Under the pieces are notes generated by a model. It worked only from the letters and a program-made list of their open reading frames with translations, searched no databases and had not been told where the DNA came from. From positions 62,001-126,000 of the forward strand of contig JACPRZ010000063.1 in assembly GCA_016193485.1 (NCBI GenBank): a DNA stretch of 64,000 nt. Reading direction: 5' to 3'. The position numbers and the translations under genes are program-made. This DNA is from Bacteroidota bacterium. GTDB lineage: Bacteria > Bacteroidota > Bacteroidia > JACPRZ01. This document shows positions 1 through 64,000 of the stretch, one piece after another; position 1 is the first letter of the stretch, and the number at the start of each line of letters is the position of its first letter.

Positions 1-2
1 TT

Positions 3-2642
3 AACGGATCAGTCACCGACCTTTGCGGGAATTCCGCAGCCGGTTCCTGCCTTCCGTTCACTATCAGCGGAGTGACTGCGGTTATTATTTCTTCAACAGA
101 TGTGAATTGTTTTCACCAGAAAACCGGGACCGCCACTGCGGATGCTTCCAATGGCGTGGCTCCTTACACCTTCCAATGGAGTACCGTACCCCCGCAATTC
201 GGTCCGGTTGCTACCGGGCTTGGCGGAGGTAACTATGCGGTTACTGCAACGGATGCTGCCGGGTGTGCCGGTGTGACTTCCGTTACCATTACCCAACCTG
301 TCGTTCTCCCGAGTATTGACCCTGTAAGTTGCGACAGTTTTTCGTGTGACGGACAGGCATCGGTATTACCTGTGGGAGGCACCCCCCCTTATTCCTATCA
401 GTGGTATGATGAACAGTGGAACCCTATCCCGGGTGAAACCAACCCTTCGGTAAATAATCTCTGTGCCGGACCCTGGTTCATTGTCACTACAGATAATGCG
501 GGATGCAAGGATACGACCGCCATTACGATACAGATACCGGCTCTTGGTGTTGCGCAGGTATCGCCTTCCTGCCCGGGCGACTGTGACGGGAAAGCGCTGC
601 TGGCAAGTTCAGGAGGCACCCCCCCTTTTACCTATCAGTGGGAAAATCCCCTGGGAACACCCATCGCAGGTGAGACGGATACCGCGCTTGAAAATGTCTG
701 TGCCGGATGGTATTATATCCGCGTTACAACTGTTTCCGGATGCGTATTGACCGACAGCATTCAGGTTATAGACCCGCCACCGCTAAATGTAACTGCAGTT
801 CCTGAAAATACGTGTGCCGGAGTTTGTGACGGACGTGCAAACGCGGCAGTCACCGGGGGAACGAGTCCATATTCCTATCAATGGGACACTCCCGATTCAT
901 CAACTACCGCTGCAATTGTATCTCTCTGTGCCGGTACTTACGCTGTGACTGTCACCGATTCAAAAGGATGTACGGCAACTTCTTCCACAACGATTACCGA
1001 AACTACTCCCATGACTTTGACCACAAGCGTAGTAAATACCAATTGTTCCCAGCCCGATGGGATCGCTAATGTCTTGGTTTCGGGCGGAACTTCACCCTAT
1101 ACCTACCAGTGGAATGATGATAACAGCCAAACCACGCAAAGCGCCACCGGTCTGCCGGCACGCGATTATTCGGTAATTGTCACCGATAATATCGGTTGCA
1201 AAGACACGGCAACGGTTTCGGTCGGCTATGCCGACAGCAATGTTGCTGTGATCACAGTGAATAAACCTATTTCCTGCCCGGGCGCATGTGACGGAGAAAT
1301 TGAAGTTGCCATTACCGGTGGAGTTCCTCCATATACCTATTCCTGGAGTACAAAAGATATTACGGCAAGCGTGGACAGCGCCTGTGCAGATACGATCAGC
1401 GTTACGGCTACTGACTCCACCGGCTGCCCTGCCGCATCACAAATCCTTCTGCAGGACCCTTTGCCGATTACCATTGATAATATGACTCCGACTCCTGAAA
1501 CATCCTGCAATTCGCAGGACGGATCAATAGATATTTCAGTTTCCGGAGGAAATCCGGCTTATACTTACCAGTGGTCGACCGGGGCAACATCCCAGGATAT
1601 TACCGGGCTTACTGCAGGAACCTATACCGTTACTGTTTATGATTCCAACAACTGCCCTCCTGATACGGGAACGACCGTCCTCACTGAGCCGCCACGCGTT
1701 GATATCAACGTGATCAGTACGACTCCCGAATCAACATGTAATTCACAGGACGGTTCCATAGACATTGATGTAGTCAATGGTGAAGCGCCCTATACCTATC
1801 AATGGTCAACCGGAGCAGCAACACAGGATGTATCCGGATTATCGTCCGGCTCTTTTACGGTGATAGTGACCGATGTGAATAATTGCCCGGCCGACACTGA
1901 AATCATCGTTCTTACCGAACCCCCCCCTATTGTTTCGGATGTAACAGTTCAGAATCTTTCCTGCACAGGATCCAATGACGGTTCTGCGATAACTGCAGTT
2001 CAGTCAGGCGGTGAAGCGCCCTATACCTATATATGGTCAACGGGTCAGAGCGGGGCGGCAAATTTTGTTACCGGTCTGACTGTCGGAACATATACGGTAA
2101 GCGTTACCGATGCGAACCAGTGCCCTGCCGACACAAACACTTTTGTCATCACGGAGCCGCCACCCCTTGCATCATCCATGTCACCGATATGTGAGGATAC
2201 CAAAGGAACGGCCGACCTTTCGGTAACCGGTGGTACCCCCCCTTATACCTATTCATGGTCCAATGGCGCTGTCACCGAAGACCTGCTGAGTGTTCCGCTG
2301 ACCGGCTACAGCGTTACCATTACCGATGCTAACGGTTGCACCACAACGAATGAAGTGCTTTTCACCCGCGATATGTGCGAGATATTCGTCCCTACCACAT
2401 TTACCCCGAACGGCAACGGGACCAATGATGAATGGGAAATTGAAAACCTTTCGCTTTATTCCGATTGCATTGTGAAGATTTTCAACCGGTGGGGCGATGT
2501 GGTTTACCGTTCCAAGGGATACGATAAACCGTGGGAGGGGAAATACCTTGGAATGAATTTACCCGTTGCGGTTTATTATTATATCATCACCATACCAAGC
2601 ATAAATACGGAACGCAGCGGAACAGTTACTCTAATCAGGTAA
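3..2642 (+). CDS. SprB-repeat surface protein with T9SS type B (gliding-motility-associated, CHU_C-like) C-terminal domain; 5'-partial
   Basis: Frame 3 is open from the window edge (NGSVTDLCGNSAAGSCLPFTISGVTAVII...), so the listed ATG at 72 is internal. Repeated GG.PYTY.WS...G.YTVTVTD..GC units and a C-terminus FVPTTFTPNGNGTNDEWEIENL...VKIFNRWGDVVY...PWEGKYLG...YYYII. Confidence 0.9.
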   Translation, partial: NGSVTDLCGNSAAGSCLPFTISGVTAVIISSTDVNCFHQKTGTATADASNGVAPYTFQWSTVPPQFGPVATGLGGGNYAVTATDAAGCAGVTSVTITQPVVLPSIDPVSCDSFSCDGQASVLPVGGTPPYSYQWYDEQWNPIPGETNPSVNNLCAGPWFIVTTDNAGCKDTTAITIQIPALGVAQVSPSCPGDCDGKALLASSGGTPPFTYQWENPLGTPIAGETDTALENVCAGWYYIRVTTVSGCVLTDSIQVIDPPPLNVTAVPENTCAGVCDGRANAAVTGGTSPYSYQWDTPDSSTTAAIVSLCAGTYAVTVTDSKGCTATSSTTITETTPMTLTTSVVNTNCSQPDGIANVLVSGGTSPYTYQWNDDNSQTTQSATGLPARDYSVIVTDNIGCKDTATVSVGYADSNVAVITVNKPISCPGACDGEIEVAITGGVPPYTYSWSTKDITASVDSACADTISVTATDSTGCPAASQILLQDPLPITIDNMTPTPETSCNSQDGSIDISVSGGNPAYTYQWSTGATSQDITGLTAGTYTVTVYDSNNCPPDTGTTVLTEPPRVDINVISTTPESTCNSQDGSIDIDVVNGEAPYTYQWSTGAATQDVSGLSSGSFTVIVTDVNNCPADTEIIVLTEPPPIVSDVTVQNLSCTGSNDGSAITAVQSGGEAPYTYIWSTGQSGAANFVTGLTVGTYTVSVTDANQCPADTNTFVITEPPPLASSMSPICEDTKGTADLSVTGGTPPYTYSWSNGAVTEDLLSVPLTGYSVTITDANGCTTTNEVLFTRDMCEIFVPTTFTPNGNGTNDEWEIENLSLYSDCIVKIFNRWGDVVYRSKGYDKPWEGKYLGMNLPVAVYYYIITIPSINTERSGTVTLIR

Positions 2643-2672
2643 CAACATATTGAGATAATATTTCGATCATCT

Positions 2673-3668
2673 ATGAATAAAAATATCAGGTATTTATTTT
2701 TTGAATTTTGTATTTTGAATTTTGTATTTTTCTTCCCCCCTTTGGGGGGAGAAAGGGGGGCATGCCAGCAGCCGCCACAATGGTCGCAATACCTCTTCAA
2801 TAACTACATGATCAACCCGGCTGTGGGAGGATTAAAGGATTACATGGACATAAAACTCGGTTACCGTTACCAGTGGCTCGGCATTTTTGACGCCCCTCCG
2901 CAGACGATGTTCATCAGCATTCATAAACCCTTTAATTTATACCAGGAGCCGAATGAATACACTAAAAAATTCAACGGGCTGGGCGCCTCCATTTCAAAAG
3001 ATGCTACAGGACCAATAAGCAATATTGATTTAAAAATATCCTATTCCCGGCATAAGCGTCTCGGGCGCAAGGACTGGGCTTCGGCAGGAATCGCTCTTGG
3101 GGTCATGCAATTCCGGTTGAATGCGGGAGGACTCATTGCCGCACCTCCCGGTGACCCGGACCTTTTAGACCCGGATGTTCGTTCTATCAGCGCTTTTGCG
3201 CCTGACATACAGGGGGGGGTATGGTTTACCGGTGAACGTTATTTTGCCGGTGCATCGGTGTACCAGATATTCCCGATGCCGCTGGGCGGAACACGAAGCA
3301 AACTGTCGCACCATTACTATTTCATGGGCGGGTACAAGCACAGTTATAATCCGTGGTGGGCGATCATACCCATGGCTGAAATCAAAAACGGAGTGATGAC
3401 GCCTTTCACTTTTGATGTAAATGCCAATGTTGAATATATCAATAAGTACCCGGGCGCTCTGGAAAAAGTATGGGGCGGTATCGGTTACCGGAAGGGGGAT
3501 GCCATAGTATTGAATATCGGTACGGTCATCGGCTATATTGAAGTGGGATACGCTTTTGACTACACACTTTCCGGACTTCGCAGGTACAGTTCCAACACCC
3601 ATGAGATCATCATCGGGTTCCGATACACTAAGATTGAAAGAGAGCCAAGGTGCCCGGCATGGGGATAA
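2673..3668 (+). CDS. PorP/SprF family type IX secretion system membrane protein
   Basis: PQWSQYLFNNYMINPAVGGLKDYMDIKLGYRYQWLGI... and a C-terminal beta-barrel like PorP/SprF; directly downstream of a CTD adhesin. Confidence 0.88.
   Translation: MNKNIRYLFFEFCILNFVFFFPPLGGERGACQQPPQWSQYLFNNYMINPAVGGLKDYMDIKLGYRYQWLGIFDAPPQTMFISIHKPFNLYQEPNEYTKKFNGLGASISKDATGPISNIDLKISYSRHKRLGRKDWASAGIALGVMQFRLNAGGLIAAPPGDPDLLDPDVRSISAFAPDIQGGVWFTGERYFAGASVYQIFPMPLGGTRSKLSHHYYFMGGYKHSYNPWWAIIPMAEIKNGVMTPFTFDVNANVEYINKYPGALEKVWGGIGYRKGDAIVLNIGTVIGYIEVGYAFDYTLSGLRRYSSNTHEIIIGFRYTKIEREPRCPAWG
2699..2760. repeat. Heptamer array (TTTTGAA/TTTTGTA) followed by CCCCCC-TTT-GGGGGG-agaaa-GGGGGG, inside a PorP/SprF signal peptide
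   Basis: TTTTGAA|TTTTGTA|TTTTGAA|TTTTGTA|TTTTTCT at 2699-2733, then C6-TTT-G6 at 2735-2749 and G6 at 2755-2760. Confidence 0.85.
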
Positions 3669-3675
3669 ATCCGCA

Positions 3676-4740
3676 TTACAGCAACGGTCTTGCCTTCTTC
3701 ATCCGTTTTCCCTTGTGGTCTATGTAGGTGAGTGAAACTTCCAGCCCGCCCTTGTAGGAAGAGGCAGCGGTAAGATCAGATACATTTATGTCGTAACTTA
3801 AACCGAAAGTGATATTTTTATAGTTGAGCCGGCCGTTGATGATTACCGCATCTCCGAACCGGTACCATCCGCCAAGAGCGATAGCGGTTTCATCCACCCA
3901 TCCGGTGTACTTGGAACTTTCCTGAAGTATATATTTGATCATGGTCCCTACATTGATTTCCCGCTGCGCCCCCTGCTGTAAAATAATGAAATTGGGAATA
4001 AACGACATGTGAATATTCCTTGGCGCAATCTCGGCACCGCCATTCGCCACAAACCGCATATAGGAAATATCTTCTTTCTGATAAAACGATTGTCTCGGCT
4101 TGCTCAGGTGCTGAACACCGAGACCCAGGTTGGCGCGCATTCCTTTTTCGGGAGTCAGCGTCCATAAAATGCCGGTAGCGAAATCCCCGTATGAATAGGG
4201 CTCAAGCGATGCGAGTTTTTCATCCGATGATACCGGCTGGTTGTTGAAAGAACCCGTGATCTTATCCACCTGGTTTTCGGTTTCAATATTAGAATAATCA
4301 ATCGTGCGGAACGTTATTCCTCCCTGCAGCCCAACGGAAATATTATTGTAAAAATCGAGATTTTTATTTGCGGCAAGGCAGAAATTCGCCTGCGTGGTGC
4401 CAAAGCCGAGGTCGCCCGCCTTATCATGGTATAAATACATTCCTATACCCATTCCGCCTCTGTACAGAGCATCGCTGAGACCTTTTTCCAGAACCGGAAC
4501 ATCAAATGAGATGGCGCCTGTTTTAAATGCGCCTTTCTGCATGATGCTCTTCCACTGATTTTTGTAATGGCCTGTCACGCGGAAATCACCGTTCATAATA
4601 CCTGTATAAGCAGGATTGAGAATTAGAGGCGATGAATAAAACTGGGAGAAGTGAATGTCCTGGGCGGCAACTTCGTAAAATAACAGCACTGCCACCGGGA
4701 CGAGGTAATAGTTCAGGTATTTTTTCAAAGGGATTGACAT
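3676..4740 (-). CDS. PorP/SprF family type IX secretion system membrane protein
   Basis: QDIHFSQFYSSPLILNPAYTGIMNGDFRVTGHYKNQWKSI... is the classical PorP/SprF N-terminus. Start placed at MSIPLKKYLNYYLVPVAVLLF (4740) rather than the ORF limit 4851 because this gives a signal peptide. Confidence 0.9.
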   Translation of the reverse strand: MSIPLKKYLNYYLVPVAVLLFYEVAAQDIHFSQFYSSPLILNPAYTGIMNGDFRVTGHYKNQWKSIMQKGAFKTGAISFDVPVLEKGLSDALYRGGMGIGMYLYHDKAGDLGFGTTQANFCLAANKNLDFYNNISVGLQGGITFRTIDYSNIETENQVDKITGSFNNQPVSSDEKLASLEPYSYGDFATGILWTLTPEKGMRANLGLGVQHLSKPRQSFYQKEDISYMRFVANGGAEIAPRNIHMSFIPNFIILQQGAQREINVGTMIKYILQESSKYTGWVDETAIALGGWYRFGDAVIINGRLNYKNITFGLSYDINVSDLTAASSYKGGLEVSLTYIDHKGKRMKKARPLL

Positions 4741-4936
4741 AAGTAACACCTTAAAATTCACCACAAATATAAAAAGATTTCCGGAACCGGCAAGATATAC
4801 ATATTTATTTTCCGCATTTTTTGCGGCAAATATATGAATTATTCTCCGCAATCTGTTTTAGACCTGACATCATGGCTGGTTTGAAGAATATTGCTATTTT
4901 TGCTGACTGAATATCAAACCGATAATAACCTCCTTA

Positions 4937-7900
4937 ATGGCCCCCGCGATCTTCAACCGCATTTCCCTTTTCCTTTTCTCTTTTATCATGACGCATTTGG
5001 TCATGATGCTGACAGTAATCGTCAGCATCTTTTTCCTTTTTCCTTCCATATCCCGTTCTCAATGCGCCTACGATAACACCTATTACACAACACCTGCACT
5101 CAGTTGCCCTGGTTCTGCTACTGCCGCCTGCGTTTTTGGAGGCGAATACATTACGGTCAACGTGGTTGCAGGAAATACCTATACCTTCTCCACCTGCGGG
5201 GTTGCCGGATTTGATACCCAACTTACATTGTACCAGTCAGGAGGCGGTGGTTCGCTTGCCTACAGCGATGATGCCTGCGGACTGCAGTCGTCAATCACAT
5301 GGACTGCCACTTTCACCGGGTCAGTTGATGTTCTTCTCGACCAGTATAATTGCTCAAATAACGCAACATGCCAGCCCATAGATATTCAGTGCTCTGCAGG
5401 AGGGAGTCCGATAACTGCCAGTGATTGCTCACAGGCGGTAAATGTCTGTACCGACCTGAATTTTACAATTGACCCGAACGGGTTCGGAACCATTGATGAG
5501 ATCCCGGCTCCCGGTTCCTACTCCAATCCCAATGTAAATCCTACCAGCGGTAATTCCGGGTGCCTCCTCAGCGGTGAAAAAAACTCCACCTGGATGCTCG
5601 TCTATATCAGCGGCACCGGAAATCTCGAATTTACATTTGGAGGTAACGGAACCCAGTCAGGTTATTATGACTGGATCATGTATCAGTGGACTCCAACAAT
5701 TTGCTCCGATATTCCCAATAACATTGCACCTCCGGTGCGCTGCAACTGGAATTGTACAAGTTCCGGTGGTACAGGCCTGGCTTCCACTATTCCGGCAGGT
5801 GGCAGCGCCTGCAATTATGAATCACCTCTTCCGGTAACCTGCGGACAGCAATATGTAATTGTTTTTTCAAACTGGAGTTCGGTCACAACAACCGTTCCGC
5901 TACAGTTCGGAGGAACGGCAACAGTAAGTTGTACTCCTTCTACATTAAATGTAACTGTAACACCGGCATCACCGGTAATTTGTTCCGGTGGCTCGGTCAC
6001 GCTGACCGCCAGTGGCGCAACAACCTATACATGGTCGCCTTCCACCGGGTTAAGTTCCACCATGGGTTCTTCGGTTGTTGCCACTCCTTCATCAACTACA
6101 ACATATACGGTTACAGGCGTCACCGGTTGTGTTCAGGGAACAGCCACGGTCACCGTCACGGTAACACCATCCTTTACCTTGTCAATGTCGCAGGTAAATC
6201 CCTCCTGTACCGGTTCCTGCAACGGCAGCGCAACCGCTACTCCATCCGGAGGAAATCCTGCATTCACCTATTCCTGGAGCGGGGGGGGAGCAACCCAGAC
6301 AAAGACAGGTATGTGCGCTGGGACCTATACAGTAACCGTTACCGATGCATCGGGTTGTATGAATACGGCAACCGTAACAATTACCAATCCTCCTGCCTTA
6401 TCAGTAAGTGTCACACCGGGTAATACAACTTGCCCGGGAGTATGTTCCGGAACACTAAGCGCATCCGGCAGCGGTGGAACGCCTGCCTACACGTACAACT
6501 GGAGCGGAGGACTCGGAAGCGGTCCTTCCAAAACCGGAGTATGCACAGGAACCTACACTGTGACCATCACCGATTCCAAAGGTTGTACTTCAACGGCATC
6601 AGGTATCGTGAATCAGCCGCCTGCAATCAGCGTTACTGTTACTCCAACCAATGAGAGTTGCGATGGAGGATGCAACGGTTCGGTAACGGCAAGCGCATCA
6701 GGAGGTACGGGTGCTCTTACTTACTCATGGTGCTGTGCGTTGGGAACAGGCGCAACCAAATCGGGATTGTGTGACGGAACCTATACAGTGACCGTCACTG
6801 ATGCCAACGGATGTACCGCTACAGGAACCGGAACGGTGAATCCTGGTCCTGTCATTGCAGCCGGCTTTACCTACAACGGTAATCAATGCCTTTCAGGTAA
6901 CTCGTTTAACTTCACTAACACCGGTACAATGGGAGTTACCTATTCATGGTCATTTCCCAGCGGTTCGCCATCTTCATCAACGCTTGAAAATCCATCCGGA
7001 ATAACCTGGAGCAGTGCCGGCTCATATACGGTTACCCAAATCGTAACCTCCGGCAGTTGCATGAATACCGCAACGCTGACCATCACCGTTTACCCGCAGC
7101 CGTCAGTGGCGTTAAGCAAAGCGGATATTACATGCAACGGATTATGCAACGGGACTATCACCGCTAATATTGCATCAGGCACCCCCCCCTTCACTTATTC
7201 CTGGAGCAACGGTTCCATGGGGTCCGGAACCATATCATCCCTTTGCGCTTCATCTTACACCGTAACGGTAACCGATGCCTATGGGTGCAGTGGTGTTGCA
7301 TCGGCAACGATTACACAGCCCCCCCTCTTAACTGTTTCAGTAACTCCCGCGGGTGAATCCTGTGATGGCGCATGCGATGGATCAGTGACAGCAAGCGCTT
7401 CGGGCGGAACCGGCTCGCTGACTTACTCCTGGTGCTGCGCTCTTGGAACCGGAGCAACAAAAACCGGATTATGCGATGGAACTTATACCGTAACAGTTAC
7501 TGATGCCAACGGATGCACAACCACCGGAAGCGCAACTGTAAATCCCGGTCCTGTTATAACAGCGGGTTTCACATACAACGGCAACCAGTGTCTCACCGGC
7601 AACTCTTTTAATTTCACCAACACCGGTACAATGGGAGTTACATATTCCTGGACTTTTCCCAGCGGCACACCTGCAAGTTCAACTGCAGAGAATCCTTCCG
7701 GAATTACCTGGAGCAGCGCTGGTTCCTATACAGTAACGCAAACCGTGACATCCGGAAGTTGCATGAACACCGCAACAGTCACCATAACGGTTTATCCGCA
7801 ACCATCGGTGACAATAAATAAAACAGATATTTCCTGTAACGGCTTATGCAACGGAAGCGCATCGGCAAATATCACATCCGGCACTGCCCCGTTTACTTTC

Positions 7901-10900
7901 TCGTGGAGTAACGGCTCTATGGGAACCGGAACAATTTCATCATTATGCGTTAATACATATACAGTGACTGTTACTGACGGTTTCGGTTGTACTGCAACGG
8001 CAAGCGCAACGATAACCCAACCCGCATTATTAAGTGCAGTAATGAGCAACACCAATGCAACCTGCAATAATGTTTGCAATGCCATGGGTAATGTTACCGT
8101 GAGCGGTGGAACGCCATCCTATACTTATCAGTGGAGTGCCGGTGCCGGTTTTCAAACCACAAGCAGCGCGACAGGATTATGCGATGGAATTTTCAGCGTG
8201 ACGGTGACTGACAGCAAGGGTTGTACCGCAACCGGCAGCGTGACTGTTACGGAACCGGCAGCAATGACCGTCACAGTAACAACTATAAATTCCACCTGCG
8301 GAGCAAGTACGGGCAGCGTAACGGCAACCGTAGGGGGGGGAACTTCTCCTTATACCTATAGTTGGAGCAACGGCTGCATGGGAAGCAACTGCACAAACCT
8401 GCCTGCCGGGAATTACCTGGTTACGGTTACGGATGCCGGTGGCTGCACACAAACGGCAAACGGATCGGTGAATGATGCCGGAGGCATCTCCGCCTCCGTT
8501 GCAACGGATCAGAATATTACCTGTTTTGGTTTATGCAACGGACAGGCAACGGCAACCGTTACCGGTGGGGGAAGTCCCTATACTTATGTGTGGAGCAACG
8601 GCCAAACTGTAACCAGTGCCGGTACCGCCCAGACACAAACGGGGTTATGTGGTGGAAATATCAGTGTAACGGTAACGGATGCCAGCGGTTGCGCCAGCAG
8701 CGGTGCCGGGGTAGTTACGGAACCTGCGTTGCTGACCGGTATTGCAACCGTTACTCCTGAAAGTTGCGGAGGCAGTTGCAACGGAACCATGAGCATTAGT
8801 ATGAGCGGTGGTTTGAACCCGTATACATATTCCTGGCCAGGCGGACCGACAGGGCCGGTGGCAGGCAAGAGCAGTTTATGTGCAGGCACTCTGACCGTTA
8901 CTGTAAGCGATGCCTATGGATGTACGTTAACGGTAAGCGGAACGGTGACTGCTGGCGGCAATATTATTCTTTCGGTAACACCTGCCGATGCAAATTGTAA
9001 TAACGTTTGCACCGGCAGCGCCAATCTTACCGTGACAGGGGGGGGTGTACCGCTCACTTATTTATGGTCAAATACATTCAGCGGTGAAGATCCGTCCGGA
9101 TTGTGTGACGGTACATACACGGTAACTGTCACTGATGCGAACGGTTGCACGGCTTCAACTAACACGACAATTACCGAACCTGCTGCGCTGACCGTATCCC
9201 TGTCATCCACAAATGAATTATGTGACGGACTGTGTGACGGAACAGCAACGGCAACAACTTCCGGTGGCATTCCATCCTATACGTATTCATGGAGCGGTGG
9301 CGGAACCGGCACAACTAAAACCAACTTGTGCGATGGAACATATACTGTCACGGTTACCGATTCAAAAGGATGTACCGTTACCGGAAATGTTACCATCAAT
9401 GCAGGACCGGTTATTACCGCAGGGTTCACGCCATCAGTTAATCAGTGCCTCACCGGAAATTCTTTCAGTTTTACCAATACCGGCACTATGGGCGTTACCT
9501 ATTCCTGGACTTTTCCCAGCGGGACTCCATCCTCATCAGCAATTGAAAACCCGTCAGGAATTTCCTGGAGCAGTGCCGGCACTTATACTATAACACAAAC
9601 CGTTACTTCCGGCAGTTGCATGAATACAGCCACGCTGAACATTACCGTATTTGCTCAACCTTCCGTGACAATAAGTAAATCCGATCTGGTATGCTATAAT
9701 GTTTGCAACGGCAGTATGACGGCAACTGTAAGTTCAGGAACTTCTCCATTCACTTACAATTGGAACACCGGTTGTGCAAGTTCAACATGCAACAGTTTAT
9801 GCACCGGGACTTACACGGTTACCGTGACCGATGCCAAAGGATGTTCTGCAACAGCGAATACCACCATAACCGAACCAGCGGTTCTGACGGTAATTACTTC
9901 TTCAACACCGGCCACATGCGGACAGTCCAACGGAACGGCAACGGCAACTCCTTCGGGCGGTACCGGATCCTATACATATATATGGGATGACCCTGCCCCG
10001 GTTCAGACCACACAGACCGCTGCCGGTCTTGCAGGGGGGGTATATAATGTTACGGTGACCGACAGCAAGGGATGTACTGTGATGGGAAACGTTACCGTTA
10101 ATTCGGTTGCGGGCGGGAACGTTTCGGTATCAATTCTAAGTAACATTACCTGCAACGGATTATGCAACGGCAGCGCCACCGCCACCATGAGCGGAGGCAC
10201 TTCACCGTTTACCTACCAGTGGAATACCATTCCGGCTCAGAATACAGCAACAGCAACCGGGCTTTGCGCAAGTACCTATACCGTCACCGTTACGGATGCA
10301 AGCAGTTGCACGGGAACTGCAAGTATTATTCTTACACAACCGGCTGTTCTTACCGCATCAATCGGTTCAAGTGTTAATCTGTCCTGTTATAATACGTGCA
10401 CCGGATCTATTACAGTAACTGCCGGTGGAGGCACCGGTTCATATTCATATCAATGGAACCCGGTAGTATCTGTGGGAAACAATGCTACAGGACTGTGCGC
10501 AAACACTTTTAACATTACCGTTTCAGACGCCAACGGATGCAGTGCGACCTTGTCGCAAACCCTTACCCAGCCGTCACAACTTACCGTAACAACAAGCGGA
10601 ACAACGGCTTCCTGTTCACAGGTGTGTGACGGAACGAGTTCGGCAACGGCAGGCGGAGGTACCCCCCCCTATTCTTATTCCTGGTCCAACTCTTCCACAG
10701 GCAGCACGGTTACCGGTTTATGCGGTGGATCAAATGTAACGGTCACTGTCACCGACTCAAAAGGATGCACTGCCACCGGTTCATATTCCGTTCCTGTATT
10801 ACCTGATATGCTCATTACAACAACCAGTACCGATGCATCCTGCGGCACGGCCAACGGACAGGTTTCATGCTCGGTTACAAACGGAACAATCCCTTATACA

Positions 10901-13900
10901 TATATATGGAGCAGCGGTTGCATCACATCGTCATGCGCAGGACTCGCGTCCGGAAGTTATACGGTGACTGCAACTGATTCAAAAGGATGTACCGCATCGG
11001 GTACTGCAACGGTTAGTAATATGCTGGGTCCTACGGTAATTTTATCGGGGACAACATCACCCGATTGTTTCGGGAACTGCACGGGGACAGCAACCATAAT
11101 TATCACAGACGGAATCAGCCCTTATACGACTCAATGGAATACTTCACCGCCACAGACATCACTTACCGCAACCGGTCTGTGCGCTGCAACCTATGTTGTC
11201 ACGGTGACCGATGCAAACAATTGCATTGCAACCCTCCCTGCAACAATAACAGAACCGCCACTTTTATCCATCACTTCAACTACGGTTACCGATATAAGTT
11301 GTTACGGCCAGTGCACCGGTTCAATAAACCCGACAATAACGGGTGGAACACCTCCTTATACGTATCAGTGGAACAGCGGGCAAACCATGATACCGGCAAC
11401 CGGACTTTGTACAGGTAATTACAGTTTAACGGTTACGGATTCGGAGGGGTGCACGGCTTCCTCTTCGGCATCAATAACCCAGCCGACACAATTATTTGTG
11501 GTTATTACTTCCGACAGCACCACCTGCTCCGGGCAGTGCAATGGTTCTGCAACCGCTGCAGCAGGGGGGGGAACACCGGCTTATACATATTTGTGGAGCA
11601 ACGGTTCAACGGGTCCTATCGCGGGAAATCTCTGTTCCGGAAATTATTCTGTCACCGTTACCGACAGCAAGGGTTGCACCGCAACAGGAAACGTATCCAT
11701 TTATGATCCATTATCCATTATTGCTTCCATTCCTTCCTGGGGTGATGTAGATTGCTTTGGCAATAATAACGGATGGGCCCAGTCGGCAGCCACGGGAGGA
11801 ACCCCCCCTTATACCTACCTGTGGAGCGACAACCAGACAGGCAACCTCGCTGTAAACCTGGATGGCGAATTAATTATCGTCACTATAACCGATGTAAACG
11901 GGTGTATGGATTCGGCATCCGTGAGCATTTTTGAACCGCCACAACTTATTGTGCTGGTTGTTCCCAATCCTGCAACCTGTTACGGAGTGTGTGACGGATG
12001 GGCAACGGTAGACGTGGTGGGCGGAATACCGGCATATACCTACCTGTGGGATGCCAATGCGCAATTTCAGTCAACCCAGATGGCTACAGGACTTTGTGCG
12101 GATAATTTTACCGTGACGGTCACGGACAACAACGGATGCAGCCAGACCGGTTCAGTTATCATTACTGAACCGCAGCAATTAAGTTTTATTAACGACACCA
12201 TTATCAATTCCACCTGTGGAAATCCCAATGGTGGAGCATGTATCAGCATCATTGGCGGTCTGGCCCCATATACTGCCGCATGGAATACATCGCCTCCTGC
12301 CACAGGGCTTTGCGTTAATAATATTTATGCCGGTGCATACAGCCCTGTAGTTACCGATGGTAACGGATGCTCTTTTACCGCACCGGTCATCATCAACGAT
12401 ATTGCGGGACCAACGATTGATTCGGTTACCGGTATTGACGCTACCTGCAAGGGAGCAAGCGATGGCGCTGTATTCGGTTACTTCTCCGGTGGTACCTCTC
12501 CTTATTCTTACCTGTGGAAAGAAAGCGGAGATACAATTTCTACCGGATTCACATTCGTCCTGGGTGTTCCTGCCGGAACCTATACTTTTACGGTAACAGA
12601 TGACAACGGATGTGTTTCATCCGGTTCGGTTACTATATATGAACCCTCCCTTCTTGTCTCGGCAATCCTGAACGTAACCAATGCTTCATGCAACGGCTAT
12701 TGTGACGGCTCGGTTACGGCAGGCGTAGGGGGGGGAGAATTGCCTTATACATTCACCTGGAATATCACTCCCCAGCAGGACAGCACAACGGCAACAGGGT
12801 TATGTGCCGGTACATATAATATTGTCATTTCGGATGCCAGCGGGTGTTCAACCACCGAAACGGCTAATGTGAGCGAACCATTGCCTCTTGATATTACTCC
12901 TGCGGTTGACAGCGTGAATTGTGCCGGCAACTGGGACGGCACTATTTCGCTTATTCCTTCCCCGACCGGAGGAACCGGTCCTTACTCCATCACATGGCTT
13001 CCCCCGGGTTTCGGAACCGGTCCGGTTATCACCAACCTCCCTGCTGCAACCTATACCTGTATTGTCACGGATTCCAAAAATTGTTCGTTGTCCGAAGATA
13101 TTTCTGTCGGTCAGCCTGCGCCTCTGCTGATAGCCACAACGGCAGTAGATGCAAAATGCGGCAACGCTGACGGCAGCGCTGCTGTTTTTCCCACAGGCGG
13201 AACTCCCGCATATACTCTACTGTGGATTCCCGGAGGTTATACAACGCCTATCGTAAACGGATTACCGAGTGGAAATTATACTGTTTACCTTTCCGATAAA
13301 AACGGCTGCACCGATGTGGATACCGTTACCGTGAATAACATTCCCGGTCCGGAAATTAATTTACTGCCGGTAACCCATAATTTATGTTATGGCGCATTAA
13401 AAGGAATTGCAGCGGTGAATTTTATTTCTTCCGGAACACCTCCCTATTCTTTTACCTGGAATCCCGCTTCCCCCGATAATGATACGGCTTTTCAACTGCC
13501 TTCGGGCCCGGTTATTGTCACGGTAACCGATTTCAACTCATGTACGGATATTGATACCACTTATTTAACCCAGCCCGCTCCGCTGTCAATAACGATCACC
13601 CCGGACAAAACCATCTGTTATGGTCAAAGTACTTTGCTTTCAGTATCCATGTCAGGAGGAACGCCTCAGTTTACATATTCCTGGGATAACTCTCTTCCAC
13701 CGGCTGCGACTCAAACAGTTACTCCTAATGTGACTACAACTTATAATGTAACAATAACCGATCAGAACGGCTGCCAGTCCGATTCCTTTGTTATTGTAAC
13801 GGTTCTCCCCCCCCTCGATTTAGACAGCCAGGTTGTGAGTATCTGTTACGGAGAAAATGCCGTATTTACGGCAACGGCAACCGGAGGAGACGGAGGACCA

Positions 13901-14863
13901 TATACCTATGTATGGGAAAACGGACAACCGGGCAGCCAGTTTACAATCATTGTGCCTCCGGTTAATGATACCATTTACGCTTATGTAATGGACGGATGTT
14001 CAAAAAATGATACCGCTAAATTTTATGCATTTGTAAACCCTCTGCCTGTGGCTGCATTTTCCGCATCGGCATTTGCCGGGTGCCTGCCGTTCCCGGTTAC
14101 ATTTACCGACATGTCAACGGTGAACCAGGGCTCCATCGTTTCGTGGGACTGGGATTTCGGTGACTTAATCGGTTCTTCGCTTCAGAATCCTACGCACACC
14201 TATACTTCCCAGGGAACCTTTGACGTATCGCTTATTGTCACTACCAATGCCGGATGCAGGGATACTGTCATTATCAATTCTCTTGTTTCAGTATATCCGG
14301 TACCTGATGCATTTTTCACGGCAAAACCCGATCTTACCACTCTCATAAACGCAACAATTCAATTTGATGACGGCTCTGCCATTGCAAGCCCTGGGATCAT
14401 TGTTACCTGGTCGTGGGATTTCGGTGACCCGGATGCGCCTGACACATCGCAGACATCATTACTTCAGAACCCGCAACACACCTATACCGATACCGGTGTT
14501 TTTATTATTACATTAACAGTAACGAGCGATAACGGTTGTACCGATATTTATGTGGATAGCGTGGAGATTGAAAACGAGTATATACTTTTTGTACCGAACG
14601 CAATCACCCCTGACGGTGACGGCCATAACGATTATTTTTTCCCTGAAGTAATCGGGTTGCGCGAAGATCGCTTTGAGATGTACATCTTTGACCGGTGGGG
14701 TGACCTTATCTATGAGACAAAAGATATCAACAAGCCGTGGAACGGACGCGCCAACAAAGGCAACATACTTGTACAGCAGGATGTTTATGTGTGGCTTATA
14801 AAAACCGAAGACCTCAACGGAGTGGATCATCGGTATATCGGGCATGTATCAGTGATAAAATAG
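4937..14863 (+). CDS. Giant (3308 aa) SprB-repeat adhesin with PKD domains and T9SS type B C-terminal sorting domain
   Basis: N-terminal signal peptide; more than 25 SprB-type repeats (C.G.C.G......GG..PYTY.WS......GLC.GTYTVTVTD..GC); PKD motifs SWDWDFGD and TWSWDFGD; C-terminus FVPNAITPDGDGHNDYFFPEV...MYIFDRWGDLIYE...PWNGRANKG...YVWLI. Confidence 0.93.
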   Translation: MAPAIFNRISLFLFSFIMTHLVMMLTVIVSIFFLFPSISRSQCAYDNTYYTTPALSCPGSATAACVFGGEYITVNVVAGNTYTFSTCGVAGFDTQLTLYQSGGGGSLAYSDDACGLQSSITWTATFTGSVDVLLDQYNCSNNATCQPIDIQCSAGGSPITASDCSQAVNVCTDLNFTIDPNGFGTIDEIPAPGSYSNPNVNPTSGNSGCLLSGEKNSTWMLVYISGTGNLEFTFGGNGTQSGYYDWIMYQWTPTICSDIPNNIAPPVRCNWNCTSSGGTGLASTIPAGGSACNYESPLPVTCGQQYVIVFSNWSSVTTTVPLQFGGTATVSCTPSTLNVTVTPASPVICSGGSVTLTASGATTYTWSPSTGLSSTMGSSVVATPSSTTTYTVTGVTGCVQGTATVTVTVTPSFTLSMSQVNPSCTGSCNGSATATPSGGNPAFTYSWSGGGATQTKTGMCAGTYTVTVTDASGCMNTATVTITNPPALSVSVTPGNTTCPGVCSGTLSASGSGGTPAYTYNWSGGLGSGPSKTGVCTGTYTVTITDSKGCTSTASGIVNQPPAISVTVTPTNESCDGGCNGSVTASASGGTGALTYSWCCALGTGATKSGLCDGTYTVTVTDANGCTATGTGTVNPGPVIAAGFTYNGNQCLSGNSFNFTNTGTMGVTYSWSFPSGSPSSSTLENPSGITWSSAGSYTVTQIVTSGSCMNTATLTITVYPQPSVALSKADITCNGLCNGTITANIASGTPPFTYSWSNGSMGSGTISSLCASSYTVTVTDAYGCSGVASATITQPPLLTVSVTPAGESCDGACDGSVTASASGGTGSLTYSWCCALGTGATKTGLCDGTYTVTVTDANGCTTTGSATVNPGPVITAGFTYNGNQCLTGNSFNFTNTGTMGVTYSWTFPSGTPASSTAENPSGITWSSAGSYTVTQTVTSGSCMNTATVTITVYPQPSVTINKTDISCNGLCNGSASANITSGTAPFTFSWSNGSMGTGTISSLCVNTYTVTVTDGFGCTATASATITQPALLSAVMSNTNATCNNVCNAMGNVTVSGGTPSYTYQWSAGAGFQTTSSATGLCDGIFSVTVTDSKGCTATGSVTVTEPAAMTVTVTTINSTCGASTGSVTATVGGGTSPYTYSWSNGCMGSNCTNLPAGNYLVTVTDAGGCTQTANGSVNDAGGISASVATDQNITCFGLCNGQATATVTGGGSPYTYVWSNGQTVTSAGTAQTQTGLCGGNISVTVTDASGCASSGAGVVTEPALLTGIATVTPESCGGSCNGTMSISMSGGLNPYTYSWPGGPTGPVAGKSSLCAGTLTVTVSDAYGCTLTVSGTVTAGGNIILSVTPADANCNNVCTGSANLTVTGGGVPLTYLWSNTFSGEDPSGLCDGTYTVTVTDANGCTASTNTTITEPAALTVSLSSTNELCDGLCDGTATATTSGGIPSYTYSWSGGGTGTTKTNLCDGTYTVTVTDSKGCTVTGNVTINAGPVITAGFTPSVNQCLTGNSFSFTNTGTMGVTYSWTFPSGTPSSSAIENPSGISWSSAGTYTITQTVTSGSCMNTATLNITVFAQPSVTISKSDLVCYNVCNGSMTATVSSGTSPFTYNWNTGCASSTCNSLCTGTYTVTVTDAKGCSATANTTITEPAVLTVITSSTPATCGQSNGTATATPSGGTGSYTYIWDDPAPVQTTQTAAGLAGGVYNVTVTDSKGCTVMGNVTVNSVAGGNVSVSILSNITCNGLCNGSATATMSGGTSPFTYQWNTIPAQNTATATGLCASTYTVTVTDASSCTGTASIILTQPAVLTASIGSSVNLSCYNTCTGSITVTAGGGTGSYSYQWNPVVSVGNNATGLCANTFNITVSDANGCSATLSQTLTQPSQLTVTTSGTTASCSQVCDGTSSATAGGGTPPYSYSWSNSSTGSTVTGLCGGSNVTVTVTDSKGCTATGSYSVPVLPDMLITTTSTDASCGTANGQVSCSVTNGTIPYTYIWSSGCITSSCAGLASGSYTVTATDSKGCTASGTATVSNMLGPTVILSGTTSPDCFGNCTGTATIIITDGISPYTTQWNTSPPQTSLTATGLCAATYVVTVTDANNCIATLPATITEPPLLSITSTTVTDISCYGQCTGSINPTITGGTPPYTYQWNSGQTMIPATGLCTGNYSLTVTDSEGCTASSSASITQPTQLFVVITSDSTTCSGQCNGSATAAAGGGTPAYTYLWSNGSTGPIAGNLCSGNYSVTVTDSKGCTATGNVSIYDPLSIIASIPSWGDVDCFGNNNGWAQSAATGGTPPYTYLWSDNQTGNLAVNLDGELIIVTITDVNGCMDSASVSIFEPPQLIVLVVPNPATCYGVCDGWATVDVVGGIPAYTYLWDANAQFQSTQMATGLCADNFTVTVTDNNGCSQTGSVIITEPQQLSFINDTIINSTCGNPNGGACISIIGGLAPYTAAWNTSPPATGLCVNNIYAGAYSPVVTDGNGCSFTAPVIINDIAGPTIDSVTGIDATCKGASDGAVFGYFSGGTSPYSYLWKESGDTISTGFTFVLGVPAGTYTFTVTDDNGCVSSGSVTIYEPSLLVSAILNVTNASCNGYCDGSVTAGVGGGELPYTFTWNITPQQDSTTATGLCAGTYNIVISDASGCSTTETANVSEPLPLDITPAVDSVNCAGNWDGTISLIPSPTGGTGPYSITWLPPGFGTGPVITNLPAATYTCIVTDSKNCSLSEDISVGQPAPLLIATTAVDAKCGNADGSAAVFPTGGTPAYTLLWIPGGYTTPIVNGLPSGNYTVYLSDKNGCTDVDTVTVNNIPGPEINLLPVTHNLCYGALKGIAAVNFISSGTPPYSFTWNPASPDNDTAFQLPSGPVIVTVTDFNSCTDIDTTYLTQPAPLSITITPDKTICYGQSTLLSVSMSGGTPQFTYSWDNSLPPAATQTVTPNVTTTYNVTITDQNGCQSDSFVIVTVLPPLDLDSQVVSICYGENAVFTATATGGDGGPYTYVWENGQPGSQFTIIVPPVNDTIYAYVMDGCSKNDTAKFYAFVNPLPVAAFSASAFAGCLPFPVTFTDMSTVNQGSIVSWDWDFGDLIGSSLQNPTHTYTSQGTFDVSLIVTTNAGCRDTVIINSLVSVYPVPDAFFTAKPDLTTLINATIQFDDGSAIASPGIIVTWSWDFGDPDAPDTSQTSLLQNPQHTYTDTGVFIITLTVTSDNGCTDIYVDSVEIENEYILFVPNAITPDGDGHNDYFFPEVIGLREDRFEMYIFDRWGDLIYETKDINKPWNGRANKGNILVQQDVYVWLIKTEDLNGVDHRYIGHVSVIK

Positions 14864-15007
14864 ATTTGCATTTCTGATTACAAACGACTACAAGTAACTA
14901 CTTCCGCAAGTAAGCGCTTATTAACCGAATCCTCTGAAAAACCTGCCGCACCTTTGCCGAGCCAATTCGCGAAAACTCTGGCAAAACAAAAATCAATCAA
15001 TTAACAA

Positions 15008-15025
15008 TCCCGATATCTATCGGGA
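15008..15025. repeat. 18-bp palindrome TCCCGATATCTATCGGGA upstream of ssb
   Basis: Read directly; the same 18-mer recurs at 15412-15429 downstream of ssb. Confidence 0.85.
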
Positions 15026-15041
15026 CTAAAAACAAAAAACG

Positions 15042-15377
15042 ATGAAATCATTAAGAAACAAAGTTCAACTGATCGGCCGGCTCGGAAGCAATCCTGAACT
15101 GAAAACAACGTCCAATGGTAAAACCATGGCAAGAATCAACCTCGCAACCAACGAGTCGTACCGCAACAGCGCAGGCGAAAAGGTGGAAGAAACACAATGG
15201 CATAACCTTATCGCATGGAATAAAACAGGCGAGGTCATGTGCCAATACCTTAAAAAAGGAAGCGAAGTTGCCGTTGAAGGCAAACTCGTAAGCCGTTCCT
15301 GGAATGACAAAGAGGGAAACAAAAGGTACACAACCGAAGTTGTGGTGAATGACTTTTTGTTCCTCGGGAAGAAATAA
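15042..15377 (+). CDS. ssb: Single-stranded DNA-binding protein
   Basis: OB-fold SSB signature NKVQLIGRLGSNPELKTTSNGKTMARINLATNESY...TQWHNLIAWNKTGEVMCQYLKKGSEVAVEGKLVSRSWNDKEGNKRYTTEVVVNDFLFL. Confidence 0.95.
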   Translation: MKSLRNKVQLIGRLGSNPELKTTSNGKTMARINLATNESYRNSAGEKVEETQWHNLIAWNKTGEVMCQYLKKGSEVAVEGKLVSRSWNDKEGNKRYTTEVVVNDFLFLGKK

Positions 15378-15396
15378 CCTGCTGTCACCCTCTTTC

Positions 15397-15446
15397 AAAA
15401 AAAGCCCTCCGTCCCGATATCTATCGGGATCGGGGGGCTTTTTTTA
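15397..15446 (+). terminator. Rho-independent-type terminator downstream of ssb, with the 18-bp palindrome as its apical stem
   Basis: AAAAAAAGCCCTCCGTCCCGATATCTATCGGGATCGGGGGGCTTTTTTT: long stem followed by a T-tract. Confidence 0.8.
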
Positions 15447-15478
15447 TTTTTATTCACCCATACGCTATTTTTCTACTT

Positions 15479-17134
15479 TTGTCAGCAATAAAGTATACCA
15501 TTCAGGTGCTTATTAAAGTAAAATCATTTTTTTCGGCAAAAGGAGAATTTTTATTTTTCTGCCTGATCATCGTTCTTACCGCCTTACCTGTTTTACGGTT
15601 TACTTTTTTCCCGACACTGGACGGGCCTGCACATCTTTATAATTCAAACCTGCTGCAAACCTTGCTGTTCCGGTCCGACCCGGTAATTGACACTTATTTT
15701 AAAATAAACACCACACCTGTTCCCAACTGGTTTGTACAGGTTTTGCTTCCGCTCTTCAATTTTATCATGCCCGCACAATGGGCTGAAAAAATTCTCCTGC
15801 TCCTTTATATTGCCGGTTTGCCTTTGACTTTCCGATACATGGTGGTTCGGATCAATCCCTCGGGCGCCCTGCTCTCTTATTTTATCTTTCCGTTTATTTA
15901 TTCCTTCATGCTTCATCTGGGACTTTACAACTTCTGCTTTTCGGTCATACTGCTGCTTCTTGGAATTCATTACTGGATCAGCCATCATAGCAATCTTGGC
16001 GTATATAACTTCCTGGTAATTACCGCGCTGGTAACCCTTGTTTTTTTCTCACATATTATTATCTGGGGGGTTCTGTTCATCGGGCTTTTCTTTATTGCTC
16101 TATCGGTATTTTTCAGGGATTCCGTTGTAAGCGGCAGCCGGAAAAAAATCTTTCAGCGGACGCTCTTATTTCTCGTGATCGCTTATCTGCCGTCAGCGAC
16201 TCTTTTTATTGAATATCTCGGATGGATTCCGAAATTCTGGGGAAGTTCAACAGTACCCTTTGATGAGAAACTATCCTGGATCAGGGAATCAAGGGCGCTC
16301 ATCGCCCTTGACCGCGCCAAAGAAAGTTTTTACACTTCTTCTCTCTTTTTCCTCGTTTTGTCGCTGTCGGTAATTCTGATATACCGCAAGGTATCGGATT
16401 CAGAGGTGACCGCAGCGGCTAAAAACTTTTTCAGGAGGGCTGTTTCATTCCTGAAAACATTTATCACGGCAAACGATCATTTTCTGTTCACGGCAATTGC
16501 AGTGCTTATTTTATTTCTCCAACTTCCGTCAACGCTCGGTTTTATCATCGGTGGTTTTGTAACTGAAAAACTCTGTTTTCTTATTTATTTGTTTTTTATT
16601 CTGTGGATCGCTTCTAAGCACTGGCAGCGGTGGATTAAATTTATAAGTATTGTTGTAATATTATGGATACACCTTAACCTGATTTCTTCGCGATGGGGTT
16701 CTATAAAGGAACTGGATGAAAACGCGAGGGAGTGCATCGCTATTGCCGAAAAGATAGAGACGGATGCCATCGTGCTTCCGGTCAATTATTCCGTCAACTG
16801 GCTCCATGCGCATTTTTCAAATTACCTCGGCATTGAAAAGCCGCTTGTAATACTTGAAAATTTCCAGGCCAATGACGGATATTTCCCATTAGTGTGGAAA
16901 TATGCGAGAGTTCCTGATCTGCGAATTGATACTGTTCCATCAGACGGTTTATGCCTGAAATGGCCAAGCAACAGGAATAATCCGGTGCAGGGGATTGAAT
17001 ATGTGCTGGTGTGGGGGGATTTTGAAAGCAAAAATGATGCGTGTGCTCTTTGGCTTAAAAGTATACTTGCGGAAAAATATCGCTTGATGCATAAGTCAAA
17101 GATTGCCGGATTATACCGGTATGATGTGAACTAA
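15479..17134 (+). CDS. Polytopic membrane protein, GT-C-like, paralogous to 19070-20689
   Basis: TTG start; multiple hydrophobic helices; FFPTLDGPAHLYNSNLLQ...PVPNW...ILPVNYSVNWLHAHFSNYLGIEKPLVILEN motifs shared with the 19070-20689 product. Confidence 0.7.
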   Translation: MSAIKYTIQVLIKVKSFFSAKGEFLFFCLIIVLTALPVLRFTFFPTLDGPAHLYNSNLLQTLLFRSDPVIDTYFKINTTPVPNWFVQVLLPLFNFIMPAQWAEKILLLLYIAGLPLTFRYMVVRINPSGALLSYFIFPFIYSFMLHLGLYNFCFSVILLLLGIHYWISHHSNLGVYNFLVITALVTLVFFSHIIIWGVLFIGLFFIALSVFFRDSVVSGSRKKIFQRTLLFLVIAYLPSATLFIEYLGWIPKFWGSSTVPFDEKLSWIRESRALIALDRAKESFYTSSLFFLVLSLSVILIYRKVSDSEVTAAAKNFFRRAVSFLKTFITANDHFLFTAIAVLILFLQLPSTLGFIIGGFVTEKLCFLIYLFFILWIASKHWQRWIKFISIVVILWIHLNLISSRWGSIKELDENARECIAIAEKIETDAIVLPVNYSVNWLHAHFSNYLGIEKPLVILENFQANDGYFPLVWKYARVPDLRIDTVPSDGLCLKWPSNRNNPVQGIEYVLVWGDFESKNDACALWLKSILAEKYRLMHKSKIAGLYRYDVN

Positions 17135-17166
17135 TTATCTGACTTCAGATACTTCTTTATTGATAC

Positions 17167-19035
17167 ATGACAAAATTCAAAAATCCATTGTCGCTTTTTC
17201 TTATCCCGGCTGTTTGCTTTTCCATGCTCTGGGCACAAAAAGACCACCTGAATGAGGTACTACAGTACAGGGAAAAACCACTTGCACTGGCGTGGGATGT
17301 ATATGGGTATTATTTATTTCTCCCATCTGTTTTCATTTACAACGACATCGGACTTACCGGAAAATGGTTAGATGAAACATACCATAAATATTGTAAAAAT
17401 TATCCTTTTTACCAGGTTGCTCCCGGTACGAACGGAAGGCGTATCAATATTTTTGTGCTGGGAATGGCGTTTATCTATTCTCCTGCATTTTTCAGCGCGC
17501 ATGCCTATGCAAAAATCTTTGGTTACCCTCCTGATGGCTTTTCGGCTCCTTATAACTGGTCTATGATAATTCTGGCTATGCTTTATGCATTTGCCGGGGT
17601 TTTTTTATTAAGAAAAATTCTTTTGCGTTATTTTAACGATCTTATTACATTTTTAACAATGATCTGTTTGTTCTGGGGTACAAATTATTTCTTCCAGTGC
17701 GGTATTGACGGTACCCTGCCTCATAATTATTTGTTTACATTGAATTGTTTTTTCCTGCTCCTTGTGATGAAATGGCATGAAACCGGAAAATTGTTTTTTG
17801 CCGCTGCCACTGGATTTATGCTTGGATTTCTTACCCTTTGCAGGCCGACCGAAATAATATTAATTTTTATTCCTCTTTTATTTAATATCTATGATCGTCA
17901 TTCGTGGAATCAGAAGATTCAATTTTTTAAAACGCATTATCCCCAGTACCTGGCATTCGCGGTTTCGGTATTTATAGCCGTCTTACCGCAACTGCTTTAT
18001 TGGAAATACAGTTCCGGGAATTGGATTTCCATAATCCGGGAAGAAACACTTTCACTTTCTGAACCCTACATTGTTCAAACCCTTTTCAGTTACAAAAAAG
18101 GGTGGTTTGTTTATACTCCCATGATGCTGGTTGCTGTTATTGGATTTTATCACCTCTTCGTTTATAATAAAAATATTTTCTTTGCAATTTTTTCATTCTT
18201 TATTTTAAATTTATATGTTCAGGCAAGCTGGGATAACTGGTGGCACGGACCCAGTTTCAGCCAAAGAAGTTTGGTAGAATCTTACGCGGTGACAGCTCTT
18301 CCATTGGGATATTTTATATATCGTACATTTTCGGCACGAAGAATATTAAAATTCATTTTTTTATCGGTTTTGTTATTGCTTGTTATTTACAACCTTTTTA
18401 AAATCTGGCAGTTCAGGGTTTACATTATTGACGGAGAAAGGATGACCCGGGAATATTTCTGGCGTACTTTTCTAACGATCGGAGGCATTACCGAGGAAGA
18501 CAAAAGTTTTCTTGAAATTGACCGGAATACCGACACCGGTATAGTGGCGACATTTGATATAAATAAATATAATCTCATTGCAACCTGGATCGATAACTTT
18601 GAAGAAGGGCAGGCACGCTGGGATACGGTTCATACAATAGACACTTTTTCTTTTGATGGTTCCCATTGCTTTACGTTGACCAGCGACAATCCCTTTTCCC
18701 GCCCTATTGCAGAGAAATATCACAACATTACCGATAAAGATCACATCTTCATTAAAGCATCGGTTAAAGTTTATCTTCTGACCGAACCATCCAACAGCAA
18801 TTCAGCATTATGTATTTGTGTCCAATGCAGGGGAAATATCTATAAATGGAGAAGTTGGGGCGCGGCAGAGTTTAATTTAGTTCCAGGAAAGTGGAATACC
18901 ATCAGTACAGTGTATCTTACACCTATCCTCCGCCACCGCCATGATGAAGTACGGGTTTTTTACTGGAATACGGGTACAAGTCCCGTTTTTATTGATAACC
19001 TTGTGGTTGAAGCATATGAGCAAAATGATCGGTAA
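17167..19035 (+). CDS. Polytopic membrane glycosyltransferase-like protein (GT-C/GT39-like)
   Basis: DVYGYYLFLPSVFIYNDIGL luminal-loop type N-terminus, many TM helices, C-terminal soluble beta-rich domain. Confidence 0.6.
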   Translation: MTKFKNPLSLFLIPAVCFSMLWAQKDHLNEVLQYREKPLALAWDVYGYYLFLPSVFIYNDIGLTGKWLDETYHKYCKNYPFYQVAPGTNGRRINIFVLGMAFIYSPAFFSAHAYAKIFGYPPDGFSAPYNWSMIILAMLYAFAGVFLLRKILLRYFNDLITFLTMICLFWGTNYFFQCGIDGTLPHNYLFTLNCFFLLLVMKWHETGKLFFAAATGFMLGFLTLCRPTEIILIFIPLLFNIYDRHSWNQKIQFFKTHYPQYLAFAVSVFIAVLPQLLYWKYSSGNWISIIREETLSLSEPYIVQTLFSYKKGWFVYTPMMLVAVIGFYHLFVYNKNIFFAIFSFFILNLYVQASWDNWWHGPSFSQRSLVESYAVTALPLGYFIYRTFSARRILKFIFLSVLLLLVIYNLFKIWQFRVYIIDGERMTREYFWRTFLTIGGITEEDKSFLEIDRNTDTGIVATFDINKYNLIATWIDNFEEGQARWDTVHTIDTFSFDGSHCFTLTSDNPFSRPIAEKYHNITDKDHIFIKASVKVYLLTEPSNSNSALCICVQCRGNIYKWRSWGAAEFNLVPGKWNTISTVYLTPILRHRHDEVRVFYWNTGTSPVFIDNLVVEAYEQNDR

Positions 19036-19069
19036 AATGGCTGGATATCTGTTGCTTTAAAAGGCAGGG

Positions 19070-20689
19070 TTAATCAGCTGCATGGTACTTAAAAAGTTTG
19101 ATTGTATTTGAAGAATTGGAAAACACTTCCGAATAACTTTCCGATAATGCATCCTTTATTCTTTTTTCCCTCTCCATGAATAACTTTTGCATATCTCCCC
19201 AGATAAGGACATAGTCAATGGGTTTTTGAGTCGGTTCCTGACGGGATAATGGAAAATAAACATGGGGAAAGTCCAAATAATTGCCCAGAAATAACCGGGG
19301 AATTTTCGCTTCATTCCACTTCACCGGAAACCACCTCATACTGGCTTCCACATTTTCCAAAACCACCACATCTTTTTCAACAGCGGTATAATTTGAAAAA
19401 TGGGTTAATAAATAATTATCGGAATAATTGACCGGTAAAATAACGCTGCCATCTTCAATATAATTTGTAACCTGATATATTTCGGAAGCACATTCAGAAA
19501 GTTCTTTGTTGATTTTAAAACGGTTCTTCACTAAATTAAACTGGCAAAAAATTATTATTGCTGCAGCCACATACGTAAGCCAGCGGGGAACCGACTGAAC
19601 CGCAAGCCACATAATGAAAAAAATGTAAAACAATAAAATTAAACGATCGCTCATCATTCCCGCCAGGGAATTATCCGGAACAATAAAAAATAAAATTATT
19701 ATACCCAGTGAAGAAAATAAAATGCCATCGGATTTATTTAAACCCGATGTAATTATGTCAATATTCCTTTTATGTGATACATCGCTTCCTTTTTTCATGT
19801 CAGAAGCCCTTTTGAACAAAACCATTATAAATATACTGAGAGCGGTTAAAAAAAACACAGTGGTGTATTTATATTCGGTCTCATAAACAAAAGTAATGAC
19901 AGGTTTGCATAGAAAAATCCATTGGCATAGGACGCTGAAAGGCTGCGATGCTCCCGAAAACGAGGTAAAATGAACTGAAAGGAAGCCAATAAAAAGGACT
20001 AAAATCACCAGCAATAATAGAATAATCCACCTGTTATTTTTAATTTCCTTTTTAATACTCTTCAAGTTTCCCGGATTAAAAATAACTGGCAAATTCTTCA
20101 TCATTACTGAAAAAATAAAAACAATGATAAAAAAACCAAAAGTTACGGCATGTGAAAAATAAATCAGGATAACCAGAATAAAAAAGATTAAAGTCCGTTT
20201 TCCGGAGAAAATACCTTCCTGCTTAAAATAGTTGGCCATAGCCAGGAAAACAAAAATGAAACTGAAACAAAAATTATAAAAACCCATATAAAACAGAAAT
20301 GAATAACAAAACGGAAAGATAAAAAAGGCAAGACCGTTATTATTAGGCGCCACTGACATAATGAAATACTTAAAGGACAGGGGTAATCCGACTAAATAAA
20401 TGACCAATACGATTTTTTCGGCAATAAATGCCGGTAGAAAAAAGTTTGTGCATGCCAATAAAATATTGGTTGTCCAATTTGGAACAGGAAAAGTATTCAT
20501 GGTGAAAAAATCATGAATGATACTGCTTTTATCTGAAATCAGCCTGTCAATGATGTTGGCGTTATATAAATGCGAAGCGCCATCAAGAGTAGGGAAAAAC
20601 TTCAGGCAAAATAGAGGAAGAGCATTTAATATTATAGCAATATAGAAAAACAAATCAACGATTAAAGAAATCCTGAATAAAGTTTTCAT
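19070..20689 (-). CDS. Polytopic membrane protein, paralogue of 15479-17134
   Basis: FFPTLDGASHLYNANIIDRL...PVPNW...ILPVNYSDNYLLTHFSNYTAVEKDVVVLEN aligns by eye over the full length with 15479-17134. Confidence 0.7.
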   Translation of the reverse strand: MKTLFRISLIVDLFFYIAIILNALPLFCLKFFPTLDGASHLYNANIIDRLISDKSSIIHDFFTMNTFPVPNWTTNILLACTNFFLPAFIAEKIVLVIYLVGLPLSFKYFIMSVAPNNNGLAFFIFPFCYSFLFYMGFYNFCFSFIFVFLAMANYFKQEGIFSGKRTLIFFILVILIYFSHAVTFGFFIIVFIFSVMMKNLPVIFNPGNLKSIKKEIKNNRWIILLLLVILVLFIGFLSVHFTSFSGASQPFSVLCQWIFLCKPVITFVYETEYKYTTVFFLTALSIFIMVLFKRASDMKKGSDVSHKRNIDIITSGLNKSDGILFSSLGIIILFFIVPDNSLAGMMSDRLILLFYIFFIMWLAVQSVPRWLTYVAAAIIIFCQFNLVKNRFKINKELSECASEIYQVTNYIEDGSVILPVNYSDNYLLTHFSNYTAVEKDVVVLENVEASMRWFPVKWNEAKIPRLFLGNYLDFPHVYFPLSRQEPTQKPIDYVLIWGDMQKLFMEREKRIKDALSESYSEVFSNSSNTIKLFKYHAAD

Positions 20690-20853
20690 TTATGGATAAG
20701 TTACCCGCCAGCGTTCCAAAAGAGTAATGTCAACAGTAAAATAACGCAAGAAATTCCCAGGTGCTAATGTACTGATATTTAATTGATCGGTTTATGGGGA
20801 AAATAATTTTTTACATTTGTCAAAAGTATCAAGATTTCCCTTATTAATCAGAT

Positions 20854-22464
20854 ATGATATATCAGTCATATATGAAGGCAAATGCACTGTTGTATTTCAT
20901 CAGCAAATATTCCTCCGTTGTTTTTATTACCTGTCTTATCATTGTCTGCTTCATTTACAATTACCATCAAATAATCCGGCTGCGGCCGCGATCGGTGCAT
21001 CAATGGCGGCAAACGGATTGCGCATCAATTGCTTTAAATTATTACGGGGGAAATATGAATTTTTTTCATCCAGAAATGCATTGGCGGGGCAGGTATGCTG
21101 ATGGTAAATTTATTGAAGAATTTCCAATCATTTACTACCTCGTTGCGATGCTTTGGAAAATTTTCGGATATCACGAGTTTATTTTTCGCCTGATTAACCT
21201 TTCCATTGTATTCGCTGGTCTTTTTGCATTAAAGAAGATGCTTTATACAGTTTTAATAAATTCTTTTTGGTCAATTTATGTGCCCCTATTTCTCTTCACT
21301 TCACCCGTATTAGTCTATTATTCAAATAATTTTTTAGTCGATGCACCAAGTTTGGGATTTGTTCTGATCGGTTGGTTTTATTTTTGGAAATATTACACAA
21401 CCGGCAAAAATATTTTCCTTTGGATAACAATGTTTTTCTTCCTTTTGGGAGGGTTATTAAAAATTACCTCATTTGCAAGTTATTTAACCTTGTTTATTAT
21501 TTTTATTATTGAGAAATTAACTATGCGCCCCTTCAAAAAAACCTGGAATACTTTTAGAGGTACTTTCTTAACTATTATCCCATTTATGTTGGTTGCAGTT
21601 TTGGGTTTATTATGGTATTTATTTGCAATAAGTTACAATAAAGAATCTTATTTTGGTATGTGGACCTGGCCCATTTGGAAAATTGATTATAATTCAATTA
21701 AAACTGTTATATATTTGGTGAATGAAAATATAATACCATTCCTTTTTAGCGGCAGCGCTTTTACTCTTTTGTTTATATTAGTGCTGTTTATCATTTATCA
21801 TTACAAACAATCCAATAGATTTTTAGTGTTTATATTATTTTTATTGCTTGGTGGATATTTATTTTATTGCATTCTTTGGTTCCAGGTGTTTAATGTTCAT
21901 GATTATTATTCTGTTGTTCTTTTTATTCTTCCGGTTTTTATATTTCTTGTCTTCCTGGATATATTAAAAAATTATTACCCTGCTATTTATAATTCGTCCT
22001 TTATTAAGTTTCTTTTTATTGCAATTTTAATATATAATATTTATTATTGCGCTGAAAAAACCAAAGTCCGTTACTTTAATTATGGAAGTTGGATTATCGG
22101 TGAAAATGAAAAAAATTATTGGACCTGGTTTCATTGGAATTACAGCGCTTATCTTGAACCATTTGAAACGGTTACTCCTTATTTAAGATCATTGGGTATT
22201 AAAAGAGAAGATAAGGTAATAAGCATCCCCGTTAATAGTCCTAATACTTCCCTATATCTTATGGATCAAAAAGGATGGACATCCTTCGGCTTCCCTGCTA
22301 ATTCAGAAAGCAATATTGCGGAAATGATTCGTAAGGGGGCGAAATATCTCATAATAAGCAACCCGGATATTTACAAAGAAGATTATATTCAACCCTTCAT
22401 AAAGAAAAAAATAGGTACCTACAAAATTATTGATATTTATTCCCTATCGGGGAAAGAACTATGA
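20854..22464 (+). CDS. ArnT/GT39-like integral membrane glycosyltransferase
   Basis: HQWRQTDCASIALNYYGGNMNFFHPEMHWRGRYADGKFIEEFPIIYYLVAMLWKIFG: typical GT39-type first luminal loop, followed by many TM helices. Confidence 0.65.
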   Translation: MIYQSYMKANALLYFISKYSSVVFITCLIIVCFIYNYHQIIRLRPRSVHQWRQTDCASIALNYYGGNMNFFHPEMHWRGRYADGKFIEEFPIIYYLVAMLWKIFGYHEFIFRLINLSIVFAGLFALKKMLYTVLINSFWSIYVPLFLFTSPVLVYYSNNFLVDAPSLGFVLIGWFYFWKYYTTGKNIFLWITMFFFLLGGLLKITSFASYLTLFIIFIIEKLTMRPFKKTWNTFRGTFLTIIPFMLVAVLGLLWYLFAISYNKESYFGMWTWPIWKIDYNSIKTVIYLVNENIIPFLFSGSAFTLLFILVLFIIYHYKQSNRFLVFILFLLLGGYLFYCILWFQVFNVHDYYSVVLFILPVFIFLVFLDILKNYYPAIYNSSFIKFLFIAILIYNIYYCAEKTKVRYFNYGSWIIGENEKNYWTWFHWNYSAYLEPFETVTPYLRSLGIKREDKVISIPVNSPNTSLYLMDQKGWTSFGFPANSESNIAEMIRKGAKYLIISNPDIYKEDYIQPFIKKKIGTYKIIDIYSLSGKEL

Positions 22465-22481
22465 TAGTGTAAAATTTTCAA

Positions 22482-24467
22482 TCATTGTAATGTAACATCC
22501 GCGAACCCGTAATAATAGATACATATATCATCTACAAAAAATCTTTTCCTGCTTTTATTCCAAAAATAAAAGTTTACGTAATAATTTTGATTTAATTCCG
22601 AAGGAAGAAATGCCCGTTTAATTTTGCAATCGTTCCAAGTATTTAAATTTACTTGTTGATTAATATTTTCACCGTACCATAAAATGATTTTTTTTCCTTT
22701 ATTTATTTCAATAACGGGGATAATTTCCCTAACGGAATCGCTGGTGTAAAATTTAAACTCAATTTCAACCATTCTGAAAGATAAATAATTTTTTATTTGA
22801 CTTATTTTCCTGGTAAATACAGGTCCCCATTCATTGTTGGCCGTAAAAGCAAGAGATGTATGTCCGGAAAATGAAATATCCTTTACCAGCATGGATTTAT
22901 CTTCGGAAGATTTAACATCAAAATCAAAAAAAACAGAATCAATTATTTGGAGATTATTTAAAGAACCCTCCTCCGAAACAAGTTCCGGAGTAAATAAATT
23001 TGCAGCAGTGTTTTTAATATTTATTTTCATGAAAGCACGTATCTCAAAAGGAAAGGCATCAAGGTAATATTTATAATATTTTAATTGAATAAAATTTGTG
23101 TCGTTCCTTAATAAGTCCAGACGCAAATTTCCTTCCTGCGGTGCATAATGCGAATCCCAAATTATCAAAGTGCTGTCCGGCAGTAAATTCAATCTTTCCT
23201 TATCCAAAGACCACAATAGCGTGATTCTCCTTTCATCAAAAGGATCGATATCCGATGCATATGCAAGGTAAGGGTGCATATAACAAATTCTGTGATTTTT
23301 ACCGTAAATATTTCTTATCCAATCACCCGTTTCTTTTACAACCGCTTGTTCAGCATCCACACGAAACGGGTAAAATAATTGCTTAAAGGGACTGTTTATC
23401 ACTAATACAATAAGTAAAATAACAATGCCAGTTTCAAAATAAAAAAACTTTTTTATCCAGGTTAATGTAATAATATTCATTCCCATCACTGCAATAATGG
23501 CTGCGCCAGGAATTAGCGTTGCCATATAACGCATCATGCCAAGATTGGTGAGAACACCGGGCATCCAGTAAGAAAACGCATGAAGCAAAAAGCAAGCAAC
23601 TAAAGTTCCGAAAATTAAAAAAATTTCCTCTACAAGAAAAGGAAATTTAATTTTATAAATAATGCATTTTGAAACTACATATAACTGCCTAATAAAACCG
23701 GCAATAAATAAAACAGAATACGGTGTTCCTAAAATATCTTCATAATGATTAATATAATGAAAAAAATCTCCTTTACCGCCTTCATATCCTTCATTGAAAA
23801 AACTCTGGCTATGATGAATAATCCATAAAAAGTCATGGAAATGAAAAAAACCTATTATTGAATAAATAAAAAATCCACTGAATAAAAGAGGTACTGCCAA
23901 GAATTGTTTCTTTAGCAGCAAAACAAATGCAATTATGGGAAGTACCACATAAGCATCAATTCGAATAAAGGGCAGAAATGAAGCAATTATCGCAGACGGA
24001 ATATGTTTTTTTTCAAAAAAAAGCCAGATTGAAAACATTAACTGACACCCAAAAAAAATTTCAGTCAAACCAGTATTTAATACGGCAAAAAAAATTGGGG
24101 CAAAAAAAACAAACACGGGTATTGTCCATGAATATTTCAGATTTAATTTTTCAGTAATCTTATAGCAAAAGAATGAAACTGCTCCCGCGCACAATGCCTG
24201 GAATACTATCATTCCTTTAATACCAAACTGAGCAAAAGGAGAACTTACAAGGGTAAAAAAGGGTTTTCCCCATGAATGTAAAAAAAGGTGCGGATGGGTC
24301 CATGAATACAATGATATGAGATAGTGGTGAATTCCATCGCCAGAATCAAAAGTAACGCCTGCTGAAATGTTAATCCAAACAACTGTGACAAAAGAAACAA
24401 ACAAAAGTAAATAAAAAGAGTACTTTTTTCCTCCAATTTCCCAGTAGTGCTTTATTTTTTTATGCAT
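22482..24467 (-). CDS. Polytopic membrane protein, GT-C-like
   Basis: TFDSGDGIHHYLISLYSWTHPHLFLHSWGKPFFTLVSSPFAQFG...; multiple TM helices and a C-terminal soluble domain. Confidence 0.6.
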   Translation of the reverse strand: MHKKIKHYWEIGGKKYSFYLLLFVSFVTVVWINISAGVTFDSGDGIHHYLISLYSWTHPHLFLHSWGKPFFTLVSSPFAQFGIKGMIVFQALCAGAVSFFCYKITEKLNLKYSWTIPVFVFFAPIFFAVLNTGLTEIFFGCQLMFSIWLFFEKKHIPSAIIASFLPFIRIDAYVVLPIIAFVLLLKKQFLAVPLLFSGFFIYSIIGFFHFHDFLWIIHHSQSFFNEGYEGGKGDFFHYINHYEDILGTPYSVLFIAGFIRQLYVVSKCIIYKIKFPFLVEEIFLIFGTLVACFLLHAFSYWMPGVLTNLGMMRYMATLIPGAAIIAVMGMNIITLTWIKKFFYFETGIVILLIVLVINSPFKQLFYPFRVDAEQAVVKETGDWIRNIYGKNHRICYMHPYLAYASDIDPFDERRITLLWSLDKERLNLLPDSTLIIWDSHYAPQEGNLRLDLLRNDTNFIQLKYYKYYLDAFPFEIRAFMKINIKNTAANLFTPELVSEEGSLNNLQIIDSVFFDFDVKSSEDKSMLVKDISFSGHTSLAFTANNEWGPVFTRKISQIKNYLSFRMVEIEFKFYTSDSVREIIPVIEINKGKKIILWYGENINQQVNLNTWNDCKIKRAFLPSELNQNYYVNFYFWNKSRKRFFVDDICIYYYGFADVTLQ

Positions 24468-24664
24468 AAAAATAATCCTTGTCGGTTTTACGGGCTACAC
24501 AGCGACAATTTTATATTCAGGTCATCTATAAATATTTTTTTCTGAATGCGCTCTTGTCAGATTTCAGGTCTATCGGAGAGTGGATTCGTTATATGGTGAA
24601 CAACGCCTTCACCCAGTAAGAATTGTTTCTATCTTTGAATGAATAAATCCCATCACCCCGCTTT

Positions 24665-25597
24665 ATGCGTTGTTCCGTTATCATACCGGTATATAACGAA
24701 GTCCGCAATATTGATTTGCTTACTGCCCGGCTCCGGCCCGTACTTGAAACCATTACAACAAACCATGAAATCATCTTCATCAATGACGGTTCCACCGATG
24801 ATACTTTATTAAAAATAAAAAACCTCGCTGCCACAGACAGCAAAGTTAAATTTTTAAGTTTCAGCAGGAACTTCGGACAGCAGGTAGCCATTGCGGCAGG
24901 GCTGAAATGCGCCAAAGGCGACCTGGCGGTTATTATGGACGGTGACCTGCAGGACCCGCCCGAACTGATCCCCGAACTGCTAAAAAAATACCATGAAGGA
25001 TATAAAGTGGTATACGCCAAACGCATCTCACGCAAAGGAGAATCCTGGTTTAAAAAAATAACTGCAAAAATTTTTTACCGTTTGCTTGCCAAACTTACAG
25101 TAATTGAAATTCCTCCCGACACAGGTGACTTCCGCCTCATTGACCGGCAGGTTGTTGATTATCTTAATTCAATGCCTGAAAATAATAAATTTCTGCGAGG
25201 ACAAATCGCCTGGATAGGATTAAAACAGGCGTATGTTGAATTTGAACGGGAAAAACGCAGTGCCGGTAAATCGGGTTATTCTCTCCGTAAAATGATCCGC
25301 TTCGCCTTTGACGGAATAACGGCATTTTCAGATATACCGCTGCGTCTTGCTACATTCCTCGGCTTTATCGTGTCGCTGGTCGCCTTCGGCATCATTATCT
25401 GGGCGCTTTATACAAAATTCATCTTCGGTCATGCCATAACCGGCTGGACTTCGCTTATTATCAGCACTATGTTTATCGGGGGTATTCAACTGCTTACCAT
25501 CGGCATCATAGGTGAGTACATCAGCCGCATCAATACGGATGTGCGGAAGAGGCCGCTTTATGTGATTGAAGATAGTAATGTAGATGAGAAGGAATAG
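24665..25597 (+). CDS. GT2 family polyprenyl-phosphate glycosyltransferase (DPM1/GtrB-like)
   Basis: CSVIIPVYNEVRNID...IIFINDGSTDDT...LSFSRNFGQQVAIAAGLKCAKGDLAVIMDGDLQDPPELIPELLKKYHEGYKVVYAKR, then two C-terminal TM helices. Confidence 0.9.
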   Translation: MRCSVIIPVYNEVRNIDLLTARLRPVLETITTNHEIIFINDGSTDDTLLKIKNLAATDSKVKFLSFSRNFGQQVAIAAGLKCAKGDLAVIMDGDLQDPPELIPELLKKYHEGYKVVYAKRISRKGESWFKKITAKIFYRLLAKLTVIEIPPDTGDFRLIDRQVVDYLNSMPENNKFLRGQIAWIGLKQAYVEFEREKRSAGKSGYSLRKMIRFAFDGITAFSDIPLRLATFLGFIVSLVAFGIIIWALYTKFIFGHAITGWTSLIISTMFIGGIQLLTIGIIGEYISRINTDVRKRPLYVIEDSNVDEKE

Positions 25598-25613
25598 AAA
25601 GTGTATGAGTATT

Positions 25614-25676
25614 AGGTCTAAGGCATAGGGTATAGGGAATTTCCTTATACCTTATACCTAAATTTCTTATTTCCTT
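25614..25676. repeat. Degenerate heptamer array with internal strand symmetry in a convergent intergenic gap
   Basis: AGGTCTA|AGGCATA|GGGTATA|GGGAATT|TCCTTAT|ACCTTAT|ACCTAAA|TTTCTTA|TTTCCTT. Confidence 0.8.
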
Positions 25677-25920
25677 ATTTCCCCTGCTTCTTTTTCTTAC
25701 CTTTTTCCTTTTTAGCCGCCATTTTCTTCTTTGTATAACTTATCGCCTGCTTCAACGGCACTTTCTTTTCCTGGTTAATCGCAACAACAAAGGGTGATGG
25801 AACATTCATTGCTGCAAGGGTGTCGCGGTATGACTTTGCGGCATCATAATTATCAAACCTGCCGGCCGTCATGAGGGTAAGTTCCCCCTGCCGGAACTCT
25901 TTTATGCCCTCAATTTTCAT
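25675..25920 (-). CDS. C-terminal SPOR-like fragment; probably the 3' part of the gene at 25917-26798 (see findings)
   Basis: MKIEGIKEFRQGELTLMTAGRFDNYDAAKSYRDTLAAMNVPSPFVVAINQEKKVPLKQAI has the form of the second half of a SPOR module; ATGA overlap with the upstream ORF stop. Confidence 0.6.
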   Translation of the reverse strand: MKIEGIKEFRQGELTLMTAGRFDNYDAAKSYRDTLAAMNVPSPFVVAINQEKKVPLKQAISYTKKKMAAKKEKGKKKKQGK

Positions 25921-26798
25921 GTATAATTCCACGAGGGAAATGGGTATGGAATCACGGAATGCCCCCTGCCTTCCAGCGGTTTGTTTACCGGCTGGTCATC
26001 AACCGTGGTAACCTGCTCGGAATACCTTGATTCATGGTTTACGTCAACGATAAATGCATCTTTATATCCTTTTTCCAATACCGCTTTTTTCAGCGCTTCC
26101 GCCTGTGAACGCAGAGAAAAATGGCCAATCACATAACGTATCATTCCCCCCCTGTCCATATAAGCGTCTACATTTTTAAGATTATCAAATTCCCACAGGG
26201 GAATAAATTTTGAGTACGCTCCAACCTGCACTCCCCACAGCGGTGAAAGCGTGGTATAATCCACCCCTTTTGTAAGAATCTTATGATACTCAGGCAGGAT
26301 TGTATTGAACGAAACCCGGTTTTTGCGGGCACATGAATCAATCCAGTTGCCGGCTTCATGTATGTAATAATCCTCCTTGTCAATTCCGTAGAGCGACTGG
26401 AATTTTTTAAACGCCTTCAGTCCGTCTTCGCAGTGATCGTTGAGCGAATAGGCAAGTGAAAGATAAAACCAGGTGAAAATGGGCGTATTGCGTTCATGCG
26501 GGGAGCCCGGGTCGTAGTCGGTTCTTACAAACGGCAATCCAGACTCAAGTAATGTTATTGAAAGAGTATCGGGAACTGAATCGAGCAAATGACAGACCCC
26601 CAGCAGGTATCGCATGTTGGCATTGACCGAATCCATCCGGTTCAGTTTTTCAAACATCGGTAAAGCCCGTGAAACATCTCCTTTTGCAAGGCGGTCTTTG
26701 GCAAGAAAAAAGAGTTCATCAAACTGGAATGATACTTGGGAAAAAATATTATTCAGGTGAAGAAAAGAAAAGAGGCAGAAAAATAAGATGGAGCGCAT
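25917..26798 (-). CDS. TPR-like and SPOR-domain periplasmic protein (apparently truncated by a frameshift)
   Basis: Signal peptide; TPR-like N-terminal part (LAKGDVSRALPMFEKLNRMDSVNANMRYLLGVCHL); SPOR-like LWGVQVGAYSKFIPLWEFDNLKNVDAYMDRGGMIRYVIGHFSLRSQAEALKKAVLEKGYKDAFIVDV. Confidence 0.7.
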   Translation of the reverse strand: MRSILFFCLFSFLHLNNIFSQVSFQFDELFFLAKDRLAKGDVSRALPMFEKLNRMDSVNANMRYLLGVCHLLDSVPDTLSITLLESGLPFVRTDYDPGSPHERNTPIFTWFYLSLAYSLNDHCEDGLKAFKKFQSLYGIDKEDYYIHEAGNWIDSCARKNRVSFNTILPEYHKILTKGVDYTTLSPLWGVQVGAYSKFIPLWEFDNLKNVDAYMDRGGMIRYVIGHFSLRSQAEALKKAVLEKGYKDAFIVDVNHESRYSEQVTTVDDQPVNKPLEGRGHSVIPYPFPSWNYT

Positions 26799-26858
26799 CT
26801 GGTTTAAGTTGGCTTATTCTCTATTTCTTTTTATGAGGACACAATTTGTGACCTCATG

Positions 26859-29800
26859 TTATCGCCCATGGCAATGCTTAAACTTTTTCCCGCTGCCGCA
26901 GGGGCATGGATCATTCCTGCCGGCTTTTTTTTCAACCCGGACAGGTTGGGCGGCACGCTGCTGCCCGGTATTCGCCTGCTCGGTCATTTGCGGTCTTTGA
27001 TCGGGATGTGGCGCGCGGCCGGTATGCAACCCGCTCATGTCGGTCCTGCGTGGCGCCTGCGCCTGGTTTACCTGCTGCCTTCCGTCAGAGCCGGGAATAT
27101 CCCCCTTAAAAAGGAAAGAGATCACATCGCGGTTGATTTTCATCATCATCGCCTTGAAGAGGTTGAACGCCTCAAATTTATAGATCAGCAATGGGTCTTT
27201 TTGTTCATATACCGCACCATGCACCGATTGCCGCAGGTCATCCATTTCGCGCAGGTGTTCTTTCCAGATGTCGTCAATTATAGCCAGCGATACGGTTTTT
27301 TCAAAAGCGGAAAACACTTCTTTACCGCCTGATTCGTAACTTTTTTTCAGGTTGGCAACTACCTGTATCATGCGTAAACCGTCACTGAATGGAACGACAA
27401 TGTTTTCAAATTTAGATCCCTCGGTTTCAAAAACATTTTTAAGAACGGGGTACGCTTTTTCAGCGGTAAATTGCGATTTGTTGCGGTAATGGGTTACGGC
27501 TTCAGAAAAAACTTTTTCAGTCAGTTCCCCGACATTCTGCCGCATAAAATCCGTTTCACCGGCTCCTGATTCCATAGCGCAGTTTTTCAACAGTTCCAGT
27601 TGGAAACCATTATAGTCCCTTTCCTGCTGAAAGGCGGTTGTAATATTTTCAATAAGGTCATAAAGCATTGTGATAATATCAAGTGTGAGCCGTTCGCCAT
27701 AAAGCGCATGTTTGCGTTTGGAATAGATGGCTTCGCGCTGGATGTTCATCACATCGTCATATTCCAGCAGCCGTTTGCGTTGGCCGAAATTATTTTCCTC
27801 CACTTTTTTCTGTGCACGTTCAATGGAACGGGTGATGAGCGAATGTTGGATAACCTCACCTTCCGGTACTTTCAGGCGGTCCATCCATCGTGCAATGCGG
27901 TCTGATCCGAAGAGACGCATCAGGTCATCTTCCAGCGAAACAAAAAACTGGGATGTTCCCGGATCGCCCTGCCTGCCCGCCCGCCCGCGTAATTGCCGGT
28001 CAACCCTGCGCGATTCATGGCGTTCGGTTCCGATGATGGCGAGCCCCCCCGTATCTTTTACACCGGGTCCTAATTTAATATCGGTTCCGCGACCAGCCAT
28101 ATTTGTAGCGATGGTCACGGTTCCCGCTCTGCCGGCCTCGGCAACAATTTCCGCTTCACGCTGGTGCTGCTTTGCATTGAGAACATTATGTTTTATTCCC
28201 CGCATTTTCAACATCCGGCTGAGCAGTTCCGAAACCTCAACCGATGTTGTTCCCACCAGCACCGGTCTGCCGGCTTTTACCAGGTTATTTATTTCTTCTA
28301 TGACGGCATTATATTTTTCCCTCTTGGTTTTATAAACGAGATCTTCATTGTCTTTCCGGACACAGGATAAATTGGTGGGCACGACTACCACATCAAGTTT
28401 GTAAATATTCCAGAATTCACCGGCTTCGGTTTCGGCTGTGCCGGTCATGCCCGCAAGTTTTTTGTACATGCGGAAATAGTTCTGCAGCGTGATGGTGGCG
28501 TAGGTCTGGGTGGCGGCTTCGACTTTAACGTTTTCTTTTGCCTCTATTGCCTGGTGTAATCCGTCAGAATACCTCCGGCCTTCCATGATGCGGCCTGTTT
28601 GTTCGTCAACAATTTTTACTTTGCCGTCAAGAATAACGTATTCATCATCTTTTTCAAACAGGGTATATGCTTTTACCAGTTGATGGAGAGAATGTATCCG
28701 TTCGCCTTTTACCGAAAAATCGCGCATCAGTTCATCTTTCTTCATCAATTTTTCTTTATCGGTAATTGCTGTTTTTTCAATTTCCGCAATTTTCACACCG
28801 ATATCCGGCAGAACAAAAAAGTGCGGATCTTCACCGGATGCGGTTATCAGTTCAATTCCTTTATCGGTAAGTTCCACCGAATTGTTTTTTTCATCAATAA
28901 CGAAGAATAGTTCTGAATCCGCCTTCGGCATTTCACGCGAATTGTCCTGCAGGTAAAAATTTTCGGTCTTTTGCATAAGGGTTTTATTCCCTGTTTCGCT
29001 GAGTAATTTTATCAGCGCTTTATTCCTGGGAAGACCGCGGTGAGACCGGAAAAGCGGAAGTCCTGCATTTTTCTCATCGCCTTTTTCAAGCATTTGCCTC
29101 GCTTCATTGAGAATTTTGTTCACATAATTTTTTTGCGCGGAAATCAATTTCTCCACACGCGGCTTCATATCATAAAATAACTGCTTGTCATCTTTCCCGG
29201 TGGGACCGGAAATAATCAGCGGAGTGCGCGCATCATCAATCAGCACTGAATCCACTTCGTCAACGATAGCGTAAAAATGTCCTCTCTGCACCAGTTCAAT
29301 GGTTTCACGCACCATGTTGTCGCGCAGGTAATCAAAACCGAATTCGCTGTTTGTTCCGTAGGTTATGTCGGAAAGGTAGGCGTTGCGCCTTCCCGGAGAA
29401 TGGGGTTCATATTTGTCTATGCAGTCAACCGTGAGCATGAGAAATTCATAGATGGGACCCATCCACTCCTGGTCACGCTTGGACAAGTAATCGTTGACGG
29501 TTACCAGGTGGCACCCCTTCCCGGCAAGAGCGTTAAGATAAAGCGGCAGGGTAGCAACAAGCGTCTTGCCTTCACCGGTCGCCATCTCCGATATTTTACC
29601 CTGGTGCAGAACTACTCCCCCCATAAGTTGTACGTCATAATGCACCATATCCCAGGTAATTTTATTGCCACCGGCAACCCATGAGTTGCTCCAGACGGTG
29701 CGGCTTTCATTTACCGAGACATACGATTTTTTTAATGCGAGATTCTGATCGTGTTCCGTGGTAGTAACAACAAGTGTGGCGTTTTCCTTAAAACGTCTCG

Positions 29801-30152
29801 CTGTTTCTTTAACAGTAGCGAAGGCAGCCGGCAGGAGTTCAATCAGTTTCTCAAATATTTTTTCAAAAATCTTTTTCTGTACCTGGTCCGCTTCCCTGTA
29901 GAGGTTCTCTTTTTCGTTCAGGTCGTCAGCCTGTTCGGCTTTTTCTTTTAACCCGGTAATAATCTTTTCATCTTCTGCAATATGATCGCTGATTTGTTTT
30001 TTGAATGCAAGTGTCCGCAGGCGCAGATCATCATTGCTCAGGTTTTTCACTTCTTCATTCCAAATACGGTTGATTTCATCCGCTACCGGCCGTAAAAGCA
30101 ATGCATCGCGTTCATGTTTGTTACCGAAAAGATTACCGAGGAATTTAAGCAC
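26859..30152 (-). CDS. secA: Preprotein translocase subunit SecA
   Basis: Motor motifs [76 protein letters not shown]; C-terminal SEC-C zinc motif [18 protein letters not shown]. Confidence 0.98.
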   Translation of the reverse strand: [1097 protein letters not shown]

Positions 30153-30206
30153 GGGAGGAGAAAATTATTGGAGGGTAAAGTTAGTTCAAATTATGGTCGC
30201 CTGCCG

Positions 30207-31763
30207 CTATTGCGCTTCAGTGGTTTCGGGTTTTATCTTTGTCCCGTCAAATTTTATTTCAACTCCGTCTTTAAAACCAGTTGTAATGAAAACCGACTCA
30301 TCTGCATTATATCTTTTCCATGGACCCTCTTTGCGTCCTGCAAGATATTCACCTTCTTCTTTTATTTTTCCGTTTGGATACCAGGTCGCATGCTTTCCTT
30401 CGGGTTCTCCCAGTATAAACATTCCCTCAAAACATTTTTTACCATTCGGATAAAAGTATATCCAAACACTGTCGCGCAAACCCGATTTGTAATTGCCTTC
30501 TTCCCTGTGCGTACCCATTTCATAAATCCATCTTCCTTCCTTTTCACCGAATTCATATTTCCCGCTTGTGATGATCCTGCCGCTGTCGCTGTATTCGCGT
30601 AAAAATCCATGTTCTGTTCCGCTGCTGAATTCCTCCTCCCTGAGAATCAGTCCGCCCGGGTAAAACCATTTCCATAGTCCATCCGGTTTTCCCTTAAAAT
30701 AGGTTCCTTTTTGTTCAATATTTCCGTTTTCAAAATAAAAAACCCATTCTCCTTCCCTCACATTATTTTTGTACTCCCCTTCCGATTTCAGCGCTCCTTC
30801 GGGATAATATTCCTTCCACAATCCCTGCTTTAAACCGTTTTTATCAATGATTCCTTTTACCGATTCGGCAATTTTTGATCCTTCCCTGAAAATTTTCGAG
30901 GCGGTTATTTCACCGCTCTCATCAAATTCACGGAATACTCCTTCGGGTTTTCCCTTTTTCAGGGTGCCGGTCGTTTTGATTTTCGCTCCAGGGTAATATT
31001 CCTTCACCGTTTCCATATCGGTAATGGGATCAGCATCTTTGATCAGTTCCCCTTCCTCATAGGTAAATGTTCCTTTCAACGTCCCGTTTTCAAAATAATA
31101 CCGGAATACACCGTGCTTTTTATTATCCCTGTAATTTCCTTCCGATTTAATGGTTCCGTTTTTATAAAATTCCCTCCATTCACCGTATTTTCTTCCAAAC
31201 CTGTCCCTGCGGTTTATCATTTCGGTTTTTAAAGAAATTCCGTTTTTATAATTCCATATCGTAATTATCAAACTGTCTTTTGAAAATTCAAATGCTTTTC
31301 CTTCTTCTTTTCCATTAATATAATTAATCTTTTTATGAATGGCGCCATATTCTTCATTCTCTTTTACGGGATAATACGATAAGAAATCACCATGCCGCAT
31401 ATCATCCCTGAATGATTCAATGGATACCAGTTTTCCATCTTCAAACGTTTTTCTTATTCCGTTTTTTTTACCGTTAACGTAATTTATTTCCATGGATAAT
31501 CTTCCTGTATTATCATAAAATTTCCAGGTACTGTCCAGTTCAAAATTCCTGCGGTTTCCCTCCGATTTCAGTTTCCCGTCAGCATAATAAGTTTTCCAGT
31601 AGCCGTCCGGTTTGCCGTCTTTCATCATACCTTCGCTTGATTTTATCCCGTTATCGTAATAAAAAATATTGTACCCATTCGGTTTTATTTCATTTTTAAC
31701 CTGGGCAAAAGTGAAACAATAAATCAGGAGTTGTACCGGCAGGAAGGTAAATCTTTTGAACAT
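30207..31763 (-). CDS. MORN_2-repeat protein (YwqK-like)
   Basis: Many ~22-aa repeats of the type G.W..YY.NG.L..EG.Y..G...G.W with an N-terminal signal peptide. Confidence 0.85.
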   Translation of the reverse strand: MFKRFTFLPVQLLIYCFTFAQVKNEIKPNGYNIFYYDNGIKSSEGMMKDGKPDGYWKTYYADGKLKSEGNRRNFELDSTWKFYDNTGRLSMEINYVNGKKNGIRKTFEDGKLVSIESFRDDMRHGDFLSYYPVKENEEYGAIHKKINYINGKEEGKAFEFSKDSLIITIWNYKNGISLKTEMINRRDRFGRKYGEWREFYKNGTIKSEGNYRDNKKHGVFRYYFENGTLKGTFTYEEGELIKDADPITDMETVKEYYPGAKIKTTGTLKKGKPEGVFREFDESGEITASKIFREGSKIAESVKGIIDKNGLKQGLWKEYYPEGALKSEGEYKNNVREGEWVFYFENGNIEQKGTYFKGKPDGLWKWFYPGGLILREEEFSSGTEHGFLREYSDSGRIITSGKYEFGEKEGRWIYEMGTHREEGNYKSGLRDSVWIYFYPNGKKCFEGMFILGEPEGKHATWYPNGKIKEEGEYLAGRKEGPWKRYNADESVFITTGFKDGVEIKFDGTKIKPETTEAQ

Positions 31764-32129
31764 AAATTACGTATCTGAAATAATAATAATAAAATTTTTA
31801 TAAGAAAGATGTTGTTATTATTATCCTGTTAATAGTGTTTAAAAAATAACGGGGACAGGCCTCCTATAAACACTATGAACATGTTATTAACATTAAATGA
31901 ACAATGGCAAAGGTAGATATAAAAGGGACAATTTTACATCTTCGCAATAGTTATGAACACCTGTTAGTAATTACGCGGGTTGATAAAAAATCCATATTTA
32001 TTATTCAGATTTCGTTGAAAGAATGTTAATATCACATTGTAATTTCACCAAAAACGGGTGTAGTTGTAAAAAATTGTTTAATTTGCCTTTTTATTAACAA
32101 TTAATCATCAGGATATTAACACAGGCATA

Positions 32130-32588
32130 ATGAAAAATGTTGATAAAATAATTACGGTGGGATCAGATCATGCGGGATACAGGATCAAAGAAAAGATAAA
32201 AGAATATTTATCCGGGGAAGGATATGCGGTCAATGACTGCGGATGTTTTTCTGAAGAAAGCGTTGACTACCCCGATTATGCACACGCTATAGCCGGTGAG
32301 GTTAGCAAAGGACAATCCGGAACAGGTATCCTCGTATGCGGCAGCGGCAACGGGGTATGTATGACGGCAAACAGACACAGTAATGTACGGGCCGCTCTTT
32401 GCTGGAAAGAGGAACTTGCTTCTCTTGCCCGCAAACATAATGATGCCAATGTACTGTGCCTTCCCGGCAGGTTTATCGATGGAGAAAGCGCTATAAAAAT
32501 TGTAAAAACGTTCCTTGAAACCGCCTTTGAAGGGGAAAGACACAGCCGAAGGGTGGCGAAGATTGATAATATCGGACCATCAGCATAA
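32130..32588 (+). CDS. rpiB: Ribose-5-phosphate isomerase B / RpiB-LacAB family
   Basis: ITVGSDHAGYRIKEKIKEYL...DCGCFSEESVDYPDYAHAIAGEV...GILVCGSGNGVCMTANRHSNVRAALCW...ARKHNDANVLCLPGRF. Confidence 0.95.
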   Translation: MKNVDKIITVGSDHAGYRIKEKIKEYLSGEGYAVNDCGCFSEESVDYPDYAHAIAGEVSKGQSGTGILVCGSGNGVCMTANRHSNVRAALCWKEELASLARKHNDANVLCLPGRFIDGESAIKIVKTFLETAFEGERHSRRVAKIDNIGPSA

Positions 32589-32628
32589 AGAATAAAGATG
32601 GATCATATTAAATGAACATGAGTTTACA

Positions 32629-34293
32629 ATGAAGAAGTCCCAAGTCCCAAGTCCCAAATTCCAAGTTCAAGGAAATATCCAACAGCACCAATTTTCGAGG
32701 AATTTGGAACTTAGAATTTGCGTTTTTGAACTTTTTTTATTTCATTTTATTTTTACCGGATTTATCTCCGCCCAAAACTATGATTCTGCCGTAAAAATTT
32801 TTTCCAACACCATTCTGAAAGACGAACTCAGATCGCATGTCTTTAAACTTGCATCGCCTGAATTTGAAGGCAGGGAAACATCAAAAACCGGGCAAAGACG
32901 CGCAGCCGCTTATATAGCGGAACAGTTTTTTATCAAAGGAGTTGCTTCGTTTTATGATACATCTTATTTCCAGCGGTTTCCTTTAATGATCAGTTCACCC
33001 GATTCCTCTTCCCTGGTCATTGGCGGTAAAACATATAAATTTATGAGGGACTTTTATTTTTTACCCGGCTTTCAGGATACGGTGATCCGGGGCAATGAAA
33101 TTTGTTATGCCGGGTTTGGAATAAGCGATGACAAAACGGATGAGTTTAAAAATTCCGGAGCCGAAGACAGGATTGCCGTTATTTTTGCAGGGGAGCCATA
33201 CGACAGGGAAAAGAAGCGGTATTTTATTTCCGGTGACACTAATCCTTCTGCCTGGTCATTTAACCGGCAGATGAAACCGCTCAATGCTCAGCGGCATGGC
33301 GTAACAGCCCTGCTGGTCATAACCGACAGCATTGAAAAAAAAGTCCGGGAGATGAAACATTACATTGAATCGCCTATGTTCACACTTTCCGATGGGCGAA
33401 CCGACAGGCCCGTACGGATACCGGTTTTATTTATTTCGGAAGAAATTGCATCGGATATTTTTGCCATGAACGGGTCTGATTTGAAAAAAGTATTTGATAA
33501 AGCAAATAAAGGCAAAAGTAAACCAATGCTGATTAAATCTATCATTACCATTTATGTCAGAAGGAAAAAGGAAAATACATCATCTGAAAATATTGCAGGA
33601 TTTATCAGGGGAAACGGCAAGCCGGAGGAAGTTATTCTCATCACAGCGCATTATGATCACCTGGGTAAGGATGGCAATGAAATTTACTATGGAGCCGATG
33701 ACGATGCTTCGGGAACTGCTGCTGTAATTGAAATTGCCGAAGCGTTCGCCATCGCAAAAAAAAATGGTTTTACACCTGAAAGGTCTATTCTTTTTATGCC
33801 GGTTGCCGGTGAGGAAAAGGGACTGCTGGGTTCGGGATATTATACACGGAATCCGCTCTTTCCGCTCAATAAAACCGTTGCCGACCTGAATATTGATATG
33901 ATAGGCAGGATGGATGCTGCGCACGATGGCAATCCTGATTACGTGTATATTATCGGATCCGATAAACTGAGCACCGAACTGCATAAAATAAATGAAGAAG
34001 CGAATAAAAAATCAGTAAACATTGCGCTCGACTACACCTACAACAGCCCCGATGATCCCAACCGCTTCTATTACCGTTCCGATCATTACAATTTCGCCAA
34101 GTATGATATCCCGGTAATTTTTTATTTTACAGGCGTGCACGCGGATTACCATAAACCCACCGACACTCCTGACAAAATTCATTTTGAAAAGATGGAAAAG
34201 ATAACGCGGCTGATTTTTTACACGGCATGGGAACTTGCAAACCGGGAGGAAAGAATAAAAGTGGATGTTGTGAATGTGTTTGAGAAATATTAA
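32629..34293 (+). CDS. M28-family metallopeptidase (secreted)
   Basis: LITAHYDHLGKDGNEIYYGADDDASGTAAVIEIAEAF...ILFMPVAGEEKGLLGSGYY...NIDMIGRMD...YYRSDHYNFAKYDIPVIFYFTGVHADYHKPTDTPDKI; zinc-ligand arrangement of M28. Confidence 0.93.
   Translation: MKKSQVPSPKFQVQGNIQQHQFSRNLELRICVFELFLFHFIFTGFISAQNYDSAVKIFSNTILKDELRSHVFKLASPEFEGRETSKTGQRRAAAYIAEQFFIKGVASFYDTSYFQRFPLMISSPDSSSLVIGGKTYKFMRDFYFLPGFQDTVIRGNEICYAGFGISDDKTDEFKNSGAEDRIAVIFAGEPYDREKKRYFISGDTNPSAWSFNRQMKPLNAQRHGVTALLVITDSIEKKVREMKHYIESPMFTLSDGRTDRPVRIPVLFISEEIASDIFAMNGSDLKKVFDKANKGKSKPMLIKSIITIYVRRKKENTSSENIAGFIRGNGKPEEVILITAHYDHLGKDGNEIYYGADDDASGTAAVIEIAEAFAIAKKNGFTPERSILFMPVAGEEKGLLGSGYYTRNPLFPLNKTVADLNIDMIGRMDAAHDGNPDYVYIIGSDKLSTELHKINEEANKKSVNIALDYTYNSPDDPNRFYYRSDHYNFAKYDIPVIFYFTGVHADYHKPTDTPDKIHFEKMEKITRLIFYTAWELANREERIKVDVVNVFEKY
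32635..32745. repeat. Heptamer array (AAGTCCC x3, AAATTCC, AAGTTCA) and complementary-type array (TTGGAAC|TTAGAAT|TTGCGTT|TTTGAAC|TTTTTTT|ATTTCAT) at the 5' end of the M28 peptidase CDS
   Basis: Read directly; both arms keep a 7-nt period and lie in frame in the CDS. Confidence 0.75.
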
Positions 34294-34298
34294 TATAA

Positions 34299-34452
34299 AA
34301 ATCCGAATAATTAAATCCGAAATCCGAAATAATATCTGATAACTGAATTTCTAAAACCAAAACAAATACAAAATTATTTCTATCAGTTGGACGTTTTTCT
34401 TTTTTAAATTTCGAACATTTGTATTTTAGATTTGTTTCGGATTTAGGATTTT
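34299..34452. repeat. Inverted heptamer arrays (AAATCCG ... CGGATTT) in an intergenic region
   Basis: AAATCCG|AATAATT|AAATCCG|AAATCCG|AAATAAT at 34299-34333; TTTCGGATTTAGGATTT at about 34436-34452. Confidence 0.75.
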
Positions 34453-34491
34453 CTGCCTTTATTGTGATTTTTTCAACATAGGTATATTATC

Positions 34492-35871
34492 ATGCCGTCT
34501 TCACCCATAAAGGAATTCCTTGAACGCTCTGAAAGGAAGGCATTTGATGCCGCCCACCGCCAAAAAATTGATTTTAATATTTCAAAATATGATCAGACCG
34601 TTCTTAAGGGAAAGCAGCAATATTCAAACCTTGAAGCGGCAAGGGAAAAGGCGGCCGCCATCAAACGGAAAGTTGTCGAAAACCTTGACCAATACCTACT
34701 CGAATTTGAATCAAACTTCACAAAAAGGGGGGGGAGGATAATATGGGCAGAAGATGAAAGACAGGCGGTTGACGCAATCCTCGGCATATTAAAGAGAGCG
34801 GGAGTAACATCAGTGGTCAAAAGCAAGTCAATGGCTACCGAAGAGATACACCTTAATGAAGCGCTTGAAGAAAATAATATTGAGCCCGTTGAAACCGACC
34901 TGGGGGAATATATAGTACAGGTTGCCGGTGAAAAGCCCTACCATATAGTTACCCCGGCAATGCACAAGTCAAAAGAAGAAGTGGCGGACCTTTTTCATAA
35001 AAAATTCGGATTGCCTGCCGGATCATCACCGGTGGAAATTGCGGGATTTGTACGAAAAAAACTGCGTAAAAAGTTCATTCATGCCGGTGCCGGAATTACA
35101 GGCGCTAATTTCCTTATTGCCGATATTGGCGGGATCGCCATCACTGAAAATGAGGGTAACGCCCTGCTGACTGTCGCCTGTCCGAAAATTCATATTGCCG
35201 TATGCGGAATTGAAAAGTTGATCCCTTCGCTTTCTGACCTGAGCCACTTCTGGCCTTTACTTGCGACCTACGGAACAGGGCAAAGGGTTACGGTTTATAA
35301 TTCAATTATTACCGGTCCGAAAAAAGAAAATGAATTGGATGGACCCGAACAGGTTTACCTCGTACTGCTTGATATGGGCCGTACCAAACTGCTCGCAAAT
35401 CCGCAGCAGCGGCAGGCGCTAACCTGTATCCGCTGCGGTGCATGTTTGAATGCATGTCCGGTCTATAAAACCATTGGCGGACATTCATACGGTGCGGTTT
35501 ACAGCGGTCCCATCGGTTCGGTAATAATGCCTCATCTGCAGGGATTTGAAAAGTACAGCCACCTGAGTTTTGCTTCATCACTGTGCGGCAAATGCAGTGA
35601 GGTGTGCCCGGTGAAAATTGATATTCATAAACAGTTACTTGAAAACCGTTATTATTCCGTTTCCGGAGGCAATTATGGGATAGTTGAAAAAATTTCTATC
35701 CGGATGTGGAGGACCGCAATGCTCCATCCCCGCTTGGTAAATATTATCCCATCCTTTATTATCAACCGGTTTTTTAAATATTTCTTCAGGATGAAATGGG
35801 GTGAAAAGAGGGATTTGCCTGAGTTTGCCCCGGAAAGTTTCAGGCGACTCTGGAAGCGGAGAAATAACTAA
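34492..35871 (+). CDS. lutB: LutB-like LUD-domain / 4Fe-4S ferredoxin-type iron-sulfur protein
   Basis: LUD domain followed by two 4Fe-4S motifs CIRCGACLNACPVYKTIGGHSYG and CGKCSEVCPVKIDIHKQLL; length and layout like LutB. Confidence 0.85.
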   Translation: MPSSPIKEFLERSERKAFDAAHRQKIDFNISKYDQTVLKGKQQYSNLEAAREKAAAIKRKVVENLDQYLLEFESNFTKRGGRIIWAEDERQAVDAILGILKRAGVTSVVKSKSMATEEIHLNEALEENNIEPVETDLGEYIVQVAGEKPYHIVTPAMHKSKEEVADLFHKKFGLPAGSSPVEIAGFVRKKLRKKFIHAGAGITGANFLIADIGGIAITENEGNALLTVACPKIHIAVCGIEKLIPSLSDLSHFWPLLATYGTGQRVTVYNSIITGPKKENELDGPEQVYLVLLDMGRTKLLANPQQRQALTCIRCGACLNACPVYKTIGGHSYGAVYSGPIGSVIMPHLQGFEKYSHLSFASSLCGKCSEVCPVKIDIHKQLLENRYYSVSGGNYGIVEKISIRMWRTAMLHPRLVNIIPSFIINRFFKYFFRMKWGEKRDLPEFAPESFRRLWKRRNN

Positions 35872-35911
35872 TTTCAGAATTTTTCCTACGGGATTCCTTT
35901 CGTATAATTCC

Positions 35912-37081
35912 TTACTTCATCATCCGGTACAACTCCTCAGCCACAGCCCGGTGGACTTTTGCCGAAGGATGTGCATCGCCCCAGTTCACCGCGCGGTCTT
36001 CAAGTGAAAAATTTTTTATCAGGGAATAAGTATCAAGTACAGGGATGTTCTGATTTAAAAAAAATTTTTCAATGGGACGATTCACATATTCTTCCGAATA
36101 ATCAATGGTGACGTCATGGGTTTCGGGGAACAAAACAATGATCAGCGGGACATTTTCTTTCCGGCTGAGATATATGAATGAATAAAGGGCATCAATATGT
36201 TGTTTGAAAAGGGTGTCATTGAGATAATACGACAAATAATTTTTCCTGCCTTCTTCGCTTAAATAATATTCTTTTGAGACCTTTGTATGCGGCTTTAAGG
36301 ATTCGCGGACAGCGGCTGCCTTGTTAACTGTGTAATTTAAAAAATACGAATTATCGGTGATGAACGGAAAATTAATACCCGCTTGTATTATTAAATTTCC
36401 TGCTCCATTATAAAGTTGTCTCCCTGTCCCCCTGTCTCCCCATCTCTCCAATTTCTGTTCAATAACGGTTTCAATATCGTTGGGATGGTGGCATACAACA
36501 ATAAGATCAGGCCGCACCGGGAAAGCGGTAAGGTTTTCAAATGATTTGCGCGTATCGGCACCGTTCATACCGAGATTAAATACTGCATAATTTTCTCCGA
36601 GCAGTAAACCCAGTACATCAGAAAAACGTTCTTCCGGATTTTCAATGCCATGCCCGGCAACAAATGAATCACCGCAGATAAGCACCCTCTTTTTTCCCGT
36701 AATTTCCCGCATATCAATTTCCCTGTCGCGGTAACCCAGGCGATTGGTATGCCAGTACCTTCTGAACCACACACGCGATCCGAGGGTTATTCCGGAACCA
36801 TGGCTGTAAGGAATATTCATGAAAACGGTTTCAACAACGAAAAAAAGAATCAGAACGGTAATAACCGCAAGCGAAATGTTTTTTATTTTATCCGGTATGG
36901 CTGAACGCATTATTGACCGGAGAATAATAAGCAGCAGTCCGGTATTCAGGATGATCATTACATACCGCGCAAAACCGATGAAGGATGATTCGGCAGAAGG
37001 GTAATCCGTATACCGGGTTAAATAGAAAATTAAAACCGTCAGTAAAATAAAGAGCGAAAGAGAAAAACGGATTCCGCGCAT
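35912..37081 (-). CDS. SGNH/GDSL-like hydrolase with N-terminal TM region; paralogue of the right-edge gene
   Basis: KRVLICGDSFVAGHGIENPEERFSDVLGLLL...VFNLGMNGADTRKSFENL...DLIVVCHHPNDIE, terminal WGDAHPSAKVHRAVAEELY (D..H). Confidence 0.75.
   Translation of the reverse strand: MRGIRFSLSLFILLTVLIFYLTRYTDYPSAESSFIGFARYVMIILNTGLLLIILRSIMRSAIPDKIKNISLAVITVLILFFVVETVFMNIPYSHGSGITLGSRVWFRRYWHTNRLGYRDREIDMREITGKKRVLICGDSFVAGHGIENPEERFSDVLGLLLGENYAVFNLGMNGADTRKSFENLTAFPVRPDLIVVCHHPNDIETVIEQKLERWGDRGTGRQLYNGAGNLIIQAGINFPFITDNSYFLNYTVNKAAAVRESLKPHTKVSKEYYLSEEGRKNYLSYYLNDTLFKQHIDALYSFIYLSRKENVPLIIVLFPETHDVTIDYSEEYVNRPIEKFFLNQNIPVLDTYSLIKNFSLEDRAVNWGDAHPSAKVHRAVAEELYRMMK
36420..36451. repeat. Degenerate octamer tandem array in the SGNH-like CDS
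   Basis: CTCCCTGT|CCCCCTGT|CTCCCCAT|CTCTCCAA. Confidence 0.75.
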
Positions 37082-37084
37082 TAT

Positions 37085-38992
37085 TTACCTCAGGATGAAA
37101 ATCCATGAATCGGGCACTTCTTTTCTCACCGTGTTGAGCAGGTAATTGCGGGCTTCGTCATAGGAGTTGGCATTTTTTACGAAGCAATAATAGAATTTTC
37201 TTTCTTTATTGTAAATAGAACCTGTATTTTTTGTTTTCATAAATCGTTTAGCGTTATCTACGCTCTGGAAAGAAGCGGTTACAATATAAAATCCCTCCTG
37301 CACCGGTTTGCCGCTGATGTCGGTAAAGTCGCTGCCTTTGTAAAGCCGTATGCTTTCGCCCCCCCCTCCTGCTTTCTTTTTGTCAATTTGGGCGATGATA
37401 TCCCGGAGATACGAATCGCTGGGATTCAGTTTCAATGCTTCCTGGTATTTCGCTTTCGCCTCATCGTATTTGCCTGCCATGTAGAGCGAGTCACCGGCTG
37501 CAATCATCCTGCCGAGGACCGCCTGGTCGGAGAGGAGTTTATCCAGTTCTGCGAGACGTTGCTTGGCGTAACTGTCGTTCGGGTTTATCTGGAGCGCCTT
37601 CTGGTACATCTCCTTTGCGCGTTTGTAATCCTTGCTGGCGAAGAACATATCGGCAGAGGCAATCGCATTGCGGTATTGCTGTCCGTATTTATTTTCAATA
37701 TCGGTAATTTTGTTTCTGGCATAGTTTGCATCCGGTTTATATTTCAGCGCCTCCTGGTACTTTGCCTTTGCCTCTTCATATTTTCCCTGCGCCAGCAGTT
37801 TGTCGGCTTCGGCAATCGCCTTGTTATACATGGTTTCGGTGCGGGTGCGTATTTCGGATATTTTCTCCTGTGCGTACTTTGAATCGGGTTTAATGGTAAG
37901 GGCGTTCTGGTAAGCCGTTGTGGCGCCCTGGTAATCGCCCGCCTTGAATAAACTATCGGCACGCCTGATGACCTGGTTAAAAAGATGGGTCTTCTGCAAT
38001 TCTTCCATTTCTTTGGCGGCAATCAAACTGTCCATCTCATCGCGAAGTCGCTCAAGTTCATCGTGCATGCCTTTACCCATTACGTCAAAAGTGTATCCGA
38101 GCGCCACTTCATGGCTCAAGCCGGAATAATCGCCTACCGTGCCGGTGATAAATTCGTAACCGTACCCGATGCTCAGGCGGTTACTAAAACGCAGGCGCGC
38201 ATTGATACCGATGGCATATTTGCTTTTGTAGGCGAGGCACAGCCCGAACCGCTCTTTGAATTCAAAAATTCCGTTGATGTCATATTGTAAAGGAGCCCCC
38301 CCGACAAAACGTATCAGTGCGAGCGGAGCGAATGAAATATTTTTTTCTTCACCGAAGCGGAAAGTATATTTTATGGATGTAAGATAATGGCGTGAAAGTT
38401 GATAATAGAGGCGCGAAAGGTCGCCTTCGTAGGTTAATTTGTTCCCGAGCAGTTGAGGAACCGAGAAACCAAGATCAAATTCGGATACCTTAAAAGCGAT
38501 GCCGAAATTGCCGTCAACGGTTGTCTCCCGTGAATTTTTAAAAGAAAGGGTGGGATCATCAACATCTTTCAGCGAAGCGCCTGTAAAATCAACACGGTTG
38601 TCAAGCGCCCCAAGGGAAAGACCGAACTGCAGGTGCGCATTTTCGGAAAAACTTACCCTGTGCCCGAATGAACCGTATAAGCCGAACCGTTCCGTATAAC
38701 CCGTCTTATCGTTAAAAAGCGACAGACCCACACCGGTTTTCATTTCTTTCATCGGGGCGTCCATGGTAAGAGCCGTGGTTTGCGGACCACCCGGCATATC
38801 TTTCCACTGCAAACGGTGAATAAGATAAGCATTCGCCCATTCGTTGATGCCGGTATATGCGGGATTATAAATGAACGGATTCAGATAGTACTGGCTGTAG
38901 AGGGGAACCTGCTGGGCAGCACTCCTCTGTCCCCCCCAAGGGGGGAGGAAGTAAAAAATGCAAATTGCAAAAATCAAAATACCTGATTTCAT
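37085..38992 (-). CDS. PorP/SprF outer-membrane domain fused to TPR repeats and a C-terminal SPOR-like domain
   Basis: QVPLYSQYYLNPFIYNPAYTGINEWANAYLIHRLQWKDMPGGPQT (PorP/SprF) then four TPR-like units (...GKYEEAKAKYQEALKYKPDANYA...) and GFYIVTASFQSVDNAKRFMKT...YYCFVKNANSYDEARNYLLNTVRKEVPDSWIFIL. Confidence 0.85.
   Translation of the reverse strand: MKSGILIFAICIFYFLPPWGGQRSAAQQVPLYSQYYLNPFIYNPAYTGINEWANAYLIHRLQWKDMPGGPQTTALTMDAPMKEMKTGVGLSLFNDKTGYTERFGLYGSFGHRVSFSENAHLQFGLSLGALDNRVDFTGASLKDVDDPTLSFKNSRETTVDGNFGIAFKVSEFDLGFSVPQLLGNKLTYEGDLSRLYYQLSRHYLTSIKYTFRFGEEKNISFAPLALIRFVGGAPLQYDINGIFEFKERFGLCLAYKSKYAIGINARLRFSNRLSIGYGYEFITGTVGDYSGLSHEVALGYTFDVMGKGMHDELERLRDEMDSLIAAKEMEELQKTHLFNQVIRRADSLFKAGDYQGATTAYQNALTIKPDSKYAQEKISEIRTRTETMYNKAIAEADKLLAQGKYEEAKAKYQEALKYKPDANYARNKITDIENKYGQQYRNAIASADMFFASKDYKRAKEMYQKALQINPNDSYAKQRLAELDKLLSDQAVLGRMIAAGDSLYMAGKYDEAKAKYQEALKLNPSDSYLRDIIAQIDKKKAGGGGESIRLYKGSDFTDISGKPVQEGFYIVTASFQSVDNAKRFMKTKNTGSIYNKERKFYYCFVKNANSYDEARNYLLNTVRKEVPDSWIFILR
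38925..38985. repeat. C7-AA-G6 element plus A/T heptamer array inside the signal peptide of the PorP-TPR-SPOR gene
   Basis: + strand CCCCCCCAAGGGGGG (38931-38945); minus strand reads TTTGATT|TTTGCAA|TTTGCAT|TTTTTA before the C/G element. Confidence 0.8.
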
Positions 38993-39035
38993 CAGTAATA
39001 TTATAAAATTATTCTTAACACTTCAAATAGATACA

Positions 39036-42000
39036 CTATTTCACAATCGTAATATTTCCTTTCCACGTCTTATCGTTGCCGGTGCATTTTATCACGTAAT
39101 AATATGTACCGTGCGGCAACGGTTTCCCGTTAAATTCACCGGCCCAGTCGTTGAGATAACCGTTTTTCTGGTAAACGATATTTCCATAACGGTTAAAGAC
39201 GAGCACATCGCAGGACGGATAAAATTCAATATTATCAATGAACCATTTATCGTTGTATCCGTCTGCATTGGGAGTGATGACATCCATAACGCGCAGTTGG
39301 TAATCGGAAACAACGGTTATCACCACTTCATCGGAATCACGGCAGCCGTCAAGCGTGGTAACAAGCATTTTATAAGTTTGCGTTGCGCGCGGGTCAGCAT
39401 CAGGGTTGCGCAGATTCGGATCGGTAAGGGTTGAATCGGGCGACCAGAAGAAAAAGTAGCCGAAATAACCTCCTGTTCCGTGAAGCGTTGCCACATCACC
39501 TAAACTTATGGTGGTATCCTTTCCTGCACTGGCAACCGGCATCGGGTAGAATGAAACGTAAGTATTATCACTGGAGGTGCAGGGACCATTTACTTCTTCC
39601 CACACAAAAATATAATCACCGGTATTTGAAACCGTGGTCGTTGCTGCGCTGTCGTTCACGTTAGAAAAGGTTGCTGTTCCGCTGCCCGGCATTACGCCCC
39701 ATGTACCTGTTCCCACGCTCGGATTGGCATCAAGAGTGAAAGACAAGCCGCAGGATTTACCGACAATCCCGGCATCTGCTTTTGGCTGTCTCCAGAAAAC
39801 AACCGTAACCGTGTCGGAGTCGGAACATACACCGTTGATTTCAGTCCATTGGTAAATGTAATTCCCGAATACAGTGGCAATAGCAGTGGTTACAGGGGCG
39901 ATATTTCCCCCGAAAGTTGTCGCTCCGGGACCGGTATATTGTGTCCATGTTCCGCTTCCGGCACTTGGAGTGGCGTACAAGGTTGTGGAATTACCGCAGA
40001 TATTGGCGAAAATGCCTGCATCCGAAACCGGCTGCTCGTAAAAGTTAACAGTAACTTCATCGTAAGCAACGCATCCGTTATTGGTTTCCGTCCAACGGAA
40101 AACATAAGTGCCATACTGGTTAACATCTACTACAGAAGACGGAATTGAGGGCGTTGTAAAGGTTGCTATGCCTGCGCCAAAGTTCTGGCTCCACTGGCCG
40201 GTTCCCGTTGAAGCCACTGCGGCAAGAATATTTGTAAGTGCGCATACATTGGCATCAGCACCGGCATAAGGCGTGGGCGCATCCTGGAAAAGAATAGTTA
40301 CAACATTGGAATCGGAACAGGTTACATTTGTTTCTTTCCACTGGAAATCGTAGGTGCCGTAAACAGATACCGTGACATCGGTTGTAAAACTGTTCGGATT
40401 GGTAAATGATGATGTTCCGGGTCCGCTGGCCATGCTCCACTGTCCAATTCCGATGGTGGGGAATGCGGTAAGCGTGAAGGAAAGCGCACAGGCAGTATCA
40501 TCTTGTCCGGCATCTGCTGTCGGCTGCATAAAAAAGTTTACGCTGACATTATCGGATGCCGCGCATAAACCGTTATCTTCCGTCCAGGTGAAAATATAGG
40601 TACCGTACACATCAACCGAAACAATTGCAGCCGGATCATTGGCGCCTGGCGAGAAAAATATATTAGTACCCGGCCCGAAAGAGAGCGACCAGGTGCCGGT
40701 TCCCGTGCTGGGAACAGCCGACATTACATGATCAAGATTACATTCATTTCCGTTCGTGCCGGCATTGGCAAGGGGGGGGTCGCTGAAAATTATGATAACC
40801 TGGTCTGATGCCGTGCATCCGTTATTGTTCACTAACCACTCAAAAGTATAACTGCCCGTAAGGGTGACGGTAACCTCCGTCAGCGGATTGTTGGGGTTGG
40901 TGAAGGTTGAAGTTCCGGTTCCCGACACCTGGCTCCATATACCCAGGCCTATTGAGGGTACGCCATTGAGTTGGTACGTTAATCCGCACAGCGTATCATT
41001 CACACCGGCATCGGCTATGGGGGGGGCAAAGAAATTTACCGTTATATCTTCATAGTCGGAGCACGTTCCGTTTGTCTCGCCCCAGCGGTAAACATAGGTT
41101 CCATATAAAGTTACTGTTACCGTGGCGGCCGGATCATTTGGACCCGGTGAAAACGCGCTTATTCCCGGCCCGAAGATCTGTGTCCAGAATCCATTACCTA
41201 AACTTGGCACAGCGCTGAAGGTAAAATCAAAGTCACATTCGTTTCCCCCTGTACCTCCGTCCGAAACGGGCTGATCATAAAAGTTGACTGTAATTACATC
41301 TGAAGATGAGCATGCGCCATTGGTTTCAGTCCAGGAGAAATCATAAGCGCCAAAAGTTGACACGGTTACATCGGTATTCGGACTGTTCGGGTTGGTAAAT
41401 GCTGAAGTTCCCGGGCCTGCTACCTGCGACCAGGTTCCTGTACCGGCACTCGGTACGGCATTGAAAATAAAATTAAGGCCGCACTGCTCTCCACCGTATC
41501 CGGCATTGGCGCTGGGTTGCTGGTAAAAAGTCACGATAAGTGTGTCGCTTTCAATGCAACTGCCGTTCTGTTCACTCCATTCAAATATATAATTGCCGTA
41601 ATCATTTACGGTGACGGTGGCTGTAGGGCTTAAAGGGCTTGAAAACGTACTGAACCCTGGTCCGAAAAGTTGCTGCCAGTTACCCGTACCTACGCTTGGA
41701 ACGGCATTGAGGTTATAATCAAGGTCACATTCGCTTCCGCTGGGACCTGCATTTGCAGTGGGCGAAGGACTGTCAACGGTCACAGCCACGCTGGCGCAAT
41801 TTGCCGACCATGCTCCTGAGACCGTGTTGTATGCGTGTATATAATATGTACCCGATGAATATGCAGTATAGGTAGAAGCGGATCCGAGCGAGGTTGATGT
41901 TCCACATGAAGTTCCCTGCCAGTACCATACAACGTTAGAAGGCGAAGGAGGGGTTCCTCCCCATGAAATTACCATTGAATCGCAGGTTGAAGCGCCCGCA

Positions 42001-42656
42001 ACTGGCGATGGCGGATCGTTCGGGATGATCTGTTCCGCACGGATATTGATATCATCAATTGTAAAACCGGGAAATACTCCAATAGCATTTGCATTATTGT
42101 ACCACTCAAATCCGATAAAAATCTGGGGAACATTCCATGTTGTTGAAGGAAGGGTAAGCGGTGCAGTTGTTTGAATTCCTGGACTTCCCTGGTAGGATCC
42201 TGGCAGGATATTCCAGCTAACCCCATCTACCGAGTAAACCGCCTGGCCGTAATCTATACCGGCTTCACCGCCCGAACGCCAGGTAAACGTCACCTCCAGA
42301 AGTTGATAACCGGCTGAGCCCCCGGGCACTGATTTATAGGTTCTTCTGTTTTGCCCGGCTCCGCCAAAAGTATAATTATACTGGCAATCAATGGCATCAC
42401 TTCCGACAGCCAAACTATAGGCGCCCGCAATAGTGCAACTGTTACCGGTTACTCTCCATGGACTTCCGGGCGTGGTTCCCACCCATGTCCAGCCGCAATT
42501 ATTGGTTGTTGGTGCAGGGGGTACATTACCGGAATTACAATTCTCAAAATTTTCCAGGAAGATGGTGGAAAACTGAGCCGGTGAACATGTCCAGGCAAAC
42601 GCCAGAATGAATGAAAAATAAAGGCGTAAATGAATAGGCATAGAGGTAGAAACCAT
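39036..42656 (-). CDS. Large secreted adhesin with tandem ~85-aa Cys-containing repeats and T9SS type B C-terminal domain
   Basis: About ten repeats of form DAG....C.L...L.A.PS.GTG.W....GPG...F..P....TVTV..YG.Y.F.W.E.NG.C..SD.VTV.F; C-terminus MDVITPNADGYNDKWFIDNIEFYPSCDVLVFNRYGNIVYQKNGY...WAGEFNGKPLPHGTYYYVI. Start at MVSTSMPIHLRLYF (42656) preferred over ORF limit 42734. Confidence 0.85.
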   Translation of the reverse strand: MVSTSMPIHLRLYFSFILAFAWTCSPAQFSTIFLENFENCNSGNVPPAPTTNNCGWTWVGTTPGSPWRVTGNSCTIAGAYSLAVGSDAIDCQYNYTFGGAGQNRRTYKSVPGGSAGYQLLEVTFTWRSGGEAGIDYGQAVYSVDGVSWNILPGSYQGSPGIQTTAPLTLPSTTWNVPQIFIGFEWYNNANAIGVFPGFTIDDINIRAEQIIPNDPPSPVAGASTCDSMVISWGGTPPSPSNVVWYWQGTSCGTSTSLGSASTYTAYSSGTYYIHAYNTVSGAWSANCASVAVTVDSPSPTANAGPSGSECDLDYNLNAVPSVGTGNWQQLFGPGFSTFSSPLSPTATVTVNDYGNYIFEWSEQNGSCIESDTLIVTFYQQPSANAGYGGEQCGLNFIFNAVPSAGTGTWSQVAGPGTSAFTNPNSPNTDVTVSTFGAYDFSWTETNGACSSSDVITVNFYDQPVSDGGTGGNECDFDFTFSAVPSLGNGFWTQIFGPGISAFSPGPNDPAATVTVTLYGTYVYRWGETNGTCSDYEDITVNFFAPPIADAGVNDTLCGLTYQLNGVPSIGLGIWSQVSGTGTSTFTNPNNPLTEVTVTLTGSYTFEWLVNNNGCTASDQVIIIFSDPPLANAGTNGNECNLDHVMSAVPSTGTGTWSLSFGPGTNIFFSPGANDPAAIVSVDVYGTYIFTWTEDNGLCAASDNVSVNFFMQPTADAGQDDTACALSFTLTAFPTIGIGQWSMASGPGTSSFTNPNSFTTDVTVSVYGTYDFQWKETNVTCSDSNVVTILFQDAPTPYAGADANVCALTNILAAVASTGTGQWSQNFGAGIATFTTPSIPSSVVDVNQYGTYVFRWTETNNGCVAYDEVTVNFYEQPVSDAGIFANICGNSTTLYATPSAGSGTWTQYTGPGATTFGGNIAPVTTAIATVFGNYIYQWTEINGVCSDSDTVTVVFWRQPKADAGIVGKSCGLSFTLDANPSVGTGTWGVMPGSGTATFSNVNDSAATTTVSNTGDYIFVWEEVNGPCTSSDNTYVSFYPMPVASAGKDTTISLGDVATLHGTGGYFGYFFFWSPDSTLTDPNLRNPDADPRATQTYKMLVTTLDGCRDSDEVVITVVSDYQLRVMDVITPNADGYNDKWFIDNIEFYPSCDVLVFNRYGNIVYQKNGYLNDWAGEFNGKPLPHGTYYYVIKCTGNDKTWKGNITIVK

Positions 42657-42767
42657 CTTTGAAACAGTTTGTACGCAAAGATACGAAAAATGTTGCATTT
42701 GATTCCTTAAGTGCTTAAAAGCCACAAACATCACATTGTTAATAAAGTGTTAATAACTCAGGTTTAT

Positions 42768-43922
42768 TCACATGCCCGCCACATTCCTTAAACATGCGTC
42801 ATAGGAAAGGATAATTGGTTCCCATGAATACTGTTTCTTTAAGTCCGAAATTAATGAACCGGAAACTGAAAAATCCCCGCAATATTTTTCCTTATAAAAC
42901 AATTCAATAGCGCGCGCCAGCGCATCAGGATTTTTGAGCGGGATAAAATTACCCGTAATATTCTCTTTTATCAAAGACGTATTTCCGCTTATAGGTGTTG
43001 CAATCACCCGGCAGCCGCATGCAAGCGCTTCCAGCGCTGTTAATGACATTCCTTCGCTGATCGATGGCGAAACGAGCATGTGCGCCCAACGGTAATGTCC
43101 GGGCATATTGCCATAAGGGACCTTTCCCGAAAGGGTAACCCGGTCTGTCAATCTGTGTTCAGCGATAAATTTTTCCATGCGATAGCGCAGGGGACCATCA
43201 CCGCAGATTTTTACAGCGAAAGGAATTTTAATGGCGCTCAATTTTTTCAATGCCTTTAGAAAAGTCATCGGGTCTTTTTGTCCGGTAAGACGCCCCGAGA
43301 AAAGTATGTTCAATTTATCGGGCTGCCGTTTTTCGGGAGGTGAAAAGAGGGCAAAATCGCAGCCATTGGGAATGATAATATTTTTGGATGAATGTTTTTT
43401 GCCGGTAAAACGGTCGATATTTTTTTTCATTTCGGGTGTCTGTACGAAATTGAATTTTGACCCGGTGCATATTTTTTTCAGGCGCAAATAGGTAATGCCA
43501 TGATAAAAATACATTTTCAGCGGGCGAACCCAGGGAATGTCATGCCCGTGCGAAATAACCGCGTATGGAATATCAAAACGATTTTTCAGAAACAGTGCAA
43601 CTTCACCACCCGGCAGAGCGAAATTGGCAATACAGAAGTCAAATTTTTCTTGCGGACAGAAAGCAGTCAAAAATTTTTTTGATACGCGTATCCATGAAAG
43701 CATTTCCTGTGGATTCGACTGAAAAGAATATTTTCTGCGGCTTTTTAACCGGATAATGCGAACCCCCCCTGAAATTTCTTCTTCCTTCAATCCTTCAAAC
43801 CAGGTGGTGATAATTGTGACCGTGTAATTTTTTGATGCAAGACCTTCAGCAATATACCTGCTGATGATTCCTCCTCCGCTACCGAGAGGGGGGTATTCGT
43901 AATTTAATATAAGTAATTTCAT
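42768..43922 (-). CDS. GT4-family glycosyltransferase
   Basis: LNYEYPPLGSGGGIISRYIAEGLASKNYTVTIIT...LNILFSGRLTGQKDPMTFLKALKKL...VKICGDGPLRYRMEKFIAEHRLTDRVTLSGKVPYGNMPGHYRWAHMLVSPSISEGMSLTALEALACGCRVIATPISG. Confidence 0.93.
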   Translation of the reverse strand: MKLLILNYEYPPLGSGGGIISRYIAEGLASKNYTVTIITTWFEGLKEEEISGGVRIIRLKSRRKYSFQSNPQEMLSWIRVSKKFLTAFCPQEKFDFCIANFALPGGEVALFLKNRFDIPYAVISHGHDIPWVRPLKMYFYHGITYLRLKKICTGSKFNFVQTPEMKKNIDRFTGKKHSSKNIIIPNGCDFALFSPPEKRQPDKLNILFSGRLTGQKDPMTFLKALKKLSAIKIPFAVKICGDGPLRYRMEKFIAEHRLTDRVTLSGKVPYGNMPGHYRWAHMLVSPSISEGMSLTALEALACGCRVIATPISGNTSLIKENITGNFIPLKNPDALARAIELFYKEKYCGDFSVSGSLISDLKKQYSWEPIILSYDACLRNVAGM

Positions 43923-44788
43923 TAAAACCCGTATTCTTCAAAATCCTCGGTAAATTCACGGGAACCGAAAGACACATTTATCTTTAGTTCATGAAATTCA
44001 TATTTTTCATACATCCCCGCATCGTCATAAATAATCTGCACTACCGGAAGGAAATTTTCCCGGTCAACGAACATGATCATTTTTTTACAATAGAGATTGG
44101 GAATGGTTATCGCTTTTCCTTCTTCAATAATATTAAAACCATCAATATTAGGATTTAATTCCATCAGCCGGTAGTCATTAAGGAGAAATTTTTCAGAGAC
44201 CGAACGAAGGGTCTCATCCCTGCCGGTACGGTATGAAATGTATTTAAAACCGGTGTAATCGAATTCAAGAATGGCGCATTTCCTGCCGCCAAAAACAGTA
44301 TCACCTATAATAAAGAGATTGTCATAATATTCATTGCCGAGTTTGGCTGCAGCAGTACGTATTATTTTTCCGAAATAATCAAATCCCAGGTCAAAAAGGG
44401 TATGATGGACATTTCTACGGACAAGGGAACCTTCCGGGTCAATATCGAGATTGAGGTACGGAAAGCCGGCCGGATTAACCAGGGCATCACCGCCATTTTC
44501 ACCAGCAACCCACAAAACCTCAACCCCGATGTTGTTGCCTTCGGTATTGCGTATGTAAACCTTGAAAGGCGACAGCATCATCCTGATTTCGCTTACGGAA
44601 TAAATGGTTTTTGTTCCGAACCGTTCCCACATTTTCAAGGTGAAGGTTAGAGCATTTACCGTTTCTATTGCTGATAACATTTGCCGGTTCAGTTCGGCAG
44701 GCGATGAGTTCTGCTGGGAGAACGCAGATTTTGAAGCAAAGTAAAACATGAAAAAAACGGGTAATGTGGCTGTTGCAAAGAAGTTCAT
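43922..44788 (-). CDS. DUF1571-like periplasmic protein with an embedded LysM-like segment
   Basis: LTFTLKMWERFG...MMLSPFKVYIRNTEGNNIGVEVLWVAGENGGDALVNPAGFPYLNLDIDPEGSLVRRNVHHTLFDLGF; internal ETLRSVSEKFLLNDYRLMELNPNIDGFNIIEEGKAITIP resembles LysM. Shares TAATG with the downstream GT4. Confidence 0.65.
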   Translation of the reverse strand: MNFFATATLPVFFMFYFASKSAFSQQNSSPAELNRQMLSAIETVNALTFTLKMWERFGTKTIYSVSEIRMMLSPFKVYIRNTEGNNIGVEVLWVAGENGGDALVNPAGFPYLNLDIDPEGSLVRRNVHHTLFDLGFDYFGKIIRTAAAKLGNEYYDNLFIIGDTVFGGRKCAILEFDYTGFKYISYRTGRDETLRSVSEKFLLNDYRLMELNPNIDGFNIIEEGKAITIPNLYCKKMIMFVDRENFLPVVQIIYDDAGMYEKYEFHELKINVSFGSREFTEDFEEYGF

Positions 44789-44818
44789 ATATTTTTTATT
44801 TATTCCCAACAGTATGAA

Positions 44819-44845
44819 AATTTGTGGAGTTTGACTCCACAAATT
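44819..44845. repeat. Perfect 12-bp inverted repeat AATTTGTGGAGT-ttg-ACTCCACAAATT
   Basis: Read directly; 3-nt loop, between the 44901-47306 and 43922-44788 genes. Confidence 0.85.
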
Positions 44846-44900
44846 CGTGCAAATTTATGGAGTTGCAATCCTTAAAATACAACATGGGGAATCCCGGTTT

Positions 44901-47306
44901 TTATTGTCGGAAACCACTTTTTGCCGCGAGAGTTGAATAATATGCCGCCTTATCGGCATGACCGGCAGATTTAAAATAGTCACTCAACTGACGGGACAAT
45001 GAAACATTTGCCGGATTTTTCTGCACCGCCTTTTCCAGCCAGGATGCGGCTGTCGCTTCATCTTTTTTATCAAGGTAATAACTCCCGATATTTATATACG
45101 GAACATCGGAAGCCGGATTTATCCGCATGATTTTCTGATTTGTTTCAATGGCATTTTCCCAGTTACCGGTTTTGAAATAAACATTTGCAAGGTTGGAAAG
45201 TATATTGATGTTTAAACTATCGGTTTTGTGCGCTCTTGCATAATAATAAATCGCTTTATCAAATTTGTTTTGCCATTCCTGGCATATTGCAAGGTTAAAC
45301 CATCCGAGAGAAAAGGCGGAATCAATCATCAGGGCTTTGTTGATAAGATATTCTGCCGAATCGTAGCGCTGGAAAAACTGATAATATAGCGTTCCCGTAT
45401 TGACCAGGGTTTTCACCTGGGTTGAATCAACCGCAATTGCCTGCCTGAAATGCTTTAACGCAAGGTGCGCTTTGTTTTTCATTATTGCGGCTTCATATTG
45501 GTTTGCCGGCTGCCCTGTAATCTGCATGATCAGTTGGCTGGCAAAAAGTTGATTGGCGTGGTAGGAATTTTTCAGGTACGGGATATCGCGCGAGAAAAGG
45601 GTAAATTCATCTTTCCAGTCGCGGTTTCGGGCGATGGTTTTTATTGAGTAAGCAAGGAGGATGATGCTGAGGACAAGGAGGAGTTTGCGTTTTGATACGG
45701 GGTTTATATAATTTCCGGCCGGATTTATTTTGAATAATTTAAAAAGAAGCCACGCCTCAACAATGCAAAATCCTAGCGATGGCATAAAGAGCAGTCGCTC
45801 GGCAACAATGCCGGGAACCGGGGCAGGGATGTTACTAAAAAAAATAATTGTGCATAAATAATAGAGAATACCATACGACAATAACCTCTGTTTTCTGAAA
45901 TAATAAATAGCAACAAAAAGCAAAGCGAGATGCAGGAGGATTGAAAAAATGACTAACGGATCTGAAATTTCAACATCAGGCACATGCTTGTATCCGTAAT
46001 AGAAAAGGAGGGGGTGCGGGAAGAAAAGGAGTTTGAGGTACATGAGAAGCGAATAAAGTCCAAGGGGAATGCGTGAGATCCAGTCTGCACCGGAAAAGAG
46101 AGGGTTTTCAAAAACATTGAGTTCTCTTTTTTGTTCAGGGAGAAAAAAGTCGGGAATAAAAAGTAGTGCTGAACCAATAACCGATAATGCAGAAAGAAGG
46201 TAAAAAAAGTTACGATACCGTTTAAGCGAAGCGGTTGAAACCAGCAATAAACGTCCGACAGGCGTAAAGAAACGTGTTGTTTCCGCTGCAAGAAAATCAA
46301 CGTAAACTTTGAAATTTCTTTCTTCCCTGTATTTATACACCAGAAAAAACGGAATTGAAAATAGAAAAGCCGGTTTGTCGGTTATGACTGCTATTGGAAA
46401 AATTAGCAAACCCGCAATAAGCCATCCGTTTTTTATTCGGTTTACTATTTCAGAGGGTAAAATTCGCTCTGTAAAACATGAAATATATATAATGAAAGAT
46501 GCATAGAGGAAAAGTCGTTCATCCGGGAGAAGGATTCCGCAGGGTACAAGAAGAAGACCTGCAGCAACAAGAAAATCGGAAATTCCCGGTGAAATTTTTT
46601 CAGGCACCAATACTTTATGAATTGCAGGATGGTAAGCGCCAGCCACCTTCTGAACCGCTTCAGGAAAAGCGGCCTTGCCGGAGAAAAAAAGCGTAAGGGG
46701 TATTACGATTACAAACGACACAGCATTTTGCTTGGTAATCACTGCGACTGCAAGCAGCAATAATCCCCACAGAACATTCGGGACTTTTTTTGTTTTCAGG
46801 TATTGGAAAAAAAAATAGAGTGAAAAAATGCAGAATAAAAAGCATAAAATTTCTTCGCGATTTTTTAAACTGGCCACCGCTTCGGTGTGAAGCGGATGAG
46901 CGATAAACAGCAATACGGCACAAAATATAAAAAGCGGATTATATCCCGGTATCAGCCGTTTTAATACGAAAATCAAAACAATGCCGGTCAAAGCATAGAG
47001 CAGAACATTGATAAAATGGCTTACGTGAGGGTTTCGTCCGAAAAGAGTTTGTTCTACCGCATACGTTGCTTTGGTCAGCGGCCGGTAGCCGTAAGAAAAC
47101 TGTCCTGCCTGCTGGTAATGCGAGGTAAAAATTCCGGGGATGGCTTTTATCCCCTTTTCAACGGTCGGGTTAAGGATTACGATGTTATCGTCAATGGAAT
47201 AATTATTCCGGATTGTGTTGGCATATAATGCAAAAGCAAGGATAGCCGGTAAGAGGTAGTACCAGCCGATTGTTTTAAACCGCGAACCGGATCCTGATTT
47301 TTTCAC
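44901..47306 (-). CDS. TMTC-like polytopic membrane protein with C-terminal TPR repeats (putative GT-C O-glycosyltransferase)
   Basis: N-terminal luminal loop DDNIVILNPTVEKGIKAIPGIFTSHYQQAGQFSYGYRPLTKATYAVEQTLFGRNPHVSHFINVLLYAL, about a dozen TM helices, then TPRs. Confidence 0.75.
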   Translation of the reverse strand: MKKSGSGSRFKTIGWYYLLPAILAFALYANTIRNNYSIDDNIVILNPTVEKGIKAIPGIFTSHYQQAGQFSYGYRPLTKATYAVEQTLFGRNPHVSHFINVLLYALTGIVLIFVLKRLIPGYNPLFIFCAVLLFIAHPLHTEAVASLKNREEILCFLFCIFSLYFFFQYLKTKKVPNVLWGLLLLAVAVITKQNAVSFVIVIPLTLFFSGKAAFPEAVQKVAGAYHPAIHKVLVPEKISPGISDFLVAAGLLLVPCGILLPDERLFLYASFIIYISCFTERILPSEIVNRIKNGWLIAGLLIFPIAVITDKPAFLFSIPFFLVYKYREERNFKVYVDFLAAETTRFFTPVGRLLLVSTASLKRYRNFFYLLSALSVIGSALLFIPDFFLPEQKRELNVFENPLFSGADWISRIPLGLYSLLMYLKLLFFPHPLLFYYGYKHVPDVEISDPLVIFSILLHLALLFVAIYYFRKQRLLSYGILYYLCTIIFFSNIPAPVPGIVAERLLFMPSLGFCIVEAWLLFKLFKINPAGNYINPVSKRKLLLVLSIILLAYSIKTIARNRDWKDEFTLFSRDIPYLKNSYHANQLFASQLIMQITGQPANQYEAAIMKNKAHLALKHFRQAIAVDSTQVKTLVNTGTLYYQFFQRYDSAEYLINKALMIDSAFSLGWFNLAICQEWQNKFDKAIYYYARAHKTDSLNINILSNLANVYFKTGNWENAIETNQKIMRINPASDVPYINIGSYYLDKKDEATAASWLEKAVQKNPANVSLSRQLSDYFKSAGHADKAAYYSTLAAKSGFRQ

Positions 47307-47492
47307 GGGAAATGTATCAGATGATTTTATACAGGTTATTCAAAAGTACTTATTTTTACAGATTGGAAGGATAGTTTCCGGTTTGTAAAACCATATTTTA
47401 TTTCTTTATTACCGATTTTTCCGTTAACATGACGGGTAATTCTGAAAAAACCGGAGTAATTATTACTGAACCCACAAAGTGATAAATAAATA

Positions 47493-48287
47493 ATGGTCTA
47501 TTTTTTTATTCATACTCCCAAAACATCAGGCACCACCTTTGTTGATATTTTAAGCAAAGACAAAAATAACCTCATTGGATATTTTTATCCATCCCGCAGA
47601 GAAGTATATGATTTTGAGCAGACCATAAAAAATGCGCCCTATAAGCACTTGAAAAATAATCCCGACTGGCGGAAATTCAGGTTCATTGCCGGACATTTTA
47701 CCTTCGGAATGCATGAAATTTTCAAAACGGATCAGTTCAAATACCTTACTGTATTCAGGAATCCCATGCACCATTATTTTTCCACATACAGGGCGTTCCT
47801 TCGGATGCCGGACCCCTATAAAAGACACCTGCTTCCCGATAGCAGTCATTTTTCCATTGAGGACTTTACCGGCATGGAATATTCTCATAACCTGCAGACA
47901 TTTTTCCTGTCGGGATTATCTCATTCTGATATTCGCAGGGATAAAGAGAATGCATTTGACGTCACTGTTCAAAACATTGAAAAGTATTTTGCCGGAATTT
48001 TTCCGACCGAACGGTTTGATGCGGGATTATTTTATCTGAAGCAAAAGATCGGGATAAAACCGGAATATTACCGGAGAAAAAATATCGGAACGAATTATCT
48101 GAAACCCGAAACTTTTTTTAGGGTCAGAAATAGAATTACTGAGGTCAATGACGTGGATTTCAGAATTTACAGGTATATTTGCAAACGGTTTAATGAGGAA
48201 ATCAAAAGAATTCCCGGATTTACCCGTGACCTGTGGCGGTTTAAAATTTTCAATTATTTTTACAAAACGGGATTTTTAAAATCCTGA
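47493..48287 (+). CDS. Sulfotransferase-family protein
   Basis: N-terminal PAPS-binding-like FFIHTPKTSGTTFVDIL and 3'-phosphate loop-like KYLTVFRNPMHHYFSTYRAFLR. Confidence 0.75.
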   Translation: MVYFFIHTPKTSGTTFVDILSKDKNNLIGYFYPSRREVYDFEQTIKNAPYKHLKNNPDWRKFRFIAGHFTFGMHEIFKTDQFKYLTVFRNPMHHYFSTYRAFLRMPDPYKRHLLPDSSHFSIEDFTGMEYSHNLQTFFLSGLSHSDIRRDKENAFDVTVQNIEKYFAGIFPTERFDAGLFYLKQKIGIKPEYYRRKNIGTNYLKPETFFRVRNRITEVNDVDFRIYRYICKRFNEEIKRIPGFTRDLWRFKIFNYFYKTGFLKS

Positions 48288-48322
48288 AGGATTGCGATAT
48301 TGCGTTTCATTAAAAAGTATCC

Positions 48323-49273
48323 ATGATAGAAAACAGTCCCTACCGGTATGCGTTATTGAGGCCATTTTCAAATCACATGGTCTGGCATATAAACGACTTA
48401 TGTAATTTATCGTGTGTTTACTGTTTTTTTCCTACCGGAGTGAAAGATCCACCGGAGGTGGGGCAGCTGACTCCGGCACAAATCAAAGCAGCGTTTGATA
48501 AAACCGGAAAAAAGTGGGCGTTGTTCATCGGAGGGGGAGAACCACTGCTCTATCCTGATTTTATTAAACTTGTCAACACGCTTAAAATAAATCATGCGAT
48601 TCAGATATCAACCAATTTATTTAATAAAAATGTACGTGAATTTGCCGAAAGGGTTACTCCGGAAAACATTATTAATATCAATGCTTCCGTTCATATACTC
48701 CACCACAGCAGCGGAAGTTTGGCCAAATTCATTCAGAACTATCATCTTTACATGGATAAGGGATTTGACATTACCGTTTCCTATGTTACCTATCCCCCCC
48801 TGTTCAAAAGAATGAAAGAAGATTTTGCATACCTTAAAAGCCAGGGAATAAAAACCATTATCCCCCTTACCTTTCAGGGTTTCTTTGAAGGAAAAAAATA
48901 TCCTGGAAGCTATACTTCGGATCAGGTAAAAATGATTCTGGAAAACGTCCATGAACCGCTGGAATTGCTGATAACGCTTGACAGAATGAAATTTTATAAC
49001 CGAATGTGCCGCGCGGGATCCGGTTATTTCTTTATGGATTACAGGGGTGATGTATGGAGGTGTGCAACAATAAAAGAATCATGCGGAAACCTTTTTAATG
49101 GGACCTTCAGTTCCCGTCCCGGACCGGCTGCCTGCCCCGTTGACCAATGCAACGATGCCTGTTTTGGTATTATATCCCAGGTGGAGGAGCCATTCCCTCC
49201 GGAGGTTGAATTTGGCGCAGCATCCGAAGTGGCCGAAACAATAATTGAGGATAGCCACTTAGACGGGACTTAA
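48323..49273 (+). CDS. Radical SAM protein, type A (CNLSCVYC) with C-terminal SPASM-like cysteines
   Basis: HINDLCNLSCVYCFFP (CxxxCxxC), FIGGGEPLLYPDF, C-terminal CRAGSGYFFMDYRGDVWRCATI...CPVDQCNDACFG. Confidence 0.9.
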   Translation: MIENSPYRYALLRPFSNHMVWHINDLCNLSCVYCFFPTGVKDPPEVGQLTPAQIKAAFDKTGKKWALFIGGGEPLLYPDFIKLVNTLKINHAIQISTNLFNKNVREFAERVTPENIININASVHILHHSSGSLAKFIQNYHLYMDKGFDITVSYVTYPPLFKRMKEDFAYLKSQGIKTIIPLTFQGFFEGKKYPGSYTSDQVKMILENVHEPLELLITLDRMKFYNRMCRAGSGYFFMDYRGDVWRCATIKESCGNLFNGTFSSRPGPAACPVDQCNDACFGIISQVEEPFPPEVEFGAASEVAETIIEDSHLDGT

Positions 49274-49281
49274 TACGGATA

Positions 49282-49314
49282 CACGACAAAAATGTCGTGC
49301 ACCCCTTAATACGG
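49282..49314. repeat. Hairpin CACGACA-aaaa-TGTCGTG; the flanking direct repeats CTTAATACGG are at 49269-49278 and 49305-49314
   Basis: Read directly in the short gap between two radical SAM genes. Confidence 0.75.
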
Positions 49315-49318
49315 TTAT

Positions 49319-50662
49319 ATGAACATACTGGAAAATAACAGGGTATTTCCCGTTTCCTACAATGCTTCACGCAATCTTTCATCAGATGCTGCGGTTTGCT
49401 ATGCCCCATGGACCTCTCTTAATTTTAATATTGACGGTACGGCTAATATTTGCTGCCTGAACCGGAACACACTGACCGCTGTACCGGGGAAGACCATTAA
49501 TGAAATATGGAACTGCGAATCATTCGGTAAACTCAGGGAAAGGATTTTACAAAATGATTTAAACTACGATTGCCAGATCTGCCGGCATCAGATTGCAGCC
49601 GGAAATTTTACCGGTGTAAAAGCCAGGAATTATGATTCTTTTATTCCTCCCGATCCGGCTCATCCAAAAACAATGGAATTCTTTCTTGAAAATACTTGCA
49701 ACCTTGATTGCATTATGTGCAATTCAATACTCTCTTCAACTATCCGGAAAAACAAAAATTTACCACCCCTGAAAAAACAATATGATGAGGAATTTTTGAC
49801 CGTCCTCGAACCACACATTCCCTATTTAAAGGAAGCGGTGTTTTCCGGGGGAGAACCATTTCTGATAAAAATTTATTACCGGATATGGGAAAAGTTGATC
49901 CGGGCGAATCCGGAAATTATCATCAGCGTGATTACCAATGGAACCATTCTTAACGAAAAGATAAAAAACCTGATGGAACAGGCCCGCTTCAGGATTAATA
50001 TCTCAATTGATTCGGTAGATAAGAAAACCTATGAAACCATAAGAAGAAATGCGGATTTTGATTCGGTAATGAACCATTTTATCTGGTTCAGGGAGTATGG
50101 CCGCAGGAAAAACCTGCGCATAAATATTCCCGTATGTCCGTTGACTGAAAACTGGTGTACATTGCCCGGGATTGTACGTTTTGCCAATAACCACGATGTT
50201 TCCGTTAATTTTGTTTATGTAGACCGACCGCATTCCCTCTCTCTTATTTATCGTAGTCCTGATTACCTTAAAAAAATTATTGATATGTACCAGGCAGAAA
50301 AATTTGATGTGGTTTCTCCTGTCTCGGAAACCAATATAATGAGATTCCGTGGATTGACGGATGACCTGATTGCCATACAGAAACGACCTGCATCGCAACC
50401 TGTGACACCGGCAATTGATGAGATGCTTCATTCGCTTGATCTGAAGATCAATGGTTTTGTCGATCAACAGGAATTACCTGCCAAAGAGGATTTGAAGGCA
50501 GACATGAGCAGAAAAATGAGGGATGTGATTGCTGAAATTCCCGAAGAAAGCCGGCTCAGGGCTCTTAACTTGATTATTCAATCTCCGATGGAAAGAATTT
50601 ACAAATATGCCAATGAATTGGATGCTTCAGGACTGGCGGGGGTCATAAAAGAAATTGTCTGA
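49319..50662 (+). CDS. Radical SAM protein, type B (N-terminal SPASM/twitch-like cysteines before CNLDCIMC core)
   Basis: CYAPWTSLNFNIDGTANICCLNRN...CQICRHQIAAGNF...FFLENTCNLDCIMCNSI...AVFSGGEPFLIKIYYRIW. Confidence 0.9.
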   Translation: MNILENNRVFPVSYNASRNLSSDAAVCYAPWTSLNFNIDGTANICCLNRNTLTAVPGKTINEIWNCESFGKLRERILQNDLNYDCQICRHQIAAGNFTGVKARNYDSFIPPDPAHPKTMEFFLENTCNLDCIMCNSILSSTIRKNKNLPPLKKQYDEEFLTVLEPHIPYLKEAVFSGGEPFLIKIYYRIWEKLIRANPEIIISVITNGTILNEKIKNLMEQARFRINISIDSVDKKTYETIRRNADFDSVMNHFIWFREYGRRKNLRINIPVCPLTENWCTLPGIVRFANNHDVSVNFVYVDRPHSLSLIYRSPDYLKKIIDMYQAEKFDVVSPVSETNIMRFRGLTDDLIAIQKRPASQPVTPAIDEMLHSLDLKINGFVDQQELPAKEDLKADMSRKMRDVIAEIPEESRLRALNLIIQSPMERIYKYANELDASGLAGVIKEIV

Positions 50663-50868
50663 GCATAAATAGTTCATGAAGAAGTTTTATTAAAAAGCGT
50701 ATTTCCCAGGAAAAAATTGGAAATTGCGGTATGTAGATATAGGAAGCGGTCATAATTCCGGGCAGATCGTAATAATGCAGATCATGGTAAAGGCATTATC
50801 AGAAACCATATTTTGTGATATGGGACACATTTATTATTATATTTGGCGGGATTTAGATTAAAAAGTTT

Positions 50869-51843
50869 GTGTTTATAAATCAAAAATACCGGTTTTCGCG
50901 GATAAAAACTTTTCCAAACCGAATGCTCTGGCATATTAACGACCTGTGCAATTTCGGTTGCGTTTACTGTTTTTTTCCTAAAGTGGAGAAAGAACATCCG
51001 GAAGTCGGCAGGTTTACTCCCCAACAGATTTATGAAGCGTTTCAGAAAACAGGGCGGAACTGGCATCTTTTCATTTCAGGTGGCGAGCCCCTGCTTTACC
51101 CGGATTTTATTGAATTGGTGAACCTCCTTAAAACAAACCATCCCATACAGATTTCAACCAATCTGTACAATAAAAACGTAAAGGAATTTGCGGAACGGGT
51201 ATCTCCCGAAAATATTATTGTGATCAATGCATCCCTTCACATCCTGCACCATAACAGCAAGAGTTTGCAAAAGTTCATAAGCAACTATCACCTGTTTCTG
51301 AATAAAGGTTTTGATATCATTGTAAGTTACGTAACCTATCCTCCGCTTTTCAAGAGAATAAAAGACGACTTTCTGTTTTTAAAAAACGAAGGGGTTCAGT
51401 ATGTGCTTCCCTGTACCTATAACGGCACTTTTGAAGGAAAAAAATACCCGGGAAGTTATACCCGGGAACAAATGAGGATTATCCGTGAAATTTACCAGGA
51501 GCCGCTCGAATTACTTGTGGTGATGGATAAGATGCATTTTTATAATAAATTATGCCGGGCGGGAAAGGATTATTTTTTCATGGATCTCAAAGGAGAAGTT
51601 TTCCGGTGCTGTACCATCTGGGATTCATACGGGAACCTGTATCAGGGTACTTTCAAACCCGATACTTCCGCAAAACCGTGTACCTCCCATATCTGCCATG
51701 ACCATTGCCATGGAATGATGTCGCTGATTGAAGAACCACAGCCACCCGAAGAAGAGTTTTATGAAAACGGTTTTTTTCGCGAAATGACGATAAAATCCCT
51801 CGATATTGTATCCCGCATGAAAAAGTCCCTGCAGTCCGTTTGA
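50869..51843 (+). CDS. Radical SAM protein, type A, paralogue of 48323-49273
   Basis: GTG start; HINDLCNFGCVYCFFPKVEKEHPEVGRFTPQQI...FISGGEPLLYPDF...; high full-length similarity by eye to 48323-49273; C-terminal CRAGKDYFFMDLKGEVFRCCTI...CTSHICHDHCHG. Confidence 0.9.
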   Translation: MFINQKYRFSRIKTFPNRMLWHINDLCNFGCVYCFFPKVEKEHPEVGRFTPQQIYEAFQKTGRNWHLFISGGEPLLYPDFIELVNLLKTNHPIQISTNLYNKNVKEFAERVSPENIIVINASLHILHHNSKSLQKFISNYHLFLNKGFDIIVSYVTYPPLFKRIKDDFLFLKNEGVQYVLPCTYNGTFEGKKYPGSYTREQMRIIREIYQEPLELLVVMDKMHFYNKLCRAGKDYFFMDLKGEVFRCCTIWDSYGNLYQGTFKPDTSAKPCTSHICHDHCHGMMSLIEEPQPPEEEFYENGFFREMTIKSLDIVSRMKKSLQSV

Positions 51844-51932
51844 CATCGCTGAAGTTTTCTTATCCGGCTCAATAACGGATAGTCAGCCGGCAAACCGGAC
51901 ACCGGATTCAGAACGTATTTCCAAAAATCCAT

Positions 51933-53069
51933 TCAAGCATCTAATCCATACAGGTTGCCGAATTTTCTGAACCGGAGGAGATTCAGAAATTCAAGATAAA
52001 AGGATACGGTTAAGGCAGGCCCGCCAAAATATGCATGGTGTAACTTTGACGAATGATTAAAATCATATTCACTGTTGCTGCAGTAAAAAGCGAACGGAGT
52101 TTCAATATCATCGTATAAACCCCAGCATTGATCTATGATTTTTTGAGAAAAGGAATTTATAGAATTTCCGAATAAAAAAATGTTTGCGGTTAAAATATCG
52201 AGAAACTTTCCGGCAAACCCGGCTTCGCGCCCGTAAGCGGTTTCAACACGCCTTTCCACACTTTCACGAACTCCATCAAAGGACCTTATTTTACCGTAAA
52301 AACCAGCTCTTGAAAAAAGGTAACAGGCAATTACTTCTCCGGGATAATAAATAAGTTTAATGGGTTCAGATGACCGGATATCTTCCAGAAGCCGCACAAC
52401 CACCCGGTGCGTTTTTTCATTATCTCCCGTATAAAGCAACACATTGGCGCTTACGCAAAATTCAGCATCATCCTTTTTAACAACGCTGTTTTTAAACGCC
52501 ATATGCTTCTGCGCTTTATTCCAGTCATTCAGAAGAGACAAATTAAAAAATGGCCGGCTAAAAAAAGAACCGGATCCCGCATAAAACCATAAATAAAAGT
52601 ATCCTTCATCCGAAATACAGGTATAGAATAACTCTTTTGCAGAGGATTTACTTTTTACCGATGCGCTGATATAGCCAAGCAGGGAATTCGTATCGGTTTC
52701 ATAGGGAATAAAGTAAGGGACTACGCGGTCACAGAAATAATGTATCAATCCGGCACGGTTCATATTTTTTTTCAGAAAAACATATTCTTTATTCAGAATC
52801 GCACTTGCTTTTGGATGGCTTATCATGGTGACAGGCAGTAAAATATTGGCCGACAAAAAAGTATTTTTATTTTCGGGTTTCCACATATTCCCATCGTTGG
52901 AATCAGGATTCATCCTGAAAGCAGCGAACCCCCCCTCTTTGTCCTGATGCTTTTCAAGGAGAGTAAGTACTTTGCCTATTCTAGTATCAATTTCAACCCT
53001 GGTCACTTCGCAAAGCAGATTACGGTGAGTAACAAAGATAATCAACATTTTCAGCCGGAAGATGTCCAT
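51933..53069 (-). CDS. Predicted alpha/alpha-toroid (prenyltransferase/squalene-oxidase-repeat-like) protein
   Basis: KVLTLLEKHQDKEGGFAAFRMNPDS... reads like a terpenoid-cyclase/prenyltransferase-type repeat, with further helical repeat pairs; fold assignment is tentative. Confidence 0.45.
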   Translation of the reverse strand: MDIFRLKMLIIFVTHRNLLCEVTRVEIDTRIGKVLTLLEKHQDKEGGFAAFRMNPDSNDGNMWKPENKNTFLSANILLPVTMISHPKASAILNKEYVFLKKNMNRAGLIHYFCDRVVPYFIPYETDTNSLLGYISASVKSKSSAKELFYTCISDEGYFYLWFYAGSGSFFSRPFFNLSLLNDWNKAQKHMAFKNSVVKKDDAEFCVSANVLLYTGDNEKTHRVVVRLLEDIRSSEPIKLIYYPGEVIACYLFSRAGFYGKIRSFDGVRESVERRVETAYGREAGFAGKFLDILTANIFLFGNSINSFSQKIIDQCWGLYDDIETPFAFYCSNSEYDFNHSSKLHHAYFGGPALTVSFYLEFLNLLRFRKFGNLYGLDA

Positions 53070-53185
53070 CGCTTCTCTGATCCGGGATAATATTCAACGA
53101 AGGCATCCTCATGAGTACATGCGTTTTTTGAATTCTGCATAGCCCTGTTTGATTTTACTATCTTTGAACAGTTTATTTAACAGGA

Positions 53186-54001
53186 ATGCACAATACAAAA
53201 ATCACCGTCAGGGAAATGCTGCCTAAACAGGGCATTCCCTCCCTTTGGCATTACCGTTATCTGCTTTTTACATTTGCCGTCCGCGATATCAAATCCAATT
53301 ATGCCGAAACCCGGCTGGGACTATTATGGTCACTTCTGCAGCCGCTTATCGGCCTTGCTATTTTCACCTTTTTTTTTGACAAACTCCTTAATATAAATAC
53401 CGGAGACATTCCTTATCCCCTCTTCGCGCTTTCCGGAATGTGCGTGTGGTACTACTTTGTTTACATCGTAAACAACGCGGGGTCTTCAATAATTCAGATG
53501 CAGCAAATCATAAAAAAAATGAATTTCCCGAGAATCTTATGCCCTGTTTCAAAGGCATTGTCAGGAATGCTTGATTTTATCATTACCCTTATTCTACTTT
53601 TAGTTGCGATGAGCATATACGGAATATATCCATCCGCAACACTGTTACTTCTTCCTTTTCTTGTCCTGCTGTTGATAGGAACCGGGTTATCGCTTGGTAT
53701 CTGGTTGTCTGCCCTTACGGTGCGGCACCGCGATCTTCTTCATGCAGTACCCTATCTGGTGAGTTTTGCCATCTGGGTAACACCGGTTTTCTATCCTGTG
53801 ACCTTGCTGCCTGAGGCGTATTGCCGCCTGATGTATTTTAATCCCATGGCGGCAGTCGTTGAAGGATTGCGGTGGTGCGTTTTTGGCGGCACATCCCCTC
53901 CGTGGGACTATGCGTTTTCGTTTATCCCGGTTGCTGTCCTTTTTACAACAGGAATAATGTATTTCAATCGCATTGAAGGACGCATGGCTGAATATCTTTA
54001 G
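53186..54001 (+). CDS. ABC-2 type polysaccharide-export permease (Wzm/TagG-like)
   Basis: YLLFTFAVRDIKSNYAETRLGLLWSLLQPLIGLAIFTFFFDKLLNI...LTVRHRDLLHAVPYLVSFAIWVTPVFYPVTLLPEAYCRLMYFNPMAAVVEGLRW. Confidence 0.93.
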   Translation: MHNTKITVREMLPKQGIPSLWHYRYLLFTFAVRDIKSNYAETRLGLLWSLLQPLIGLAIFTFFFDKLLNINTGDIPYPLFALSGMCVWYYFVYIVNNAGSSIIQMQQIIKKMNFPRILCPVSKALSGMLDFIITLILLLVAMSIYGIYPSATLLLLPFLVLLLIGTGLSLGIWLSALTVRHRDLLHAVPYLVSFAIWVTPVFYPVTLLPEAYCRLMYFNPMAAVVEGLRWCVFGGTSPPWDYAFSFIPVAVLFTTGIMYFNRIEGRMAEYL

Positions 54002-54027
54002 ATTACAATCTTATTTTTTATTCTCTT

Positions 54028-55365
54028 ATGAAAAATACAGTATTGCGGGTCAATGAGGTGAGCAAAAGTTTTATCCTGCAGGCAGAGCAGCCCGGAGGTT
54101 TTTTAACCGGACCGCTATTCAGGAAAAATACCACAATACAAAAACGCGAAAAATTTACCGCGCTTGAAAATATTTCTTTCGAACTGAACGGAGGAGATAT
54201 CCTGGGAATAATTGGTGAAAACGGTTCCGGGAAAACAACATTGTTGAATATCATCAGCGGGATTATTAAACCCACATCGGGTAACGTTGAATGCCGTGGC
54301 AGGGTACATTCCATTCTTGAACTGGGTACCGGCTTTCATCCCGATTTATCGGGGAGGCAGAATATTTTTCTGAATGCATCCCTTCTCGGAATAGAACGAA
54401 AAAAAATTAAAGAAAAACTGGAGGAGATAATTGATTTCAGCGAAATCGGGAAATTCCTTGATGTCCCGGTAAAATTTTATTCAACAGGGATGTACCTGCG
54501 TCTTGCTTTTTCAGTTTCCCTGATACTGGATGCCGACATTCTGCTCATGGATGAAATTATTACGGTTGGAGATGCATCCTTCCGGCAAAAATCATTCAGA
54601 CGGCTTCTTGAAAAGATGCGGTCGGGAATTTCGGTCGTAATGGTTTCCCATAATCTGAATGAAGTTGCCGAACTGTGCACGCGCTGTATACGGCTTAGCA
54701 AAGGGAAAATCATTGACAGCGATGATGCTTTTTCGGTTACGCGCAGATATTATCAGGAGGCGGTCCGGAATGACCTCCTTGAAAGCAACAGAACTGAATC
54801 GCTGCAGGTCACCGGGGAAAAAATAATGTCTTATACCGGAACGAAACCGTTAAGCCATGAAAAATCATTTCTCCCTCCCTTTCTGCAATGGAGGTCGGAG
54901 GATGAGGCACCGGGTAACGACAAAATCCGCCTTCTCGGCATTGGAATCAAAGCATCCGGTAAAAATACCGGTGAACCGGTTTGTTCAACAGATGCTGTCG
55001 AGATTAACACTCAATTTAAAGTAATGAGGGAACTTATCGGTTTGAAGATATACCTGTTGCTTAATGATCAGATGGGTAATACCGTTTTTATTTCGGGAGC
55101 GGAAATTTCAGGGGAAAATGAAAAAACATGCAAACCGGGTCAATATGAAACGACCGCGCTGCTTCGCAAAGGCCAGTTAAATCCCGGAATGTTTTCTGCA
55201 GGGTTGCTGTTTATGGAGCAGCCACAGGCAGTATGCGCCAAATTCCCAAAGGTAATTTATGGCACCGTAAGCCGTACGGAAAAAGAGCAGGATAGTGATG
55301 ATGATGATTTCAGCAAAACAGGTTTATTTAATATCCCGATTCAATGGACAACCATCCGGACATAG
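54028..55365 (+). CDS. ABC transporter ATP-binding protein with Wzt-like C-terminal domain
   Basis: ILGIIGENGSGKTTLLNIISGIIKPTSGNV...YSTGMYLRLAFSVSLILDADILLMDEIITVGDASF; ~190-aa C-terminal beta-domain as in Wzt. Confidence 0.93.
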   Translation: MKNTVLRVNEVSKSFILQAEQPGGFLTGPLFRKNTTIQKREKFTALENISFELNGGDILGIIGENGSGKTTLLNIISGIIKPTSGNVECRGRVHSILELGTGFHPDLSGRQNIFLNASLLGIERKKIKEKLEEIIDFSEIGKFLDVPVKFYSTGMYLRLAFSVSLILDADILLMDEIITVGDASFRQKSFRRLLEKMRSGISVVMVSHNLNEVAELCTRCIRLSKGKIIDSDDAFSVTRRYYQEAVRNDLLESNRTESLQVTGEKIMSYTGTKPLSHEKSFLPPFLQWRSEDEAPGNDKIRLLGIGIKASGKNTGEPVCSTDAVEINTQFKVMRELIGLKIYLLLNDQMGNTVFISGAEISGENEKTCKPGQYETTALLRKGQLNPGMFSAGLLFMEQPQAVCAKFPKVIYGTVSRTEKEQDSDDDDFSKTGLFNIPIQWTTIRT

Positions 55366-56903
55366 CAATACAGGATAATCTTTTTTTCCCGGATACCGGA
55401 AAAGAGGCGCCCGGATTTACCCGCTCACTCCTTGCCGTTTTTTTCCTTTTATTTTTTGCGTGTTCCGGTACTGATATGGATACAAAAATTATTACCCTTC
55501 AAACAGATGATCCTTCATCAATCGCAATCCGGCTTGTGAACAACGGAAACACTCCGGTCAGGCTAATGCTGAAATTTAACGGAGGATGTTTTTTTTCAAC
55601 GGTAAAAGAGATACTTGATACGGTTGCCGGAATGCCGGAAGACCTGCCGGGTGAGCCACCCTACCGAAAAGCATGGCGGTTTCTGGCGCGGCATATACAT
55701 TCTTCTTATCCCCTTACAAAGGACGAATGGTACCATTCCCCCCTGCTTCTCTTTAATTCTCCCGGATTCGGTTATTGTGATGATAAGGCAACAGCGCTCG
55801 CCTCTCTCTGGAAAGAAATGGGATACGATTCGCGCATCTGGTATCTTGGCGGACATTCCGTACCTGAAGTATTTACCGGAGACGGGTGGGAAATGTATGA
55901 TCCGTCTAGAAATGTTTGTTACCTGACTGCGACCGGTAAACCGGCCTCGGTTGAAGATATTATTACCGACAACGCTGTTTTCAGCAAACCCTATTTCTGC
56001 GGCAACTCATTTTATTCCCTCCTGTATGATTTAATGAAAGAAAACGAGAAAAAATTATTTCTTTCAACCGGCAATAACCGTATCACAGCGACTCCGGGCA
56101 TGGATGATACCGGATTATTTTTTGAAATTCCTTCCCGGGCGCTTTTTGAATTTCCGGTGAGATATTATCATGAAATTATGTCAGGTGACAGTACTAAAAT
56201 TCCCGTGTATGAAACTGCCAGGATTTTATTACCCCCTGCACCGGCACAGTCGGTTGCCGTTCCGCTTGTTTTGATCAGCGCAACCGGGAACGGGATAATA
56301 GGATTAAATAATGAAAAATATAATATCGGCTCAGATGAATGCCGGGAGATGATAAGAAAACAACAACAATTTAATTACCGCATTGCAGTGAATAACCCTG
56401 AAGATACGGTCATCATCACGTATTTAATCAATCCATCTTTAATAAAATTAAAAACCGCAAACACAATTTACATCAGCGGAATGAACTGCCGCAATATTTC
56501 TGCGGCCATTTTTGATCTTCCCTTTTCAGCGAAGCCGCGTACCTTTTTGTTTGACTCCCTGGTTGACTGCAGGAAAGGAATCGCGCTTCTGGATAAGATA
56601 AGACAAAACCAAAGCAATACCATTTCCGACACCGCTTCGCTGTTCCTGCTGGCGGATGAATATCTTTCTTCAGACCCATTTCTTACACCGAATGAAAAAA
56701 ATAAAAACTCTTTGCGCATCCGTTCCTGCACACGGAAGATCGTCACTGCACTGGATAAAGAAGAATCCGTGAAATTATTTACCATGATGGACAAAAACAT
56801 CAATTTGATTTATCTATATATTGCGATGGCAGGTCGTGGCGAAATTCCGATAAAATCCGCTACCATCCGGAAATTTATTAATGGGATTACGCAAGAGACA
56901 TAA
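55344..56903 (+). CDS. Lipoprotein with transglutaminase-like domain
   Basis: N-terminal hydrophobic stretch with lipobox-like LLFFACSG; transglutaminase-type Cys-His-Asp: GYCDDKATALASLWKEMGYDSRIWYLGGHSVPEVFTGDGWEMYDPSRNV. Confidence 0.7.
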   Translation: MDNHPDIAIQDNLFFPDTGKEAPGFTRSLLAVFFLLFFACSGTDMDTKIITLQTDDPSSIAIRLVNNGNTPVRLMLKFNGGCFFSTVKEILDTVAGMPEDLPGEPPYRKAWRFLARHIHSSYPLTKDEWYHSPLLLFNSPGFGYCDDKATALASLWKEMGYDSRIWYLGGHSVPEVFTGDGWEMYDPSRNVCYLTATGKPASVEDIITDNAVFSKPYFCGNSFYSLLYDLMKENEKKLFLSTGNNRITATPGMDDTGLFFEIPSRALFEFPVRYYHEIMSGDSTKIPVYETARILLPPAPAQSVAVPLVLISATGNGIIGLNNEKYNIGSDECREMIRKQQQFNYRIAVNNPEDTVIITYLINPSLIKLKTANTIYISGMNCRNISAAIFDLPFSAKPRTFLFDSLVDCRKGIALLDKIRQNQSNTISDTASLFLLADEYLSSDPFLTPNEKNKNSLRIRSCTRKIVTALDKEESVKLFTMMDKNINLIYLYIAMAGRGEIPIKSATIRKFINGITQET

Positions 56904-56945
56904 GTAAGGTGGTTTGTTTCTGTATCGAGTTTAAAACCCGGTAAG

Positions 56946-58418
56946 ATGGAAAATTATTCAAAATATAATCCTGTTCCGGAAGCGGTTCTGAACGAATATA
57001 ATAAGACCCGCGCCAATGGACCGCAACCTGTTTTATGCTACGCTCCGTTCAAAAATCTCTATTTCGGTCACGAAGGGCGTGTTATCGCATGTTGCTATAA
57101 CCAGAAATATTTACTGGGCATTTACCCGCAGCAGTCCATTAAGGAAATCTGGTTTGGCGAGAAAGCCGGAATTCTCCGGAACTATATTTTGAATAATGAC
57201 CTCTCGCTCGGCTGCAAACATTGCAGGCATATGCTGACGGCAGGAAATTTTGATGCGGTAAAAACCAAAATGTACGATCACCATAAGGAAAATGTCAATA
57301 AATATCCGAGCGTTTTTGAATTTGAACTGATTAACACCTGCAACCTGGAATGTATAATGTGCAGCGGGAGGTATTCTTCTTCCATCCGGAAAAACCGGGA
57401 AAAACTTCCACCGGTATCGGAGGTCTACGATAAAATTTTTTTGGAACAACTTGTTGAATATATTCCCTTCCTGGAAGAAACAAAATTTTATGGAGGGGAA
57501 CCATTCCTGGTTGAAATTTATTATGAAATTTGGGATATGATTGCCCGTTTAAACCCGCAATGCAGGATCAGCATACAGACCAACGGGACTATCCTGAACA
57601 ATCGGGTTAAAGAATTGTTGCAGAAATGCAACTTTCATATATGTGTTTCCATGGAATCGCTTGAAAAAAACAGGTACGAAAACATCCGAATCAATGGTAA
57701 ATTTGAAACGGTAATGGATAATACTTCATACTTCAGGGAATATTCCCGCGCAAATAATACTTTCTTCGGCATATCGGTATGCGCTATGCGGCAGAACTGG
57801 CAGGAAATACCATCCTTTGTGAAATTTTGTAATTCTCTTAACGCCCCGCTTTATATTCACACGGTCTGGAATCCGCAGCACTGTTCTCTATGGAATCTCG
57901 CACCGGAAGAATTAAAAAAAATAGTCAGTGAATTAAAAGCATTTTCACTTCACGGGGGTACGGAAACGGAGAGAAAGAATTCCCGCCATTTTAACGATTT
58001 TTTGCTGCAGATGGAACAATGGTATGAATACTCCGTAACTGTGCGGGAAAAAATCCATGAAGATATACAATCAGTGAACGAAGTAACGCAAAATGAGAAA
58101 ATACACGAACGGATCAGGGAATATGTCCGGACTTTACCTGACTTTACTGAAACCGCCAAAAACGAAAAAGAAAATCATCTGATAAACAGATTTGACGAAA
58201 TCATGGTTCTCATTTCCGATAGTTTTCAGAGGAAGGTAATTCTTAAAAGGATTGAAAAGGTAAACATCAGCAGGGTGATGCAATACCTTGAAATAAATTC
58301 AAAGGAACAAATCGTACAAATGGCGGTGACCTACGCTGAAAAATCCCACATTGATTTTTTTCTTCCGGATATCAATGAGACGCAGGAAGAGGCAGATATT
58401 CCATATTTCAACCCGTAG
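56946..58418 (+). CDS. Radical SAM protein, type B, paralogue of 49319-50662
   Basis: CYAPFKNLYFGHEGRVIACCYNQ...CKHCRHMLTAGNFDAVKTKMYDHH...LINTCNLECIMCSGRYSSSIRKNRE...KFYGGEPFLVEIYYEIWD. Confidence 0.9.
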   Translation: MENYSKYNPVPEAVLNEYNKTRANGPQPVLCYAPFKNLYFGHEGRVIACCYNQKYLLGIYPQQSIKEIWFGEKAGILRNYILNNDLSLGCKHCRHMLTAGNFDAVKTKMYDHHKENVNKYPSVFEFELINTCNLECIMCSGRYSSSIRKNREKLPPVSEVYDKIFLEQLVEYIPFLEETKFYGGEPFLVEIYYEIWDMIARLNPQCRISIQTNGTILNNRVKELLQKCNFHICVSMESLEKNRYENIRINGKFETVMDNTSYFREYSRANNTFFGISVCAMRQNWQEIPSFVKFCNSLNAPLYIHTVWNPQHCSLWNLAPEELKKIVSELKAFSLHGGTETERKNSRHFNDFLLQMEQWYEYSVTVREKIHEDIQSVNEVTQNEKIHERIREYVRTLPDFTETAKNEKENHLINRFDEIMVLISDSFQRKVILKRIEKVNISRVMQYLEINSKEQIVQMAVTYAEKSHIDFFLPDINETQEEADIPYFNP

Positions 58419-59470
58419 TGAAAATATTAAAACTCAACCGCTGGTGGCTCTACAAGGTATCGCCCCTACTGGGAATCGCATACCTTTTTATCTATGTAAA
58501 TAAGATAACCCCGGAAAATACCGCATATCTGCTCTTCTGGTTTCTTGTTGCCGTTACGGGAATTGCCGGCACCGGATATTTCATCAACGACTTTTTTGAC
58601 CGGAAATCAGATATTCTTTCAGGGAAGCAAAATATGGTTGCCGTTTTATCACTCTTTAACCGGCTGCTTTTACTCTTCATACTCCTTACGATCTCTGCCA
58701 TCCCGTGGTTTTTTCTTCCCCATCCACCCCTTGTTTTTATACTCATCGGTGTTCAGTTTTTGTTTTTTATTCTTTATTCCCATCCCTTAACACGCTTTAA
58801 GGAAAAAACATTTTTAGGCGTGATCAGCGATGCATTGTACGGCCACATTATTCCTTTTCTCCTCACCGCCATCATTTTCACCAGCATATTCCCACACTCC
58901 CGCACTCCCGCACTCCCGTACTCCCAATATATTCTCATCCTTGTACTCGGTACGGGATGGCAGTTTATCAAAGGACTGCGGAATATCCTCCTCCACCAGA
59001 TTGATGACCGGAAAAACGATCGGAAAGCCGGGTTTTCGACTTTTGTACTGAAAATCGGTCCGCTGAAAACCATAAATTCCATTAACAGAATAATTTTACC
59101 GGTGGAACTAATTACGTTCGTAGGGGTGCTGATTGTTGTTTCGTTAAACATCCCGTATTTTTATTTATGGTTCCTGTTTTTTCTCATCTGGTCATTTTTT
59201 TTATTTTCCGTCTACAGGATCCGAACTGTGCCTGTACGGCAATTCAGGGTTAAATTTTTGTTTTTCTTCAACGATTTTTATGAGATGTGGATGCCGGTTG
59301 TTGCGGCTGGTTATCTTGCATATTGCGATAAATGGTTCATCGTTATTATTTTATTGCACGTAATCTTGTTTAATAAAATCCCGGTTAAAATTTTTAATGA
59401 TTTTAGAATTATTGTCAGGAATCTGATAACTTTTTTTAAAGTGGATATTAAGAAAACAAACCCTGTCTGA
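58418..59470 (+). CDS. UbiA-family prenyltransferase
   Basis: GTG start overlapping the previous TAG; polytopic; aspartate motifs NDFFDRKSD and DRKND. Confidence 0.82.
   Translation: MKILKLNRWWLYKVSPLLGIAYLFIYVNKITPENTAYLLFWFLVAVTGIAGTGYFINDFFDRKSDILSGKQNMVAVLSLFNRLLLLFILLTISAIPWFFLPHPPLVFILIGVQFLFFILYSHPLTRFKEKTFLGVISDALYGHIIPFLLTAIIFTSIFPHSRTPALPYSQYILILVLGTGWQFIKGLRNILLHQIDDRKNDRKAGFSTFVLKIGPLKTINSINRIILPVELITFVGVLIVVSLNIPYFYLWFLFFLIWSFFLFSVYRIRTVPVRQFRVKFLFFFNDFYEMWMPVVAAGYLAYCDKWFIVIILLHVILFNKIPVKIFNDFRIIVRNLITFFKVDIKKTNPV
58895..58926. repeat. Octamer tandem array CACTCCCG x3 + TACTCCCA in the UbiA-family CDS
   Basis: Read directly; encodes PHSRTPALPYSQ in an otherwise hydrophobic protein. 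Confidence 0.85.
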
Positions 59471-59484
59471 CACAAGGTTTACTT

Positions 59485-60717
59485 ATGAAAGAAAACATAT
59501 TTGTTTACGCTGTATGCGGCAGCGAAAAACATATTGCCACGTTTAACTTTTCACTTCGCCACCTTAAATATTTTACGGGTAATCCTGTCATTGTGGTCAC
59601 TGATGAGGCGAGGAACAAAGGCAAAATCAACCACGATAATATTTTAAATGTTCCAACACCCCACTCGTTAACAGATAAAGAAGCAAGCATCTGGCTGAAA
59701 ACGCGTTTACCCGAAATTGTCCCGCCCGGAAATACATATTGCTATCTTGACAGCGATGTGATTGCAGTGAGCGGTAGGGCGGCAGATGTATTTATGCATT
59801 TCAATCCCCCTGTAAAATTTGCTTTGGATCATTGCCCCTCCGATGAATTCAGTCCATGGGCTGTACGGTGTGAATGTATTGAGCGCGACAGGGAAAAGCA
59901 TGAAAGGTACCTGCTCCTGATGAATCAATACCGGCAATCGGAAGAAAAATATATTGAACGAAATGTCCCGAAGAGAGAGGTGTCCTATAAAAGATTTATT
60001 CATTTACGGGATGTGATGACCGATTTCAAATGGAAAACCTCCATTACTGAAAAAAATATAATGTTAAAATATTTTCTTCTTTTATTCAGGCCATACCCGT
60101 ACCGATTCGGAACATTTCTGAAACGGCATGGAGGTTATGAATGGGATCGCTGGAAGCGCAGAATTTATGATACGGACGGTACGCTGCTCTATGATGATGC
60201 GGATCCCTATCCGGATTTTACAAGATTTGTTGAAGAGCACTTTGCTCCGGAAGAAAGCCGGAAAATTCTTGCTGAAAGAAAAGCCCGCGATTCTTTTAAG
60301 GTACGATGCACCCATTTGCATGAATCCATCAGGAATAAATTTAATATTCCCGAACCCGAACCAAAATGGAGGCATTGGAACGGTGGAGTATTCCTTTTTA
60401 ATGAAACGGCAAAAGAGTTTTTTGAAACATGGCACCGCTTTACCCTTGAAATATTTTCTGATCCCTATTGGGAGAAAAGAGACCAGGGAACCCTTATAGC
60501 AACGGTATGGAAGCAAGGAATGCAGGAACGGAATCCGCTTCCTGAAGTATTCAATTTTATTGCCGACTATAACAGCGAAAACCTTAAATTTGATCCGGGC
60601 AATGGATTCACCAGGGACAATTTTTCTACTTATATTCACCCCCATCTGGTTCATGTTTACCACCACTTTGGCGATAAAAACTGGCCCGTATGGAAATGGA
60701 TTGAATCGCTGATTTGA
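59485..60717 (+). CDS. GT8-like glycosyltransferase
   Basis: IFVYAVCGSEKHIATFNFSLRHLKYFTGNPVIVVTDE...YLDSDVIAVSG (DxD) ... WRHWNGGVFLFNETAKEFFETWHR...DQGTLIATVW. Confidence 0.6.
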   Translation: MKENIFVYAVCGSEKHIATFNFSLRHLKYFTGNPVIVVTDEARNKGKINHDNILNVPTPHSLTDKEASIWLKTRLPEIVPPGNTYCYLDSDVIAVSGRAADVFMHFNPPVKFALDHCPSDEFSPWAVRCECIERDREKHERYLLLMNQYRQSEEKYIERNVPKREVSYKRFIHLRDVMTDFKWKTSITEKNIMLKYFLLLFRPYPYRFGTFLKRHGGYEWDRWKRRIYDTDGTLLYDDADPYPDFTRFVEEHFAPEESRKILAERKARDSFKVRCTHLHESIRNKFNIPEPEPKWRHWNGGVFLFNETAKEFFETWHRFTLEIFSDPYWEKRDQGTLIATVWKQGMQERNPLPEVFNFIADYNSENLKFDPGNGFTRDNFSTYIHPHLVHVYHHFGDKNWPVWKWIESLI

Positions 60718-60768
60718 TTTTTTGCGAACTTCGCCATCGTTCTTCCTCTATTTCCAACCCGTAATTCC

Positions 60769-62535
60769 ATGTGCGGTATTGTAGGGCAACTTAATTTCAA
60801 CGAACCGGTAAACGAACGAGTATTCCGGCAGATGAATAATACGCTGGCGCACCGGGGACCGGATGGTGAGGGATATTATTTTTCGACCGATAAAAAAATC
60901 GCATTAGGCCACAGGCGGCTTGCACTTATTGATTTATCTGAAAATGGCGCACAGCCGATGCCCAATGAAGACAAAACGATATGGCTGATATGCAATGGTG
61001 AAATCTATAATTACATTGAGTTACGCGATGAACTGAAAAAACAGGGGCATCGTTTCAAATCCGGGTCCGATTCGGAGGTAATTGTGCACGGGTATGAACA
61101 GTGGGGCATTGAAGTGGTGCAAAAACTTAAAGGCATGTTCGCCTTTTCCCTGCTGGATGAAAGAAAGCAAAAAATTTTCCTTGTCCGCGATCGGTTCGGA
61201 ATAAAACCGCTTTATTACTACCACGATCAGAACCGGTTTCTTTTCGGATCTGAAATAAAAGCCATAATTAATAATCCTGCCGTTGTACGGGAACTTGATA
61301 TATCATCCATGTGCGATTACCTTGTTTACCGCTATATTCCCAACCCAAAATCAATCTGGAAAAGAATCAGCAAACTTCCTCCTGCCCACTATCTTGAAGT
61401 CAATTTCAACGGCATCATGAAGTTGAATGAATACTGGAGATTACAGGCGGAAAACCGGAAGATCAATGAGAAAGAACTGATTGAACAGGTTAATGAAATG
61501 TTGTCAAATTCAGTTCACACGCATCTCCGTAGTGATGTGCCGGTTGGAACTTTTCTGAGCGGTGGATATGATTCCAGCGCTTTGGTCTTTTACCAGAATA
61601 AACTAAACCATAATACGATAACTTTTTCAGCCGGATTCGATAACTGGGAGGAAAGCGAACACCGGTACGCTGAAATGGTTGCCGGAGAATTTAAAACAAA
61701 ACATTTTTCAACGGTTATCGGTCAGGATTCTTTTGATGTAATGGAAAAACTGATGTATTATTATGATGAACCGCTCGGAGATATTTCAATCATCCCGACT
61801 TTCCTTATCAGTAAATTTGCCGCCTGCCAGGTTAAAACCGTGATGTCGGGCGAAGGCGCAGATGAAATTTTCTGCGGATATTCCTGGCACACCCCCCCGA
61901 AGAAGGACTTTGTAACCCAGTTTTTTCTTGATTCCTTAAATACGTCTTTTTATGATTACTCGCAGGAGCAATATGCTTCTGTCATGGCTATGGGACGTTT
62001 TACTTTCCAGGGACTTGCCGACCTGCTGGATGAAGATCTCGGCCGCTTCATTCCCGAATATCCCGACTGGTTCTACAAGAAAAACTATAATGAGAATCTC
62101 CATGGTGTAAAAAAGTTTCAATATGCCGATCTAAAAGCATTTATGGGCGAACTGATTCTTACAAAAGTTGACCGCGCCAGTATGGCTAATTCTCTTGAAG
62201 TAAGAGTTCCTTTTCTTGACCACGAACTGGTAGAATTCATTTTTCAGTTGCACCCAGGCAGCTATTTCAGAAGGAAAAAACGGAAATTCCCCTTGTACGA
62301 AAACATAAAAAACCATCTGCCTTCGAAAATTCTCAACCGCCCGAAACAGGGCTTTGTGGGACCCGACACTTTTTATATGAATTACAAATGGTACGAAGAT
62401 GTCATTCGCAACGGGAAACTGCTGAAAGAAAAATTCATCCGGGAAGAAAAATTTAACGAAATGCTTGAACAAAAAGATCACTGGCGCCTCTGGAAACTGG
62501 CGGTGCTGGAGTTCTGGCTGAGGAACTGGAATTAA
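60769..62535 (+). CDS. asnB: Asparagine synthase (glutamine-hydrolysing) family
   Basis: MCGIVGQLNF N-terminal nucleophile; NNTLAHRGPDGEGYY; PVGTFLSGGYDSSALVFY; SGEGADEIFCGY; DRASMANSLEVRVPFLDHELVEF. Confidence 0.95.
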   Translation: MCGIVGQLNFNEPVNERVFRQMNNTLAHRGPDGEGYYFSTDKKIALGHRRLALIDLSENGAQPMPNEDKTIWLICNGEIYNYIELRDELKKQGHRFKSGSDSEVIVHGYEQWGIEVVQKLKGMFAFSLLDERKQKIFLVRDRFGIKPLYYYHDQNRFLFGSEIKAIINNPAVVRELDISSMCDYLVYRYIPNPKSIWKRISKLPPAHYLEVNFNGIMKLNEYWRLQAENRKINEKELIEQVNEMLSNSVHTHLRSDVPVGTFLSGGYDSSALVFYQNKLNHNTITFSAGFDNWEESEHRYAEMVAGEFKTKHFSTVIGQDSFDVMEKLMYYYDEPLGDISIIPTFLISKFAACQVKTVMSGEGADEIFCGYSWHTPPKKDFVTQFFLDSLNTSFYDYSQEQYASVMAMGRFTFQGLADLLDEDLGRFIPEYPDWFYKKNYNENLHGVKKFQYADLKAFMGELILTKVDRASMANSLEVRVPFLDHELVEFIFQLHPGSYFRRKKRKFPLYENIKNHLPSKILNRPKQGFVGPDTFYMNYKWYEDVIRNGKLLKEKFIREEKFNEMLEQKDHWRLWKLAVLEFWLRNWN

Positions 62536-62542
62536 ACAGGTA

Positions 62543-62580
62543 AATACACATAATTAACGTTTTTGTTAATTATGTGTATT
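62543..62580. repeat. Perfect 16-bp inverted repeat AATACACATAATTAAC-gttttt-GTTAATTATGTGTATT
   Basis: Read directly, immediately after the asnB stop. Confidence 0.9.
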
Positions 62581-62624
62581 CAGCGCATGAATTACCCGGA
62601 ACTTCATAAATTGAAAAATAAAAG

Positions 62625-63179
62625 ATGTTAAAACTTTTGGCACAACTCTGTTTTGGCCTGTTCGGATGGAAAGTCATCGGCAGGTTCCCGGCAGGAATAT
62701 GGAAGAGCGTTGTTATTGTAGCGCCTCATACAAGCAACTGGGATTTTATCGTGGGGGTAATTGCTGCCAAAATCATTGATTTGAAATACCGGTTCCTGGG
62801 GAAAAAAGAAATTTTTGTTCCTCCCTTCAGCGCTTTTTTTCGCTGGCTTGGCGGAATTCCAGTGGAAAGGACTAAGCATACGAACCTCGTTGACTTTGTT
62901 GTGGATATTTTTCACAAAACCGATGATCTGATTTTAGGAATGTCACCGGAAGGAACGCGGAAGAAAATTAATAAGTGGCATTCCGGTTTTTACTATATCG
63001 CCTTTAAAGCAAAAGTTCCCATAGTGACCGTTTACATGGATTACAACAAAAAGGAAGTCGGATTTGGACCGGTTCTGAATCCTTCAGGCGACTATTTACA
63101 TGATATCGAAATACTAAGGAATTTTTACAGGACAATAACTGCGAAGTATCCTGAAAATTTTGAGAAGGAGTTTGAGTAA
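62625..63179 (+). CDS. PlsC-like 1-acyl-glycerol-3-phosphate acyltransferase family protein
   Basis: VIVAPHTSNWDFIVG (HxxxxD-type) and ILGMSPEGTRKK (EGTR motif). Confidence 0.85.
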   Translation: MLKLLAQLCFGLFGWKVIGRFPAGIWKSVVIVAPHTSNWDFIVGVIAAKIIDLKYRFLGKKEIFVPPFSAFFRWLGGIPVERTKHTNLVDFVVDIFHKTDDLILGMSPEGTRKKINKWHSGFYYIAFKAKVPIVTVYMDYNKKEVGFGPVLNPSGDYLHDIEILRNFYRTITAKYPENFEKEFE

Positions 63180-63181
63180 AA

Positions 63182-64000
63182 TTAATTACAGTACTTTACA
63201 AATAAACGTGTTGTTTTTAAATATTTTTGGATGGTATCGGCTACAGCAATATGCGTGGTAACTCCAGGATGAGAATCAAATTTGCTCACAATTCGTTCTT
63301 CTTGTTTTATTGTTCTGATGACAGGGGTTAAATTAATCACCCCGATTTTCTTATTTTCTAAATACTCAGCAATCGGTATGTTAGCGGTAGTGTTTGTAAA
63401 ATCCATTACTACATCGTTCATTTTCGGGAATAAAATAAAAAGAAGATCAATATTATTTTCAGTTGCATAATTTACAAATTTATCAATATCTTTTAAATGA
63501 AGTTTCAGCAGCGAATCATTTTTATAATACGCCATTTCAATTGTCTTTCCGGCTTCAGAATTTAAAAACGCATTAAAAGAAGAAAATGTTCTTGACATTA
63601 AAAAAACATCTTCATCTTTCTTTTTTTCCGTCAATAGGTAATTAATGAAATTTAATAAAAATGAATGGGTGATCAAGTAATTTCCTGACGGCTTAAATTT
63701 TTTAAATTTGGATTTATTTTGCGGGGCAATTTGCAAAATGGTTGAAATTGCATTTTTATCCAGTACTGTATAAATATCATTATTTACATGTGCAACAATC
63801 AACAGGTCGGGTTTCAACGGGAAAGAAGTAATAAATCCAAATTCCTTTTTGGTATCGGCTCCCGGCTTCGCAATATTGAAAACATCAAAACAATTTTCCA
63901 GCCGGCTTCGCAAAATATTACTGAACCTGTCATTTTCTTCATTTATACCGTGCCCTGCCACATAAGAGTCGCCAACGATAAAAATATTTTTTTTATCATG
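63182..64000 (-). CDS. SGNH/GDSL-like hydrolase, 5'-partial at the right window edge; paralogue of 35912-37081
   Basis: Frame stays open to the window end (HDKKNIFIVGDSYVAGHGINEENDRFSNIL...GADTKKEFGFITSFPLKPDLLIVAHVNNDI), so the listed start at 63961 (GTG) is internal. Confidence 0.8.
   Translation of the reverse strand, partial: HDKKNIFIVGDSYVAGHGINEENDRFSNILRSRLENCFDVFNIAKPGADTKKEFGFITSFPLKPDLLIVAHVNNDIYTVLDKNAISTILQIAPQNKSKFKKFKPSGNYLITHSFLLNFINYLLTEKKKDEDVFLMSRTFSSFNAFLNSEAGKTIEMAYYKNDSLLKLHLKDIDKFVNYATENNIDLLFILFPKMNDVVMDFTNTTANIPIAEYLENKKIGVINLTPVIRTIKQEERIVSKFDSHPGVTTHIAVADTIQKYLKTTRLFVKYCN

Follow-up and report, generated by a model that had tools for sequence, protein, structure and literature searches.

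A probable deletion of about 22 nucleotides, in place of a predicted one-base loss, in a split TPR–SPOR–SPOR gene of a Bacteroidota bacterium

The minus strand of positions 25675-26798 of the window (the whole stretch of 64,000 nucleotides that was analysed) raises the question of how the coding sequence of one SPOR-domain protein came to lie in two different reading frames. The original prediction attributed the split to the loss of one base in a G run, and listed a real mutation, a sequence error, a phase-variable tract and programmed frameshifting as its possible causes. The frame break is present in the given sequence where it had been placed, and the minus-strand sequence, the end of the first open reading frame (ORF1), the GGGGG run and the open -1 frame were all found as described. 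The -1 frame, which begins with GAFRDSIPISLVELYMKIEGIKEF, runs without interruption from GGGGG at 25966-25962 as far as a stop at 25675. The features of the locus are as follows.

26798-25917, minus strand: ORF1, 293 aa, ending in PLEGRGHSVIPYPFPSWNYT and a stop; it consists of a signal-peptide-like N-terminus, a TPR-like helical region, the first SPOR domain and 14 out-of-frame residues (HSVIPYPFPSWNYT) before the stop
26146-26152, minus strand: G7 tract in the first SPOR domain (DRGGM), in frame and with no part in the lesion
25962-25966, minus strand: G5 run (GGGGG), the putative deletion scar and the point where about 22 nt of the orthologues are absent
25675-25961, minus strand: what is left of the second SPOR domain, which has lost its first beta-strand, and a Lys-rich tail; both are read in the -1 frame with respect to ORF1

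The SPOR domain (PF05036) binds peptidoglycan and occurs in proteins of cell division and of the envelope, FtsN and DedD among them. The gene probably encodes an exported envelope protein in which a TPR-like domain at the N-terminus is followed by two SPOR domains in tandem. The likeness to PF05036 is drawn through the orthologues, as the Pfam SPOR model is matched by all 12 of those aligned (at 290-356 in the orthologue L003, for example), whereas neither of the window's own two ORFs reaches E 0.001 against it. When the model of an orthologue was used in a PDB fold search, TPR folds were among the matches listed. The gene is present as a single copy in its own genome, a 4.0-Mb draft of 72 contigs. 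All 12 orthologues have C-termini that match the remnant frame from its AF residues onward (E 8e-20 to 3e-11), and a dicodon frame scan that was blind to the finding called a coding-frame switch at about 25969. For these two reasons, the downstream -1 frame is genuine coding sequence.

Orthologues were gathered by searching relatives and GTDB species, and those found carry one unbroken frame across the junction. The window copy has no such single continuous frame through both SPOR domains; it has a stop after ORF1 and the second domain in the other frame. A profile of 12 orthologues was also run against 395 Bacteroidia genomes, where it identified 60 places in 46 other genomes. Nearly all of these places extend over the full model; a few match just one part of it, and a few contain single stops flagged by the read-through search. 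None of the 60 is split at the window's junction. In the organism's own genome the family alignment is matched only at positions 3-282 (E 3e-88), which correspond to the TPR region and the first SPOR domain. The claim that one gene has been split by a frame disruption therefore holds, as the orthologues are continuous and the remnant matches their C-termini, and the orthologue comparison proposed with it, a continuous ORF against a split at the same point, gave nothing that contradicts the splitting.

The TPR–SPOR–SPOR proteins of Bacteroidia (L003, L004, L032, L005 and others) constitute an unnamed family which is widespread in some Bacteroidia families. They share with the window copy the same domain order, the conserved residues of both SPOR domains and the TPR-like N-terminus. 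Unlike these orthologues, the window copy is split and is without the first strand of the second SPOR domain. The closest orthologues have 45-47% identity to the window copy, the comparison with L003 gives 42% identity over 377 columns, and an order-level search returned the own genome only. A literature search on TPR and SPOR proteins returned nothing on the TPR–SPOR–SPOR family. Adjacency to secA is not conserved in the relatives examined, so the neighbourhood gives no functional hint.

The alignment across the junction indicates a loss larger than one base. Exactly at the junction, between the LxG anchor and GAF, each of the 36 distinct orthologues aligned has some seven further residues that follow the pattern V-x-[FY]-[RK]-[VI]-Q-[VI] or a near variant of it. 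The window reads CTG GAA GGC AGG and then GG GCA TTC at this point, and in comparison with the orthologues seven codons and one base are absent, a net of about 22 nt. In addition, two first-strand motifs ([VI]Q[VIL][GA]A) are present in 36 of 36 distinct continuous orthologues at a modal spacing of 93 residues (range 89-98); the window has the first of these motifs and is without the second. The LxG and GAF anchors give a deletion size of 22 nt and the common motif spacings give 19-25, and both the exact size and the exact ancestral sequence would depend on orthologues which are only about 45% identical. The second SPOR domain has as its first strand residues 289-298 in the AlphaFold model of L003 (mean pLDDT 82), and the missing residues correspond to 289-295 of that strand. 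According to the alignment and this model, the loss of about 22 nt takes most of that strand. Thus the window copy of the TPR–SPOR–SPOR gene very probably carries a net deletion of about 22 bp which shifts the frame, with the G5 run being only its scar. The original prediction had also described the second SPOR-type module as complete and as starting in the GGGGG run. Its coding status stands, and its completeness does not, given that the first strand is missing.

The proposed loss of a single base in the G run, whether by a point indel or by a homopolymer sequencing error, is accordingly very unlikely. It has in its favor that one extra G would make the frame continuous. However, because about 22 nt and not one are missing, the SPOR domain encoded by that frame would still be without a strand found in all 36 of the orthologues. 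A homopolymer error is further opposed by the approximately 290 G/C tracts of at least 7 bases that sit inside long open frames of this genome, which indicate that run lengths are generally read correctly. Programmed -1 frameshifting to give a longer minor product would meet the same difficulty, as that product would also be without the first strand. Judging from the sequence, the G run would allow a GGG in the P site to re-pair. However, the relatives are all continuous here and so have no conserved frameshift site, and no stimulatory RNA structure was found around the site, where folding was no better than in shuffles (z = 0.36). This explanation has almost no probability left to it.

Equally improbable is a phase-variable G tract, in which changes in run length would toggle the second SPOR domain. 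Such a switch would suit a genome with as many G7-G9 tracts as this one, but the run at the junction has only 5 G, and the gain or loss of one or two G cannot supply the missing codons. Since about 22 nt are missing in comparison with the orthologues, no change in tract length would restore the full-length family protein. Tracts of G7 or more also occur in housekeeping genes such as secA, and the frame scan showed no clear switch from tract length alone. A simple one-base loss, phase variation and programmed frameshifting were all rejected because none of them explains the missing sequence. From the list of causes first offered, real mutation and sequence error are retained, now as a real short deletion or a deletion made in assembly, and the other two are discarded. 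One candidate for phase variation or recoding is thereby removed. A scar of about 22 bp mimics a one-base slip because 22 divided by three leaves a remainder of one. As a general caution, orthologues should be aligned across such a junction, rather than asking only whether one base opens the frame.

The deletion of about 22 bp would leave as its expected product the TPR region, the first SPOR domain and a short nonsense tail. It may have occurred by slippage or end-joining at G-rich microhomology. Such a route is plausible because in the family the sequence is G-rich on both sides of the lost segment, the left side having a K/R codon and then GTN or the like, and the right side GGN-GCN. The lesion is judged to be recent, or artificial, because the remnant frame has stayed open and conserved. 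A short frame-shifting deletion with a conserved remnant downstream is likewise seen in pseudogenes that arise when short stretches are deleted between microhomologies. Unlike these, the lesion in the window could be of assembly origin. The split thus reflects either ordinary damage to a gene or a fault of the assembly, rather than a genetic switch.

In order to place the lesion among others, 838 kb of the organism's own genome was sampled and scanned for places where the coding frame switches and leaves a non-coding tail of six codons or more. The scan gave 16 candidates, about six of which were internal to one gene by inspection, including the lesion in the window. For example, a class I/II aminotransferase is split at about 9753-9774 of L057 (plus strand), between APYW and FIINSPSNPSG; one frame covers positions 2-103 of Pfam PF00155 and the following frame covers 149-361, which leaves about 45 positions of the profile unmatched. 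A penicillin-binding-protein-type transglycosylase (PF00912) is split at AGGGGGG at about 6287 of L048 (minus strand; G000:C56:132287), with several residues apparently missing before GGSTITQQL. In a surface-like protein at about 149443 of G000:C40, the sequence of the break would fit a net 8-nt loss at a TTGGCAG direct repeat. Apparent deletion-plus-frameshift genes were also observed in repeat-containing proteins at about 5247 of L051 and about 9148 of L058. The lesion in the window is thus, as far as sequence can tell, one of a small set of short deletions in this genome. A draft assembly with errors would be expected to give the same lesion rate.

An assembly or consensus artefact is a sub-case of the reading in which 22 nt are missing. 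The organism's gene would then be intact, and about 22 bp would have been lost where the assembly joined across a G-rich spot that was polymorphic or had poor coverage. This is a substantial possibility that falls somewhat short of even. The draft is divided into many contigs, two of the roughly six lesions in 838 kb that combine a deletion with a frameshift carry a run of 5-6 G right on the junction, and the remnant reading frame is otherwise undamaged. Several points speak against it. First, about six lesions per 0.84 Mb is not above ordinary bacterial pseudogene rates. Secondly, assemblers seldom join sequences at such short overlaps. Lastly, the genome contains two intact relatives of the broken transglycosylase from the same family, which would make the loss of that gene tolerable. 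A real deletion is favored over an assembly error, at a little over one half.

The G7-G9 tracts of this genome were also characterized. There are 1131 GGGGGGGG words on both strands of the genome, compared to 0-110 in 39 relatives. In 430 long genes, G8 occurs 76 times versus 5.5 in synonymous shuffles (approximately 13-fold) and C8 occurs 75 times versus 7.5; G/C runs of 4-6 are depleted in the same genes, while runs of 7-9 are far commoner than expected. The excess stays when the giant repeat proteins are left out (221 tracts versus a shuffle mean of 48 and maximum of 64). The G/C tracts have no strong strand polarity and no clustering at gene starts. In a previous survey, poly(G) of 7-8 bases was overrepresented in only 9 of 99 prokaryotic genomes (PMC2831843). 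The tract excess would fit either a lineage-specific oligonucleotide signal or a peculiarity of mutation. It is unlikely that a genome rich in such tracts suffers short deletions associated with G runs, with the TPR–SPOR gene being one scar; short deletions in G-rich DNA are known in helicase-deficient eukaryotes. Examples of G7-G9 tracts in the window are found at 28044-28050 (in secA), 26146-26152, 6281-6288, 9038-9045 and 41019-41026. A very long ORF at 4907-14863 (plus strand, about 3300 codons) contains 11 G/C tracts of 7-8 bases in its repeated domains.
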